From Acidobacteriota bacterium (GTDB taxonomy: Bacteria; Acidobacteriota; Vicinamibacteria; Vicinamibacterales; UBA2999), in the NCBI GenBank assembly GCA_947482665.1, contig CANKJK010000001.1, positions 345,582-409,581 of the forward strand: a stretch of 64,000 nt of DNA, given 5' to 3'. A model generated the notes under the pieces. It saw only the letters and a program-made list of their open reading frames with translations. It made no database searches and was not told where the DNA came from. Of this stretch, positions 1-64,000 are shown one piece after another; the first letter of the stretch is position 1, and each line of letters starts with the position of its first letter. Position numbers and translations under genes: made by a program.

Positions 1-2
1 AG

Positions 3-932
3 GCCGGTATCCCGGGGCTGGCGGCGCTCGTCAGCCAGAACGGACTCACTGAGTGGGAGCGCGGCTTCGGGCAGCGGAGCATCGAGCGCAATCTGCCGGT
101 CCTGTCGGATACGCCTTTTCCCGTCGGTGGGCTGACGCAGGCCTTTTCCTCCACCTTGGCGCTCCAGTGCGTGGACGGGGGGCAGGCAACGCTGGATGAT
201 GCGGTCAGCCGTTGGGTCCCGTCGAGTGCCCCCGACCTCACGCTGGGTCTCCTGCTGAGCCATGGAATTCCCGGTGATGGCTTCCGGTATGACGCTGCCC
301 GCTTCACGCAGCTGACGCCGATGATCGAGGATTGCTTCGAGCGCCCGATTGCGAATGTCGTGGCGACCGAGATTCTGGACCGCCTGGCGATGCGTGCGTC
401 GGTGCCGGGAACTGACCTGATGCTTCAGGGCAATGATGCGCGGGCCGCATTTGATGCCCAGGTTCTCTCCCGGTACGAGGGGGTGTTGGACCAGGTGGCC
501 ACGGCCTACCGTCTTGACCGAGCGGGCCGCCCTGTCCGCGTGGAACAGTTGCCGGCGGGCCTCAATGCCTCCACTGGCCTGGTGACCAGCGTGCGGGATC
601 TCGGCCGCTTTGCCTCGGCGCTGGATGACGATGTGCTCATGTCCCAAGCGACCCGGACGCTCGCATGGTCGAGCCGCGTGTCGGCGGCCGGCAAGCCAAC
701 CCCAGCTGGTCTGGGCTGGTTCGTGCAGAGCTACCGCGGTGAACCCCTCGTCTGGCAATTCGGCTCCCTGAACGACGGCTACTCGTCGCTGCTGTTGATG
801 CTGCCCAGGCGGCGACTTGTGTTCGCGCTGCTGGCCAACACCGACGGACTCAGTGCCCCGTTCGCGCTTGCCAATGGCGACGCGACAGTCTCTCCCTTTG
901 CCGAGCTTTTCCTTCGCACGTTCCTGCCCTGA
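3..932 (+). CDS. Beta-lactamase/class C serine hydrolase family protein, 5' truncated by window, catalytic motifs degenerate
   Basis: Open frame runs to window start; class C fold-like segments (LLLSHGIPG, VATEILDRLAM, GLGWFVQSY, LVFALLANTDG) but SxxK, YxN and HxG motifs not conserved. Confidence 0.7.
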   Translation, partial: AGIPGLAALVSQNGLTEWERGFGQRSIERNLPVLSDTPFPVGGLTQAFSSTLALQCVDGGQATLDDAVSRWVPSSAPDLTLGLLLSHGIPGDGFRYDAARFTQLTPMIEDCFERPIANVVATEILDRLAMRASVPGTDLMLQGNDARAAFDAQVLSRYEGVLDQVATAYRLDRAGRPVRVEQLPAGLNASTGLVTSVRDLGRFASALDDDVLMSQATRTLAWSSRVSAAGKPTPAGLGWFVQSYRGEPLVWQFGSLNDGYSSLLLMLPRRRLVFALLANTDGLSAPFALANGDATVSPFAELFLRTFLP

Positions 933-936
933 CCGG

Positions 937-1533
937 GTGATTCGCACAGCTCTTGCGACTGTGGCCCTCTGGGCCGCGTTGGCGCCAGCCGGCGCGTCGG
1001 CGGACTGGCTGGTGACGCCGTTTGTCGGGGCCAAGGTGGATGCCAAGACCAATCTCGTCGATCTCGATCAGGCGTCCGGGTCGACGAAACCGGGCGTCGG
1101 CGTGTCGCTCAGCCGGATCGGTCAGGGGGTGGTTGGTGTTGAGGCGGACCTCGGCTATCTCCCGGGATTCTTCGATTCGTCCACGCGAGGGGGGCTGGTG
1201 TCGTCCAGTCGCGTGGTGAGCCTCACGGGGCTTGTCGTGGCCTCAGCCCCGGCGCGTGTGATGCGAGACTCGCTCCGCCCCTACGCCACGCTGGGCGCCG
1301 GCTGGATCCATGTCGGCATGACGGACCTGCGCGGCGTGCTGGGCGTGAGCGACAACTATGCTGCGGTCGCGGTGGGTGCCGGAGCCATCGGGCGCACCGG
1401 GCGCAAGACGAGCGTCCGATTCGACCTGCGCCGGCTTCAGACGGTCACCGCCGGTCACGCCCGCACCGTCGGATTTGGTTCCGCCCACCTGAGCTTCTGG
1501 CGGGCGTCCGTCGGCCTCAGCCTTCACTACTGA
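937..1533 (+). CDS. Outer-membrane beta-barrel-like secreted protein
   Basis: GTG start 5 nt after upstream stop; signal peptide VIRTALATVALWAALAPAGASA then alternating beta-strand pattern; ends in aromatic SLHY. Confidence 0.6.
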   Translation: MIRTALATVALWAALAPAGASADWLVTPFVGAKVDAKTNLVDLDQASGSTKPGVGVSLSRIGQGVVGVEADLGYLPGFFDSSTRGGLVSSSRVVSLTGLVVASAPARVMRDSLRPYATLGAGWIHVGMTDLRGVLGVSDNYAAVAVGAGAIGRTGRKTSVRFDLRRLQTVTAGHARTVGFGSAHLSFWRASVGLSLHY

Positions 1534-1540
1534 GAGAGCA

Positions 1541-1573
1541 CCGGGGACGGCACACCCGCACTGCAATCCCCGG
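1541..1573. terminator. Possible bidirectional hairpin between convergent genes
   Basis: CCGGGGA ... TCCCCGG 7-bp inverted repeat between convergent stops at 1533 and 1581; no T-tract. Confidence 0.25.
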
Positions 1574-1580
1574 ACGGGCC

Positions 1581-4181
<2,601 letters not shown>

Positions 4182-4207
4182 GGTGTCCTCCGGAATTCAC
4201 AACGTGC

Positions 4208-5155
4208 TCAGTTATCCAGCGCGGCCAGCATCTCCCAGAGTTCCCGTGCCTTGGGAGAGAGCGCGGACGGCAGCTGAATGTCGACTCGCGCGTACGCATC
4301 GCCGGTGTCGGCGGGTCTTCCCGCTTGCGGCATGCCGTAGCCCTTCACGCGGAAGAGCTGGCCCGGCTGCGTGAGCGGGGGAATGCGCAGGCGGACCGGC
4401 GTGCCGCTAATCGTCGGGACCGAGGCCTCGCCGCCAAGGACCGCCGTGGTCGCAGGCAGCCGCAATTTCACATACAGGTCCCGCTCCCGCCGTTCGAAGG
4501 TGGGATGCGGCGCAATCCGAATACGGAGGTAGAGATCTCCGGCCGCACCAGCCACCTGTTCGCCTTCGCCGGCGACCCGGACCCGGCTGCCATCAGTGAC
4601 GCCGGCCGGAATGCGGACGTCCACGGTGCGGGTGCCCGCTGTCGCCGGAAGCGTCAGGCGCTTGGTCATGCCGCGATAGGCCTCCTCAAGCGTGAGCTCC
4701 AGTTCATGCTCGATGTCGCGGCCGCGACGCGCCCGGCGGCCGGGTCTGGCCGCACCGCGACGAGCCTGCGGCCCCGCGCCAGCGCCTGGGGCACCGCCGA
4801 AGAAAGTGCTGAAGAAGTCGGAGAAGGCCCCGTCCCCCCCGAAGAGATCGGCCATTTCCTCGGGGCTGACACTCCGGCCGCCAGGCCCCGGATGCCCGGC
4901 TTCATGGGGCCCTGGCTGGGCGTGTTCGTACTGTCGCCAGTTCGCGCCGAGTTCGTCGTACTTGCGGCGGGAGTCCGGGTTGCCCAGGACCTCATTCGCC
5001 TCGTTGATGTCCTTGAAACGGGCCTCGGCCTTCGCGTCGCCCGGATTGACGTCGGGGTGGTATTTACGCGCCAGCTTCCGGTAGGCCTGCTTGATCTCCT
5101 TCTCGGTAGAGGAGCGGGTCACTCCGAGAGCGGCGTAATAGTCCTTGAACTCCAT
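4208..5155 (-). CDS. cbpA: DnaJ/CbpA-type J-domain co-chaperone
   Basis: J domain with HPD (YRKLARKYHPDVNPGD), Gly-rich region, DnaJ C-terminal domains; no Cys-rich zinc domain. Confidence 0.93.
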   Translation of the reverse strand: MEFKDYYAALGVTRSSTEKEIKQAYRKLARKYHPDVNPGDAKAEARFKDINEANEVLGNPDSRRKYDELGANWRQYEHAQPGPHEAGHPGPGGRSVSPEEMADLFGGDGAFSDFFSTFFGGAPGAGAGPQARRGAARPGRRARRGRDIEHELELTLEEAYRGMTKRLTLPATAGTRTVDVRIPAGVTDGSRVRVAGEGEQVAGAAGDLYLRIRIAPHPTFERRERDLYVKLRLPATTAVLGGEASVPTISGTPVRLRIPPLTQPGQLFRVKGYGMPQAGRPADTGDAYARVDIQLPSALSPKARELWEMLAALDN

Positions 5156-5164
5156 CGCGGCCCT

Positions 5165-5503
5165 CTAGAATCCGATGATCTGGTTGAGGCGACGCACTTC
5201 TGCGCCCAACTGCCGTCGGCCCTGCGGTGTGTCGACACCGCCGTCGTCGAGTAACGGCCGCACCCGCTGGACAACCTCAGCCACCGCCAGCAGCCGCTGT
5301 ACGCCGGCAAGGTTCACGCGGTGTTCATCCACAAGTCTGCGGATGAGCCGGATCCGTGCCAGCTCGTCGAGGGAGTACACCCGCATACTGCCGAGTGTTC
5401 GTGACGGTCGTACCAGTCCGAGCCGCTCGTATTTCCGCAGCGTCTGAGGATGCATCCCCAGCATCCCCGCGGCCACACTGATGAGAAAGACTGCCTGTGT
5501 CAT
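5165..5503 (-). CDS. hspR: MerR-family heat-shock repressor HspR
   Basis: ISVAAGMLGMHPQTLRKYERLGLVRPSRT HTH; upstream of cbpA and clpB. Confidence 0.85.
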   Translation of the reverse strand: MTQAVFLISVAAGMLGMHPQTLRKYERLGLVRPSRTLGSMRVYSLDELARIRLIRRLVDEHRVNLAGVQRLLAVAEVVQRVRPLLDDGGVDTPQGRRQLGAEVRRLNQIIGF

Positions 5504-5535
5504 GTCGCTCCGGGCTACAAAGGTGAGCCTATTCG

Positions 5536-5566
5536 ACTCTAGGCATTGATACGGTTCATGTCAATG
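5536..5566 (-). promoter_or_regulatory. sigma70-like promoter with HAIR-like operator for hspR-cbpA-clpB
   Basis: Minus strand TTGACA-N17-TAGAGT; inverted repeat CATTGA-N11-TCAATG (5544-5566) overlaps -35 and spacer. Confidence 0.65.
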
Positions 5567-5623
5567 TATGTTCCCGTTGCACGGGGGCGGGCGTTGAGGC
5601 GAACAGTCAGGTAATCTGAGGAC

Positions 5624-6355
5624 GTGGGTGCAGACGTACTGACCATTGCCATGCTCGTCGGCCTTGAAGGCCTGCTGAGCGCCGACAACGCCTTGGTGAT
5701 CGCCGTGATGGTGCTGGGACTGCCAAAGCGGGAGCAGAAGCAGGCCATGCGCTACGGCATGGGTGGGGCCTTCGTCTTCAGGGCCGTGGCGATCTTCCTG
5801 GCCGCGTATCTCATCCGGGTGGCATGGGTGAAGGTGGCCGGCGGGGCATACCTCCTCTATCTCACGGGCTCGCACTTCCTTGGGGGCGGAGACACCGACG
5901 AGCGCCGCACCCCACTGGGGCCGCGGACCATTCTGGGCCTCTCGCCCTTCTGGTCAACCGTCCTGCGGGTGGAACTGGTCGATGTGGCATTTTCGATTGA
6001 TTCCATCCTGGTGGCCGTCGCCATGTCTCCCAAGCTGTGGGTCATCATCACCGGGGGCATCCTGGGCATCGTGGCGATGCGGCTGGTTGCCGGCCGGCTG
6101 CTGGCCCTTATTGAGCGCTATCCCGTGCTCGTGGATGGGGCGTTCGTCATCATCGCGTGGGTCGGCATCAAGCTCCTGCTGGAATACCTCCACACCGTCG
6201 GCCTTGTCGGCTTCGAAGTGCCGAAGTGGCTCTCGCTCGGTGCCATCGCCGTCATCTTCGGCGCGTTCGTCGCCTACGCGGTGTGGAAAGGGGAGGCCGA
6301 GCCCGAGGCGACGGCTGCTCGCGCCGACGCCCTGGTGGAGCAGGAGTTCGAGTGA
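5624..6355 (+). CDS. TerC family integral membrane protein
   Basis: GLEGLLSADNALVIAVMV and ELVDVAFSIDSILVAVAM motifs, multiple TM helices. Confidence 0.88.
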   Translation: MGADVLTIAMLVGLEGLLSADNALVIAVMVLGLPKREQKQAMRYGMGGAFVFRAVAIFLAAYLIRVAWVKVAGGAYLLYLTGSHFLGGGDTDERRTPLGPRTILGLSPFWSTVLRVELVDVAFSIDSILVAVAMSPKLWVIITGGILGIVAMRLVAGRLLALIERYPVLVDGAFVIIAWVGIKLLLEYLHTVGLVGFEVPKWLSLGAIAVIFGAFVAYAVWKGEAEPEATAARADALVEQEFE

Positions 6356-7071
6356 GGGCGGAAGCGCTCCCGACTGAGGCGCTGGTGCGGCTGAACAGCG
6401 CCAGTGTTGCGGCGCGACTGGTGTCCAGTGTCGTGCACGACCTGAACAACGGATTGCTGGTCATCGGCGGGTCGGTCGAGCTGATGGAGGATACCCCGCT
6501 CACCGAACAGCAGCGGCCGCGACTGGAGCGCATCGGGCGGCAACAATTGCAGATGGCTGAGACGTTGCGGGAGTTGACTGCCGTGCTGAAGCCGGAGGAG
6601 ACCGACCGGAAGTGCGAAGTCGCGGCCACCGTCGCGCACGCCTGCCACCTGCGCGCAACGGCGTTCCGGCGCCTGGGGATTCAGGTCAAGGGTCTCCCCG
6701 TCGATCGGGTCGGATTTCACGTGTCTCTGCCATCCGATCGCCTCCTGCAGATTCTGCTGAATCTGCTGCTCAATGCGGAGTCGGCGCTGCGCGACGCGCC
6801 AGTACGAGAGCTTGAGCTGCAGCTGGTGGAATCATCGGGTAACGCTCGGCTGACCCTGTCCGATTCGGGCCCGGGCTTTCCGGCGGCTCTGAGACCAACA
6901 CTGGGACAGCCGTTCGTCACCGCGACTCCCGAAGAATCGGCGGGCCTGGGCCTGTTCGTCTCGCGAGTGCTGGCGGAGCGGGCAGGCGGTTCGCTGACGC
7001 TCGGAGGCGAAGCAGGTGGCGCCAGGCTTGACCTGACGCTCCCGCTATGTCGACTACCAGAAGGGCGCTAG
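6352..7071 (+). CDS. Soluble two-component sensor histidine kinase (FlrB/FleS-like by context)
   Basis: H-box VVHDLNNGLLVIGGSVELM, N-box LLNLLLNAESAL, G boxes LSDSGPGFP / SAGLGLFVSRVL; GTG start overlaps terC stop. Confidence 0.8.
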   Translation: MRAEALPTEALVRLNSASVAARLVSSVVHDLNNGLLVIGGSVELMEDTPLTEQQRPRLERIGRQQLQMAETLRELTAVLKPEETDRKCEVAATVAHACHLRATAFRRLGIQVKGLPVDRVGFHVSLPSDRLLQILLNLLLNAESALRDAPVRELELQLVESSGNARLTLSDSGPGFPAALRPTLGQPFVTATPEESAGLGLFVSRVLAERAGGSLTLGGEAGGARLDLTLPLCRLPEGR

Positions 7072-8456
7072 GCGACGTTCAGCCGCTGCAGCTTGTCGAT
7101 AAACGTGGTCCGGCTCAGATTGAGGAGCCGTGCGGCCTGGCGCTTGTTTCCGCCGGTCTTTTCAAGGCACTGCAGAATCAGATCGCGCTCAAGGCTGGAG
7201 ACGACGTCCGTGAAGCTGATGCCTTCGTCGGGAATCGTCGGCGTGGAGGCCACGCTTCCGGAGGTACGCTCCCGCAACTGGGCTGGCAGGGTGTCGGGGC
7301 CAATTTCTACCGACGCACCGCTCATCGCCACGGCGTGTTCAATCGCGTTCTCAAACTGCCGGATGTTCCCAGGCCAGTGGTACGCCATGAGGATACGGAG
7401 CGAGTCCTGCGAGAGGGTCTTCGCAGGCAGGCCGTTGTCCTTGCACGACTTCTCCACAAAATGTCGTGCCAGAAGCGGGATGTCCTCAAGACGCGTCCGC
7501 AGTGGCGGCAGCGTCACCGGGATCACGTTGAGCCGGTAATACAGGTCCTCGCGGAACGTGCCCTCCTTCACCATCTGGCGCAGGTCGGAGTTGGTGGCGG
7601 CGATGATGCGAATGTCGAACTTCATCGACTTTGAATCGCCTACGCGCTCGATCTCCCGCTCCTGCAGTGCCCGCAGGAGCTTTGACTGCAGGGGGATCGG
7701 CATGGACGACACTTCATCGATGAAGAGAGTGCCCCGGTGAGCCAGCTCGAAGCGTCCGACGCGGGCGGATACAGCGCCCGTGAAGGCGCCCTTCACGTGG
7801 CCGAAGAGTTCAGCCTCAGCAAGATTCTCCGGTATGGCGGCAGCGTTGAAGGCGACGAAGGCGTGGGCGGCGCGGGGGCTGTTGTGATGAATCGTTCGCG
7901 CGATGAGTTCCTTGCCCGTGCCGGTCTCGCCCTCGATGAGGACCGTACTGTTCATCGGTGCCACCAGCTCCAGGGTCGAGAAGAGGTGCTGCATCGTGCT
8001 GTGGCGGCCGATCACATTGTCGAAGCTGAAGCGGCCCCGCAACTGGGCGCGTAGAGCCGCGTTCTCCGTCCGAAGACGTCTCTGGTCGATCGAGGCCCTG
8101 AGCACGCGCGCAAGCTGTGTGATCTGAAAGGGCTTGATATAGAAGTCGATGGCACCGCGCTTGATTGCGGCCACAGCATCAGTCACGCCGCCAAACCCCG
8201 TGATGACCACCGCGCTGATGTCGGGGTACCGCCGCATCGCCTCATCAAGGACTGCCATGCCGTCTCCATCCGGCAGCCGGAGATCCACGACGAGCGCGTC
8301 GTAGGCGAACCCTTTGATCCGGTCAAGGGCGTCGGCGGCATCTCCCGACTGGGCCGCCGCGAATCCCTCCTGCTCAAGGGACTCGGCGATGGTGGCGCGG
8401 AGGTCCTGTTCATCCTCGACGATCAGTACGGAGATGGGCGTGGTCGCTGGAGTCAT
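7068..8456 (-). CDS. sigma54-dependent NtrC/FlrC-type response regulator
   Basis: REC domain, AAA+ with GEXGTGKE and GAFTGA, Fis-type HTH (GGNKRQAARLLNLSRTTF); start uncertain (ORF extends to 8534). Confidence 0.93.
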   Translation of the reverse strand: MTPATTPISVLIVEDEQDLRATIAESLEQEGFAAAQSGDAADALDRIKGFAYDALVVDLRLPDGDGMAVLDEAMRRYPDISAVVITGFGGVTDAVAAIKRGAIDFYIKPFQITQLARVLRASIDQRRLRTENAALRAQLRGRFSFDNVIGRHSTMQHLFSTLELVAPMNSTVLIEGETGTGKELIARTIHHNSPRAAHAFVAFNAAAIPENLAEAELFGHVKGAFTGAVSARVGRFELAHRGTLFIDEVSSMPIPLQSKLLRALQEREIERVGDSKSMKFDIRIIAATNSDLRQMVKEGTFREDLYYRLNVIPVTLPPLRTRLEDIPLLARHFVEKSCKDNGLPAKTLSQDSLRILMAYHWPGNIRQFENAIEHAVAMSGASVEIGPDTLPAQLRERTSGSVASTPTIPDEGISFTDVVSSLERDLILQCLEKTGGNKRQAARLLNLSRTTFIDKLQRLNVA

Positions 8457-8530
8457 GGTTTTGACGTTCTGCATCATAGCCGTGTCGGGAATCCGGCACC
8501 AGGCACTTGCCTGAGCCATCGCTGAGCTGT

Positions 8531-8557
8531 TCAAGTCCTAAGAAGGCCTTCCGATTA
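8531..8557 (+). promoter_or_regulatory. Candidate sigma28 (FliA) promoter
   Basis: TCAAGTCC-N11-TCCGATTA, same layout as fliC and 63241 candidates. Confidence 0.55.
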
Positions 8558-8611
8558 CGTGTCTACGTAGGCTGCAGATACTCATTTTGGTTAGCGAAAT
8601 CTGCAAACAGC

Positions 8612-9088
8612 ATGCCGTCAGATGTGCCGGATTACCGTCTTCGCGTCCTGATTGTGGACGATGAGCCCGACATCCGGGCCCTGTTGGAGGAGGTGTGCCG
8701 CGTCAGGGACTTTGCAGTTCTGACCGCAAAGGACGGCCTTGACGCGATCGGCGTACTGACGAGGAGCCCGGAAGCGCCGGATATCGTCATCTCCGACGTA
8801 CAGATGCCCGGGGCGGACGGCTTCGCGGTTCTGGAAGCGGCCTTGCAAAAGTCGCCCAGGACCCAGGTCGTGTTGATCACCGGTTACGGTACAGATGAAG
8901 GGCGGGCGCGCGCACAGCAGGGTGGCGCCGTGGCCTACCTCCTGAAGCCGGCATCCCTCCCCACGATCACCGCGATGCTTGACCAGCTCGCCAAGACGGC
9001 CGCTGACGCCCGGGCTGCAGGGCACGGACATCCGTCCCGTTCGTGTCGGTATCCCGGCGCAGCCACAGAGCCCAACCCGAAATCCTGA
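8612..9088 (+). CDS. Single-domain response regulator (receiver)
   Basis: VLIVDDEPDIRALLEE ... DIVISDVQMPGADGF ... YLLKP; no output domain. Confidence 0.85.
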   Translation: MPSDVPDYRLRVLIVDDEPDIRALLEEVCRVRDFAVLTAKDGLDAIGVLTRSPEAPDIVISDVQMPGADGFAVLEAALQKSPRTQVVLITGYGTDEGRARAQQGGAVAYLLKPASLPTITAMLDQLAKTAADARAAGHGHPSRSCRYPGAATEPNPKS

Positions 9089-9110
9089 GCAATTCCACGC
9101 TCTTCACTCC

Positions 9111-9127
9111 CGGCATCTGTCTTGCGA
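9111..9127 (+). promoter_or_regulatory. Candidate sigma54 promoter upstream of flgB
   Basis: CGGCATCTGTCTTGCGA; GG/GC with -24/-12 spacing and TTGC. Confidence 0.6.
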
Positions 9128-9214
9128 TGTGAGCCGGTGCCGGCAGGTGAATTCCCGAGTCGGTATTCGGCAGCCCGCGGCCATTCTTGAGGCCGTCGGC
9201 AGGAGAGCACAGCG

Positions 9215-9568
9215 ATGGATGGGATCAGAGACCTGGATGTTGTCACGGCCCTTCGGCGTCAGATGACGATCTCGGCTGCGCGCCAGGTCGCCTCCGCAGG
9301 CAACCTCGCAAACGCCGAGACCCCCGGCTACGAAGCCGTTGAGCCAACCTTTGCGGACACCCTCGCCAGCAGCGTGAGTGACCCCGGAGCGCTATCGGTC
9401 GGCGTGCAACCCGTACCCGGCCTTCCCGCTCGTCGCGATGGCAACACCGTACAAGTGGATCGCGAACTGCTCACCATGGGACGCGCCGCAGGCGACTTTG
9501 CCGCGGCACAGACCGCTCTGGCCGCCAAGTTCCGGCTGGTCCGCTACGCCATCAACGAGGGCCGGTAA
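9215..9568 (+). CDS. flgB: Flagellar basal-body rod protein FlgB
   Basis: ASAGNLANAETPGYEAVEPTFADTL rod signature; precedes flgC. Confidence 0.93.
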   Translation: MDGIRDLDVVTALRRQMTISAARQVASAGNLANAETPGYEAVEPTFADTLASSVSDPGALSVGVQPVPGLPARRDGNTVQVDRELLTMGRAAGDFAAAQTALAAKFRLVRYAINEGR

Positions 9569-9570
9569 GT

Positions 9571-9999
9571 ATGGCTACCCTCAACGCCGCGATGTCGGCG
9601 AGCGCCAGCGCGCTCGCGGTCCAGCGAACGCGCATCGAAGTCGCTGTGTCCAACATGGCCAATGCCGAGTCCACGAAGGGCGCCAATGGCCAGCCGTACA
9701 GGCGCAGGAACGTGCTGCTGGCGCCAGAGCCGGTGGCGTCCTTCGACGCCACGCTTGGGGGCATGCAGGCCACCGGCGTGCAGGTCACCGGCATCACCGA
9801 GGACCAGACGCCGTTCAAGCGACGGTATGACCCGGGGCACCCGGATGCGGATCCCGACGGCTTCGTGTCGATGCCGAACATCGACGCCCCCGAGGAAATG
9901 GTCGACATGATGGGCGCCGCCCGTGCCTATCAGGCGAACCTCGCGGCCATCGGCATGATCCGGGATCTCGTCAACAAGTCATTGGAGCTGGGGAAGTAA
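9571..9999 (+). CDS. flgC: Flagellar basal-body rod protein FlgC
   Basis: MANAES, GVQVTGITEDQTPFKRRYDPGHPDADPDGFVSMPNI. Confidence 0.95.
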   Translation: MATLNAAMSASASALAVQRTRIEVAVSNMANAESTKGANGQPYRRRNVLLAPEPVASFDATLGGMQATGVQVTGITEDQTPFKRRYDPGHPDADPDGFVSMPNIDAPEEMVDMMGAARAYQANLAAIGMIRDLVNKSLELGK

Positions 10000-10002
10000 G
10001 CC

Positions 10003-10296
10003 ATGCCGATTGATCGGGTGCAAGGATCGTCGTTTGAGTCGGCCCTGAAAGGGGTCTCGACAATGGCGACGGGTGGCGCGGGTGGATTTGCCGAGGCACT
10101 GCAGGGGCTGGTCAAGTCGGTCGAGGAGTCATCGGCCGGCGCAAACTCGGCGGTGACCGGCATGCTCGACAAGACCAATGACGTGCACGACGCCATGATC
10201 GCGCTGCAACGGGCAGAGATGGCGCTCGAACTCACGGTGCAGGTCCGCAACAAACTCGTGGCGGCCTATCAGGACGTCATGCGGATGCCGGTCTAG
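10003..10296 (+). CDS. fliE: Flagellar hook-basal body complex protein FliE
   Basis: DVHDAMIALQRAEMALELTVQVRNKLVAAYQDVMRMPV. Confidence 0.95.
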   Translation: MPIDRVQGSSFESALKGVSTMATGGAGGFAEALQGLVKSVEESSAGANSAVTGMLDKTNDVHDAMIALQRAEMALELTVQVRNKLVAAYQDVMRMPV

Positions 10297-10308
10297 TCAG
10301 GTTCAGAC

Positions 10309-12066
10309 GTGGCCCCACTTCCTACTCTCAAGCCTGACGAGCTCCTCGCACGCGCGCGCGTGCTGGGGGGCTCATTCACCACGGCGCAGCTCGCGACGCT
10401 CGGTGCCGTACTCGTCGTGGTCTCTGGGCTGATCGTGTTCTCCACGCGTTGGATTGAGCAACCCAGTTACGCCGTTCTGTACTCGCGCATGGAGCCGGAG
10501 GCCGCCAGTCAGGTCGTGGCCAAGCTCAAGCAGATGAAGGTCGCCTATCAGATCGAGGACGCGGGCGGCACGCTCCGGGTACCCGCGAGCCGGGTTGATG
10601 AACTGCGTCTTGAGCTGGGTGGACAAGGGCTACCCAGCTCCGGGCGGATCGGCTTCGAGATCTTCGACAAGACGGCATTCGGCGCGACGGAGTTCATGGA
10701 GAAAGTGAACTACCGTCGAGCGCTCGAGGGAGAGATCGCCCGGACCATCGCGACGATCTCTGAGGTCGCCAGCGCGCGCGTGCACATCGCAATGGGCAAG
10801 GACAGCACGTTTGGGGAATCTCGACCGACGAAAGCATCCGTGGTGCTCAAGCTCCGCGGTCAGTCCGGTCTGCCAGCCGGCACGATCGCCGGAATTGCGG
10901 GACTGGTGGCTGGCAGTGTCGAAGGCCTTCGCCCTGAGGCTGTCGTGATTCTCGATAGCTTTGGCCGCCCACTCTCACGATCCATGGGTGACGACGACAT
11001 GACAGGTGCGGCCGGGCAGCTCGAACGCCAGCAGCGCCTGGAGCACGACCTGTCCGCCAAGGTGATGGCGATGCTTGAGCCCGTGGTCGGACCGGAGCGT
11101 GTCCGCGTCAATGTCGCGCTGAAGCTGAATCCCCAGACGCGCGAGGAGACGGAGGAGCGTTGGGACCCGAATGCCGTTGTGCGGACCCGCCAGATGACGA
11201 GCGACTCGCTCGCGGGTGGTGCGACGGCGACGGGGGGAATCGTCGCGGGAGCGCGGGGGAACGCGCCACCGCCCGCCACGCCGGCGCCACTGCCCGGGCA
11301 GGCGCCGGCACAGGCCGGGAGCGCGACAGGGAGTATTGGCGGACCTGGACGGATGGCGGAGACCACTAGCTATGAGGTGAGCCGGACCATGCGGCATGTC
11401 TCCTCGCCTCCAGGCGAGGTGGCCAAGATGTCCGTGGCCGTCATTCTGGATGACGCCGTGGTGGTAAAGAAGGGCGCGGACGGCACCATCACGAGTACCC
11501 GGACGCCCCGGACACGGGAGGAACTCCAGAAGGTCCAGACGCTCGTCGCGGCGGCCGTGGGACTCGACACGGGCCGTGGTGATCAGTTGACCGTCGAGCA
11601 TATGGCCTTTGACGAGCCCCCAACGGAGGAGGTCAAGGCGCCGTCGATCGTTGACCGGATCGCGCCGCGTGTGACGGAGTGGAGTCGTCTCGGCGTCATC
11701 GCGGCCATCTCCATCTTTGCGATTCTCGTCGTCGTGCGGCCGCTGATGAGGCGGGCCGCGCCGGCGCCATCGCAGGCGACGGGAGAGCTGATGCCACGCG
11801 CGCCGAGTAGTCTCGAGTCAGCGACGGCGCCGGCCCTGATCGCGGCTCCTGGGGCGCTGGCCCAGCCGGGACCGCCTATCAGGTCCGCCGAGGACATGGA
11901 GCACGAGATTGAAGCGCAACTCGATGCCGAGACCAGCGACCTCGGCGTGGATGCCTTCCGAGTGCCCGTGCTGACACGGCGCATTTCGCAGATGGCCACC
12001 AAGGAGCCGGAAAATGTTGCGCGTCTGATGCGGTCATGGATGCGAGAGCGGGGAGAGCGCGCGTGA
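10309..12066 (+). CDS. fliF: Flagellar MS-ring protein FliF
   Basis: 585 aa; YAVLYSRMEPEAASQVVAKLKQMKVAYQIEDAGGTLRVP secretin-like ring motifs. Confidence 0.96.
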   Translation: MAPLPTLKPDELLARARVLGGSFTTAQLATLGAVLVVVSGLIVFSTRWIEQPSYAVLYSRMEPEAASQVVAKLKQMKVAYQIEDAGGTLRVPASRVDELRLELGGQGLPSSGRIGFEIFDKTAFGATEFMEKVNYRRALEGEIARTIATISEVASARVHIAMGKDSTFGESRPTKASVVLKLRGQSGLPAGTIAGIAGLVAGSVEGLRPEAVVILDSFGRPLSRSMGDDDMTGAAGQLERQQRLEHDLSAKVMAMLEPVVGPERVRVNVALKLNPQTREETEERWDPNAVVRTRQMTSDSLAGGATATGGIVAGARGNAPPPATPAPLPGQAPAQAGSATGSIGGPGRMAETTSYEVSRTMRHVSSPPGEVAKMSVAVILDDAVVVKKGADGTITSTRTPRTREELQKVQTLVAAAVGLDTGRGDQLTVEHMAFDEPPTEEVKAPSIVDRIAPRVTEWSRLGVIAAISIFAILVVVRPLMRRAAPAPSQATGELMPRAPSSLESATAPALIAAPGALAQPGPPIRSAEDMEHEIEAQLDAETSDLGVDAFRVPVLTRRISQMATKEPENVARLMRSWMRERGERA

Positions 12067-13082
12067 ACCTTCAGGGACCACAGTCCGTCAGCGGCCTCAC
12101 CAAGGCTGCCATCGTGGCGCTGATGCTCGGCGAGGAGGTCTCGTCTGGGCTCTTCCGCCATATGAGCGAGTCGGAGGTCGAACTGCTCGCGCAGGAGATG
12201 GCTGAGTTGGGGCCAGTGCCGGGCAACCTCGTGGAGAGGGTACTCACGGACTTTCATGCGGCCGTTGCGGCACCATCACATGGCACGCGCGGCGGAGTGG
12301 ACTACACGAGACGGGTTCTGACGAAGTCGGTGGGAGAGCCCGCCAGCCGGGCAATCATGGACCGCGTTCAGCGCGCATTCCAGTCGAATGCCGGGTTCGC
12401 CGCGATCGATAAGACCGACCCCAGCCAGCTCTCGAAGTTTATCGCCGGCGAACATCCACAAACGGTCGCGCTCATTCTCGCGCGGCTGAATCCAACGAAT
12501 GCGGCGCAGCTCATCACGATGCTGCCCGAGGCGGCCCGTGTCGACGTGCTGACGCGCATGGCCCATATCGAGGAGATTTCCCCGGAGGTGGTCACGCGCA
12601 TCTCGGACGTGATCGAATCCCGGATCAAGTCACTGGCGGGGCCGACCATGGAGCAGTCCGGCGGGCTGCGCGCGGTGGCCGATCTCTTCAATCGGCTGGA
12701 CCGGAGCGTGAGTGCGCCGGTGCTGGAGGCACTGGAGGAGAAGCGGCCGGAGCTGGCCGTCTCCATCCGAAACCTGATGTTTGTCTTTGATGATTTCGTG
12801 AGCCTCGATGACACGGCGATGCGGGAGATTGTGCCGAAGATCGACAGAAAGGATCTGGTCATCGCCCTCAAAGGGTCGAGTGAGGAGCTCCGCCGCAAGT
12901 TTCTGGGCAACATGTCCCGCCGCGCGGCGGACATGGTCCGCGAGGAAATGGATGTGCTCGGGGCCGTAAAGCTCAAGGACGTGGAGAAGGGGCAGCAGAA
13001 CATCGTAGCCATCGCCAGAAAGCTGGAAGACGAAGGCGCGATCAGCATGGTGGGCGGATCGGGTGAAGCCTATGTTGCCTAG
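12063..13082 (+). CDS. fliG: Flagellar motor switch protein FliG
   Basis: EHPQTVALILARLNP and C-terminal torque helix (EELRRKFLGNMSRRAADMVREEMD); GTGA overlap with fliF. Confidence 0.96.
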   Translation: MNLQGPQSVSGLTKAAIVALMLGEEVSSGLFRHMSESEVELLAQEMAELGPVPGNLVERVLTDFHAAVAAPSHGTRGGVDYTRRVLTKSVGEPASRAIMDRVQRAFQSNAGFAAIDKTDPSQLSKFIAGEHPQTVALILARLNPTNAAQLITMLPEAARVDVLTRMAHIEEISPEVVTRISDVIESRIKSLAGPTMEQSGGLRAVADLFNRLDRSVSAPVLEALEEKRPELAVSIRNLMFVFDDFVSLDDTAMREIVPKIDRKDLVIALKGSSEELRRKFLGNMSRRAADMVREEMDVLGAVKLKDVEKGQQNIVAIARKLEDEGAISMVGGSGEAYVA

Positions 13083-13713
13083 AGCGCGTCGTCTCGCAGA
13101 TCACCAGGATGCGGCGGCGTTCGTCTGGCAGATGGGGGGCGATCTCACGGCGACGGTGCTCGCGCCCTCGGCGCCAGACGCCGCTCCACGGATTGACGCC
13201 GAGCAGATAGCCCGGGAGGCTTTTGAACGGGGCTTCGCCGAGGGCCGCGAGGTCGGCACCGCGGCCGAAGCGGAGCGCGCTCGGGCTGAATTGGCCCGCC
13301 TGGTCATCTCCCTTGACGAGTTGGCCGCGGCGCGCAGCGACATGATCCGGGCGACCGAGCACCAGATGGTGGAGCTGGCTCTGGCGATCTCCCGACGGAT
13401 TGTGCAGCGCGAGGTAAGCCTGGACCGCGACCTGCTGGTGTCGATGGCGCACGTGGCGCTGCAGCGCCTGGAGCAGGGCGCAGCTGTGACGGTGCGGTTC
13501 AACCCGGACGACTACGCCTCCACCGTCGCCGCGCAGACGACACGCTGGGCAGGGACGCCGGTGACTGTGACCCCGGACAATGCCGTGCCACGCGGTGGCT
13601 GCCGGATTGAGTCGACGTTCGGCAGAATCGACGCCGGAGTCGAAGCACAGTTGCAGGAGGTGGGTCTTGCGCTGCTCGGCACTCCCCTCGCGGAGGCGTC
13701 CCCAGGTGCGTGA
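13063..13713 (+). CDS. fliH: Flagellar assembly protein FliH
   Basis: AFERGFAEGREVG, ALAISRRIVQREV, C-terminal CRIESTFGRIDAGVEAQL. Confidence 0.88.
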   Translation: MKPMLPRARRLADHQDAAAFVWQMGGDLTATVLAPSAPDAAPRIDAEQIAREAFERGFAEGREVGTAAEAERARAELARLVISLDELAAARSDMIRATEHQMVELALAISRRIVQREVSLDRDLLVSMAHVALQRLEQGAAVTVRFNPDDYASTVAAQTTRWAGTPVTVTPDNAVPRGGCRIESTFGRIDAGVEAQLQEVGLALLGTPLAEASPGA

Positions 13714-13717
13714 CTCA

Positions 13718-15016
13718 ATGAGTCTGGCGCACCATCTGGCGCGAGTAGCGGACCTGGACACGATGCCACCGGCCGGTGAGGTGATCCGGACCGTCGGCCT
13801 TCTGGTGGAGTCGGCGGGACCCAGGGCGTCAGTCGGGGATGTCTGTGAACTGGTCCACGCGGACGGCGCGCCGGGCCTGCCCGTTCAGGTCGTCGGGTTT
13901 CGCGATCGGGTGTTGCTCTCCGTCCCACTCGGGGACACGGCCGGGATTCGGCCGGGGTCGCGCATCGTGGCACGGAGCGGCTCGGTCAGCGTCCCTGTCG
14001 ACGAGAGCTTGCTGGGCCGGGTGCTCGACCCGCTAGGCCATCCGCTTGACGGGTTGCCGCTCCGCGCTCGCAGTCGCTACCCGTTGTTTCCCCCGCCGCT
14101 GAACCCGATGGATCGTGAGCCGGTGGTGACGGCCCTGGCGACCGGGGTCCGGTCGATTGACGGGATGTTGACGTGCGGTCGCGGCCAGCGCATCGGGCTC
14201 TTCGGCGGTAGCGGGGTTGGCAAGAGCACGTTGCTCGGGATGCTGACGCGGGGGAGTTCCGCGGATGTGATCGTGCTCGGACTGGTCGGCGAACGTGGCC
14301 GGGAATTGAAGACCTTCCTCGAACGCGACCTCGGGCCCGAGGGCCGCCGTCGGTCGGTCGTCATCGTCTCGACATCCGATCACCCGCCTCTGATGCGGAT
14401 GCGGGCGGCATATGCGGCCACGGCCGTCGCGGAGTACTTCCGGGATCAGGGGAAGCACGTCCTCCTGCTGATGGATTCCGTCACACGCTTTGCGATGGCG
14501 CAACGCGAGGTCGGACTGGCAGCAGGCGAGCCTCCGACGACCAAGGGGTATCCGCCCTCGGTGTTCGCACTGCTCCCCGCATTGCTCGAGCGCGCGGGCG
14601 CGGTGTGCGGCCGGGGAAGTATTACCGCGATGTACACCGTGCTGGTCGAGGGAGACGATCAGAACGAGCCAATAGCGGATGCGGTCAGGTCCATTCTGGA
14701 TGGTCACGTGGTCCTGTCGCGGGACCTGGCTGCCAGGCAGCACTATCCACCGGTGGACGTCCTGCAGAGCGTGAGCCGGACCATGCCGGACTGCGTGCCG
14801 CCGGAACACCGACGCAAAGCGGGTCAGGTACGGGAGTGGTTGTCGGCGATTCGGAACAGCGAGGATCTGGTCAGCGTCGGTGCCTATGTCGAAGGGAGCA
14901 ATCCGGCGATCGATCAGGCGCGCGCGAAGCAGACGGCGATTGACGGCTTTCTGCGGCAGGACGCTGAGGATCGGTGCGCGTACGACGATGCCATTGCCAG
15001 GCTCGGGGCGCTGTAG
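13718..15016 (+). CDS. fliI: Flagellum-specific ATP synthase FliI
   Basis: Walker A FGGSGVGKST, GERGRELKTFLE, LLLMDSVTRFAMAQREVGLAAGEPP. Confidence 0.97.
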   Translation: MSLAHHLARVADLDTMPPAGEVIRTVGLLVESAGPRASVGDVCELVHADGAPGLPVQVVGFRDRVLLSVPLGDTAGIRPGSRIVARSGSVSVPVDESLLGRVLDPLGHPLDGLPLRARSRYPLFPPPLNPMDREPVVTALATGVRSIDGMLTCGRGQRIGLFGGSGVGKSTLLGMLTRGSSADVIVLGLVGERGRELKTFLERDLGPEGRRRSVVIVSTSDHPPLMRMRAAYAATAVAEYFRDQGKHVLLLMDSVTRFAMAQREVGLAAGEPPTTKGYPPSVFALLPALLERAGAVCGRGSITAMYTVLVEGDDQNEPIADAVRSILDGHVVLSRDLAARQHYPPVDVLQSVSRTMPDCVPPEHRRKAGQVREWLSAIRNSEDLVSVGAYVEGSNPAIDQARAKQTAIDGFLRQDAEDRCAYDDAIARLGAL

Positions 15017-15502
15017 TTGAAGCCGTTCCGGTTTCGGGCGCAGCCGGCGCTTGACCTTCGGCAGCGGGAGGACGACGACGCCCGACGGGTCTGTGCCGAG
15101 GCCGAGTCTCATGTGATGGCGGCGCAGGCCCGGAATCATCAGGCGCGGGCCGACCTGGCCGGAGGGCAGGCGGCACACGCACTGCATACAGGAACGGGGA
15201 CGTCCGAGCACGAGCGGGAGTGGTACCGATTTTGGATCTCTGGATTGGAGCAGGCCGTGCTGACCACGCAGGAAGCGTTGGGGGCCTGTCAGGCGGAGTT
15301 GGCAACGTGCCGCAAGGCGCGCCAGGTCACTCGCCTGCGAGTCGATGCACTCGAGCGATTCAAGCAGAAAGCCAGGCAGGCCTATGACCAGGCCGAACTG
15401 GCCGAGGAACAGCGGCTCACGGATGCCGCGGGAACGGCGCGTTTTGTGGCCCAGCGCCGGGCTCTGTTACTTGGGCGCACGGGCAGTGAGGAATGGACAT
15501 GA
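15017..15502 (+). CDS. fliJ: Flagellar export protein FliJ
   Basis: [15 protein letters not shown] start, coiled coil, position after fliI. Confidence 0.8.
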
Positions 15503-15789
15503 GCACCACGTCCGTCACAGGGACACAGGCTGGCAGCGCGACCACGGACGTGGCGTCGCTGTCGAAGAGCAGCAACCTGGGCAAGAACGCCTTCCTGCAG
15601 TTGCTGGTCACCCAGCTCCAGCATCAGGATCCGACAGCGCCGCAGGCCGATGGCGAGTTCATCGCGCAGCTTGCCACGTTCAGCTCCCTCGAGCAGCTTC
15701 AGCAGATTGGGCAGACGCTCACTGGAATCGACACGCGTCTTCAGACGGCCGAGACCGCTCTGGGGACCAAGACCGGCGCCGCGGCCTAG
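15493..15789 (+). CDS. flgD: Flagellar hook capping protein FlgD, short form (98 aa)
   Basis: [44 protein letters not shown]. Confidence 0.9.
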
Positions 15790-15817
15790 CCGCGCGTCCC
15801 TTTACGAGGCATAACCC

Positions 15818-17077
15818 ATGTCAGTTGGCTCCTTCTCCGCCGGGCTCTCGGGCCTGAACGCAAACTCAACCTTCCTGAGTGTCATCGGCAACAACCTCGC
15901 GAACATTAATACGATCGGCTACAAGTCGAGTTCGGTCACGTTTCAGGATCTCGTCAGCCAGACAGTCGGTGGGTCAAACGGCAACCCGATGCAGGTCGGC
16001 CTCGGCGTCGTGACCGGCTCGATCTCCCCGAGTTTCAGCCAGGGCGCGATCGAAAACACTCGGGAAGCCACGAACGTGGCGATTCAGGGCAACGGCTTCT
16101 TTGTCGTGCGGGGACAGAGTGGCAACGTTTATACCCGAGCCGGGAACTTCACGCTCAACAGCAACGGCAAGCTGGTGACGCCCGATGGCTACTTTGTGCA
16201 GGGCTACACGCAGATCAACCCAGCGACCGGCGCCATCGTGACGACGGGCCAGCCAACCGACATCACCGTGGCGGCGGGTGCGCTGCGCGCGTCATCGCCG
16301 ACGACGAAGTTCCGGACCGTGACGAATCTGAGCGCTGTGGCGGCGGCGGGCGATAGCTTTACGACCTCCGTGCAGGTGACGGACTCACTCGGTGCCCAGC
16401 ATGTCGCGACACTCGAGTTCACGAAGGGCGCCACGGTGGGGGAGTGGACCTACTCGGTCACCTTGCCTGCTCAGGACATGGGCACGGCCGCTGACGTGGA
16501 GGTGGCCACAGGCACGATGGCGTTCGACGCCTCAGGTGCGCTGGCCACTGTGGACGGGGCGCTACCGGCGGATGTCACCATTACCACTCCTGCGTTCGGC
16601 AACGGCGCCGCGGCCTCCACCATGACCTGGGATTTGATCGACAACAACAACATCGCGTCGATGACGGGCTTTGCCGCGCCGTCGGCGACATCGTCGATCT
16701 CGGCGGACGGCTCTACGGCCGGCAGTATTGACTCGGTGAGCGTGGCGCCGGACGGGAGCATCATCGCCACACTGGGGACCGGTCAGTCCATGTCGGTGGC
16801 GCAGCTGGCCCTCGCGAGCTTCAATAATCCCCGCGGACTGTCAAAGCTTGGCGCCAACAAGTTTGGCGAGACCCAGGTGGCCGGCGTGGCGAACGTCGGT
16901 GTGGCCGGTGTGGGTGGCCGTGGCACGCTCATCGGCTCCGCATTGGAGCAGTCGAACGTCGATATCGCGCAGGAGTTCACGCAGATGATCCTGGCGCAGC
17001 GCGGCTATCAGGCGAACTCGAAGGTCATCACCGTATCCGACGAGATGCTCGTGGATACACTGGCTCTGAAGCGGTAG
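15818..17077 (+). CDS. flgE: Flagellar hook protein FlgE
   Basis: 419 aa; SAGLSGLNANSTFLSVIGNNLANINTIGYKSS; C-terminal QRGYQANSKVITVSDEML. Confidence 0.95.
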   Translation: MSVGSFSAGLSGLNANSTFLSVIGNNLANINTIGYKSSSVTFQDLVSQTVGGSNGNPMQVGLGVVTGSISPSFSQGAIENTREATNVAIQGNGFFVVRGQSGNVYTRAGNFTLNSNGKLVTPDGYFVQGYTQINPATGAIVTTGQPTDITVAAGALRASSPTTKFRTVTNLSAVAAAGDSFTTSVQVTDSLGAQHVATLEFTKGATVGEWTYSVTLPAQDMGTAADVEVATGTMAFDASGALATVDGALPADVTITTPAFGNGAAASTMTWDLIDNNNIASMTGFAAPSATSSISADGSTAGSIDSVSVAPDGSIIATLGTGQSMSVAQLALASFNNPRGLSKLGANKFGETQVAGVANVGVAGVGGRGTLIGSALEQSNVDIAQEFTQMILAQRGYQANSKVITVSDEMLVDTLALKR

Positions 17078-17079
17078 TC

Positions 17080-18660
17080 ATGGTGGACCTGGGCGGCATC
17101 CCCGGGATGCCGATGACATCCGGCCCGGTCGGACGCGCCGGAGGCGCGCCCGATACGGCCGGAGGGGCAACAAGCGCCGACGCTCTGGGCTTCGGCGGCC
17201 TCTTTGATGCCGTGGCGGAGTCCACGGCTGAGGAGTCACCCGACGTGGAGCAGGGCTCGGCGATAGTCGACCCCGCTCCACTCGCCTTCCTGCTCGCGCA
17301 GGATCTGGCCAGTACGCCACTCGGCAAGTCTGGCGTAGCTGGGCCGGTGCGTGCCCGCATGTTCCGGCTTGAGGCAGATGGACCGGCCATGACGCCGGTT
17401 GAGAAGGATTCCACTACCGAGGTCGATTCCGCGGCCGACGTGCTGGCGGTTTCAAACTGTGCCAGTTGGCTGGCACCGGCGCTTTCCCTTGCCGATGGGG
17501 GTGGCGAGGTCTCGCCGGTTCGAGCGGCGGCTGAGCCGGCCGATCTCCTCCCGCAGTCGCCTGCAACACCGGTCCAGGTGGCGGCGCCGGTTCCGGACGG
17601 CCCGACGCCCGCCCCCACGGTGGCGGAGCCCGGGGTGGCGCAGGTGGCCCACGGCCCCGTGGGCGAAGAGTCGCCCCCTCACCTTCCATCGCGTCACGCC
17701 GAGGGAGGGACCGCGGCGCGCGTCGTCCGCGCGCCAGAGCCAGCGCCCGCCGATGAGGCGCAGCCAGCGGTCGATGCGCAGCCGAATCAGGCTGCGCGTA
17801 CGGAGCTGGCCACAGTTCCGATGCCGGAACGTTCACCACGCGCGACCTCCCCTGACAGGAGCCCGATGCTCTCTGGTGAGGTGTCAGGTCGCGTGACTAC
17901 GTCTACGGACACGGCTCCTCCGGTGCAGGCTCAGATAGAGGTCCCGTTCCTGGGGACGGGTTCAGCAACGGTGCCTCAACGTGCGCCACGGATGACGGGG
18001 CCGGACATGGGCAGGCCCACCGGGCAGCCTCGGGAGGAACGCATCGGCGCTGCGACCGAGCTGAGGGAGCCGGTGGCCTGGGCGCCCGCGCCCGGGACGG
18101 CCTCACGGGATGCGTCGGACCAAGGGACGGAGGACTCGTCCGGCCATCAAGGCCGCGAAGCCAACGGCGCTGGCCAACCAGGACAGACCGTCGTTCCGAT
18201 ACCGGCACTGTCAACGTCAAGCGCGTCTCCCTTGCTCGCGAGTAGCGCCGGCAATCCGGAGGCCCCGAGAGCCAGCAGTTCACTCAGTGCAGAGACCGGC
18301 GAGCAGGTGAGCAGCCAGGTCGTGCAGAGTCTTCGCACGCAGCTGCGTGGCGGTATCGGGGAAGCCGTGGTCCGGCTCCGGCCAGAGTTCCTTGGTGAGG
18401 TCACGATCACGATCCGCGTGGAGCGCGGCGCTGTCGAGGCCTCGGTCAAGGCCGAATTGCCCGCTGTGCGCGAATGGCTGGAGGCACAGGAGGCCACGGT
18501 GCGGCAGAACCTCAGCGAACAGGGACTCTCACTCACCAGGCTCCGCGTTGAGCCTGACGGGGAGCGTCAGCCCGGCCAGGGCGGGGAGGAACCACACCCG
18601 CAGGGTCGGCAACCCCGTCAGCCACGGAAGGACGAGCAGCGCTTCGATCTCCTCGTGTAG
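17080..18660 (+). CDS. fliK: Flagellar hook-length control protein FliK-like
   Basis: Low-complexity N-terminus; C-terminal Flg_hook domain (VVRLRPEFLGEVTITIRVERGAVEASVKAELPAVREWL). Confidence 0.85.
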   Translation: MVDLGGIPGMPMTSGPVGRAGGAPDTAGGATSADALGFGGLFDAVAESTAEESPDVEQGSAIVDPAPLAFLLAQDLASTPLGKSGVAGPVRARMFRLEADGPAMTPVEKDSTTEVDSAADVLAVSNCASWLAPALSLADGGGEVSPVRAAAEPADLLPQSPATPVQVAAPVPDGPTPAPTVAEPGVAQVAHGPVGEESPPHLPSRHAEGGTAARVVRAPEPAPADEAQPAVDAQPNQAARTELATVPMPERSPRATSPDRSPMLSGEVSGRVTTSTDTAPPVQAQIEVPFLGTGSATVPQRAPRMTGPDMGRPTGQPREERIGAATELREPVAWAPAPGTASRDASDQGTEDSSGHQGREANGAGQPGQTVVPIPALSTSSASPLLASSAGNPEAPRASSSLSAETGEQVSSQVVQSLRTQLRGGIGEAVVRLRPEFLGEVTITIRVERGAVEASVKAELPAVREWLEAQEATVRQNLSEQGLSLTRLRVEPDGERQPGQGGEEPHPQGRQPRQPRKDEQRFDLLV

Positions 18661-18670
18661 CCAGTCCCAT

Positions 18671-18705
18671 GGACGGCTGGCCGGCAACCTGCCGACCGGC
18701 CGTCC
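18671..18705. repeat. Imperfect 16-bp inverted repeat (hairpin) between fliK and fliL
   Basis: GGACGGCTGGCCGGCA-ACC-TGCCGACCGGCCGTCC; terminator or enhancer element. Confidence 0.6.
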
Positions 18706-18759
18706 GCGGATCCCGTGCCACCTGGCACGTTTTGCGCCTGATTCCGCAATCGCGGTGTC

Positions 18760-18776
18760 GGGCACCCACCTTGCTC
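18760..18776 (+). promoter_or_regulatory. Candidate sigma54 promoter upstream of fliL
   Basis: GGGCACCCACCTTGCTC, correct GG-GC spacing with TTGCT; about 30 nt before fliL start. Confidence 0.68.
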
Positions 18777-18806
18777 TAGCTGATGTCGGAGGCCTGACAC
18801 AGCGAT

Positions 18807-19316
18807 ATGAGCGATCAACCCACGCCTGATGCCGCCGTTGCGGCGAAGAAGAAATCGAAGCTGCCGCTGATCATCGGCGGCGCGGTCATCCTGCTCGCGG
18901 TCGCCGGCGGAGGGGCGTACTGGATGCTGCGCGGCAAGGCCGTTGAAGCCAAGACAGAGACGGGCGATGAGCACGCGGAGGCCGCGAGAGCCGAGGACAA
19001 GGAACCGCAGGGAGTGGTCCCGCTCGAACCCTTCGTCGTCAATCTGGCTGACCAGGACGCCACACGATTTCTTCGACTGACGCTGAAGCTGGTGATCCCG
19101 GAGGAGCAGGCCAAGGAAGTCGAGGGCAAGGAAGTCGCCAAGGCGAGGATCCGATCGACCGTCCTCGAGTTCCTCGCGCAACAGACCGCCGACCACCTGG
19201 TCACGCCGGAAGGCAAGGCCGAATTGAAGACGGCCATTGCGGAGCGTGCCCGCGAGTCCATGAAGGGTCTGCATGTCACCGATGTCCTCTTCTCCGAATT
19301 CGTCGTCCAGTTCTAG
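18807..19316 (+). CDS. fliL: Flagellar basal body-associated protein FliL
   Basis: Single TM, LEPFVVNLADQDATRFLRLTLKLVI, C-terminal VTDVLFSEFVVQF. Confidence 0.93.
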   Translation: MSDQPTPDAAVAAKKKSKLPLIIGGAVILLAVAGGGAYWMLRGKAVEAKTETGDEHAEAARAEDKEPQGVVPLEPFVVNLADQDATRFLRLTLKLVIPEEQAKEVEGKEVAKARIRSTVLEFLAQQTADHLVTPEGKAELKTAIAERARESMKGLHVTDVLFSEFVVQF

Positions 19317-19572
19317 CGCGACGGGCTTCCCGTCGCTGCACGACGTCCCGTGTCACGTCGAGGTCGTCCTCGGTACGCGGACGATCTGCGTGCGGGAATG
19401 TCTGGAGATGCAGACGGGCGCGATCTTCAAGATCGATCAGCCGGCTGGCGCCGATATGACGCTGACGATCAACGGCGTGCCCGTCGCCATGGGTGAAGTC
19501 CTGGTGGTGGATGACCACACATCGGTTCGAGTGACCGAAGTCCTGCCGGCACCACGCGGAGAAGTGCTGTGA
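19273..19572 (+). CDS. fliN: Flagellar motor switch protein FliN (copy 1)
   Basis: SpoA domain: VPCHVEVVLGTRTICVRECLEMQTGAIFKIDQPAGADMTLTINGVPVAMGEVLVVDDHTSVRVTEV. Confidence 0.88.
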   Translation: MSPMSSSPNSSSSSSATGFPSLHDVPCHVEVVLGTRTICVRECLEMQTGAIFKIDQPAGADMTLTINGVPVAMGEVLVVDDHTSVRVTEVLPAPRGEVL

Positions 19573-19853
19573 GCAGCGCCCGCGGCCTCGTAGCGCTGCT
19601 GGTCGTTGTCGGACTGCTCGCAGCGGTGCTCTGGCTGCTTCGGCGGGGGCTGGCGACACGCCGGACCACCGGGCTGCTGAGCGTGGAAACCGCACTGTCA
19701 TTGGGCGAGCGACGGACGCTGGTGGTGGTCTCGGTGGAGGGTAGACGTCTCTTGCTGGGCGTGACCCCGGCCTCTGTGTCACTGGTCACCGAGCTCGCGC
19801 GCGGCGATGCGTTCGAGGGAGCGCTCACGGCGCAGGGGTCCCCGGCGTCATGA
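19569..19853 (+). CDS. fliO: Flagellar biosynthetic protein FliO
   Basis: Single TM, LSLGERRTLVVVSVEGRRLLLGVTPASVSLV; between fliN and fliP. Confidence 0.85.
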   Translation: MSSARGLVALLVVVGLLAAVLWLLRRGLATRRTTGLLSVETALSLGERRTLVVVSVEGRRLLLGVTPASVSLVTELARGDAFEGALTAQGSPAS

Positions 19854-20515
19854 ATAACCTGAATCTGCAGTTGGACGGGATCGGTGCGGTGTCCGCTCCG
19901 CTCCAGATCGTCCTGTTGCTGACGCTAATTTCGTTTCTACCCGCGGTCCTGGTGACGATGACCGCCTTCACGCGCATCGTCATCATCTTTCACTTTCTGC
20001 GACAGGCGCTTGGCACGCAGGAGATGCCTCCGAACCAGATCCTGATCGGCCTCGCGATGTTCCTGACGATGTTCGTGATGGCGCCGGTCGGCGCGGAGAT
20101 CAACCGCGTGGCCTTTGAACCTGCGATGAACGGCAAGCTCTCGGCCACACAGGCCCTGGCCGCGGGCACACCGCCGCTCAAGGCGTTCATGCTCAAGCAG
20201 ACTCGCGACGCGGACCTGGAACTGTTCGTGGAGTTGAGCAAGGAACCGCTGCCGAAGTCGCGGCAGGACCTGGCGATGACCGTCGTGATCCCCGCCTACG
20301 TCATCTCTGAGCTGAAGACGGGCTTCCAGATGGGCTTCTTTCTGTTTGTGCCGTTTCTGCTCATCGATCTCGTCGTCTCCACGACGCTGCTCTCCATGGG
20401 GATGATGCAGCTACCGCCAGCCATGATCTCGCTGCCGTTCAAGGTGCTCCTGTTCGTCATGGTCGACGGGTGGAATCTCCTGGTCGGCTCCATCGTGAGG
20501 AGTTTCAACGTATGA
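19850..20515 (+). CDS. fliP: Flagellar export gate protein FliP
   Basis: FTRIVIIFHFLRQALGTQEMPPNQILIGLAMFLT; ISLPFKVLLFVMVDGWNLL. Confidence 0.96.
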   Translation: MNNLNLQLDGIGAVSAPLQIVLLLTLISFLPAVLVTMTAFTRIVIIFHFLRQALGTQEMPPNQILIGLAMFLTMFVMAPVGAEINRVAFEPAMNGKLSATQALAAGTPPLKAFMLKQTRDADLELFVELSKEPLPKSRQDLAMTVVIPAYVISELKTGFQMGFFLFVPFLLIDLVVSTTLLSMGMMQLPPAMISLPFKVLLFVMVDGWNLLVGSIVRSFNV

Positions 20516-20781
20516 ACGACGCACTGGTCGTCGGCGTCGTGCGGCAGGCCATTGAGACAGCCATCATGGTCTGCATGCCGATGCTGCTCGCCGGTCTGCT
20601 GGCCGGTGTCGCCGTCAGCATCTTCCAGACCATCACGTCGATTCAGGACAACGTGCTGGCGTTCATTCCCAGGGCCGCCGCGATCTTCGGCGTCTTCGCC
20701 CTGACCTTTCCGTGGATCCTCCGGGTCTTGACGGGCTTCTCGAGCGATCTCATCCGGCGGTTGCCGGAGTTCATCAAATGA
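20512..20781 (+). CDS. fliQ: Flagellar export gate protein FliQ
   Basis: 89 aa; AIMVCMPMLLAGLLAGVAVSIFQTITSIQDNVLAFIPR. Confidence 0.95.
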   Translation: MNDALVVGVVRQAIETAIMVCMPMLLAGLLAGVAVSIFQTITSIQDNVLAFIPRAAAIFGVFALTFPWILRVLTGFSSDLIRRLPEFIK

Positions 20782-21536
20782 CAGCCGTCGCGCCGATGCT
20801 CCGGTTCGGGTTGCTGCTGGTCCGGCCAGGCATGATCGTCATGCTCTCGCCGTTCCTCGGCGGCCCGTCCGCTCCGGCGCGGCTGAAGGTGGCACTCATT
20901 GTCCTGCTGGCCGTGCTGCTGGCGCCGGTCGTTCCCGTCCGGGAGGCCATCACCGGTGCGAGCCTGGCGCTGGTCATCGCGCGGGAGCTCGCGATAGGTC
21001 TCGCCCTCGCCCTCGTGGTGAGTGCGCTGGTGGCCGGAGCCGAGTTCGCTGGCCACCTGGTCGGACACCAGGTGGGCTTCACCTACGGTGCAACCGTCGA
21101 CCCGGCAAGTGGTGTCAAGCACACCGTCATCGCATCGCTCTACGGGATGCTGGCCACGCTGACGCTCTTTGGCGTCAACGCCCACCATCGGGTGCTGGAG
21201 ACGCTGGCCGACTCCTATACCGCGCTACCCATCGGCACGGGCGGCATCAGTGCGTCGATTGTCGACGGCGTTGGCAGTAGCCTCGCGCTGGTCCTGACGA
21301 CCGGCGTCAGGCTCGCGGCGCCGATCATGCTCGTGCTGCTGCTCGTGGAGATCGCGCTGGCCGTGTTGTCGCGCTCCGCTCCCGCGTTGAACCAGATGGT
21401 GGTCGGACACGGACTCCGGATCCTGATCGGCCTGTTGCTCCTGGCCGCCATGGCCGGGACAGTGCCTCGGGTCGTCCCAGGGCTGGTCGAGACGTCGCTG
21501 GGCATCGGCACGCGCCTGGCCGGGGCCTTCAGGTAG
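20778..21536 (+). CDS. fliR: Flagellar export gate protein FliR
   Basis: Multi-TM; EFAGHLVGHQVGFTYGATVDPASG. Confidence 0.94.
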   Translation: MTAVAPMLRFGLLLVRPGMIVMLSPFLGGPSAPARLKVALIVLLAVLLAPVVPVREAITGASLALVIARELAIGLALALVVSALVAGAEFAGHLVGHQVGFTYGATVDPASGVKHTVIASLYGMLATLTLFGVNAHHRVLETLADSYTALPIGTGGISASIVDGVGSSLALVLTTGVRLAAPIMLVLLLVEIALAVLSRSAPALNQMVVGHGLRILIGLLLLAAMAGTVPRVVPGLVETSLGIGTRLAGAFR

Positions 21537-21539
21537 GCC

Positions 21540-22607
21540 ATGGCGGACGAAGAAAAAACAGAAAAGGCCACCCCCAAACGGCTTCGCGAGGCGAAGAAGA
21601 AGGGGCAGATTCCACGAAGCAAGGACTTGGCAGTGGCAGCCGGTTCGCTCGCCACCACGCTCGCGATCGCCCAACTGGGTAGCGCCACGGTGGTGCGGAT
21701 GGGGCACATCCTGGCCGGCGCGCTGCAGCATTTCGGCGACAGGGCCACGGCCAACATCTCCCAGGGAGATCTGACGGCCATCACGTACCAGCAGCTGGGG
21801 CTGCTGGCGGTGCTATCCGGCCCGGTGGCACTGGCGGCAGCCCTTGCGGGCGTCAGCGCCTTCGCGCTCCAGGGCGGCATCAATCTCAGCGTCGAAGGAC
21901 TGAAGCCGCAACTCTCGCGCCTCAGTCCGGTCACCGGATTCAAGAAGCTCGGGTTCAATCAGTCCGGGCTCGACACGATCAAGACGCTCATCGTCGCTGC
22001 GGTCATCTCGTACCTCAGTTGGACCACGATTCGGGAGGTGATGGACAACAGCATCACGCTGGCGTTTCTGTCGCCGGGCCAGGCGGCGCTCGCGGCCGGT
22101 GGCCACATGCAGACCCTGTTGACGCGCCTTGGGTGGGCGCTGCTGGTCCTCGGCGCGGCCGACTACGGGCTGCAGCGCTACCGGTCGCGCTCGCAGCTCA
22201 TGATGAGCAAGCAGGAAGTCCGCAACGAGGCCAAGGAAAGCGATGGCAGTGCGGAGGTCAAGAGCAAGGTGCGCCGTATCCAGCGGGAGATGGCGAATCG
22301 GCGCATGCTCAGCGACGTCCCGAACGCCACGGTCGTCATCACGAACCCGACCCACTTTGCGATCGCCCTGGAATACCGCCGCGGTGTGATGCCGGCACCG
22401 AAGGTGCTCGCCAAGGGCGTGGACAAGATGGCCTTCCGCATCCGAGAGCGGGCACGCGAGCACGGTGTCCCGATCGTCGAGAACCGGCCGCTCGCCCGCG
22501 CGTTGTATGACTCGGCCGAAGTCGGCCAGACGATTCCCTCGGAACTCTTTTCCGCGGTCGCTGAGGTGCTCGCCCAGCTCATCCGCCTCAAACAGCTATG
22601 GCTCTGA
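21540..22607 (+). CDS. flhB: Flagellar export switch protein FlhB
   Basis: EEKTEKATPKRLREAKKKGQIPRSKDL; autocleavage NPTH present. Confidence 0.97.
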   Translation: MADEEKTEKATPKRLREAKKKGQIPRSKDLAVAAGSLATTLAIAQLGSATVVRMGHILAGALQHFGDRATANISQGDLTAITYQQLGLLAVLSGPVALAAALAGVSAFALQGGINLSVEGLKPQLSRLSPVTGFKKLGFNQSGLDTIKTLIVAAVISYLSWTTIREVMDNSITLAFLSPGQAALAAGGHMQTLLTRLGWALLVLGAADYGLQRYRSRSQLMMSKQEVRNEAKESDGSAEVKSKVRRIQREMANRRMLSDVPNATVVITNPTHFAIALEYRRGVMPAPKVLAKGVDKMAFRIRERAREHGVPIVENRPLARALYDSAEVGQTIPSELFSAVAEVLAQLIRLKQLWL

Positions 22608-24631
22608 TCCCACGTCGTCCCGCCCGCGGGACTCAACTCCTCGTGCCGGCGGCCGTCATCTCGGTCGTCCTGTTGATGATCCTGCCGCTGCCGCCGCTGC
22701 TGCTGGATCTACTGCTGTCGGTCGATATCGGCCTGGCCGTGGTGCTGCTGCTGACCTCCGTGTACGTCAAGCAGCCGGTCGACTTCTCGGTATTCCCGTC
22801 CCTGCTGCTGTTGCTGACCTTGATCCGGCTGTCGCTGAATGTGGCGTCCACGCGGCTGGTCCTCATGAATGGGGGAGAGGGCACAGGGGCGGCCGGCGAC
22901 GTCATCATGGCCTTCGGCCAGTTCGTGGTGGGAGGCAACTTCGTCGTTGGCGTGGTGGTCTTCCTCGTCCTGATCGCGATTCAGTTCATCGTCATCAACC
23001 ACGGCGCGGTCCGCATCTCGGAAGTCACGGCCCGGTTCACGCTCGACGCGTTGCCCGGCCGGCAGATGGCGATTGATGCGGACCTCAACGCAGGCGTAAT
23101 CGACGACAAGGAAGCCCGTGACCGTCGTGAGCGGGTACGGCGCGAGGCAGACTTCTACGGATCGATGGACGGTGCCATCCGGTTCACCCAGCGCGACTCG
23201 ATGGCGGCGCTGCTCATCACCGGCGTCAACATCGTCGGCGGCCTGATCATCGGCGTGATGCAGCAGGGGATGGACCTGTCCACGGCTGCCGAGACCTACA
23301 CCATCCTGACGGTGGGCGAGGGGCTGGTCACTGCTATCCCGTCCCTGCTCGTCTCGATGGCCGGCGGTCTGATCACCACGCGCGCGGCCTCACAGTCCAA
23401 CCTCGGCGAGGAGGTTGCGTCGCAGCTGTTCGCGCGGCCCCGCCCGTTGGCGGTCGGCGCCGGAGTACTGGTGCTCTTGGCGCTGATTCCTGGCCTGCCG
23501 AAGGTGGCCTTCCTGACGGTGGCGGCGGTCCTCGGTGCTGCAGCCTGGACGGTCCGTGATGAAGAGGCTCCTGAGCCGGAGAAGGCTCCCGGCGACGGCA
23601 GTACTGATCTCGTGGACCCAATCATTGGGGTTGATGCGCTCAGTATCGAGGTGGGGTACGCCCTCGTAGGCCTGGTCGACGAGAAGCAGGGCGGGACGCT
23701 GCTCGGGCGTGTCAGGGCCATCCGTCGGCAGGTCGGCCAGGAGACCGGCATTGTTGTGCCGGCTGTGCGCATCGCGGACAACCTGCAGCTTGGGCCACGC
23801 GTCTATGCGCTGCTCATCAAGGGCGTGGAGGTCGCTCGCGGCGAGGTCTATCCCGACCGCGTCCTGGCGATTGACCCCGGCTCGGTGGGCACGGCGCTGG
23901 ATGGGGTGCCGACCAAGGAGCCGGCGTTTGGGCTCCCCGCTACATGGATTCCGGCGGATCAGCGTGACAGCGCGGCGGCCGCTGGTTTCACCGTCGTGGA
24001 TGCGACGACGACCATCTCCACGCATCTGTCCGAGGTCATCCGAGGCTTCCTGCCGGATCTGCTGTCACGACAGCAGGTCAAAGAGATGCTCGACGTCGTC
24101 AGTCAGACCTCGCCAAAGCTTGTCGAGGAGCTCGTGCCCAAGATGCTCGCCGTCGGGGATGTGCACCGCGTCCTTCGCGTGCTGCTGCGAGAGCGAGTGG
24201 CCGTGCGTGACCTGACGAGCATTCTCGAGGCGCTGGCGGACGTCGCGTCGGTCACGAAGGACCATGACGTGATGGCCGAGTCGGTCAGGGCCTCGATTGG
24301 GCGGGCGATCTGCCGACCGTATCAGAACGACAAGGGCGAGCTGCCCGTGATCGGTGTGGCTCCGGCCCTGGAAGAGAAGCTGCTCGGATCGGTCGTCAAG
24401 ACCGAACAGGGCGTGGTCCTGGCGCTGGAGCCCGCTCAGGCTCAACAGATCGCTGCCCGGATTGGCAAGGCCATCGAACAGGCAGTGGCACAGCCTGTGC
24501 TCTTGTGTTCACCAATGCTCCGTCCCCATCTGCGCCGCCTCTTTGCTCGCGTGCTTCCGCACCTCGGCGTGCTGTCGCACGCGGAGGTGCCAGCGCACGT
24601 GCCAGTGGTAGCCGTCGCCACACTCGACTGA
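22598..24631 (+). CDS. flhA: Flagellar export gate protein FlhA
   Basis: 677 aa; NATRLVLM-like region, FTLDALPGRQMAIDADLNAGVIDDKEARDRRERVRREADFYGSMDGA. Confidence 0.97.
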   Translation: MALIPRRPARGTQLLVPAAVISVVLLMILPLPPLLLDLLLSVDIGLAVVLLLTSVYVKQPVDFSVFPSLLLLLTLIRLSLNVASTRLVLMNGGEGTGAAGDVIMAFGQFVVGGNFVVGVVVFLVLIAIQFIVINHGAVRISEVTARFTLDALPGRQMAIDADLNAGVIDDKEARDRRERVRREADFYGSMDGAIRFTQRDSMAALLITGVNIVGGLIIGVMQQGMDLSTAAETYTILTVGEGLVTAIPSLLVSMAGGLITTRAASQSNLGEEVASQLFARPRPLAVGAGVLVLLALIPGLPKVAFLTVAAVLGAAAWTVRDEEAPEPEKAPGDGSTDLVDPIIGVDALSIEVGYALVGLVDEKQGGTLLGRVRAIRRQVGQETGIVVPAVRIADNLQLGPRVYALLIKGVEVARGEVYPDRVLAIDPGSVGTALDGVPTKEPAFGLPATWIPADQRDSAAAAGFTVVDATTTISTHLSEVIRGFLPDLLSRQQVKEMLDVVSQTSPKLVEELVPKMLAVGDVHRVLRVLLRERVAVRDLTSILEALADVASVTKDHDVMAESVRASIGRAICRPYQNDKGELPVIGVAPALEEKLLGSVVKTEQGVVLALEPAQAQQIAARIGKAIEQAVAQPVLLCSPMLRPHLRRLFARVLPHLGVLSHAEVPAHVPVVAVATLD

Positions 24632-24632
24632 T

Positions 24633-25643
24633 ATGGATTTCAAGAGATATCGCACGGAAACAGTGCAGGACGCCCTCCGCCAGGCACGCGGTGACCTGGG
24701 CCGGGACGCCATGATTCTGGGGATCCGGAACGTCAGGGCGGCAGGCATGCGCGGCCTGTTCGGGGCGCGGGCCGTGGAAGTCACGGCTTCAGCTGGCCGG
24801 ACTCCCGTGTCGGGTTCCCGACAGAGCGTCGCCAGCCCGGCGATCTCGGCCAGCGCGAGGCAGGGTCGGGAAGCGGCCGAACTGGCGGCGAGACTTGAGG
24901 CGGGCGGGGTTGATATGGCCCTGGCCGTCGAGCTGGCGCGCCGTCACATCGCGAGCGCACCTGGCCGGGGGCGTTCCATGGAAGCCCTCGCAAAGTCGCT
25001 CGCCGAGGCGCTGGCGCCTCTTGCCGCAACCGACGAGAACTACGCGCTTGTCGAGATGTTTGTCGGCCCGCCCGGGGCGGGCAAGACCACGACCATCGCG
25101 AAGATCGCGGCGCAGGAACGTGCCCGTGGAGGGCAGGCCCCGGCGCTGGTGAGCGCGGACGGGTTCCGCGTGGGCGCCGTCGAGCAACTCCGGCTCTATG
25201 CAGACATTCTGGGCACACCGTTCACAGCGGCCCGGACGCCGGCCGAAGTGGCGCAGGCCGTCTCCGCCCAGTCGCGGCCCATCCTGCTCGACACGGCCGG
25301 ACGGTCACCGTCCGACCAGGCGTCCCGGGAGCTGTTTCACACGATGGCCCGCCGTCGGGGCGTCCGTACCCACCTGGTGGTCGCGGCATCATCCGGCCGC
25401 GAAGGTCTCCGGCTCGCGTTCGAGCACTTCGCGGAGGCACGGCCAACCCGGGTGGTGATTACGAAGCTGGATGAGGCCGGCTCCATTGCACCCCTGCTTG
25501 CGCTGCTCAAAGAACGAGGTCTGCCGGTGTCGTATCTCGGTACCGGCCAGCGGGTGCCCGAGCACCTCGATGTCGCCAGCGGTGCGGCCCTCGCGGGCTG
25601 GGTCACGGGTGAGTCGGCGGTCGCGACGGAGTTGGCGGCATGA
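24633..25643 (+). CDS. flhF: SRP-type GTPase FlhF
   Basis: MDFKRYRTETVQDALRQARGDLGRDAMILGIRNV; GPPGAGKTTTIAKIAA. Confidence 0.94.
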   Translation: MDFKRYRTETVQDALRQARGDLGRDAMILGIRNVRAAGMRGLFGARAVEVTASAGRTPVSGSRQSVASPAISASARQGREAAELAARLEAGGVDMALAVELARRHIASAPGRGRSMEALAKSLAEALAPLAATDENYALVEMFVGPPGAGKTTTIAKIAAQERARGGQAPALVSADGFRVGAVEQLRLYADILGTPFTAARTPAEVAQAVSAQSRPILLDTAGRSPSDQASRELFHTMARRRGVRTHLVVAASSGREGLRLAFEHFAEARPTRVVITKLDEAGSIAPLLALLKERGLPVSYLGTGQRVPEHLDVASGAALAGWVTGESAVATELAA

Positions 25644-26473
25644 ACACCATACAGGGCACCTCGGCGACCGTGATTGCGGTCACCAGCGGCAAGGGCGGCG
25701 TGGGCAAAACCAACGTGGCCATCAATGTCGGCGTGGCCCTGGCACGCCTCGGCTATCGCACAGGTGTCCTGGACGCCGACCTCTCGCTCGGCAACGTGGA
25801 TGTCCTGCTCGGGCTGAGCGGTGAGTATCACCTCGGGCACGTCCTTGCCGGGCAGCGGAGCCTTCGCGAGGTGGCCCTGACCGGTCCCCAGGGGCTCCAG
25901 GTCTATCCCGCCAGTTCCGGTATGCAGGCGCTCTCTGGGCTGACGGCAGCGCAGGAGCGTGCGCTGGCCGCGGCCATTCGTGACATCAGGCCATCGCTGG
26001 ACTTCCTGCTGCTCGACACCGCCCCCGGCATCTCCGAGGGCGTGTTCCAGGCGATTGCGCTTGCGGACCAGGTGATGCTGGTGGCGTCCATGGAGCCCGC
26101 CGGACTCGTGGACGCCTACGCCACCGTGAAGGTGCTGACGGCGCGCTCCGCCACGAAGGAGATTGGCGTCGTCGTGAACGGCGTGGTCGACGCCAACGAT
26201 GCCCAGTTGGCCTACAAGCAGCTCGACACCGCCAGCGACCGCTTTCTGAAGCGGAGCCTCCGCTATCTCGGTTACGTCAGTCGCGACCCGCTTGTGCAGG
26301 ACGCGATTCTGGTCCAGCGCCCGATCGTGGACCACAACCCTCAGGCGCCGGCGAGCCGGTGCTTCCGCGTGCTGGCCTCCCGTGTGGCGGGCCTTGCGCC
26401 AGGAAACGGCCAGGGCTCCCATATCGGTGCCCGCCGCCAATTCGGTTCCGGGGAGATGCCGCAATGCGCATGA
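25640..26473 (+). CDS. flhG: MinD-like ATPase FlhG
   Basis: SGKGGVGKTNVAINVGVALARLG; follows flhF; no DQAxxLR N-terminus. Confidence 0.92.
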   Translation: MNTIQGTSATVIAVTSGKGGVGKTNVAINVGVALARLGYRTGVLDADLSLGNVDVLLGLSGEYHLGHVLAGQRSLREVALTGPQGLQVYPASSGMQALSGLTAAQERALAAAIRDIRPSLDFLLLDTAPGISEGVFQAIALADQVMLVASMEPAGLVDAYATVKVLTARSATKEIGVVVNGVVDANDAQLAYKQLDTASDRFLKRSLRYLGYVSRDPLVQDAILVQRPIVDHNPQAPASRCFRVLASRVAGLAPGNGQGSHIGARRQFGSGEMPQCA

Positions 26474-27204
26474 CCACCGACACCCCGACGACAGAGCGCG
26501 ACGCGCTGGTCATCGAACACGTCGGACTCGTCAAGACCCTCGCCCTGCGCCTGGCGCAGCGTCTGCCTCCGCAGGTTGACGTCGGCGACCTGATCAGCGT
26601 GGGCACGCTCGGCCTGATCGACGCTGCCAGTCGCTACAAGGCCTCGACGGGTGTCCCGTTTGACGCCTTCGCCCGCCGGCGCGTGCAGGGCGCAATGCTC
26701 GACGCCCTACGCGACATGGACTGGGCTCCGCGTTCGGCCAGACGCATGCGCCGGACTGTCGACTCAACGGTCGCCGGGCTCCGGCACACGCTGCAGCGAG
26801 AGCCCAGCGAGGCTGAGATCGCCCGAGCGATGGACCTTCCGGAAGCCGATCTGCAGAAGGCGCTCGACCAGCTCAAGAGCATGGACCTGGGCCTCATGCG
26901 GCAGCTCGACTCGGCCGGGCCTGACGGTGCCCCACTCATCGAGTTGTGCGTCGACCCCTCGGAAGGAGTGGTGAGCCAGATCGAGCGGTCCGAAATGCGG
27001 ACGTTGCTCGCGTCCGCCATCGCCGAGCTGCCCGAGCGCGAACGGCACATCCTGGCACTGTATTACGAAGAAGAGATGACGCTCGCCGAGATCGGTGAGG
27101 TGCTGGGCGTGTGTGAGTCGCGCGTTTCGCAACTGCGCACCCTCGCTATCTCGCGCCTTCGGACGACGCTCAGAGGCACGCTCGGCTCGGAGGCTGCGGC
27201 ATGA
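26464..27204 (+). CDS. fliA: RNA polymerase sigma factor FliA (sigma28)
   Basis: sigma2/3/4 regions; VDVGDLISVGTLGLIDAASRY; MTLAEIGEVLGVCESRVSQLRTLAISRLR. Confidence 0.95.
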   Translation: MRMTTDTPTTERDALVIEHVGLVKTLALRLAQRLPPQVDVGDLISVGTLGLIDAASRYKASTGVPFDAFARRRVQGAMLDALRDMDWAPRSARRMRRTVDSTVAGLRHTLQREPSEAEIARAMDLPEADLQKALDQLKSMDLGLMRQLDSAGPDGAPLIELCVDPSEGVVSQIERSEMRTLLASAIAELPERERHILALYYEEEMTLAEIGEVLGVCESRVSQLRTLAISRLRTTLRGTLGSEAAA

Positions 27205-28175
27205 ACGGTCGGGTCCTCTCACAAGCGGAAATTGATGCCCTGCTCCCGGCTTCTCGGGAATCGGCAGGAAAGCCTGGAGCTTCAGGCGGCGCGGTTCCGT
27301 ACGACTTCAGCCGGCCGGATCGGATCACCAAGGACGAACTGCGGTCACTCCATTTACTGCATGACCGCTTCGCGATGAATGTCTCGACGACGCTCTCCGC
27401 CTACCTCCGCGCCGTAACCGAGGTGTCGGTCGTCTCCGTCGAGCAGTTCCTCTACTCCGAGTTCCTGATGTCGCTGCCGGATGCGACCGCGTTCTACGCG
27501 GTCGATGTCGACCCGATGCGGGCGACTGGCGCGCTCGAGATCAGTCCCCTGGTCGCCTTCACGATCATCGACCGGATGCTCGGAGGCAGTGGCGTCGGCA
27601 GCGCGCCAAATCGGGCCATGACGGAGATCGAGTTGAACGTCGTGGACGCCATTGCAAAAGTGCTCCTCAAGACACTCGCCGACACCTGGCGACCCATGGC
27701 GAAGGTGCAGCTACGGGTCACGGGTCGCGAGACACGCCCGCAGATGCTCCAGGTGTCTGACTCCAACGAGGTCATGATCCTGCTGGTCTTCGACGTCCGC
27801 GTGGGAGAGAACAGGGGAGCGATGCACTTGTGCTTCCCTGCGGCGGCACTCGAGCCCATCGTGCAGGCAATGGCCTCGGGCAACCAGCGGGCGCGCGAGT
27901 CGAACACGAAGGCCGAGCAGTGGCTCCGGAGGAATCTGTCGCGGGTGCCACTGTCCGTGTCCGCGCAATTGGAGACGACACTGCCGGCCCGCGACCTGGT
28001 GCTACTCCAGCCAGGTCAGATTCTTGAGCTGCCGCATGTCGCCGGTCGTCACGTCGACGTGCATGTTGGCGGGCGGACGCGCTTCCGCGGACGGCTGACG
28101 ATTCAACCGAACAGCATGGCGGGCGTCGTGGTGGAGCAGTTGGCCTACCAGGGTCAACTCGCGGAGGCGGCGTAG
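27201..28175 (+). CDS. fliM: Flagellar motor switch protein FliM
   Basis: CheY-binding N-terminus LSQAEIDALL; GGSG core; C-terminal SpoA. Confidence 0.96.
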   Translation: MNGRVLSQAEIDALLPASRESAGKPGASGGAVPYDFSRPDRITKDELRSLHLLHDRFAMNVSTTLSAYLRAVTEVSVVSVEQFLYSEFLMSLPDATAFYAVDVDPMRATGALEISPLVAFTIIDRMLGGSGVGSAPNRAMTEIELNVVDAIAKVLLKTLADTWRPMAKVQLRVTGRETRPQMLQVSDSNEVMILLVFDVRVGENRGAMHLCFPAAALEPIVQAMASGNQRARESNTKAEQWLRRNLSRVPLSVSAQLETTLPARDLVLLQPGQILELPHVAGRHVDVHVGGRTRFRGRLTIQPNSMAGVVVEQLAYQGQLAEAA

Positions 28176-28177
28176 CT

Positions 28178-28525
28178 ATGGCGGGAGAGATGGAAGGCGC
28201 TGTGCCGATTGGATCGCTGGGGCCACGAATGGTGCGCCCGGGCGGTCGCATATCCGGAAAGGGCAATCAGCTCGATGTCATCCTCGATATCGACCTGCCG
28301 ATGGTCGTCCGCTTTGGACATACGGAGATGACGATCGAGGCCCTGACGCGGATTGGCGAGGGCTCGGTGATTGACCTCGGGAGATCGCCGCACGAACCGG
28401 TGGACCTGTTGGTGAGCGGTCGACTGGTGGCCCGGGGTGAGGTCGTGGTGGTGTCGGGCCATTACGGAGTCAGAGTTCTGGAACTCGTCAGCGGTGAGAA
28501 CGCTGGCACGGGGATGGAGGCGTAA
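28178..28525 (+). CDS. fliN2: Flagellar motor switch protein FliN (copy 2)
   Basis: SpoA: LDVILDIDLPMVVRFGHTEMTIEALTRIGEGSVIDLGRSPHEPVDLLVSGRLVARGEVVVVSGHYGVRV. Confidence 0.93.
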   Translation: MAGEMEGAVPIGSLGPRMVRPGGRISGKGNQLDVILDIDLPMVVRFGHTEMTIEALTRIGEGSVIDLGRSPHEPVDLLVSGRLVARGEVVVVSGHYGVRVLELVSGENAGTGMEA

Positions 28526-28527
28526 CT

Positions 28528-28917
28528 GTGGTGATGATGGGCGTAGTCGTCGTGGGTATCGTGGTGCTGACAGGGCTGCAGGTCGTACAGATTCGCGGCA
28601 TGTTGTATCAGCAGCAGGCCGTGGCGCGGATGACCGATCGGGTGGATCAACTGCGCGCGGCCATGGCTCTGCTCACCGATACGACGGAGACCGGGTTCCG
28701 CGACATCGCCATGGAAGTCGGGCGCAGCGCGGCCGCAGTGCCCGCACCGAAAGCCAGGGCCCAGGTCGCCCGGCGGATCACCGGTGCAGCCAGGCGCGGA
28801 CGCACCGTTCGGGAAATCGCCGCCTCCGAAAAAATGTCCGAAGGGGAAGTCCGGCTGCGCATGACGCTGGCCGAGGCGCCAACCGGAAGGAAGGTCCGCC
28901 GTGCCCCGGTGCAGTGA
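28528..28917 (+). CDS. Membrane-anchored coiled-coil protein with C-terminal HTH-like segment (DUF2802-like)
   Basis: N-terminal TM; coiled coil; RRGRTVREIAASEKMSEGEVRLRMTL. Confidence 0.55.
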   Translation: MVMMGVVVVGIVVLTGLQVVQIRGMLYQQQAVARMTDRVDQLRAAMALLTDTTETGFRDIAMEVGRSAAAVPAPKARAQVARRITGAARRGRTVREIAASEKMSEGEVRLRMTLAEAPTGRKVRRAPVQ

Positions 28918-29725
28918 CCCTCAGTGTGGGCGGTGGAGGCCGGAGCGGCCCGTTCTCGGACTCTCCCAGGGCTTCAGGCTGAACGGCTCGTGGTACTGCT
29001 CGCGTGAGTGCCTCGACGCGGCGGCCCGGCTGACGTTGGGTGGCACCCAGTTCCCCGTTTCCCCCGCCACCGGGCTGCCGCCGTTGCGACTCGGTGTGCT
29101 GCTGCGGCACCAGCGGGCGATCGACGGAGAACAGCTCCAGGCCGCGCTTGATGAACAGCGAATGAGCGGCCTGAAGCTCGGCGCGCAGCTCCGGTCCCTT
29201 GGCATGGCCTCTGGCGAGTCGGTGCTCAAGGCGCTCGCCGTCCAGAATGGCGTGAGCTATCTCTCGTCCCTGGATTTGAACCGTGTGCGGGGCGGGTGTC
29301 CGCTGCCTGTGGCCACGGTTCGGGCACTCGGCCTCGTGCCGTTTGACTTCGACCCGTTCGAGCGGCGCGTCTCGGTCGCGATCACGGCGCCGCTGTCGCG
29401 CGCGGCCGTCCGTGCCATGGCGACGCTGACGCAGTGGACGGTCGAACCGTTTCTGGTAGACGACGCGGTCTGGTCCGTGGCTCTGGCGTCCTACCGGCCG
29501 GTGGAGTCCCCCGATGGGCAGCCCTGGTCGGCGGCGGTCTCCAGCGTCCGACAACTGGCCGACCACGTTGCCGCGCTCGCGGTTGACGGTCAGCCTGTGA
29601 CCATGCGCCACGCGGCCTTTGACTCGCGCACGTGGGTGCGGCTGGAGTCGGGCCGGGAAACCCGGGATGTCGTGGTCACCCCCGATGGAGGAATCCCATG
29701 GCCGGTGCAGCCTACAGCGCACTGA
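28901..29725 (+). CDS. N-terminal zinc-finger plus MshEN (c-di-GMP-binding) domain protein
   Basis: CSDPQC...YCSREC; RLGVLLRHQRAIDGEQLQAALDEQ-5 aa-KLGAQLRSLGMASGESVLKALAVQ matches the tandem MshEN motif; no ATPase domain. Confidence 0.8.
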   Translation: MPRCSDPQCGRWRPERPVLGLSQGFRLNGSWYCSRECLDAAARLTLGGTQFPVSPATGLPPLRLGVLLRHQRAIDGEQLQAALDEQRMSGLKLGAQLRSLGMASGESVLKALAVQNGVSYLSSLDLNRVRGGCPLPVATVRALGLVPFDFDPFERRVSVAITAPLSRAAVRAMATLTQWTVEPFLVDDAVWSVALASYRPVESPDGQPWSAAVSSVRQLADHVAALAVDGQPVTMRHAAFDSRTWVRLESGRETRDVVVTPDGGIPWPVQPTAH

Positions 29726-30417
29726 GCGGGATGCGGAACCGGCTCGAGGAGCTGGATCGCATCGCCGTCGACCTGGCGAATCTGAGCACGCCCGGGTACA
29801 AGACCGAGCGCAGCGCGCAGTCGGCGTCCTCGCGCAGCGCCTTCGAAGGCACGCTCGACTCCGCCGTGGATGTCACGAAGGGCGTCACGAAGATTGATTT
29901 CCGCCAGGGGACCATCGCGACGACCGGCCGCGATCTCGATGCGGCGATCGACGGAACAGGATTCTTCGTGATTGAGACCCCTGCCGGGCCGCGCTACACG
30001 CGTAACGGCGCGTTCTCCCGGTCCGTTGACGGCACGCTGGTAACAGCAGACGGGCTGACCGTGCGTGGCGAGAGCGGCCCCATCCGGCTCGGCAAGGGGC
30101 CTGTTGCGATCTCCGGCGACGGGACCATCAAGGTCAACAACGTGCCGGCTGGAAAGCTGGCGGTCGTCGACCTCCAGGAAGCAGACGCGGTGCGGGAGTC
30201 CGGGGCGCGCTTCAACAGCCGGCCCGGCAAGACACCTGAGCCTGTGTCCAGTGCCCGGATCGTCGGCGCGTCACTTGAGAACGCGAACGTCTCCATGGTG
30301 GATGCCATGGCGCACCTCACCGAAGTGTCCCGTGGATTCGACTCCATGCAACGGGGCATGTCGACGGTCTTCAATGACATGGACGAGCGCGCGATCAGCG
30401 AGCTCGGACGCCGGTAA
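29698..30417 (+). CDS. flgF: Flagellar basal-body rod protein FlgF
   Basis: AAYSALSGMRNRLEELDRIAVDLANLSTPGYKTERSAQ; FlgE/F/G-type C-terminus. Confidence 0.9.
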   Translation: MAGAAYSALSGMRNRLEELDRIAVDLANLSTPGYKTERSAQSASSRSAFEGTLDSAVDVTKGVTKIDFRQGTIATTGRDLDAAIDGTGFFVIETPAGPRYTRNGAFSRSVDGTLVTADGLTVRGESGPIRLGKGPVAISGDGTIKVNNVPAGKLAVVDLQEADAVRESGARFNSRPGKTPEPVSSARIVGASLENANVSMVDAMAHLTEVSRGFDSMQRGMSTVFNDMDERAISELGRR

Positions 30418-30456
30418 CCACCAGAACGGTCATCGGCATCGAAAGGACGGACTTCA

Positions 30457-31242
30457 GTGATTCGAGCCCTCTACACCGCCGCGAGCGGCATGAACGCCCA
30501 ACAGGCCAACATCGACACGGTGGCCCACAACCTGGCCAACGTAAATACGTCAGGGTTCAAGAAGAGCCGGATTGAATTCGAAGACCTCGTCTACCAGCAG
30601 ACGAAGGTGGCCGGCACGCCCAATTCGCAGGAGGCTGAAGCGCCCATCGGGCTTGAGGCAGGTCTGGGCGCCCGGGCTGTCGCGACCGCAAGGAATTTTT
30701 CGGTGGGCAATCTGCGCAGCACCAGCTCGCCGCTGGATATCGCCATCGAAGGTCAGGGCTTCCTGCAGGTCACGTTGCCTGGCGGCGAGACCGGATACAC
30801 GCGGGCGGGAAACCTGCACCTGAGCGGTCAGGGACAGATCGTGACGAATGAGGGCTTGCAGTTGAAGCCCGGCATCACGATCCCTGCCGGAGCGACCTCG
30901 GTGAGCATCTCCAAGGACGGCATCGTCTCCGCCGTTGTGGCGGGCCAGGCCCCCCAGCAGGTGGGCACGATCGAGCTGGCCAACTTTCAGAACCCGGCAG
31001 GCCTCGAGGCTCGCGGGGGCAACATCTTCGTCGCGACGACCGCATCAGGCAACGCCACCAACGGCCTCCCCGGTGCCGACGGGACCGGCACGCTGGTGCA
31101 GGGCTTCCTCGAAGACTCCAACGTCAGCGTCGTCGAGGAGATGGTCAACATGATTCTGGGACAGCGCGCCTATGAGGCGAACTCCCGCGTCATCCGCGCG
31201 GCGGACGAAATGCTGCAGCAGGTCAACAACCTCTCGAGGTAA
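30457..31242 (+). CDS. flgG: Flagellar distal rod protein FlgG
   Basis: IRALYTAASGMNAQQANIDTVAHNLANVNTSGFKKSRIEFEDLVYQ. Confidence 0.97.
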   Translation: MIRALYTAASGMNAQQANIDTVAHNLANVNTSGFKKSRIEFEDLVYQQTKVAGTPNSQEAEAPIGLEAGLGARAVATARNFSVGNLRSTSSPLDIAIEGQGFLQVTLPGGETGYTRAGNLHLSGQGQIVTNEGLQLKPGITIPAGATSVSISKDGIVSAVVAGQAPQQVGTIELANFQNPAGLEARGGNIFVATTASGNATNGLPGADGTGTLVQGFLEDSNVSVVEEMVNMILGQRAYEANSRVIRAADEMLQQVNNLSR

Positions 31243-31244
31243 CG

Positions 31245-31919
31245 ATGCGAACCACGCCAGGTCTCGTGCTCATCGCGGCGCTGTCCCTGCTCGGAACGGC
31301 GCGCCCACGCGCCGCAGAGACGGGGGCATCAGTCCGCGCCGCCGTGACCGCGGCCTGCCACGCGATCTTTGGCAAGGAGAGCGAGGTCGAGGTGACGCTC
31401 GGGATGGTGGTGCCGGCGGATCTGGGTGACGTGGTGGCCACAGTGGCGCCAGGCGGGCGGGTGGCGCAGCCATCCCGGTTTCTGCTCTGGCGTGGCACGC
31501 GACAGGTCGGATACGCGGTCGCCACCGTGGAGGTCGTGACCGATGTCATGAAGCCGCAGCGAGCCATCGCGCGCGACGAGGTGGTCGAGGCCTCGGCGGT
31601 GGCAATGGATCGGGGCCGCCTGCCGTCGGTGCCGTTCCTGCGACTGCCCGGTCGCGATGAGGTGATTGGCGCCAGCGCACGCCGGGCACTGGCGGCGGGG
31701 GAGCCGATTCTCAACGGGCTTGTGGCAGAGGTGCCGGCCGTCCGCACGGGCGAAACGGTACAGGCGCGGCTGACCCGAGGATCTCTGGAGATTCATGCCC
31801 GCGCGGTGGCGTCCGGCACCGGTCGGATCGGGGATGTCATTCGCGTGCGGACGATTGGTGCCGAGCGCGTGGTTGCCGCACGCATTACCGCACCTGGCAC
31901 TGTGGAGATTCAGCCATGA
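31245..31919 (+). CDS. flgA: Flagellar P-ring assembly chaperone FlgA
   Basis: SAF domain; GETVQARLTRGSLEIHARAVASGTGRIGDVIRVR. Confidence 0.9.
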   Translation: MRTTPGLVLIAALSLLGTARPRAAETGASVRAAVTAACHAIFGKESEVEVTLGMVVPADLGDVVATVAPGGRVAQPSRFLLWRGTRQVGYAVATVEVVTDVMKPQRAIARDEVVEASAVAMDRGRLPSVPFLRLPGRDEVIGASARRALAAGEPILNGLVAEVPAVRTGETVQARLTRGSLEIHARAVASGTGRIGDVIRVRTIGAERVVAARITAPGTVEIQP

Positions 31920-32635
31920 CAAAGAGGGAACTGTGGCGCGCTGCCGTGGGCGGCGCTGTGATGGTGGCGTGCCTCGCCGTGGGGCGGCCGGCAGACGCCA
32001 AGGGCAAGAAGGCGGCGCCGCCGAAGCCACCGTCCGCGAATTACGACGAGCTCTATCAGCACTATCTCGACCTGGCTCGGAACCCGCCCGTCGTCCCTGC
32101 GGGGCCCGGCAATTTGTGGGTGAGTAATCTGTTTGGCGACTTTCGAGCCAGAAACACCAATGACCTCGTCACCATTCGTGTGTCGGAGTCGGTCTCGGCG
32201 TCAGGGTCAGCCGAGTCGAATCTCGACAAGGACACGCAGACCGGGGCGTCGCTGTCGAAGCTGTTTGGTCTTGAGACAAAGTACGCGGGCTTTCTGGATC
32301 CGTCGAGCCTGGCGGCCCTGTCGAATAAATCGGCATTCAAGGGGAGCGGCTCCACCCAGCGCCAGGGCGTGCTAACCGCCACGCTGACGGCCCGTGTGGC
32401 CGAGGTCATGCCAAATGGCGACCTGGCCATCGAGGGAATCCGGGAACTGGAAATCAACGGGGACCGCCAGATTCTCGTCCTCACTGGGGTGATCCGCACG
32501 GCGGATGTCGGCCCGGGCAACGTCGTCGAGTCCACGGCCGTCGGACAGATGCGGATTCGGTACTTCGGACAGGGGTTGATGCGCGACAACCTGCGTCCCG
32601 GGTGGATCGCTCGCGTCCTGAATCGGGTGTTCTGA
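31916..32635 (+). CDS. flgH: Flagellar L-ring protein FlgH
   Basis: NLWVSNLFGDFRARNTNDLVTIRVSESVSASGSAES; GVIRTADVGPGNVVESTAVGQMRIRY. Confidence 0.95.
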   Translation: MTKRELWRAAVGGAVMVACLAVGRPADAKGKKAAPPKPPSANYDELYQHYLDLARNPPVVPAGPGNLWVSNLFGDFRARNTNDLVTIRVSESVSASGSAESNLDKDTQTGASLSKLFGLETKYAGFLDPSSLAALSNKSAFKGSGSTQRQGVLTATLTARVAEVMPNGDLAIEGIRELEINGDRQILVLTGVIRTADVGPGNVVESTAVGQMRIRYFGQGLMRDNLRPGWIARVLNRVF

Positions 32636-32636
32636 C

Positions 32637-33752
32637 GTGCGTGTTCACTTCGCCCTTCCGTTCGTGGCGGCGCTCGCGGCCGTCGGCGTGCTTCACGCGC
32701 AGGAATCCGTTGCGCCCGTGCGTCTCAAGGACGTGGCGGCGCTGCAGGGTCCCTCAACGACGCCGGTCATCGGCTACGGCCTGGTCGTGGGTCTGAACAA
32801 GACCGGCGACCGCCGGCAGACCGTCTTCTCCACGCAGTCGCTAGCGAACATGCTGGAGCGGTTCGGGGTGATGGTGCCGCCCGGCGACGTCAAGGTCGAG
32901 AACGTGGCGGCCGTCCTTGTGACGGCCGATATCGGACCGTACTCCCAGCAGGGGAGCCGTCTCGACGTGACGGTCTCGTCAATCGGCGACGCTCGGAGTC
33001 TGCAGGGCGGCACGCTCCTGCCGACGCCACTGCGTGGACCGGATGGTGCCGTCATGGCGCTCGGGCAGGGTCCGCTCTCCATTGGAGGCTTCGGCGCCAG
33101 CGGCGGCGAGAACAGCGTGTCCGTGAACCATCTCACCGTGGGGCGTGTGCCACGCGGCGCAACGGTGCAGGTGGCCCGTCAGACAGCTATCGAACCGATG
33201 GAGACGCTGCGCCTGACGCTGCACGAGCCCGATTTCACGTCCGCGAGCCATATTGCGTCGGCGATCAACAACGAGCTTCGGACCGGGGTGGCTCGCGTAC
33301 TCGACCCCGGCACGGTGCAGGTGCAGGTGCCCGGCGCCTACCGATCGTCGGTGCCGGATTTCATCGCGCGACTGGAGCCGATCTCCGTGCTGATGGATGC
33401 GGTCGCGCGCATTGTGATCAACGAGCGCACGGGCACGGTCGTGCTTGGCGGCGATGTCCGTCTGGGGCCTGCCGCCGTCGCGCACGGCAATCTGTCGGTG
33501 AAGATCGCGAGCGACTCTGAGGTCTCGCAACCGAACGCGCTCTCCAAGAACGGGCAGACCGCTGTCACGCAGAAGGTGGACATCGCCGTGGAGGAGGGCC
33601 GCGCACAGCTGGTGACGCTGCAGAGCGGGACCACGCTGGGAGAAGTCGTGCAGGCGCTCAACGCCCTGGGCGTGACCCCACGCGACATCATTTCCATCGT
33701 CCAGGCGCTGAAGGCCGCGGGGGCTCTCCGCGCGGAGATCGTGATTCTGTGA
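32637..33752 (+). CDS. flgI: Flagellar P-ring protein FlgI
   Basis: VRLKDVAALQGPSTTPVIGYGLVVGLNKTGD; NALGVTPRDIISIVQALKAAGALRAEIVIL. Confidence 0.97.
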   Translation: MRVHFALPFVAALAAVGVLHAQESVAPVRLKDVAALQGPSTTPVIGYGLVVGLNKTGDRRQTVFSTQSLANMLERFGVMVPPGDVKVENVAAVLVTADIGPYSQQGSRLDVTVSSIGDARSLQGGTLLPTPLRGPDGAVMALGQGPLSIGGFGASGGENSVSVNHLTVGRVPRGATVQVARQTAIEPMETLRLTLHEPDFTSASHIASAINNELRTGVARVLDPGTVQVQVPGAYRSSVPDFIARLEPISVLMDAVARIVINERTGTVVLGGDVRLGPAAVAHGNLSVKIASDSEVSQPNALSKNGQTAVTQKVDIAVEEGRAQLVTLQSGTTLGEVVQALNALGVTPRDIISIVQALKAAGALRAEIVIL

Positions 33753-34594
33753 GCGTCAACCGCATCGATGACCTCGTCTCGCGAGCCCAGGCGGCCGCCA
33801 AGACCCTGGGTGACGCCAAGCCGGAGGACCGGAAGGCTCAACTCGCGTCGATTGCGGCTGAATTTGAGTCCATGCTCATGGGACAGATGCTTGGCGCCAT
33901 GCGGCAATCTGCGAAATGGGGCGGCGAGGAGGACGAGAAGGACGGCTTTGGCGGGCAGGCCTTCTTCGAGATGATCGATACGGAGCTCGTGCAGAAACTC
34001 GCGAGGAATGGCGGACTGGGCCTTGGGGCTGAGCTTCAGCGGAACCTCGACCGGTCTTTCGGCCAGGGGGGCGCGAATCCGACACTTTCGCCCCTGGCCT
34101 CGCCCCTGCCGCCCGCGGCGGGACCCGCCTCCGTTGACCCGCAAGCCGTTGCAAAACAGGTCACTTCTGCCTATGGCTGGCGCGCGGATCCTATTGAGGG
34201 ACAGGCCAGGTTTCACAAGGGCATTGACCTTGCAGCAGCCTACGGCGATGACGTGCGGTCAGCTGCCCCAGGCCGGGTCGTGTTCAGCGGCGAGCAACGC
34301 GGCTACGGAAACACGGTGGTTGTCGAGCACGCCGGTGGGGTTCGCTCCCGGTATGCTCACCTCGCCAGCGCCGATGTGCAGGCGGGTGTGGTGATCGCGG
34401 CGGGCCAGACCATCGGACGGGCTGGTTCCACCGGCCGGTCGACCGGACCCCACGTTCACTTCGAAGTGACGGTGGGGGACCAGTCGGTCGATCCGCAGTC
34501 GTGGCTGCAGGGACTGAGCGCAGGATTCAAGCCAGGACCTCGCGGTGCCGATTTGCCCAAGGGGCGCTCCATCGACGTCGGGGCGCAGGAGTGA
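33749..34594 (+). CDS. flgJ: FlgJ-type rod-binding domain fused to M23/LytM endopeptidase
   Basis: N-terminal EFESMLMGQMLGAMRQSA rod domain; C-terminal FHKGIDLAA ... YAHL ... GPHVHFEV. Confidence 0.92.
   Translation: MSVNRIDDLVSRAQAAAKTLGDAKPEDRKAQLASIAAEFESMLMGQMLGAMRQSAKWGGEEDEKDGFGGQAFFEMIDTELVQKLARNGGLGLGAELQRNLDRSFGQGGANPTLSPLASPLPPAAGPASVDPQAVAKQVTSAYGWRADPIEGQARFHKGIDLAAAYGDDVRSAAPGRVVFSGEQRGYGNTVVVEHAGGVRSRYAHLASADVQAGVVIAAGQTIGRAGSTGRSTGPHVHFEVTVGDQSVDPQSWLQGLSAGFKPGPRGADLPKGRSIDVGAQE
34527..34554 (+). promoter_or_regulatory. Weak candidate sigma28 promoter before flgM
   Basis: TCAAGCCA-N12-GCCGATTT inside the 3' end of flgJ; spacer one nt longer than the other candidates. Confidence 0.3.
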
Positions 34595-34597
34595 GAC

Positions 34598-34915
34598 ATG
34601 AAGATTGATGACGCGTACAAGGCGATGGATGTCTACGCCGCGACCCGAGCCAATCAGACCGACAAGGTCGACAAGCCCGGCGTGACTCGGGCGGGTGGTC
34701 CCGCCGTGTCCGGCTCAGACGCCGTCCAGGTATCCGATGAAGCCCGTCTGCGTGCCGAGGCCGTGAAGGCCGCCGAAGACGCACCCGCGATTCGTCCGGA
34801 GGTGGTCGCGCGGGGCAAGGCGCTGCTTGAGAGCGGCCAGCTCGGGAAGGACCCCGCGGCCCTGGCGGAGTCGTTGATCAACGCCCTCCTGGATCAGCCA
34901 GGACGCCGTGACTGA
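34598..34915 (+). CDS. flgM: Anti-sigma28 factor FlgM
   Basis: DAVQVSDEARLRAEAVKAAEDAPAIRPEVVARGKALLESGQLGKDPAALAESLINALL. Confidence 0.88.
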   Translation: MKIDDAYKAMDVYAATRANQTDKVDKPGVTRAGGPAVSGSDAVQVSDEARLRAEAVKAAEDAPAIRPEVVARGKALLESGQLGKDPAALAESLINALLDQPGRRD

Positions 34916-35249
34916 GCCCGTCAGCCCCGTACAGGCGGCGGTTCTGATGCGGGATGCGCTGCAGGGCCTCGTTGAGGCGCTGCGCATTCCAGACGTGGAC
35001 CAGCTTCTGGCGTGTGAGTCCGCCATCGAGTCGGCCATCCGTTCACTGCCGCCGGATGCCGGCGATGATGCGGATGCCACCGCCGTCCGCCGCGCCGTCG
35101 CGGAGGCCCGGTTGGCACTGCTGCGGAGCCGGCGGTTGGGTGCGTCGCTGGTCACCGAGGTGCGCCAGGCGCTCGGGCAATCTGACATCGTCTACGGCGC
35201 CGGGCTCCAGCCGGCACCGACGGGTCGTTTTTTGAACGCGCGAGGCTAG
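34908..35249 (+). CDS. flgN: FlgN-like export chaperone
   Basis: Helical, between flgM and flgK. Confidence 0.65.
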   Translation: MTEPVSPVQAAVLMRDALQGLVEALRIPDVDQLLACESAIESAIRSLPPDAGDDADATAVRRAVAEARLALLRSRRLGASLVTEVRQALGQSDIVYGAGLQPAPTGRFLNARG

Positions 35250-36635
35250 ATGCCCGACCTGCTTGGCAATTTGACGCTGGCCGCGCGCGCCCTCGAGGCT
35301 CAGCAGCGCGGGCTTGAGGTCGCCGGTCAGAACATCGCCAACGTCAACACCCCGGGCTATGCCCGGCGCGTTGTCGATCTGGTATCGGTTGCCCCCGCCG
35401 ATAACTTGAGCGCCGGCAACGGCGTCGTCGCCACGGGCGTCCGGGCCATGCGAGACCGGCAGCTCGATCGGCGGCTCTTTCAGGAGATCCCCGGACAGGC
35501 GGGGCAGGCGGCGGCTGCGGATCAGCTCTCGATCGTCGAGACGATCTTCGGAACCGCCGGCCAGTCCATTGACGGACGTCTCTCGGCGCTGCATGACGCG
35601 TTCTCATTGCTCGCAGAGAACTCGCAGTCGACGACCGCACGCAACCAGGTGCAACAGGCGGCGCGGTCGCTGGCGGGGGAGTTCACGTCCGTCAATCAGC
35701 GGCTGCTCTCGGTGCGGCAGGATGCGGACGTGAGTGTGCGGGCCGCGGCTGATGAATTGAACAGCCTGGCGGACCAGGTGGCCCGCGCCAACCGGAATCT
35801 GAGTGGTGGGTCACAGGCCGCGATCGCGGACGTCCAGGACAAGGAGACGGAGTTGGTCCGGCAGATTAGCGAGCTGGCCAATATCGGCGTCAATCTCCGT
35901 ACGGACGGCGGCATCGACCTGAGCTTCGCGGACGGACGGCCCCTGGTCGTGGGAGGGTCGGCGTACTCCGTCACGGTGCAGTCCACGCCTCCGGACGGCA
36001 TGGCCTCCCTGATCTCGAACGGTACGGCGGTCGAAGATGAGCTGTCTGGGGGCAGACTCGGCGGGCTCCTTCGCGTCCGCGACGTGCTCCTGCCGGCCTA
36101 TCAAACTCAACTCGATACGCTGGCGCAGGGTGTCGCTGACGAGTTCAATGCGATCCACAGCACCGGATACGACCAGACCGGAAGCGCCGGCGGTGATTTG
36201 TTCACGGTCACCACGACGCCGCCCGATGTCTCCGGCGCCGCCCGGACCTTTGCCGTCTCCGCAGCGGTCAACGCCGACGCGCAGTGCATCGTGGCTGGTG
36301 CCACCACAGATGCCGGTGACAACTCGCAGGCCAAGGCGTTGGCCGCCCTGCGTGACGCCCGGGTGCTCAACGGCGGCACCACGACGATGACCGAGGCGTG
36401 GGGCCAACTGGTCTTTGCCGTTGGCCGGGATTCAGCCTCCGCGAGTCAGGAAGCCGACACCCAGAAGGCCATCGTGTCCCAGCTGGACTCGCTGCGGGAC
36501 CAGGTGTCTGGTATCTCTCTCGACGAAGAAGCCATGCAAATGCTGAAGTTTCAGCGGGCCTACGAGGCCAACGCCCGCTACTTCAGTGCGGTGAGCCAGA
36601 CGTTGGATCTGCTGTTGCAGACGGTGGGCAGGTAA
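35250..36635 (+). CDS. flgK: Flagellar hook-associated protein FlgK
   Basis: ALEAQQRGLEVAGQNIANVNTPGYARRVVDL; C-terminal MLKFQRAYEANARYFSAVSQTLDLLL. Confidence 0.96.
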   Translation: MPDLLGNLTLAARALEAQQRGLEVAGQNIANVNTPGYARRVVDLVSVAPADNLSAGNGVVATGVRAMRDRQLDRRLFQEIPGQAGQAAAADQLSIVETIFGTAGQSIDGRLSALHDAFSLLAENSQSTTARNQVQQAARSLAGEFTSVNQRLLSVRQDADVSVRAAADELNSLADQVARANRNLSGGSQAAIADVQDKETELVRQISELANIGVNLRTDGGIDLSFADGRPLVVGGSAYSVTVQSTPPDGMASLISNGTAVEDELSGGRLGGLLRVRDVLLPAYQTQLDTLAQGVADEFNAIHSTGYDQTGSAGGDLFTVTTTPPDVSGAARTFAVSAAVNADAQCIVAGATTDAGDNSQAKALAALRDARVLNGGTTTMTEAWGQLVFAVGRDSASASQEADTQKAIVSQLDSLRDQVSGISLDEEAMQMLKFQRAYEANARYFSAVSQTLDLLLQTVGR

Positions 36636-37531
36636 TGCGAACCACCTTCGGCAACGTCGCTCGCGACACGGCCGCCGGTATCGAGGCGGCCGGCAAACGT
36701 CTGGCGTTCTTCCAGAGGCAGGTGTCGAGCGGCAAGCGGCTCGCCGCGCCGAGCGACGACCCGAATGCCGCGATGCGCGTCGTGTCCGCCCGTGGTGAGC
36801 TGGCGACGGTGGAGCGGTACTCGCAGGCCACCGTGACCACCACGGCCCGTCTGACGGTCGTCGACTCGACGATGAGCGGCATCGTGGAAACCCTCAGCCG
36901 CGCCCAGACCGCGGCGCAGAGCGCCGCCGGCGCCAGTGTGACGGCGGCTCAACGACAGGCCGCAGCCAGAGACCTTGCTGGACTGCGGGACTCACTTTTC
37001 GAAGACCTGAATCTGACTTATCAGGGCACGCACATCTTTGGCGGCAGCGCGACGACCACCGCACCGTTCACAAAGGACGGGTCAGGCACCGTCAGCGCCT
37101 ACGCAGGCAACAGCGCGGAGCTCACGGTGGACATCGACCGGGGCCGGTCGGTCGGTGTGACGTTTGACGGTTCGCGCCTGACGCAGGGCAGCGATGCCGA
37201 GGATGTGTTTGCCATTTTTACCCGGACCATCACGGCGGCCGGGGCCGGAGACAATGCCGGCCTGATGGACGGCGTCGCGGCGCTGAAACGGGTGTTCGAC
37301 CGCGCGAACAGCATGCAGGGTGAAGTGGGCAGCGCCCTGAACGCGATCACCTCCGAGCAGGAGCGGTTGCGCGTGCAGCATGAAACGACCACGACACGTA
37401 TCTCAAGCCTTGAAGACGCCGACATGACCAAAGCCATCTCAGGGATGACCGAGGCCGACACCTCATATCGGGCCGCGCTGGGCGCATCAGCCAACGCCTT
37501 GCGTGTCTCTCTGCTGGACTATCTGAAATGA
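36635..37531 (+). CDS. flgL: Flagellar hook-associated protein FlgL
   Basis: Flagellin-like N-terminus (RLAFFQRQVSSGKRLAAPSDDP), follows flgK. Confidence 0.93.
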   Translation: MRTTFGNVARDTAAGIEAAGKRLAFFQRQVSSGKRLAAPSDDPNAAMRVVSARGELATVERYSQATVTTTARLTVVDSTMSGIVETLSRAQTAAQSAAGASVTAAQRQAAARDLAGLRDSLFEDLNLTYQGTHIFGGSATTTAPFTKDGSGTVSAYAGNSAELTVDIDRGRSVGVTFDGSRLTQGSDAEDVFAIFTRTITAAGAGDNAGLMDGVAALKRVFDRANSMQGEVGSALNAITSEQERLRVQHETTTTRISSLEDADMTKAISGMTEADTSYRAALGASANALRVSLLDYLK

Positions 37532-37938
37532 CCGAACCGAACCTGACGATTCCGACTGAACTCGTGGTGACCTTTCCCGATGGCCTGCCAGGCTTCGAGG
37601 CCTGCCAGCAATTCCTGCTGTACTCCAAGCCGGAGACGCTGCCCATCCGGTGCCTGCACGCCGTGGAGGGGCCACGGGCGTCGTTTCTTGCAATCCAGAC
37701 CGACGAGGCGCTTGAGGGATACCGCCATCAGTTGAGCGGGCCGGACCGGCTCCGTCTCCAGGTGGAGGACGAGTCGCACCTGCTGTGGCTCGCCGTCGTC
37801 ACCGTGGATGAGGAGGGGCCGGTGACCGCCAACCTGCGGGCGCCCATCGTCATCAACGTCGCGAAGCAGCTGGGGTATCAGATCATGCCCCATCAGTGCG
37901 TGTACCCTCTGCGGCACCCGCTGGCCCAGGCCGCCTGA
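37528..37938 (+). CDS. fliW: Flagellar assembly factor FliW
   Basis: FPDGLPGFEACQQFLLYS; TANLRAPIVINVAKQLGYQI. Confidence 0.95.
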   Translation: MTEPNLTIPTELVVTFPDGLPGFEACQQFLLYSKPETLPIRCLHAVEGPRASFLAIQTDEALEGYRHQLSGPDRLRLQVEDESHLLWLAVVTVDEEGPVTANLRAPIVINVAKQLGYQIMPHQCVYPLRHPLAQAA

Positions 37939-37951
37939 GACCGGAGCCCAC

Positions 37952-38212
37952 ATGCTCGTGTTCACCCGCCGCCGCAACGAAGCCATCATGATCGGCGACG
38001 GCATCACGGTTCGCGTGATCCGTGTCGGCAGGAATGGCGTGCGCCTCGGAGTCGAGGCACCGCCGGCCATCCCTGTCCATCGCCGTGAAATCTACGAGCA
38101 GATCATGGCGGCCAACATGACCGCGGCGGAAGCGCCCGCGAAGATCGACGCCATCATCGAGCGCCTTCGCGCAAACCAGCCGGTCCGCGGAGTGTCACAG
38201 CTCGAGGCATGA
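37952..38212 (+). CDS. csrA: Carbon storage regulator CsrA
   Basis: MLVFTRRRNEAIMIGDGITVRVIRVGRNGVRLGVEAPPAIPVHRREIY. Confidence 0.97.
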   Translation: MLVFTRRRNEAIMIGDGITVRVIRVGRNGVRLGVEAPPAIPVHRREIYEQIMAANMTAAEAPAKIDAIIERLRANQPVRGVSQLEA

Positions 38213-39156
38213 CCATCACCGACTGGTCCGGAGCCGCGCCGGGCGCGGTCGCAGAACTCTATGCGCGGGAATCCCAGCAATGGCGGGACGCATTTGACTG
38301 GGACACCGCGGCGCAGTGGTTGGAAGTGGAGACTGCGCGCACGGCATGGGGACTCCCGGGCCTGCTGGCCACGGACGACGCGGGCCAGCCTGTGGGCTGG
38401 CTGTTCTACCTGCCTGGACCAAGCGGTGCGCAACTCGGCGGTGTCAGCGCCACCACCCACACCATGACGCGCGCCCTCGTCGCGGCGTTCGCCAACCGCG
38501 AGCAGGGGAGAACTTTCGCCGCGTTCATACCGGCACTGTCGCCGGGTCTCGAGGAGGCCCTGCACCTCGTCGGGTGCGAGACGATCCCTCACCTGCACCT
38601 GGTCGCCTCGCTGGACCGACTGACTCAGCCTCCGATGACCCGGCCGGTCGATGCTGGCATCACCCTGCGCCCCTGGCGCACCGGTGACGACCTCGTCGCC
38701 GCCCAGGTGTTGCTGTCCAGTTACGCCAGGGACGACGCCGCGCTGTTTGCGCCGACGGGGGCACCCGATGAATGGCTGACCTATGTCACGAACCTCGTCG
38801 AGCAGATTGGGTGCGGACGGTTCGTGCCGGAGTCGAGCGTGGTGGTGGAGCGTGACGGCCGGCCTGCCGGGATCGCCCTCGTCACACTGGTCAGCGGTGC
38901 GATGGCCCACCTGGCGCAGATCGCCGTCATGCGCGACGCACAAGGACGGGGCCTGGGAGGGGCGCTGCTCGATGCGGCACTCGGCGCGGCCCGTGCAGGC
39001 GGTGCACGAGCCATGTCGCTCCTGGTGTCCAGCAAGAACAAGGGGGCCATCGCGCTCTATCGCCGCTACGGCTTCGAGCCGCGCGGGCACTTCCTGGAGG
39101 CGCGCGGACTCGCGTCCTCCTCCGGCCCGTCCGACCAGGTTACCCCCGTCGGTTGA
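38209..39156 (+). CDS. Tandem GNAT-like acetyltransferase
   Basis: C-terminal GNAT motif A (AQIAVMRDAQGRGLGGALLDAAL) and NKGAIALYRRYGFEPRG; N-terminal half resembles a degenerate GNAT. Confidence 0.8.
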   Translation: MTITDWSGAAPGAVAELYARESQQWRDAFDWDTAAQWLEVETARTAWGLPGLLATDDAGQPVGWLFYLPGPSGAQLGGVSATTHTMTRALVAAFANREQGRTFAAFIPALSPGLEEALHLVGCETIPHLHLVASLDRLTQPPMTRPVDAGITLRPWRTGDDLVAAQVLLSSYARDDAALFAPTGAPDEWLTYVTNLVEQIGCGRFVPESSVVVERDGRPAGIALVTLVSGAMAHLAQIAVMRDAQGRGLGGALLDAALGAARAGGARAMSLLVSSKNKGAIALYRRYGFEPRGHFLEARGLASSSGPSDQVTPVG

Positions 39157-39613
39157 AGATCGCCGACGTCTCTGGGGCGGGCGCGATTACGCGCCGATAG
39201 GCCGCGAGCGTCTGCTCGCCCTGCTCAAGCGCTTGAAGCGCACCCCGGCGCGCCTGCTCGGCGTGGCGGAGCGATTCCATCGTCCGCTCGTCCCCTGCCA
39301 CGATGGCCGCGACCCGCTGTGCGGTGTGGCGATGTAACGCCGCCACGGCCTCAAAGGCAGGAGTTCCATTCAGAGCCTGCCGGTGCTCCAGGAGCGACCG
39401 CCGCACGGGCACCAGTTCGTGCTCGACGGAGAGTAGCCCGTCCATCACGCGGTCTCGCTGATCTGCCGCCTCGTGAAAGGCATCGAGGTCCGATGCCGAG
39501 CTTGCGTGTTCCTGCCGCTCGGCCAATGCCTCGAGCCGGGTCAACAGGCGCAATTCCGCCTCAAGACCGGCCTGATACTGCGCGAGCAGGGCGTCGAGGT
39601 CCTGCCTGGTCAT
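39140..39613 (-). CDS. FlgN/FliT-like flagellar chaperone
   Basis: All-helical 157 aa, immediately downstream of fliS. Confidence 0.5.
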   Translation of the reverse strand: MTRQDLDALLAQYQAGLEAELRLLTRLEALAERQEHASSASDLDAFHEAADQRDRVMDGLLSVEHELVPVRRSLLEHRQALNGTPAFEAVAALHRHTAQRVAAIVAGDERTMESLRHAEQARRGALQALEQGEQTLAAYRRVIAPAPETSAIFNRRG

Positions 39614-40014
39614 CTCCGCGCTGCCACGGCGGCGACCGCATCCGGCGCGGTCGAGATCTTCGCCCAGGCCTCGCGCATGCTCCCGAGCAGCCGTTGCACC
39701 TCCGAGATCGCGGAATCATCCTGCCGGCCCGTCGCATCCAGGAGGCGGCTGGTCATGTAGGTGTAGAGGCGATCAAGGTCCTGCGCCACCTGGCCCCCCT
39801 TGTCCATGTCGAGCGTGCCCTGCAGTTCGCCGATGATGGCCTGCGCGCGCGCGACCGCTCGCGTGCGACCGGGCCGGTCTCGGCGCCCGGCCGCAGCCGT
39901 CGCTTCGCCGAGGAAGCGGATGGCGCCGTCGTAGAGGAGTACGACGATTTCGAGGGGCGACCTGGATGTGACGTCGGTCTGTTTGTAGGCGTTGAGTGCG
40001 CGTGCGGTCTGCAT
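39610..40014 (-). CDS. fliS: Flagellin chaperone FliS
   Basis: NAYKQTDVTSRSPLEIVVLLYDGAIRFL; LDRLYTYMTSRLLDA. Confidence 0.94.
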   Translation of the reverse strand: MQTARALNAYKQTDVTSRSPLEIVVLLYDGAIRFLGEATAAAGRRDRPGRTRAVARAQAIIGELQGTLDMDKGGQVAQDLDRLYTYMTSRLLDATGRQDDSAISEVQRLLGSMREAWAKISTAPDAVAAVAARR

Positions 40015-40027
40015 CAGTGAGGTCCGT

Positions 40028-41404
40028 CTAGAAGCTCGAAGCTACGGAAGAAAGTTGCGCCTGCTGGTTCTTGAGCCGGGTCATGGCGAGATCCGCCTCG
40101 GTGTACTCCCGCTGAAGCGACAACCGTCGCTGCTCGAGGCGGGTACTCAGGTTGTCTATCTGACGGCTCAGGGCGGAGGCCCGCTCGGTCATCCGATCCC
40201 GGGCGGAGGACACCAGGCCGCCAGACTGGGTGTAGTCCTCCATCAGGGTTGTGAAGGCGCCGAACGCGCCTCCGTCCCCCGTGCCGGCAAAGAGCGTCTG
40301 CGCCGCCCCAGGCTCCGCGTTGATGGCCGTATCGAAGACCTTGCTGTCCAGCGTGAGCTTGCCGCTCGATGAGGCGGCAATGCCTAACTGGGCGAGGCTG
40401 GTCATCGTGCCGGTGCCGTAGGAGTCGAAGAGCGCCGAACGCAACGCATCCCGGAGCCCACGGACCAGAGGGTCATGGGACACATTGTTCTTGCCGGCCG
40501 CATCGGCCGTCCGCTGATCGTCAAAGAAGGACAATACGCCGTTGTAGGCGTCGACAAAGTCCTGGACTTTAGCCTTGGCGGCGGTCGTATCCCGGGTGAC
40601 TTCGACCCGGATGGTCGCATCCGGGTCCAGCTTGTGCAGCGTGAGCGACACCCCAGGGATGGCCTCCTCCACGACATTGCTGTCACTGGTGACGGCAATG
40701 TTGTTGACGGTGAACAGGGCATCAGCCGCCGTCACCGCGCTATCCGCGGCGTCGTCGCCACTGACGCCGTCGTTGTCCGTATCGGTAAAGCCGAGGCCAG
40801 CGCCGCCGGTGAGGCCGTTGGTGACCGTGAAGCCGTTACTGAGACCGGTGTCGATCGCGGTCAGGACCAGGCGGTAGGCATTGGGTGCGGATCGCACGAT
40901 GGCTGCCCGGACAGGGGAGTCTTCGGCCGCGTTGATCTGGTCCGCGAGCCCTTCAAGCGTGGTGTCTTCACTGAGACTGATGACGACAGGATCGCCGCCG
41001 GTCTTGGTCAGGGTGAGCGAACCTCCGGAGGCCACGACCGTGTCCGTTGCCGCGACGGTCGTGTTGCTGCTGGTGACCTGGGCCCTGGCAAGTTGGGTGA
41101 CCACGACGTCGTAGGTCCCGGTCGCCGTACCGTCACCGGCTGTCGCCGAGACGGCCGCGTCGGCGCTGCTGCTGGCTTTGAGAATCTGCAGCGAATCGGC
41201 GGCCGCGAGTGAGTCCGCCGCGTCATGGACCTTGCCAAGTCTGCCGACGAGACCGGCAAGAATCTGATTCTGGCCTTTTTGGTCCGATTGCTGGTTCTGG
41301 AGGCGGGTGAGGGGGGCGCTCTCCTGCGTCATCACTGCATTGAGCAGCTGCCCGAAGTCGATGCCGTTAAACCCGCTGATGCTGACTGGAGATCCCACAA
41401 TCAC
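40028..41404 (-). CDS. fliD: Flagellar filament cap protein FliD
   Basis: SISGFNGIDFGQLLNAVMTQESAPLTRLQNQQ; C-terminal YTEADLAMTRLKNQQAQLSSV. Confidence 0.95.
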   Translation of the reverse strand: MIVGSPVSISGFNGIDFGQLLNAVMTQESAPLTRLQNQQSDQKGQNQILAGLVGRLGKVHDAADSLAAADSLQILKASSSADAAVSATAGDGTATGTYDVVVTQLARAQVTSSNTTVAATDTVVASGGSLTLTKTGGDPVVISLSEDTTLEGLADQINAAEDSPVRAAIVRSAPNAYRLVLTAIDTGLSNGFTVTNGLTGGAGLGFTDTDNDGVSGDDAADSAVTAADALFTVNNIAVTSDSNVVEEAIPGVSLTLHKLDPDATIRVEVTRDTTAAKAKVQDFVDAYNGVLSFFDDQRTADAAGKNNVSHDPLVRGLRDALRSALFDSYGTGTMTSLAQLGIAASSSGKLTLDSKVFDTAINAEPGAAQTLFAGTGDGGAFGAFTTLMEDYTQSGGLVSSARDRMTERASALSRQIDNLSTRLEQRRLSLQREYTEADLAMTRLKNQQAQLSSVASSF

Positions 41405-41444
41405 CCTCCGCCCTTCCGGCAGGGAAGGGTCTCCCGAGGTATAA

Positions 41445-41459
41445 GCGAGATTCGGGCCA
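41445..41459 (-). promoter_or_regulatory. Candidate sigma54 promoter upstream of fliD
   Basis: Minus strand TGGCCCGAATCTCGC; correct GG-GC spacing. Confidence 0.45.
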
Positions 41460-41472
41460 GCTCGTCATAGAG

Positions 41473-41512
41473 GATGGGCGCCCAGGGTTTATCCGTCCCT
41501 GGGACGCCCATC
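41473..41512 (-). terminator. Hairpin downstream of fliC
   Basis: GATGGGCG-C-CCAGGG / CCCTGGGA-CGCCCATC strong inverted repeat between fliC stop and fliD; little T-tract. Confidence 0.5.
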
Positions 41513-41537
41513 CAGCCTTCCGGCTATCCGTCTAGTC

Positions 41538-42344
41538 CTACCGCAGCAGGGACAGGACGGACTGGTTAGCCTGATTGGCCTGAGACATCGCCGCCATGCC
41601 GGCCTGCGTCAGGATGTTGTACTTCGCCATGTTGGCCGACTCTTCCGCCACGTTGGCGTCACGAATCCGGCTGTCGGCCGCCTTGTTGTTCACCATCTGG
41701 GACTGTGCCAGTCCCATCGCGAACTGCAGGCGGTTCTCGAGCGTGCCGACCGTGTTCTGCACGTCACCCAGATTCGAAATGGCGTCCTTGACCTCCGAGA
41801 GCGCCGTCTGTGCGCCGTCGGCATCGGTGAAGCTCGTGCTGGTCAGGCCCAGCGTCGAGCTGTCCGCCGCCCCGATGGTGTCTGTCACGGCGCCGTCAGC
41901 CGCATTCGTCTCGGAGCTGACAAAGACCGAGAAGTCATCGCTCGCGTCGAGGCCGCCCACGGTGGCCTCACGGTCGATTTCCTCGATGATCTTCCCGTAT
42001 TCATCGGAGAGCTTCGTGACGTCCACGCCGTTGCTGGACGAACCTGCCTGCGTCGCCAGGGTCGCAAGCCGATCAAGCAGCGTCGAGATGTTGGAGAGGG
42101 CGCCGTCCTTGATCTGGAGCTTCGACATGCCGTCGTTGGCGTTGCGGATGCCCTGGTTCAGGATGGTGACCTTGTTGCGGTAGTCGTTGGCGACCGCCAG
42201 ACCCGCGGCGTCATCGCCGGAGTAGTTGATGCGGTAGCCGCTCGACAACCGACCGAGGGCCTTGTTGAGACCAACCTGGGTGTTGGTCAGGTTCGCTGCA
42301 GCGTTTGCCGAGGCGATGTTGTTGACGACTGAGAATGATGCCAT
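41538..42344 (-). CDS. fliC: Flagellin
   Basis: 268 aa; N-terminal LNKALGRLSSGYRINYSGDDAAGLAVAN, C-terminal ANMAKYNILTQAGMAAMSQANQANQSVLSLLR. Confidence 0.97.
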   Translation of the reverse strand: MASFSVVNNIASANAAANLTNTQVGLNKALGRLSSGYRINYSGDDAAGLAVANDYRNKVTILNQGIRNANDGMSKLQIKDGALSNISTLLDRLATLATQAGSSSNGVDVTKLSDEYGKIIEEIDREATVGGLDASDDFSVFVSSETNAADGAVTDTIGAADSSTLGLTSTSFTDADGAQTALSEVKDAISNLGDVQNTVGTLENRLQFAMGLAQSQMVNNKAADSRIRDANVAEESANMAKYNILTQAGMAAMSQANQANQSVLSLLR

Positions 42345-42349
42345 TGCAG

Positions 42350-42387
42350 ATTCCTCCGTGAAAGAGGGCCGGCTTCCGTGCCGGCCG
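42350..42387 (-). promoter_or_regulatory. fliC leader with two CsrA-type GGA motifs
   Basis: Minus strand GGCCGGC-ACGGAA-GCCGGCC hairpin (GGA in hexaloop), 17 nt gap, ACGGAGGA covering the SD of fliC. Confidence 0.65.
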
Positions 42388-42422
42388 GGCCACCGGGCGG
42401 AATGCCCGCGGCGTCAGGGATG

Positions 42423-42449
42423 TAATCGGGACCAGTTCGCAGACCTTGA
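42423..42449 (-). promoter_or_regulatory. Candidate sigma28 promoter of fliC
   Basis: Minus strand TCAAGGTC-N11-CCCGATTA. Confidence 0.65.
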
Positions 42450-42471
42450 ATGCGCAGTGTGCCGAGTCCTG

Positions 42472-42489
42472 GTCGGCCGGACGGCCGAC
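42472..42489. promoter_or_regulatory. Palindrome upstream of sigma54 site, candidate activator-binding site
   Basis: GTCGGCCGGACGGCCGAC; related sequence at 50880. Confidence 0.4.
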
Positions 42490-42582
42490 ACCCTGTCGGC
42501 GCGTCGCCCGCGTGGATGGGCGGCATCAGCCTTGCGCCGGACAAAGCGCCGGAAATAGGCGCATGGCGGGTCGGGCGCATGT

Positions 42583-42598
42583 TGGCATCCAGCTTGCG
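42583..42598 (+). promoter_or_regulatory. Candidate sigma54 promoter for the glycan/motAB operon
   Basis: TGGCATCCAGCTTGCG, near-consensus TGGCAY-N5-TTGC. Confidence 0.68.
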
Positions 42599-42615
42599 AC
42601 TCCACCTGTGTCGCC

Positions 42616-43788
42616 ATGCCGTCCCTTGCCACGCTCACTGCCGTTGCTCAGCCAGTTCCCTTTGCGCCCCCTGCGCTTGGGCCTGAGGAGATCGCTGAGG
42701 TTGTCGCCACGCTGGAGTCCGGATGGCTGTCCACTGGACCACGGGTGCGCCGCTTTGAACAGGCGTTCGCGCGCTATGTCGGCGCACCGTATGCCATCGC
42801 GGTGAATTCCTGTACGGCCGCCCTCCATCTGTCCCTGCTCGCATCAGGCGTCGGGGCGGGAGATGAGGTCGTCACGTCTCCCCTGACCTTCTGCGCCACC
42901 GCCAACGTGGTGGTGCACTGCGGCGCCACGCCGGTGTTTGCGGACGTCGTACCGGAGACCGGCAACCTCGACCCAGCGGCCGCAGAGGCGGCGGTGACGC
43001 CGCGTACCCGTGCTGTCATCCCCGTGCATTACGCGGGCCGGCCAGCGGACGTACGGCGGCTGAACACCCTGGCCGACACGCACGGCCTCACGCTGGTCGA
43101 AGACGCGGCGCACTGCGTGGAGGGGGTGGCCGATGGCCGGCGCATCGGCACGACGGCCCGCTTCTCCTGCTTCAGCTTCTACGCCACGAAGAACCTCACG
43201 ACGGGGGAGGGCGGCATGATCACGACCAGTGACGACAAGGCCGCCGATTACATGCGCATCGCGTCGCTGCACGGCATGGACCGGGATGCCTGGGCCCGGT
43301 ACACCCCGGGGCACAGTGGCCAGTACGACGTGGTCATGCCGGGTTTCAAGTACAACATGACCGACATTCAGGCCGCTATCGGGCTGCATCAGCTGGCACA
43401 CCTCGACGCCCGGCATGCGCGTCGCAGCGCGATCTGGGATGCGTATGACCGTGGTCTGGCGGGGTTGCCGCTCACGCGCCCTCTGCCGGCCGATCCAGGC
43501 ACGGTGCACGCGCGCCATCTCTACACCGTCCTGGTCGACGAGGCCGCGGCCGGCATCACCCGCGACGAACTCCAGGTGCGCTTGCGTGACCGGGGCATCG
43601 CCACCAGCGTGCACTTCCGGGCGTTACACCTCCACCCCTACTACCGTGATCGCTTCGGTCTTCGCCGGGGCATGTTCCCGGTCGCCGAGTCCATCTCCGA
43701 CCGCACGCTCTCATTGCCGCTCTCTGCTGCGATGACGAGTGTGTCGGTTGAGCGTGTCATCGAGGCCGTTCATGAAGCGCTCTGCTAA
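42616..43788 (+). CDS. DegT/DnrJ/EryC1 sugar aminotransferase (PseC/SpsC-like)
   Basis: VVATLESGWLSTGPRVRRFEQAFARYVGAPYAIAVNSCTAALHLSL; CFSFYATKNLTTGEGGMI PLP-Lys motif. Confidence 0.92.
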   Translation: MPSLATLTAVAQPVPFAPPALGPEEIAEVVATLESGWLSTGPRVRRFEQAFARYVGAPYAIAVNSCTAALHLSLLASGVGAGDEVVTSPLTFCATANVVVHCGATPVFADVVPETGNLDPAAAEAAVTPRTRAVIPVHYAGRPADVRRLNTLADTHGLTLVEDAAHCVEGVADGRRIGTTARFSCFSFYATKNLTTGEGGMITTSDDKAADYMRIASLHGMDRDAWARYTPGHSGQYDVVMPGFKYNMTDIQAAIGLHQLAHLDARHARRSAIWDAYDRGLAGLPLTRPLPADPGTVHARHLYTVLVDEAAAGITRDELQVRLRDRGIATSVHFRALHLHPYYRDRFGLRRGMFPVAESISDRTLSLPLSAAMTSVSVERVIEAVHEALC

Positions 43789-44776
43789 TGCGCTGGCGCG
43801 TCGGCGCCCACGGGTGCTGTTCCGGACCGTGGCGGGGCCGCGCCGCGGCTTTGGGCATCTCGTGCGGTGCGGCTCTCTGGCCCGCGCACTCGCGGTGGAC
43901 CCAGTGATGTCCCTCCGCGGTTCGGCAGAGACGGCCGCCCACGCGGCCGCGTTGGGCTGCAGGCTGGTCGAGGGACCAGCCCGCGAGGTGTTGGCGCGCA
44001 CGGTGTGCGATGTGCTGGTGGTCGACGATCCAAACCGGCGGGCGGCCGCCTCGTGGATCCGCGCCGCGCGCCGGGCCGGACGGCCCGTCGTGACTGTTCA
44101 TGATCTGGCCCTTGGGTGCCTGGAAGGAGACATCGTGGTTGATGGAAGCGTTGTTCAGAAGCCCGCGCTCCGGCGAGCGACCGGGACAGTGGCCGCCGGT
44201 CCGCGCTATGCCGTGCTCGACCCGCGCCTGCTCTCATGGCGCCGGCGCGGCGAGGCGCCGGCGGGCGCCCTCACCGTGCTGATCGCACTGGGCGGCGGGT
44301 CGAACGTCACGTTGGCCGCGGCTATCGCCGATGCCCTCACGGCGGCGGACGAGCGGGTCCAGGTGCGGATCGCAGGCGGGTTTTCCGCTGGCGGACACGC
44401 GCAGCTGCGAGTCCAGCCGCGGGTCTGTTGGCTGGGTCGCACGCCAGGACTTGGACGGGAATTGGCGCGCGCGGATGTGGCGGTGGTCGGGGGCGGCGTG
44501 ACGCTCTACGAGGCCTGCGCACTCGGCGTGCCGACCGTGGCCATCCCGGTTGTCGATGCCCAGCGTGAGACCATCGCGGGCTTTGTCCGCAAAGGGGCCG
44601 CCACGGGCATCGTGGAGGGTCCCGTCGACATGAGCCGTGTAGTCGAACTCGTCATGTCGCTCGCGGAGAGCCGGCTGAAGCGGACGCAGATCGCGAAGCG
44701 GGCCACCAGCCTGGTGGACGGCCGCGGCGCGGCACGCGTGGCGCAGTTCGTCACCCGCTTGGCCACCACCCACTGA
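43772..44776 (+). CDS. PseG/SpsG-like UDP-sugar hydrolase
   Basis: GFGHLVRCGSLARAL; VLVVDDP; ARADVAVVGGGVTLYEACALGVPTVAIPV. Confidence 0.85.
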   Translation: MKRSANALARRRPRVLFRTVAGPRRGFGHLVRCGSLARALAVDPVMSLRGSAETAAHAAALGCRLVEGPAREVLARTVCDVLVVDDPNRRAAASWIRAARRAGRPVVTVHDLALGCLEGDIVVDGSVVQKPALRRATGTVAAGPRYAVLDPRLLSWRRRGEAPAGALTVLIALGGGSNVTLAAAIADALTAADERVQVRIAGGFSAGGHAQLRVQPRVCWLGRTPGLGRELARADVAVVGGGVTLYEACALGVPTVAIPVVDAQRETIAGFVRKGAATGIVEGPVDMSRVVELVMSLAESRLKRTQIAKRATSLVDGRGAARVAQFVTRLATTH

Positions 44777-44781
44777 ACACC

Positions 44782-45462
44782 ATGCGCGGCATCATCTTCG
44801 ACCTCGACGACACGCTCTACCCATACGAGCACTTCCGCATCAGCGGCTTCGGCGCCGTCGCGCGGCATGTCGAAGGGCGTGACGGCGTATCGGCGCTCCG
44901 GGCCTTCAGTGCGCTGTGCCGGGCGCGGCTCAGCCGGCCTGGCTGCGAGTTTCAGGCGCTCGCCGAGGACCTGCGGCTCCCTCCGGCGCGCGTGGACGAG
45001 TGGACGACGGTGTTCCGCAATCACACGCCGGACCTCGCGCTCACGCCTTCCGTGCGTGCCATGCTCGCCGGCTTGCGCGCCAACGGGTGGCGTATCGGCA
45101 TCCTGACGAACGGAGCGCCAGCGACCCAGCGACGAAAACTGGCGGCCCTTGACGTGATCCCGCTGGTGGACGCGCATGTCTGCGCGGAGGACGTGATGCC
45201 AGGGGGCAAGCCCGCCGTCGCCTGCTTTGACGCGGTGCTCGCTGCGCTGGGCACAACGGCCCGCGCGACGGTGCACGCAGGGGATGACCTGCTGGCAGAT
45301 GTCCACGGGGCGGCCGCCGCTGGCCTCCGCACTGTCCGCGTGCGTTCCGTGAGCTATCCGGGTTCCTGTCCTGGAGACGCGGACCTGGTCGTGAACCGTG
45401 TGGAGGAGGTGGCCTACGCCGCCGCACATCTGATTCCGGAGGACCTGGCTCATGTGGCGTGA
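44782..45462 (+). CDS. HAD family hydrolase
   Basis: IIFDLDDTLYPYEHFR; ILTNGAPATQRRKLAAL; VHAGDDLLADVHGAAAAGL. Confidence 0.9.
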   Translation: MRGIIFDLDDTLYPYEHFRISGFGAVARHVEGRDGVSALRAFSALCRARLSRPGCEFQALAEDLRLPPARVDEWTTVFRNHTPDLALTPSVRAMLAGLRANGWRIGILTNGAPATQRRKLAALDVIPLVDAHVCAEDVMPGGKPAVACFDAVLAALGTTARATVHAGDDLLADVHGAAAAGLRTVRVRSVSYPGSCPGDADLVVNRVEEVAYAAAHLIPEDLAHVA

Positions 45463-46498
45463 TCCGTACGGCCGGCGTATCGGCGCCGGTGAGCCGCTGT
45501 ATGTCATCGCCGAGATCGGCCTGAACCATGGGGGCTCCCTGAGCACGGCGCTCGAATTGGTCGACGCGGCCGCCGCTGCGGGCGCCAGCGCGATCAAGCT
45601 CCAGAGTCTCAAGGCTGAAGAGCTCGTCGCGCCGGGTTGCCCGCCCCCCGCGCATGTGTCGACACCGTCGCTGCAAGGCTTCTTCGCTCGATTTGAGCTT
45701 GATGCCGACGCACACAGGGCCGTCGTGGACCGCGCCCGCCACCACGGCCTGGCCGTCATCACGACACCCCTGTCCGAAGGTCTGCTGCCGATGCTTGAGG
45801 CGGTCGGGGTGGATGCCTACAAGGTCGCCAGTGGTGACCTCACGAACGACGGGTTGCTGCGTGCCGTGGCCCGGACGGGGAAGCCCGTGTTCCTGTCAAC
45901 CGGCATGGCGACCATACCGGAAGTTGTGCGGGCCGTACGCCTGGTGCGGAGCGCCGGAGGCACCGTGGCGGCAGTGCTGCACTGTGTGTCGGCCTACCCG
46001 GCACCCGCCGAGGCTCAGAATCTCCGGGCGCTGCTGGCCCTCTCCCAGGCGGTCGAGGGCCCCGTCGGTCTCTCTGACCACGCCGCCGACGGACTGCCGT
46101 CAGCCATTGCCGCGGTCGCGCTCGGTGCAACCGTCTATGAACGCCACTTCGCGCGGGAAGGCGACACCTCCGCGATCGACTTTGCCGTGTCGAGTTCGCC
46201 GGCAGAGCTGGCCGCCCTCGTGACCGCCTGTGCCGATGTGTCGCGCAGGCTCGGCAATGGCCGGAAGGTCTGCCAGCCATCGGAGTCGGTCAACCGGACC
46301 GCCAGCCGCAGGGGTGTCTACGCCCGAGCGGCACTGCCGGCCGGGCACATCGTCGGTCCTGAGGACCTGATCGCGTTGCGCCCGGAGACCGATATCCCGG
46401 CCTCCGAATTGCCACTGCTCATCGGCCGGCCTGTCACGCGGGCGGTAGCGGCCGGCGAGGCGCTCATGCGTGTCGACATCAGCAGGCGGGCGGCATGA
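45452..46498 (+). CDS. NeuB-family nonulosonic acid synthase (PseI/LegI/SpsE-like)
   Basis: YVIAEIGLNHGGSLSTALELVDAAAAAGASAIKLQ; C-terminal SAF domain. Confidence 0.93.
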   Translation: MWRDPYGRRIGAGEPLYVIAEIGLNHGGSLSTALELVDAAAAAGASAIKLQSLKAEELVAPGCPPPAHVSTPSLQGFFARFELDADAHRAVVDRARHHGLAVITTPLSEGLLPMLEAVGVDAYKVASGDLTNDGLLRAVARTGKPVFLSTGMATIPEVVRAVRLVRSAGGTVAAVLHCVSAYPAPAEAQNLRALLALSQAVEGPVGLSDHAADGLPSAIAAVALGATVYERHFAREGDTSAIDFAVSSSPAELAALVTACADVSRRLGNGRKVCQPSESVNRTASRRGVYARAALPAGHIVGPEDLIALRPETDIPASELPLLIGRPVTRAVAAGEALMRVDISRRAA

Positions 46499-47511
46499 CC
46501 AGGCTCAACGTCCTCATCACCGCCGCCTCACGGCGCGTGCCGCTGGTGCGGGCGTTCCGCGCCGCATTGACCAGGGCCGGAGTGTCGGGGCGCGTGATTG
46601 TCACGGATGTGAACCCGCTGTCACCGGCCGTCTTCGAGGCCGACCGCGCCTACGCTGTACCACTGGCGAGCACGCCGTCCTACCTGCCGGAACTGCTCTC
46701 GCTCTGCGATCTCGAGGACATCGGCCTGGTCGTCCCGACCATTGATGACGAGTTGCCGCTCTTCGCGGCGGCGGAGTCCGCGTTCCGGTCGCGAGGTGTC
46801 CTGACGGCCTGGTCACCGGCCGAGACCGTGCGCATCTGCAACGACAAGTATCTGACCGCGATGCACCTGGCGGCCCATGGCATCGCGGTGGCCAGGTCGG
46901 TGCTGCCGACAGAACGCGCGTCGGACATGGGTTTGCCCCTCTTCATCAAGCCACGTGGCGGCCGGGGCGGCATCGGTGCGTTCCCGGTGCGCTCCGAGCG
47001 GGAACTGGCCTTCTTCGTGGACTATGTCCCCGAAGCCGTGGTTCAGGAGTATCTCGACGGACCGGAATTCACCATCGATGTGCTCTGCGGCCTCGACGGC
47101 GTGCCGCTATCGATCGTGCCGCGCGAGCGCGTCGTCATCCGGGCCGGGGTCAGCGACCGGGGCCGCACAGTCAACGACCCCGCACTGATCGCACTCGCCG
47201 CACGCGTGTGTCGCGCGCTCCGGTTCGCAGGGCCGCTCAACATCCAGTGCCGCGTCCACAAGGGCACACCGGTGGTGTTTGAAATCAATGCGCGGTTCTC
47301 TGGCGGGATTCCCCTCACCATTGCCGCCGGCGCCGACTTTCCCGCCATGCTGATCGACCTCGCACTCGGCCGCGAGGTTCGGCCGCAGGTGGGAGCCTTC
47401 CGCGATGGCCTGTGGATGACGAACTACGAGACGGCCATCTTTCTGGACGAGGTCCAGTTGGCATCACCGCCGCTACGGGAGCGGCCCGTCCCCCTTCAGG
47501 AGGTTGCATGA
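46495..47511 (+). CDS. ATP-grasp (CarB/PylC-like) ligase
   Basis: VVQEYLDGPEFTIDVLCGLDG; VVFEINARFSGGIPLTIAAGADFP. Confidence 0.85.
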   Translation: MTRLNVLITAASRRVPLVRAFRAALTRAGVSGRVIVTDVNPLSPAVFEADRAYAVPLASTPSYLPELLSLCDLEDIGLVVPTIDDELPLFAAAESAFRSRGVLTAWSPAETVRICNDKYLTAMHLAAHGIAVARSVLPTERASDMGLPLFIKPRGGRGGIGAFPVRSERELAFFVDYVPEAVVQEYLDGPEFTIDVLCGLDGVPLSIVPRERVVIRAGVSDRGRTVNDPALIALAARVCRALRFAGPLNIQCRVHKGTPVVFEINARFSGGIPLTIAAGADFPAMLIDLALGREVRPQVGAFRDGLWMTNYETAIFLDEVQLASPPLRERPVPLQEVA

Positions 47512-48197
47512 CCGGGACAGTCGGAATCGTCCTGCAGGCGCGCCTGGCGTCTGCTCGTCTGCCATTCAAGGCGATCGCACCGATCGCCGGCCAGCCCCTG
47601 CTGGTGCACTGCATCGAGCGCCTGCAGGCCGGGGGCCGCGCGGACGTCATCCTCGCCACGACCGATCGGCCGGAGGATGACGCACTCGCGATGCTGGCCG
47701 TCTCACATGGCGCGCGGGTGTATCGCGGCGACGCCACGGATGTGCTGGCGCGTTACCTCGGCGCGGCGGAGGCCTTCGGCCTCGACTACGTGATCCGCGC
47801 GACCGGCGACAACCCGGCCGTGGAGTGTGGCGGCCCGGGCCGCGTACTGGATGCCCTTGCCGGTGGGGCGGATTACGTCATCGAAGAGGGGTTGCCCTAT
47901 GGCACCTGCGTCGAGGGCATGACCCGCGCCGCACTGGCGCGCGCCGTGCGCGACTGCCACCGGCCCCAGGACCGGGAACATGTCACCCTGGGCATCCGGG
48001 AGGCACCGGAGCGATTCCGCGTTCAGGCGCTTGAGGCGCCGGTCGGCCTGCGCCGACCCGATCTGCGACTCACGGTCGATACCCGTGCCGACCTGCTCTA
48101 CATGCGCGACCTGTTCCGCGCGGTCGCTGAGGCGATGCCGCCGCTGTCGAGGCTGATCGCGGCCGCCGACACCTTCCAGCGGAGGGAGGCGGCGTAA
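47508..48197 (+). CDS. SpsF-like nucleotidyltransferase/glycosyltransferase
   Basis: IVLQARLASARLPFKAIAPIAGQPLLVHCIERL; YVIRATGDNPAV; LRLTVDTRADLLYMRDLF. Confidence 0.88.
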   Translation: MTGTVGIVLQARLASARLPFKAIAPIAGQPLLVHCIERLQAGGRADVILATTDRPEDDALAMLAVSHGARVYRGDATDVLARYLGAAEAFGLDYVIRATGDNPAVECGGPGRVLDALAGGADYVIEEGLPYGTCVEGMTRAALARAVRDCHRPQDREHVTLGIREAPERFRVQALEAPVGLRRPDLRLTVDTRADLLYMRDLFRAVAEAMPPLSRLIAAADTFQRREAA

Positions 48198-49021
48198 TGC
48201 CACGATGGGTCAGTCGGGCCGACTTCGCCTCACTGGCGGCGGTGCCCGTCGGCGTGCTCTGCATTCTGGTGGGGCAGAAGCTCCAGGGCGGGAACGTGTC
48301 GGCGCTGCTGCACGGCGCGGCGGCGCTGATCGTCTTTGGTGGCACCGCGGGTGCCGTGCTCCTGTCCCATTCGCCGGGACATACCGTACGCGCGCTCGGC
48401 AGCGCCTTCAAGACGTTCCGGCACGAGGCGCGGCAGATGCCGGCGCTGGGAGCCCGCATGACGGCGTTGGCGATGCGGGCACACCGGCGCGGCATTCAGG
48501 CGCTGGAGCCTGAACTGGCGGACGAGCGTGATGCCTTCCTGCGCAGCGGTCTCTCATTGGTCATTGACGGGGCCTCGGGCCGCGAACTGGGTCAGGTGCT
48601 CGCGGTGGAACGCCATGCGGCGGACACGCAGGATGAAGCGTGCGCGCGCGTCTGGGAGTCCGCGGCCGGCTATGCGCCGACGCTGGGCATTCTCGGCGCC
48701 GTGCTCGGTCTCATCGAGGTGATGCAGCATCTGCGCTCGCCCGAAGCGCTCGGCACCGGGATTGCGACCGCCTTTGTCTCGACCGTCTATGGTGTGGCTT
48801 CGGCGAACCTGTTGTTCCTGCCGATCGCCGGACGCCTCCGAGAGCGCGCCGCGCTGGGGTCCCGGCAGCGGGAGCTCATCGCCGAGGGCCTGCTGGCCAT
48901 CAGCGACGGTGCGAGCCCCCGATTGGTGGCGGACCGGATTCGCCCCCTCGCGCCAGGCACGCCGCCGGTCGAGGAGATCGCGGCACGGCTCCATGCTGCC
49001 GTCCCGCAGAGGCTGGCGTGA
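48197..49021 (+). CDS. motA: Flagellar motor stator protein MotA
   Basis: YAPTLGILGAVLGLIEVMQHLRSPEALGTGIATAFVSTVYGVASANLLFLPIA. Confidence 0.92.
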   Translation: MPRWVSRADFASLAAVPVGVLCILVGQKLQGGNVSALLHGAAALIVFGGTAGAVLLSHSPGHTVRALGSAFKTFRHEARQMPALGARMTALAMRAHRRGIQALEPELADERDAFLRSGLSLVIDGASGRELGQVLAVERHAADTQDEACARVWESAAGYAPTLGILGAVLGLIEVMQHLRSPEALGTGIATAFVSTVYGVASANLLFLPIAGRLRERAALGSRQRELIAEGLLAISDGASPRLVADRIRPLAPGTPPVEEIAARLHAAVPQRLA

Positions 49022-49023
49022 CC

Positions 49024-49734
49024 ATGCGCAGCACTTTGCCTCGCGCGGCCTCCACTGACCGCTGGATCCTCCCCTATGCGGATCTGGTCACGCTCCTGCT
49101 GGCCTTCTTCGTCACGCTCTACGCCGTGTCGCGGGTGGACCTTGACCGGTTCGAGCCGGCCTCGACCGCGCTTCAGGCGGCCTTCGACGGGAACAGCCGT
49201 CAGGCGCCAGCGACAGCCGGGCCGCCTCGGCTCGTCTCGCCACCGCGCGTCGTGGCCGGGACTCCGCTTGACGCCATTCAGCAACGGCTCGAGGGCGCCA
49301 TTGCGCTGGCCGGACTTGAGGGCCGCGTGGGGCTGGTCCGGGATGAGCGGGGCGTCGTGCTGACCTTGCCCGAGTCCGCGGCCTTTGATTCCGGGCGGGC
49401 CGACCTGACTGGCCGGACCGCTGCGCTGCTCGCCGATGTAGGGCGGGAGTTGCGGCCCATCGACAACGATGTGCGGGTGGAAGGGCACACAGACGACCAG
49501 CCGGTGGCGGGCGGGGGGTACCGCTCCAACTGGGATCTGTCGACCGCACGCGCGAGCGCGGTCGTTGCGTTGTTCATTGAGCGCGCCGGCGTCCAGCCAA
49601 CCCGCCTCTCGGCAGCGGGCTACGGAGAGTTCCATCCCCGTGTCCCGAACACGAGCGCGGAGTCCCGCGCGCTGAACCGCCGTGTGGACATCGTGATCCT
49701 GTCCTCGAAGGCCCGCGAGGTCTCTCGTGATTGA
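49024..49734 (+). CDS. motB: Flagellar motor stator protein MotB
   Basis: WILPYADLVTLLLAFFVTLYAVSRVDLDRF; OmpA domain VEGHTDDQPVAGGGYRSNWDLSTARA. Confidence 0.95.
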   Translation: MRSTLPRAASTDRWILPYADLVTLLLAFFVTLYAVSRVDLDRFEPASTALQAAFDGNSRQAPATAGPPRLVSPPRVVAGTPLDAIQQRLEGAIALAGLEGRVGLVRDERGVVLTLPESAAFDSGRADLTGRTAALLADVGRELRPIDNDVRVEGHTDDQPVAGGGYRSNWDLSTARASAVVALFIERAGVQPTRLSAAGYGEFHPRVPNTSAESRALNRRVDIVILSSKAREVSRD

Positions 49735-50848
49735 ACTCGACAGCCAGCTGACCAGCGAGATCCTGGGTCGTGCCACGCGGCCCGTACTGGCCGATGAGAC
49801 GCGCACAGCCCTTCAGGGGCGCACCGTTCTCATCACCGGAGCCGGCGGCTCCATCGGGAGCGAACTGGCGCGACAGGTGGCTGCCTGCGGACCACGCGGG
49901 CTAACGCTGCTGGACCAGTCCGAATATCACCTCTTTCAGATCGAGGCCGAGGTGCGGCGGCGCTGGTCCGCGGTGGCCCTCCGCGCTGTACTCGGCGATA
50001 TCACCCGGGCGGCGGATGTGGCCGAGGCCTTCGACGGCGCGCCTGAGATCGCGTTGCACGCCGCCGCGTACAAGCATGTGACGATGGCCGAACGGGCGAT
50101 CGTGGCGGCCGCTCGCGTCAATGTGCTGGGCACGGCGATGGTCCTCGAGGCCGCCCGCCGGGCCGGGAGCCGGATGGTGCTCGTCTCAAGCGACAAGGCC
50201 GCGGAACCCGCCAGTGTGATGGGCGCGACCAAACGCATGGCCGAAATGCTCGTGCTGGCCAGCGGGGAAGCCGGGCAACGGGCCGTGGTGCGGTTCGGTA
50301 ATGTCCTGGGGAGCAGTGGCAGCGTGCTGGAACTGATGGTGCGTGCCATCGAGCAGGGCGCGCCGATTCCGGTGACAGACCCCTCCGCGACCCGATACTT
50401 CATGACGGTCAGCGAGGCCGTCTCGCTCGTGCTGACGGCCGGTTGCGGCCCGCACCAGAGCGACGTCTTCTGGGTCGATATGGGCGAGCCGATCCGGATC
50501 GGCGACCTGGCCGCGCGTGTTGAGCGCTGGGCCCGGTCGCAGGGCCGGACGTTCCCAGGCACGCGCGTCATCGGACTCCGCGACGGGGAGAAGCGTGACG
50601 AGCAGCTCACCACCCAGGGGCTGGAGATGACCCCCACCCTGAATCCCCATGTCTGGACAGCCCGACAGACGCCGATCGACGTGACGGAACTCACGGCCGC
50701 CGTGGAACAGCTCTCGACGGCCGTTGAACACGGTGATGCCGCCAGCGTGCTCGAGGCACTGGTGGACGGCGTACCGGACTTCATACCCGCGGCCGCCACC
50801 TGTGCCCGGGTCCTCCCCAGGCCAGTTGCGTTCGCCGAAGCCGCCTGA
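49727..50848 (+). CDS. UDP-GlcNAc 4,6-dehydratase-like (LegB/CapD/FlaA1 family)
   Basis: VLITGAGGSIGSELARQV; LHAAAYKHVTMAE; VSSDKAAEPASVMGATKRMAE. Confidence 0.9.
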   Translation: MIELDSQLTSEILGRATRPVLADETRTALQGRTVLITGAGGSIGSELARQVAACGPRGLTLLDQSEYHLFQIEAEVRRRWSAVALRAVLGDITRAADVAEAFDGAPEIALHAAAYKHVTMAERAIVAAARVNVLGTAMVLEAARRAGSRMVLVSSDKAAEPASVMGATKRMAEMLVLASGEAGQRAVVRFGNVLGSSGSVLELMVRAIEQGAPIPVTDPSATRYFMTVSEAVSLVLTAGCGPHQSDVFWVDMGEPIRIGDLAARVERWARSQGRTFPGTRVIGLRDGEKRDEQLTTQGLEMTPTLNPHVWTARQTPIDVTELTAAVEQLSTAVEHGDAASVLEALVDGVPDFIPAAATCARVLPRPVAFAEAA

Positions 50849-50879
50849 CGCCCTGGTGACCGTCCACCGGACAGCCCCT

Positions 50880-50897
50880 GTCGGCCGTCCGGCCGCT
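50880..50897. promoter_or_regulatory. Palindrome-like element upstream of sigma54 site
   Basis: GTCGGCCGTCCGGCCGCT; shares 16 nt with reverse complement of 42472-42489. Confidence 0.4.
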
Positions 50898-50976
50898 TCG
50901 GTGTCCCAGCCGGCATTCCAGGCCAGCGCTCTCTGAAACTGGCCACATTTCGGACGATTGCCTTCAAGGGCAAGTT

Positions 50977-50993
50977 CGGCACCGGTCTTGCTC
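50977..50993 (+). promoter_or_regulatory. Candidate sigma54 promoter for second glycan operon
   Basis: CGGCACCGGTCTTGCTC; correct spacing, TTGCT. Confidence 0.7.
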
Positions 50994-51049
50994 TCTTGCT
51001 CTCTGCGATGCCACCAGAAGGTGGCCATGCTTTCAAGGAGCGCGTGCAG

Positions 51050-51976
51050 ATGAAAGTGCTGGTAACCGGAGGGGCGGGCTACATCGGGTCGTTGGTGTGT
51101 CCGATGCTGCTCGACGAAGGCCACGATGTGGTCCTGCTCGACAACTTCATGTGGGGGATCCATCCCATTCTCCACTTCGTGACCCACCCCCGGCTCACCG
51201 TCATGGACGGCGATATCCGCGACCGGGCCACCGTTGCCGCGGCCATGTCCGGAGCGGACGCGGTGATTCACCTGGCGGCGATCGTGGGCTATCCGGCCTG
51301 CTCCGCGGATCCGATGCTGGCCAAGTCCACGAATGTGGATGGCACGCGTCATCTGTGCGACCTGGCGTCGCCGAACCAGGCGCTCATCTTTGCCAGCACC
51401 GGCAGCACCTACGGCCAGTGCGACACCATTTGCACCGAGGAGACGCCCATCAATCCCCTGACGCTCTACGGTCGGACCAAGCGGGATGCCGAACAGATGA
51501 TCGTCGACAAGGGCGGCATCGGGCTGCGCTTCGCCACGGTGTTCGGCCTCAGTCCGCGCCTGCGGCTGGATCTGATCGTCAACGACTTCTGCTACCAGGC
51601 CTATCACCAGCGCCAGATCGTGCTGTTTGAGGGCCACCACCGGCGCACCTTCCTCCACGCGAGGGACGCGGCGCTCGTGTATCCGTTCACGCTGGCTCGC
51701 TTTGACCAGATGAAGGGTGACGTGTTCAACGTCGGTTCCTCGTCCATGAACTTCACCAAGGCCGAGATCGCGCGGAAGGTGCAGGCCATCCAGCCCTTCT
51801 ACCTGCACGAAGCGTCGGTGGGTGAGGACCTCGATAAGCGCAACTACGAAGTGTCCTACGACAAGATTCACCGCCTCGGGTACGACGCCACCGTGTCGAT
51901 GGAGGAGGGTATCGCCGAGGTCCTTCGCGTGGTCCCACACATCCGCCAGCGCTCTGAGTGGCGCAACGCCGCGTAG
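51050..51976 (+). CDS. NAD-dependent sugar epimerase/dehydratase (SDR)
   Basis: MKVLVTGGAGYIGSLVCPMLLDEGHDVVLLDN; SD AAGGAG upstream. Confidence 0.9.
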   Translation: MKVLVTGGAGYIGSLVCPMLLDEGHDVVLLDNFMWGIHPILHFVTHPRLTVMDGDIRDRATVAAAMSGADAVIHLAAIVGYPACSADPMLAKSTNVDGTRHLCDLASPNQALIFASTGSTYGQCDTICTEETPINPLTLYGRTKRDAEQMIVDKGGIGLRFATVFGLSPRLRLDLIVNDFCYQAYHQRQIVLFEGHHRRTFLHARDAALVYPFTLARFDQMKGDVFNVGSSSMNFTKAEIARKVQAIQPFYLHEASVGEDLDKRNYEVSYDKIHRLGYDATVSMEEGIAEVLRVVPHIRQRSEWRNAA

Positions 51977-51987
51977 GGGAGACCGTC

Positions 51988-52929
51988 ATGCGCTATCTCG
52001 TCACCGGAGGATCCGGATTTCTCGGCCGCGCGCTGGTATCGCGCTTGAAGGCGGCCGGTCACGACGTCGTCACGCCGGCGTCCAAGGACTATGACCTGAC
52101 CGTACTCGCCGAGGCACGGGCCTGCTTCGAGACGGCCCGGCCCGACCGCATCATCCACTCCGCCGCCTACTACGGTGGCCTGGGGATCAACCAGGTCGAA
52201 CCCGCGACGATCTATTACCGCAACCTCGTCATGGGAGCGAATGTCTTTGAGGCCGCCCGGCAGACGGGCAGTATCGAGAAGGTCGTCGTGGTCGGCACGG
52301 CCTGCTCCTATCCCGGACAGATCAGCGATCTGATGCGGGAGGAGCAGTTGTGGGAAGGTGCCGTGCATCCGAGCGTCGAGAACTACGGCTTCACCAAGAA
52401 GATCATGTCGGTCCAGGGCCGGGCCTATCGCAAGCAATACGGACTGCGGTCGTGCCACCTGATTCTCACCAATCTCTACGGTCCGTGGGACAGCTACAAC
52501 CCGCACCGGTCGCATGTCGTCGCGGCACTCGTCCGCAAGTTTGTCGAGGCCAAGCTCTCGGCCGCGAAGCATGTGCCGCTCTGGGGCACGGGCCGTGCCG
52601 TGCGGGAGTTCCTCTACGTGGAGGACTGCGCGGACGCCATCCTCGAAGCCGCCGACCGCTATGAGGAGACGGACCTGCCGCTCAATATCGGCACCGGCAT
52701 TGGCACCACCATCAAGGAGCTGAGCGAGACCGTCGCGGACCTGACCGGGTTCACGGGCGACCTGGTGTGGGAGACCGAGAAGCCGGACGGGCAGGCGCGC
52801 AAGATTCTGGACCCGAGCCGTGCGCGCGAGATCCTGAACTGGCGGCCGACGCACTCGCTGCGCGACGGACTGGCCAAGACCATCGCCTGGTACGAATCCA
52901 ACAAACTCGTCGCCGACGCACGCTGGTAG
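51988..52929 (+). CDS. GDP-L-fucose synthase-like NAD-dependent epimerase
   Basis: MRYLVTGGSGFLGRALVSRLKAAGHDV; HSAAYYGGLGINQVEPATIYYRN; NYGFTKK; GTGRAVREFLYVEDCADAIL. Confidence 0.9.
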   Translation: MRYLVTGGSGFLGRALVSRLKAAGHDVVTPASKDYDLTVLAEARACFETARPDRIIHSAAYYGGLGINQVEPATIYYRNLVMGANVFEAARQTGSIEKVVVVGTACSYPGQISDLMREEQLWEGAVHPSVENYGFTKKIMSVQGRAYRKQYGLRSCHLILTNLYGPWDSYNPHRSHVVAALVRKFVEAKLSAAKHVPLWGTGRAVREFLYVEDCADAILEAADRYEETDLPLNIGTGIGTTIKELSETVADLTGFTGDLVWETEKPDGQARKILDPSRAREILNWRPTHSLRDGLAKTIAWYESNKLVADARW

Positions 52930-52931
52930 CC

Positions 52932-55049
52932 ATGCTCGAGATCGTCATCGCGGCTCGCAACGACGACTACGGCGGCCAGGACTTCCATGAGCGGCTGTGC
53001 GCCGCCGCCACCCACAACCATCGCGTGCTGGATGCGGCGGGCATCGCCCATCGCTTCACGCTGGTGGAGTGGAATCCGCTGCCCGGCCGCAGGCCCCTGC
53101 TCGATATCATCCGGGAGTCGCTGCCGTGGTGGCACGCGGGCATCACCGTCGATCCCGCCTGGCATCAGGCGCTCTCGACCAACCCGCGGCTGCAGTTCAT
53201 GGAGTTCTTCGCCAAGAACGCGGCGGTGCGCCGCAGCGCGGCCGACCTGATCCTGACCACGAACTCCGACGTCTTCCTGTCGACGGAGCTCGTCCAGGCC
53301 CTGACGAGCACCCGGTGGGATGACCACGTCGTCTATCGGGCGGTCCGGGTGGACATCGACCGGTACTCACCGTGGCGGGAGGGCGAGCGGGTGTTCGCCG
53401 ATGAGCAGTACCAGCTTCGCGTGAACGATCTGCAGCCGCCTGACTATGGCAATTCCGCCGGAGACTTCCTGCTCCTCACTCGAGCGGCGTGGCACGATCT
53501 GGGTGCCTTCAACGAGCGCGTGCGCTACGCCAAGATCCACAAGGACGGACAGTTCTGCATCCACGCGCGCCTGCGCGGGTTTGCCTTCGAGACCCTGGGC
53601 CGGATTTATCACATCGATCACGACGGGTCGTATGCGAATGCCGGAGCCATGCGCGGGTCACCCGATGCGCCCTATGGCCCTGAATGGGACTACCGGAGTG
53701 GGTACACGAATCCCCGGAGCTGGGGTGTGTCGAGCGCCGTGGAGGTACCGGGACCCGAGGGAACGCTTCGGCTCCGGCACCCCGAGGATGCCGGGCCGGC
53801 CCTGTCGATCCTGCTCCTGACCGAGGGCCGTGAGACCTCGGCCCCGGACCTGGGCCAGTCACCGGTCGAGATCATCGCCGCTCCGATGTCCGCTGGCGTG
53901 GCGCCAGCGGTCAATGCCGCGTTGGCACGGGCTCGCGGGCGTGTGGTGATCATCACCAGCGACAGCACGCTCGCCGCCTTCGGCGGCCGCGCGACGGTGC
54001 TCGACGCCCTCTCAGGTGGCGCTGTGCCTGGACTCTTTGTGCCCCGCGGCTTCCTGCGGCATGACCCCAGCCTGGGTGCGCTCCCCATGGCGGGTTCACC
54101 CATTGGCATCAGGCGGGATGTCCTTGACGCGCTGATCGATCTGGATGAAAGCGCGGCGGCACCCGTCCCGGCCTTCTGGCTGCTCGCCTCGGAGGCATCC
54201 GCTCCCGGTGAGGTGGGCCACAGCGGAGTGGTGGCGGATGGGCTGACCCTGGCCGTGCCTCCAGATCTGGCGGTGCGCACCCTCCTGCGCCGCGGCCAGA
54301 CTCCCGATGCCGCCCTGATCAGTGACACCGTGCGGCACGGCTCGGTTGCCGCCGCAGTTGAGGCGATGCGAGCCTGGGTGGCGTCCCTTGAGGCATCCCG
54401 TATTGCCGTGGTCGGCCCAGACTGGGCGACGGCCCTCTTCCTCGAAGCCCTCGTCGACAGCGGCCGTGAGCTCGTGGGCGTGTTTACGGGTGTCGACGGG
54501 GAAGCGCACAGCTGGCGGTGGGGTGAGCAGCTTCGGCCGCTGTCGGAGCTGGCGACGTGCGACGTTGACGTCATCGTGTGTGGGCGCGCGATTCCGGCGT
54601 GGGCGATCCCGATGGGGATTCCGGTTCGCGTCCTCGACGGCGCGGGCGCGACGTCGGCACCACCAGCTGAGCTCGATCTGCTGCGGCGGGCGCAGGCCCG
54701 CGACCTTGCGTCGGCCAGGACGGACGCCGTGCTGTGCAGGCTGGCGGCGCTCCGCGCGCTCGAAGGCACCGGCCTCTGGAGCCATTGGTATGACGCTGCC
54801 CAGTTGGTCGAGCGTCAGGGCAACCCGCGGATGGCGCTCGAGTTCCTCATGCAGGTCACCGGGAACAGCGCCGATGCGGCGCTCGCCGACCGTGCGGCCT
54901 TTCACGTCGGGCGTCTCCTCATAGAGGCCGGTCGTCCGGCCGAGGCGATTCCGGCCCTGTCGCGGGTCCTGAGCCGGACGCCGCACCACAAGGCCGCACG
55001 CGCCCTGCTTACCCGGGCGGAGGCCGCGTCGCTCGCGGTGGCTGGATGA
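52932..55049 (+). CDS. Large glycosyltransferase-like protein with C-terminal TPR-like repeats
   Basis: LEIVIAARNDDYGGQDF; LILTTNSDVFLS; C-terminal FHVGRLLIEAGRPAEAIPALSRVLSRTPHHKAARALL. Confidence 0.7.
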   Translation: MLEIVIAARNDDYGGQDFHERLCAAATHNHRVLDAAGIAHRFTLVEWNPLPGRRPLLDIIRESLPWWHAGITVDPAWHQALSTNPRLQFMEFFAKNAAVRRSAADLILTTNSDVFLSTELVQALTSTRWDDHVVYRAVRVDIDRYSPWREGERVFADEQYQLRVNDLQPPDYGNSAGDFLLLTRAAWHDLGAFNERVRYAKIHKDGQFCIHARLRGFAFETLGRIYHIDHDGSYANAGAMRGSPDAPYGPEWDYRSGYTNPRSWGVSSAVEVPGPEGTLRLRHPEDAGPALSILLLTEGRETSAPDLGQSPVEIIAAPMSAGVAPAVNAALARARGRVVIITSDSTLAAFGGRATVLDALSGGAVPGLFVPRGFLRHDPSLGALPMAGSPIGIRRDVLDALIDLDESAAAPVPAFWLLASEASAPGEVGHSGVVADGLTLAVPPDLAVRTLLRRGQTPDAALISDTVRHGSVAAAVEAMRAWVASLEASRIAVVGPDWATALFLEALVDSGRELVGVFTGVDGEAHSWRWGEQLRPLSELATCDVDVIVCGRAIPAWAIPMGIPVRVLDGAGATSAPPAELDLLRRAQARDLASARTDAVLCRLAALRALEGTGLWSHWYDAAQLVERQGNPRMALEFLMQVTGNSADAALADRAAFHVGRLLIEAGRPAEAIPALSRVLSRTPHHKAARALLTRAEAASLAVAG

Positions 55050-56404
55050 CACACGCGCGACCTCGCCGGCACCGGGACCTCCAGAACGCGGACTACGCCG
55101 AGTGGCGACAGTTCCTCCGCACGACCGACACCTGGAGCCGCACCGACATCGAGCGCTACCAGTTGGAGGCCATTCAACGGCTGGTCGCTCGCGCCTCGAC
55201 GCAGACGACCGGATACCGGTCTCTGTTTGACAACGCCGGCGTCGGCCCGGGCGACATCGCGACGCTCGCCGATGTCCGCCGACTGCCGTATGTCACGAAG
55301 GAGATGCTGCGGGACGCTCTCGCCGCGTATACAGCCACCACCGAGGGCTGCGACTACGTCACCACAGGTGGAAGCACGGGCATTCCATTCGGCATGTACC
55401 GGACGCCCCAAGCCTTCGCACGGGAGCTGGCCTCCAAGGCCCATCAGTACGAACGCCGGGGCTGGCAGGAGGGCGACCCTCAACTGGTGCTGCGCGGTCT
55501 GCCAATCGACACGCCGGATCACACGGCCCTGGTCGACGACCTGAACGAGCTCCGCTGCTCGTCCTATCACCTGGTGCCTGATGCGATGGATGGCTACGTC
55601 GCCGTTGCACGGGCCTATGAGCCGCTGTGGCTGCGGTGCTATCCGTCCGCTGGGTGCCTGTTCGCCCGCCACGTGCTGGAGACCGGACAATCGATTCCGT
55701 CCCTTCGCGGAATTCTGTGTGCCTCTGAGAATCTGCTCCCGGAGCAGGAGTCCCTGTTGCGCGCGGCGTTCGGCGTGCCGGTGTTCAGCCACTACGGGCA
55801 CTACGAACTGGCGGCGCTTGCCGGATTCTGCGAACACACGTCGCGGTATCACGTGCTGCCGCAGTACGGCTACGTGGAACTCATCGGCACCGACGGGCTG
55901 CCGGTCACCACACCGGGCGGAGTCGGGGAGATCGTCGCTACATCCTTTCTGATGGACGCCACGCTGTTCATCCGCTATCGGACCCGAGACCTGGCCGTCT
56001 ACGCAGCAGACCACTGCGAGGCCTGCCATCGCCCGCATCAGCTGTGGGAGCGTGTTGAAGGGCGCCTGCAGGAATTCGTGCTCTCGGCCACCGGGCGGCT
56101 GATCTCCATGACCGCGATGAACATGCACACGCCAGTCTTCGATCCGCTCCGCCAATTCCAGTTCTATCAGGCGTCGCCCGGCGAGGTGGAGTTCCGGTAC
56201 GTGCCGAGGGCGGAAGGGGTCGCGGCCCCGGCACTCGACGCGATGCGGACCGCGCTGGGCCACAAGTTGGGCGCCGACATCCGGCTCTCCTTCCGCCAGG
56301 TGGACGACCTTCCGCCCACCGTGCGCGGCAAGCGCCGGTTCCTCATCCAGGACCTTCCGATCGAGACGCTCCACGGATCGGCGTCGGGACACCTCCATGG
56401 CTGA
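55046..56404 (+). CDS. PaaK/CapK-family adenylate-forming ligase-like protein
   Basis: YVTTGGSTGIPFGMYRTPQAF phosphate-binding motif; HYGHYELAALAGFC; IGTDGLPVTTPGGVGEIVATS. Confidence 0.85.
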   Translation: MTHARPRRHRDLQNADYAEWRQFLRTTDTWSRTDIERYQLEAIQRLVARASTQTTGYRSLFDNAGVGPGDIATLADVRRLPYVTKEMLRDALAAYTATTEGCDYVTTGGSTGIPFGMYRTPQAFARELASKAHQYERRGWQEGDPQLVLRGLPIDTPDHTALVDDLNELRCSSYHLVPDAMDGYVAVARAYEPLWLRCYPSAGCLFARHVLETGQSIPSLRGILCASENLLPEQESLLRAAFGVPVFSHYGHYELAALAGFCEHTSRYHVLPQYGYVELIGTDGLPVTTPGGVGEIVATSFLMDATLFIRYRTRDLAVYAADHCEACHRPHQLWERVEGRLQEFVLSATGRLISMTAMNMHTPVFDPLRQFQFYQASPGEVEFRYVPRAEGVAAPALDAMRTALGHKLGADIRLSFRQVDDLPPTVRGKRRFLIQDLPIETLHGSASGHLHG

Positions 56405-57896
56405 GCGTCCCACGGTCGGTGTCGTGCACACGGCAGCGCGCTATCCGCGTGAGGCGCCGTTCCATCCACACCTCCAGTATCCGGAGTACCCGTTCGGCGC
56501 GAACACGGTCGGGACCGAACCGAACGCCGCCTACGATGGCGTGCGCCGTCTATTCCTTACGCTCGGGCTCGACGCGGCCCGCGCAGGCACGGCGGGCTGG
56601 AATCCGCTCGGGACGCTCGTGCAGCCAGGCATGACGGTCGTCATCAAGCCCAACTTCGTCCTCAGCCGGCACAAGAAGGGCGGCGACCTGTGGTCGATCA
56701 TCACGCATCCCTCGGTGCTGCGCGCCGTGGCGGACTACGTCTGGATCGCCCTTCACGGACGCGGCCGGATCGTGATCGCCGACGCCCCGCAGTACGACTG
56801 TGACTTCTCGGAACTGCGCCGGGAAGGTGGACTGGACACCCTCATCGCGTTCTTCGCGTCCCAACCCGGCCCGGCCTTCGAGGTGCGCGACCTGCGCCGC
56901 TACTGGTCACGCCGGCGCCACCAGCCCTCAATGCTGGAGGAACTCCCCGGCGATCCGGAGGGGACGGTGCGCGTCAATCTGGGAGGGGAGAGCTGCCTCG
57001 CGAACCGGCCGTCAGGCGATCTCTACGGTGCGAGCTATCTTCGGGGCGAGGTACGCGCCCATCACACCGGTGCCAGGCAGGAGTACGACCTCTCCGGCAC
57101 GATGCTCCGGGCCGATGCCGTGATTTCTGTCCCGAAGCTCAAGGTCCACAAGAAGGTGGGCGTCACCCTGAACGCCAAGGGACTCGTCGGCGTCTGCACC
57201 AACAAGAACCTGCTGGTGCACTACACGCTGAAGCCGCCGAGCGCCGGCGGCGACCAGTATCCCGACGGGCACTTCACCCCGATGGAGGAGCGGCTGGTCC
57301 GGCTGGAGCGGTGGATGTACGACCATCTGCTCGCCCCCGAGATTGCACCGCTCGAATGGCTGCATCGTGCGGCCTACTGGCTGCACGGACACACGCTGAA
57401 GCCGCTGGGCATCGGCATTCCGGCTGAGAAGCGGAAGCTCGACGCCGGCAACTGGCACGGCAATGACTCCGCCTGGCGGATGACGGCGGATCTCATGCAG
57501 GTCTTCCACTTCGCGGATCGCGATGGGCGCCTCCGCGACACGCGGCAGCGCCGGACGTTCTCGATCATCGACGGCGTGGTGGGCGGTGAAGGCGAAGGCC
57601 CGCTGACACCGGACCGCCGGGAGTCCGGTGTGCTCATCGGTGGCGACAACCTCCTCGCCACGGATCTGGTGGCCACGCGACTGATGGGATTTGACCCGTG
57701 GCAGATCCGCACCTATGCACACCTGTTGACCGCGGACCGGGACCTCGGCGTGCGGGACCCGGCGCACATTGACGTGCGCTCGGACACGCCCGCGTACGTG
57801 GCGTGCCTCAGTGACCGCACGCAACCCTATCTCAATTTCGCGCCGCACCCGGGCTGGGTCGGCGCCATCGAAGTCGCTCGCCAGGAGGCAGCATGA
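56397..57896 (+). CDS. DUF362 family protein
   Basis: GMTVVIKPNFVLSRHKKGGDLWSIITHPSVLRAVADYV; VISVPKLKVHKKVGVTLNAKGLVGV. Confidence 0.8.
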   Translation: MAERPTVGVVHTAARYPREAPFHPHLQYPEYPFGANTVGTEPNAAYDGVRRLFLTLGLDAARAGTAGWNPLGTLVQPGMTVVIKPNFVLSRHKKGGDLWSIITHPSVLRAVADYVWIALHGRGRIVIADAPQYDCDFSELRREGGLDTLIAFFASQPGPAFEVRDLRRYWSRRRHQPSMLEELPGDPEGTVRVNLGGESCLANRPSGDLYGASYLRGEVRAHHTGARQEYDLSGTMLRADAVISVPKLKVHKKVGVTLNAKGLVGVCTNKNLLVHYTLKPPSAGGDQYPDGHFTPMEERLVRLERWMYDHLLAPEIAPLEWLHRAAYWLHGHTLKPLGIGIPAEKRKLDAGNWHGNDSAWRMTADLMQVFHFADRDGRLRDTRQRRTFSIIDGVVGGEGEGPLTPDRRESGVLIGGDNLLATDLVATRLMGFDPWQIRTYAHLLTADRDLGVRDPAHIDVRSDTPAYVACLSDRTQPYLNFAPHPGWVGAIEVARQEAA

Positions 57897-59239
57897 CGGA
57901 ACGGGTATCAGTGGTGGGTCTGGGCAAGCTCGGACTCGGTCTCGCGCTCAGCTTCGCCAAGGCGGGTCTGCGCACGGTCGGTGTGGACGTGCGCCCGGAG
58001 CACGTGGCGGAACTGCAGCGCGGCCGGTCACCGATTGTGGAACCCGGCTACCAGGAGACGCTCTCCGCGGTCGGCGCATCCTTTACGGCGACCACCGACA
58101 TGGAGGACGCCATCCGCGAGACGGATGTGACGTTCATTCTCACCGGCACGCCGAGTGACGCCTCGGGACGCTTCTCGAGCCGGGATGTCGAGGCCGCGGC
58201 ACGGGAGGCCGGCCGCGCGCTGCGCCAGATCGGGAAGGCGCATCACCTGTTTGTCATCAGCAGCACGCTTACGCCCGGGACGACGGAGCGCCGGGTCATT
58301 CCCGCCATCGAGGAGACCTCCGGCCGCCGGCTCAATCGTGGGTTTGCGGTCTGCTACGACCCGGACTTCGTGGCCCTCGGAAGCGTGATGCACGATTTTG
58401 CGAATCCGGAAGTCGTGGTCATCGGCGAGAGTTCGCCTGAAGCCGGGCAGCGCGTCGCAGCCCTGCACGCGCGCATCGTGCAGTCACGGCCCGCGATGTC
58501 CCGCATGTCTATTGTCAGCGCCGAGGTCGCCAAGGTCTCGCTGAACGCGTTCATCACGCTCAAGATTGCCTTCGCCAATACCGTGGGGAATCTGTGCGAA
58601 GCGATTCCGGGCGCGGATGTGGACCAGATCACCCGTGCCATCGGCGCGGACCGGCGCATCTCTCCCCACTACTTCAAGGGCGGACTCCCGTTCGGCGGCA
58701 CCTGTTTCCCCCGCGACACGCACGCGTTTCGCGCGGTGTGCGAGGAGCACGGCGAGGACAGTTCCTTGATGGGCGCGGTAGCCGCGTCCAACGAGTGGCA
58801 GCACGCCCGTCTCGCGGCCACGGCCCTCTCCCTGGCGGGTCCCGGTGCGCGCGTCGCGGTGCTGGGGCTGGCCTTCAAGGGCGGCACGCCAGTGATTGAG
58901 GCGTCCGCCGGAGCCAGACTCGCGCAGGCGTTGGTGCAGGCGGGACGTGCCGTCACGGTGTACGACCGGTTGGCGCCCATCGAGACCCAGCAGGCCCTTG
59001 CTGACGGGGTGCATGTGGCGCGCACGGCAGAGGAGGCCATGGCCGGTGCAAGCGTCGTCGTGGTCACCCTGACCGAGCCGGAATATCTCAAGGCGGTCGA
59101 CGCCTGGCGCCCCGGAGCTCCGGCCACGGTATTGGACTGCTGGCGTGCGCTCGACGGGCGCACGCTCGATGGGCTCATTACCCGCGTGGCGATGGGCCGG
59201 GGCGTGAAACCCGCCGACTCCGGGGCGATGGCCGCGTGA
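57893..59239 (+). CDS. UDP-glucose/ManNAc-type nucleotide-sugar dehydrogenase
   Basis: VSVVGLGKLGLGLALSFAKAGLRTVGVDV; GGLPFGGTCFPRDTHAF; VAVLGLAFKGGTPVIEAS. Confidence 0.93.
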   Translation: MTERVSVVGLGKLGLGLALSFAKAGLRTVGVDVRPEHVAELQRGRSPIVEPGYQETLSAVGASFTATTDMEDAIRETDVTFILTGTPSDASGRFSSRDVEAAAREAGRALRQIGKAHHLFVISSTLTPGTTERRVIPAIEETSGRRLNRGFAVCYDPDFVALGSVMHDFANPEVVVIGESSPEAGQRVAALHARIVQSRPAMSRMSIVSAEVAKVSLNAFITLKIAFANTVGNLCEAIPGADVDQITRAIGADRRISPHYFKGGLPFGGTCFPRDTHAFRAVCEEHGEDSSLMGAVAASNEWQHARLAATALSLAGPGARVAVLGLAFKGGTPVIEASAGARLAQALVQAGRAVTVYDRLAPIETQQALADGVHVARTAEEAMAGASVVVVTLTEPEYLKAVDAWRPGAPATVLDCWRALDGRTLDGLITRVAMGRGVKPADSGAMAA

Positions 59240-60348
59240 ACCCGGCCATCGTCATCGACGGCCGCGGCTACTTCACCGGCGGGGGGATTGGTCGCTACAC
59301 GCGTCAGATCCTTCCGGCCTTGGTGGAGGAATGCCGGTCATGCGGTCTGTCCGTCCGTGTCCTCATCTCGAACCAGCACCGGCCGGACGAGGTGGAGCTT
59401 CCCGGCGGCGGACGTGTGGAGGTCGTCGTCTCACGAGCCGAATGGATGGACGCGACGTCCGAGCCCCTCAGGCTCCCAGCTGAAGTCGAAGGCGCGGGCC
59501 TGTTTCATTCGCTCAGTGGCCATTGGGTTCCCGATGCGGGCCCCAGCATCGCCACGATTCACGATCTCACGCCGCGCATGCGTCCCGAGTTGATGAGCGC
59601 GGATGCACGGTTCCACGGCGAGCGCGTCGTGGAGGCTGCGAGGCGCGCAACCTGGCGCATCGCGGTGTCCCGCACCGCCGCTGACGATCTGCGCAGGGTG
59701 CTGGGACCGGGCGCCCAGCCGCTGTCGGTGATTCCCGAGGCCGCGGCGCCCCTCTTCCATGGAGCCGTGGCGGACCCGAACGTCCTTGGTCGGTACGGTC
59801 TCACAGCGGGGGAGTATCTGCTGACGGTGGGCGCGGGCCATGCACACAAGAATGTGGCTGGTCTCGTGGAAGCCTACCTGACCAGCGGCGTTGTGGCGCC
59901 GCTGGTGATCGTCGGCGCCATCAGGCAAGGCGCGCAGGAGGTTGCTCGACTGCTGGCTCAGCCCAGCCTCTCGCGCCGTGTGTTCATGCCGGGCGTGGTC
60001 TCCGATGTGGACCTCGCCGCGCTCTACGCCGGTTCCAGACTCTTTGTGTCCGCCTCGCTCCGCGAGGGATTCGGCCTGCCCGTGCTGGAGGCCATGGCCG
60101 CAGGGGCCCCGGTGGTCGCCACGCGCTCGGCCAGCGGGGCAGACCTGGGTGGCGACGCCGCGTTCTGGGTTGACCCGGCGGAGACCCGCGCGCTGGCCTC
60201 GGCCATCGCGCAACTCGACCGCGACCCGATGCGGCGGTCAGAACTCGCCAGACGCGGACGAATCAGAGCGGGGCAGTATTCCTGGGCGCGGACGGCCGCG
60301 ATGACCAGCACGCTGTACTCGGCGATGACCGAGGTCAGGGCAGCATGA
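59236..60348 (+). CDS. GT4-family glycosyltransferase
   Basis: GGGIGRYTRQILPAL; VFMPGVVSDVDLAALYAGSRLFVSASLREGFGLPVLEAMAAGAPVVAT. Confidence 0.93.
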   Translation: MNPAIVIDGRGYFTGGGIGRYTRQILPALVEECRSCGLSVRVLISNQHRPDEVELPGGGRVEVVVSRAEWMDATSEPLRLPAEVEGAGLFHSLSGHWVPDAGPSIATIHDLTPRMRPELMSADARFHGERVVEAARRATWRIAVSRTAADDLRRVLGPGAQPLSVIPEAAAPLFHGAVADPNVLGRYGLTAGEYLLTVGAGHAHKNVAGLVEAYLTSGVVAPLVIVGAIRQGAQEVARLLAQPSLSRRVFMPGVVSDVDLAALYAGSRLFVSASLREGFGLPVLEAMAAGAPVVATRSASGADLGGDAAFWVDPAETRALASAIAQLDRDPMRRSELARRGRIRAGQYSWARTAAMTSTLYSAMTEVRAA

Positions 60349-61490
60349 TGCGTGTCGGTGTCGTGGTGCCCCACTTCGGACAGGCGGTCTATCTCGAACG
60401 CTGCCTGAGGAGCCTTCTGGCCCAGTCGCGCCCAGCCGACGCGATTGTCGTCATCGACAGCTCACCCGACCGGACCGGCGGCATCATCGAGCGGTTCGCC
60501 GGCTGCCTCACGTACCGGGTCAGCCCACCACGCGGTGTGGCGGCGGCCAGAAACCTCGGGCTGGAGCTCCTGGATACAGAGCTGGTCTCCTTTCTCGACG
60601 CCGACAATGAAGCCGCTCGCGACATGCTTGCTCGCCAGGTAGCCGCCCACGAGGCCGCTCCCGCGGTCAGCTTTGTCCATGGCGATCTGGTGCCGATTGA
60701 CAGCACCGGCCGGGCCAGCCGGGCCGTGCCTGTGTACGGGTCCGAGGCGGTGCCAGTCGACGAGCAGATGGGGTGGCTTCTTGAGCGCAATCGCGTCGCG
60801 ACCGATACGGTCTGTGCGCGGCGGGATGCGATCAGCCGTCTCGGCGGCTTCTGCGAAGAGCCGGGTGTCCGCGAGGACTACGACCTGTGGCTGCGCCTCG
60901 CGGCGGCGGGACCGATCCGCTATCTGCCTGCGCCACTGGCCCGGTATCGCCGTCACGACTCGAACCTGAGCAACGATCAGCATTACATGTTTGCGTGGGA
61001 GGCCGGTGCGCTCCGGCGGCAGGACTGGACCACGTCCGTGGACGCGCTCGCACGACGCTTCCGTCACGCGTCTGATTTCCAACTGGCCTGTGCCGAGCTG
61101 CGGCTTCGGCGTCAGGAACCCGAAGAGGCCGTCGGGTTGCTACGGACAATCCTGCGCAACACGGGCGATGCGCGCGCGGCCTTTCACCTTGCGCACCTGG
61201 CCATTGATGCGGCTCGCTGGGGCGAGGCTGTGGCGTGGCTCGCGCCGGCGCTCGCCGCACGGCCAGCCGACGCGGGCCTCTGGAACAATCTCGGCGTCGC
61301 GGCCCTCCACCTCGCGCGTCGCGACACGGCGGCCGTCGCGTTCACCCGTGCGGTCGAACTGCTCCCGGTCTACGAGGATGCCCGCGTGAATCGCGATGCG
61401 CTGCTCGTGGAGGCCATTCCCGTGAATGGGTGGCGGGTGACCCGCCGCCGGTTGCGCGACACCGTCCTGCCGCTGTCTGCCGCCGCCTGA
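60345..61490 (+). CDS. GT2-family glycosyltransferase with C-terminal TPR-like region
   Basis: VGVVVPHFGQAVYLERCLRSLLAQSRPADAIVVIDSS; RGVAAARNLGLELLDTELVSFLDADN. Confidence 0.92.
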   Translation: MMRVGVVVPHFGQAVYLERCLRSLLAQSRPADAIVVIDSSPDRTGGIIERFAGCLTYRVSPPRGVAAARNLGLELLDTELVSFLDADNEAARDMLARQVAAHEAAPAVSFVHGDLVPIDSTGRASRAVPVYGSEAVPVDEQMGWLLERNRVATDTVCARRDAISRLGGFCEEPGVREDYDLWLRLAAAGPIRYLPAPLARYRRHDSNLSNDQHYMFAWEAGALRRQDWTTSVDALARRFRHASDFQLACAELRLRRQEPEEAVGLLRTILRNTGDARAAFHLAHLAIDAARWGEAVAWLAPALAARPADAGLWNNLGVAALHLARRDTAAVAFTRAVELLPVYEDARVNRDALLVEAIPVNGWRVTRRRLRDTVLPLSAAA

Positions 61491-61500
61491 GCCTTCCGCG

Positions 61501-63102
61501 TCAGGCCTCGGTGGGCGTCGGCCAGCGGCTGACCGCATCGCCAGCGGCCGAGGCGAGCGAGTCGCGGCTGAGCGCGCCCCCGCTAAAGGCCACCCAGGTG
61601 TTCCAGGACCCGCCATCCGGCTGGTCGAGCATGCTGCGCAAGACACGGTCCGCACGGTCGAGGCTCCCGGCGCCGGCCCGGTGCGCTGCCCTGAGCCGGT
61701 CTCGTAGATCCGTCCTGGCCGGGAACGGCGCCAGCACGGTCTCGAGGGTCGACTGCCGGATGTGGGGCGCTTCCAGGATGCCGCCCTCGGTGGCGTTGAT
61801 GAAGGTCACCTCAGGATGCGCACTTGCCTGGTCGACGATCCACTCCCGGAAGGCAATCAACTGCGTGCCGGTCCGGACGGGGCAGCCGAGGATATCCCTG
61901 ACCTCCACTGTCGGCCGCCCATTCATCATCTGGTCCTCGTAGTGCTCGATGGTGCCAGGATTGTGGGCGAGGTACGCGCGCCACTCGTCGTGGAACCGGG
62001 TGTTGTCGCAGTAGGGCCGATTCCCGCTGTACGCGAAATCGTGACCCGTGAAAATCACTGGGCCGGCCTGGAGTTGCAGCGCAAGGTCAAATGCGGCCGT
62101 GGCCACGGAGCCCCAGGCCCGCACGAGTCCGAGGTCGACACCGTGTGACCGCAGCGCACGCCAGGGTTCATGGTCGCTGATTCGAAATCCGAAGGTGCGT
62201 CCCGTAAAGGAGTCGAAGGCCCGTGGGTGGAGGCTCCCTTCAGCTGCGAGGAAGATGCCCTCGACATCGGCGACATCACTGAGATGCCGTGCATTCAATT
62301 CCGACGGGTCAATGGACACCATGAGATGCGGACGCACGCCACCCGCCAGGAGAGGGCGCAGCGTGGTGTCGGCTGCCACGATGAGCGCGCGATCCTGGAG
62401 GTTGCGCAGGGAGGGCAGCGTACGGTCGAGCGAAGGACCCGCCGCCACCAAGACGATTGGGACGCCGGCAAAGCGGCCTCGCAGCGCTGCCGCGTTGGAC
62501 TCGCGGGCAAGCGCGGGCAGATTCGCCAGGCTCTGCAGGAGATAGGGCCCGGCCAGGCGCCTTCGGGCTCTGGCGTTGGTCGCCGCCTCCCGGGCCAGAC
62601 GTTCGGCAAGGAGCCGTCCGGCCAGTGCGGTCTGGGGAAGCCGCATGGCGTCGAGTGGATCCAGGAGGAGGGTGGCCGGCGGATCGCCACGGAGCAGGTG
62701 GGCGGCGTTGGCCGCGCCGGCGTAGGTCGGCCCCGACACCAGCGCGAGGCGCCCCGCCTCGATGACTCCCGTCCAGTCCCTGGAGGAGAGCAGCAACAGC
62801 ATGACGCCTGGATCGGGCTCGATGACCAGGACCCGCCGCTGCGCCGAGGACGCCAATGCCTCCTCAAGCCGGCTGCCATCTCCGGCCCCGACCATGATCG
62901 CGTCCACCGCCTCGTTGGCGGCGTCCCACTCTGGTCCAGGATGCAGAGCCCACGACCCATCCGGCAGGCGCACCTCTAGACGGACCTCTCCAGCATGCGA
63001 TTCCAACCGGATCGCGTCTCCCGGGCGGGTCAGCGCGGGCAGCGCGGCGCCGATCCGCTTCAGTGCGTCCAGATTTCTGGCGAGGTGAATGTCTGAGTAC
63101 AT
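61501..63102 (-). CDS. Maf/DUF115 motility-associated glycosyltransferase (MptE-like)
   Basis: VPIVLVAAGPSLDRTLPSLRNLQDRALIVAADTTLRPLLAGGVRPHLMVSIDPSE; GPVIFTGHDFAYSGNRPYCD. Confidence 0.9.
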   Translation of the reverse strand: MYSDIHLARNLDALKRIGAALPALTRPGDAIRLESHAGEVRLEVRLPDGSWALHPGPEWDAANEAVDAIMVGAGDGSRLEEALASSAQRRVLVIEPDPGVMLLLLSSRDWTGVIEAGRLALVSGPTYAGAANAAHLLRGDPPATLLLDPLDAMRLPQTALAGRLLAERLAREAATNARARRRLAGPYLLQSLANLPALARESNAAALRGRFAGVPIVLVAAGPSLDRTLPSLRNLQDRALIVAADTTLRPLLAGGVRPHLMVSIDPSELNARHLSDVADVEGIFLAAEGSLHPRAFDSFTGRTFGFRISDHEPWRALRSHGVDLGLVRAWGSVATAAFDLALQLQAGPVIFTGHDFAYSGNRPYCDNTRFHDEWRAYLAHNPGTIEHYEDQMMNGRPTVEVRDILGCPVRTGTQLIAFREWIVDQASAHPEVTFINATEGGILEAPHIRQSTLETVLAPFPARTDLRDRLRAAHRAGAGSLDRADRVLRSMLDQPDGGSWNTWVAFSGGALSRDSLASAAGDAVSRWPTPTEA

Positions 63103-63217
63103 GGCTCCTGTGTCCGCTCATCCGACACGTCCAGCCGTCTGCCCGGACGGAAATGTCCACGCCGCGATGCCCACGTGGCCGTGGGACGCGGCGCGCGATT
63201 GACGTGGTCCTGCACCC

Positions 63218-63232
63218 GCAAGGGCAATGCCA
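63218..63232 (-). promoter_or_regulatory. Candidate sigma54 promoter for the Maf gene
   Basis: Minus strand TGGCATTGCCCTTGC; correct spacing. Confidence 0.62.
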
Positions 63233-63240
63233 GGTCCCGC

Positions 63241-63267
63241 TCAAGGCGCGGATGGGGATGCCGATTC
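63241..63267 (+). promoter_or_regulatory. Candidate sigma28 promoter for the REC-HD-GYP gene
   Basis: TCAAGGCG-N11-GCCGATTC. Confidence 0.55.
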
Positions 63268-63291
63268 CATCCATGGATTGGAAACCGACAC

Positions 63292-64000
63292 GTGCGCATC
63301 CTACTAGTTGACAGCGACCCGGGCGTCCGCGCGCAGCTCTCAGCCTGGCTGACTGCCGCGGGACACGACTGCCAGACGGCAGAGGCCAGTGACGACGCGC
63401 TTGCCGTGGCGACGGATACGCCGCCGGAGACCGCAATCGTCAGCGTGGACCTCGAGTCAGGCAATGGCCTCTCACTCGCCCGTCGCCTCCGGCACGCCGA
63501 GGACGTCGGGATGATCTTCCTCACCGGGACTCCCAGCTACGCCATGGGTGTGTCGGCGATGCGGATGGGGGCCAATGACTATCTCGTCAAGCCCTGTAAC
63601 AAGCTCGACGTGCTGGATGCCGTCGCGCGAGCGGAGGAGTGGCGCACCAGCCTTCAGCGGGACCGCTCCGCCCGAGGGCTGATGCAGGAGGCGCTCGCGC
63701 TCGCTCGCGATCGGAGCCGCCGCGTCGCACAGGCCTCGGCCACCGATCCCGCACAGGCGATGCAGTCGCTCACCGCCGCCCTCAGGGCGCGACTGCCGGA
63801 GACATTGGAGCACTGCCGGCGTGTCACGAAGCTCGCCGTCCGGATCGGCAGCATCCTGGGCCTCACGGGCGAGGCGCTGACGGACCTCGAACATGCCGCG
63901 CTGCTGCATGACGTCGGCAAGATTGCCGTCGCCGATACCGTCCTCGACACGGAGCGGCCTCTCACGGATGCCGAACTGGAGATCCTGCGCACGCACGTCA
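63292..64000 (+). CDS. Response regulator with HD/HD-GYP output domain (3' truncated by window)
   Basis: Open frame to window end: VRILLVDSDPGVRAQLSAWL ... NDYLVKP ... ETLEHCRRVTKLAVRIG ... AALLHDVGKIAV; not in ORF track because the stop lies outside. Confidence 0.82.
   Translation, partial: MRILLVDSDPGVRAQLSAWLTAAGHDCQTAEASDDALAVATDTPPETAIVSVDLESGNGLSLARRLRHAEDVGMIFLTGTPSYAMGVSAMRMGANDYLVKPCNKLDVLDAVARAEEWRTSLQRDRSARGLMQEALALARDRSRRVAQASATDPAQAMQSLTAALRARLPETLEHCRRVTKLAVRIGSILGLTGEALTDLEHAALLHDVGKIAVADTVLDTERPLTDAELEILRTHV

Follow-up and report, generated by a model that had tools for sequence, protein, structure and literature searches.

The 64,000-nucleotide window analyzed here, a single stretch of an Acidobacteriota genome, contains a flagellar gene cluster in which a gene at positions 28901 to 29725 (+ strand, stop codon included) encodes a 274-amino-acid protein combining a putative zinc finger with an MshEN domain. 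This gene has a GTG start codon, at a site shared by its orthologues, and a purine-rich ribosome-binding site (GGAAGGAAGG) upstream of it. On the same strand lie fliM (27201 to 28175; Pfam FliM, 2.1e-54), fliN (28178 to 28525; Pfam FliMN_C, 1.1e-20), and a small, conserved gene for a transmembrane, HTH-like product (28528 to 28917), the 3' end of which overlaps the start of the MshEN protein gene, and these are followed on its other side by flgF (+ strand, 29698 to 30417; Pfam FlgE/F/G domains), whose start codon is inside the last 28 bases of the gene. These two overlaps therefore place the gene in the middle of an operon, with fliM-fliN before it and flgF-flgG after it. The reading frame and its coordinates, the cysteine pairs, both MshEN motifs, and the RMSGL spacer, all reported in a first-pass annotation of this DNA, were found again in the sequence. 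The product of the gene at 28528 to 28917, which is conserved just upstream of the MshEN protein gene throughout the order, begins with a hydrophobic segment and ends in an HTH-like region; it matched no Pfam family above the cutoff, with DUF2802 and HTH families as subthreshold hints. This product may be analogous to Bacillus SwrB. The flagellar cluster ends with fliW (37528 to 37938) and then a GNAT acetyltransferase gene (38209 to 39156).

The encoded protein begins with a four-cysteine module (residues 1 to 47, 28901 to 29041), modeled as a hairpin and a helix, in which the cysteines are spaced as C4-x4-C9 and C33-x3-C37. No Pfam zinc finger family matched this module, and its cysteine pattern suggests a metal-binding zinc finger. 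Two MshEN motifs of 24 residues each, motif I (residues 63 to 86, RLGVLLRHQRAIDGEQLQAALDEQ; 29087 to 29158) and motif II (residues 92 to 115, KLGAQLRSLGMASGESVLKALAVQ; 29174 to 29245), are separated by the five-residue spacer RMSGL and together span the match to NCBIfam model NF053729 (residues 63 to 115). They are followed by the alpha/beta subdomain that forms the C-terminal part of MshEN (residues 116 to 200, 29246 to 29500), seen in the predicted structure, in its fold match, and in a Pfam MshEN match at residues 135 to 200, and then by a beta-alpha-beta-beta-beta domain (residues 205 to 262, 29513 to 29686) that was delimited from the model and the alignment and contains a nearly invariant WxR. 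We found no known relative of this last domain. We considered and rejected the possibility that it is a remnant of PilB N2, as a weak profile signal (above 120 shuffled-column decoys) had no support from structure comparison. Neither a Walker A motif nor an ATPase domain was detected in the 274-residue protein by sequence inspection or by Pfam and NCBIfam searches, in agreement with the absence of an ATPase in the first-pass annotation, and no PilZ domain was matched in Pfam.

The match of the protein to NF053729 (c-di-GMP_motif; 40.7 bits, E of 1.5e-10, cutoff of 38) is more than a chance one, and this model also matches 20 of 20 members of the order's alignment and scores above the cutoff in 6 of 7 distant members. 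A phmmer search against the PDB returned Thermus PilF (E of 4e-11), and NfrB-type NCBIfam models matched weakly. For Pfam MshEN (PF05157), the protein alone scored 20.6 bits, below the gathering score of 23.1, over the C-terminal half of the domain, while in the genome scan the score was 22.8 bits, which was counted with its neighbors as reaching 23.1.

Motif copy 1 keeps all six contact positions, and at the contact positions of copy 2, K replaces R and V replaces L. The full published motif adds a glycine at position 10 and hydrophobic residues at positions 7, 11, and 12 (PMC5013675); beyond the contact positions, copy 1 has R7, R10, and A11, its turn glycine, which makes no ligand contact, being changed to arginine, and copy 2 has R7, M11, and A12. 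Because the copies deviate at positions 7, 10, 11, and 12, the earlier description of this MshEN signature as near-perfect is accurate for the six ligand-contact positions but not for the full motif. K167 of Thermus PilF GSPII-B, at motif I position 1, provides tight c-di-GMP binding (PMC11731258), and by analogy the lysine that opens copy 2 would not preclude tight binding, although K167 sits in motif I instead. In PilF GSPII-A, an extra helix turn helps block the ligand (PMC12002112); the window protein has prolines directly before motif I (PPL-RLG), which would be expected to disfavor a similar turn. From its sequence and its model, the protein is predicted to bind c-di-GMP.

The AlphaFold2 model of the 274-residue protein (pLDDT of 84.3, pTM of 0.78) consists of the hairpin-helix module (residues 1 to 47), a four-helix MshEN bundle (residues 64 to 116), the alpha/beta subdomain, and the C-terminal beta-alpha-beta-beta-beta domain. 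The best Foldseek matches were 5htl and 8pfa, with c-di-GMP-bound MshE (5htl, 1.3e-8) and PilF-GSPIIB at the top (target TM of 0.68 to 0.76, E of about 1e-8) and lower target TM values, 0.48 to 0.61, for PilF-GSPIIA and XpsE, which are reported non-binders. The MshEN fold that the first-pass annotation had expected is therefore seen in the model, with both its four-helix and alpha/beta subdomains. Since AlphaFold may lean toward known bound forms, we take the Foldseek match as support, not proof, for c-di-GMP binding.

Searches of 59 relatives identified 19 full-length orthologues with 34 to 50% identity. In an alignment of 51 sequences, the glycines of both motifs and W245 occur in all 51, as does one of the two glutamines, the other being kept in 49; Cys4, Cys9, Cys33, and Cys37 are kept in 50 to 51. 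The mean fraction of the commonest residue is 0.81 at the 12 contact positions versus 0.40 elsewhere, a level of conservation that none of 20,000 random column sets reached. The architecture, the putative metal residues, and the ligand residues are thus conserved in relatives, and two of the three outcomes that the first-pass annotation had named as refuting, a missing MshEN fold and a lack of conservation, did not occur. At position 1 of motif I, all 21 sequences of the order have R or K. Outside the order, proline replaces the first stacking arginine in 20 of 30 sequences, so that c-di-GMP may not be bound by every member. These data bear on whether the protein could instead be a ligand-blind assembly or stability factor, with its MshEN fold serving as a protein-protein module that aids assembly of the C-ring, rod, or export gate. 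Non-binding MshEN domains do exist, in XpsE (PMC5013675) and in Thermus PilF GSPII-A, which fails to bind c-di-GMP even with the consensus restored (PMC12002112), and both the prolines outside the order and the position of the gene among structural genes fit such a factor. However, the ligand-contact glycines and glutamines are among the best-conserved residues, alongside the cysteines, and the invariably basic residue at motif I position 1 within the order also argues against it.

We found flhA in 23 of the 59 relatives, and 20 of these 23 carry the zinc finger-MshEN gene, compared to 0 of 36 flhA-negative relatives with a full-length copy (Fisher test, 6e-13). Two flhA-positive relatives (G007 and G044), in which the contig ends just after flhA, were left out of the resolvable flagellar loci, 20 of 21 of which contain the gene. 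In all 20, it lies directly before flgF-flgG, with the transmembrane protein gene upstream; fliN was seen in 19 (the other, L007, is cut off before fliN), and fliM is present wherever the locus extends far enough. In G052, the gene is truly absent and the transmembrane protein gene is followed directly by flgF, and in G221, a flagellated genome of the same order, the gene is also absent from an otherwise intact operon. Since these two lineages have lost the gene with the operon otherwise intact, the protein is accessory and probably regulatory; this loss is ill-suited to a required assembly factor, and we consider a ligand-blind assembly or stability role unlikely. We also observed that the FliN of G052 (L036:5674-6462) is longer, at 262 amino acids, and FliY-like, with a weak, subthreshold CheX match at its N terminus.

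In a sample of 297 genomes from the phylum (90 flhA positive and 207 flhA negative, with full-length copies counted at E < 1e-20), 19 of the flhA-positive and none of the flhA-negative genomes had full-length copies. Flagellar loci from at least four further families of the phylum contain a gene with a matching architecture, and a wider profile added 18 flagellated genomes of one family (f23), in all of which the gene adjoins fliN, with flgF following in some. Recurrence beside fliN and flgF in other genomes, which the first-pass annotation had proposed to survey, therefore extends across the order and into other families. A single-sequence scan of named genomes gave no match, but a profile from a tighter alignment did, in Vicinamibacterales/Acidobacteria MAGs; plasmids gave no match. 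These named relatives place the genome containing the window within the Acidobacteriota, probably in the Vicinamibacterales. In another family (f37; G149, G205, G292, G299, and others), frames of about 300 amino acids match MshEN from profile position 60 or so without a zinc finger and possibly represent another stand-alone MshEN family.

Synteny and co-occurrence are the basis for proposing a flagellar role. An accessory protein of pili or secretion, encoded in the flagellar cluster by chance, would fit the best-known setting of MshEN, in PilB/GspE-type ATPases (PMC5013675), as well as one homologue (G288) located outside flagellar genes. We regard this as very improbable, given that throughout the order and in other families the gene keeps one place in the flagellar operon, and that it is absent from all 36 flhA-negative relatives, many of which have PilB-like MshEN ATPases. 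A regulator of flagellar gene expression, whose zinc finger would contact DNA, RNA, or a transcription factor under modulation by c-di-GMP, would account for the conservation of the four-cysteine module and has precedents for c-di-GMP control of flagellar transcription in FleQ and FlrA (PMC12564702, PMC10519070). However, Pfam and NCBIfam searches found no DNA-binding family in the protein, and overlapping frames between structural genes are a better fit to a motor-associated protein, so that a role in gene expression seems improbable.

Two GGDEF proteins are encoded in the genome containing the window, and RLGGDEF is intact in one of them; a phosphodiesterase search restricted to the EAL type, as opposed to HD-GYP, found none. 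On contig C3 of this genome (about 259410 to 260871), a GGDEF gene adjoins a gene for an MshEN-containing, ATPase-like protein. Two small PilZ proteins are also encoded, neither with a recognized YcgR-type N-domain (the search covered PilZNR, the YcgR N-domain other than PF07317), and PilZNR was absent from 20 of 20 searched flagellated genomes of the order. Replacement of YcgR by the zinc finger-MshEN protein is only suggestive, because another family has both PilZNR and the gene, and G052 and G221 have neither.

We favor, as the probable function of this protein, that of an accessory, flagellum-dedicated c-di-GMP effector, soluble and cytosolic, which would work like YcgR but be built on MshEN and a zinc finger. 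Such an effector would be coproduced from overlapping genes with FliM and FliN of the C-ring and FlgF of the rod. The c-di-GMP would most likely sit between the pair of helical hairpins in MshEN (residues 63 to 115), and the ligand is expected to shift MshEN subdomain packing and so change how the protein presents its zinc finger and C-terminal domain to a flagellar partner. The gene neighbors suggest a target in the C-ring, rod, or export apparatus; the partner would probably belong to the C-ring or the export apparatus, and rotation or assembly would change. Metal binding, ligand binding, the partner, and the direction of the effect are all elements that we infer.

More tentatively, this protein may represent an undescribed, phylum-wide family of flagellum-dedicated receptors that combine MshEN and a zinc finger, take the place of YcgR/MotI-type PilZ proteins, and directly target the C-ring or the export gate. 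If so, there would be an additional receptor class at the motor and a testable swim-or-settle switch for a phylum abundant in soil, and MshEN would serve as a portable sensor beyond the ATPases of pili and secretion systems. We found no earlier description of a flagellar protein with a zinc finger and MshEN in a literature search short on subscription journals; novelty is provisional, since most of those journals were outside this search and the sequence search was of Acidobacteriota.

As flagellar c-di-GMP effectors, two reviews list PilZ proteins, FliI, and transcription factors, FlrA among them (PMC12564702, PMC10519070). The window protein resembles YcgR, MotI, and FlgZ in its proposed role as a soluble c-di-GMP effector on the flagellum; in contrast to these PilZ proteins, it has no PilZ domain and shares no sequence with them. 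With the MshEN domains of Vibrio cholerae MshE and Thermus PilF GSPII-B, it shares two 24-residue motifs, a 5-residue spacer, and a two-subdomain fold, but it lacks their ATPase, has a four-cysteine module before MshEN and a small new domain behind it, and is encoded in a flagellar rather than a pilus or secretion locus. The first-pass annotation held that MshEN is known mostly from secretion ATPases, a statement that needs qualifying, as fusions to REC, HD-GYP, CheA, CheX, and other domains have already been listed (PMC5013675). Like NfrB and these fusions (PMC5013675), the window protein would use MshEN for sensing in a protein other than a secretion ATPase; unlike them, it has no enzymatic or receiver domain and instead joins MshEN to a putative zinc finger and a C-terminal domain within a flagellar operon.
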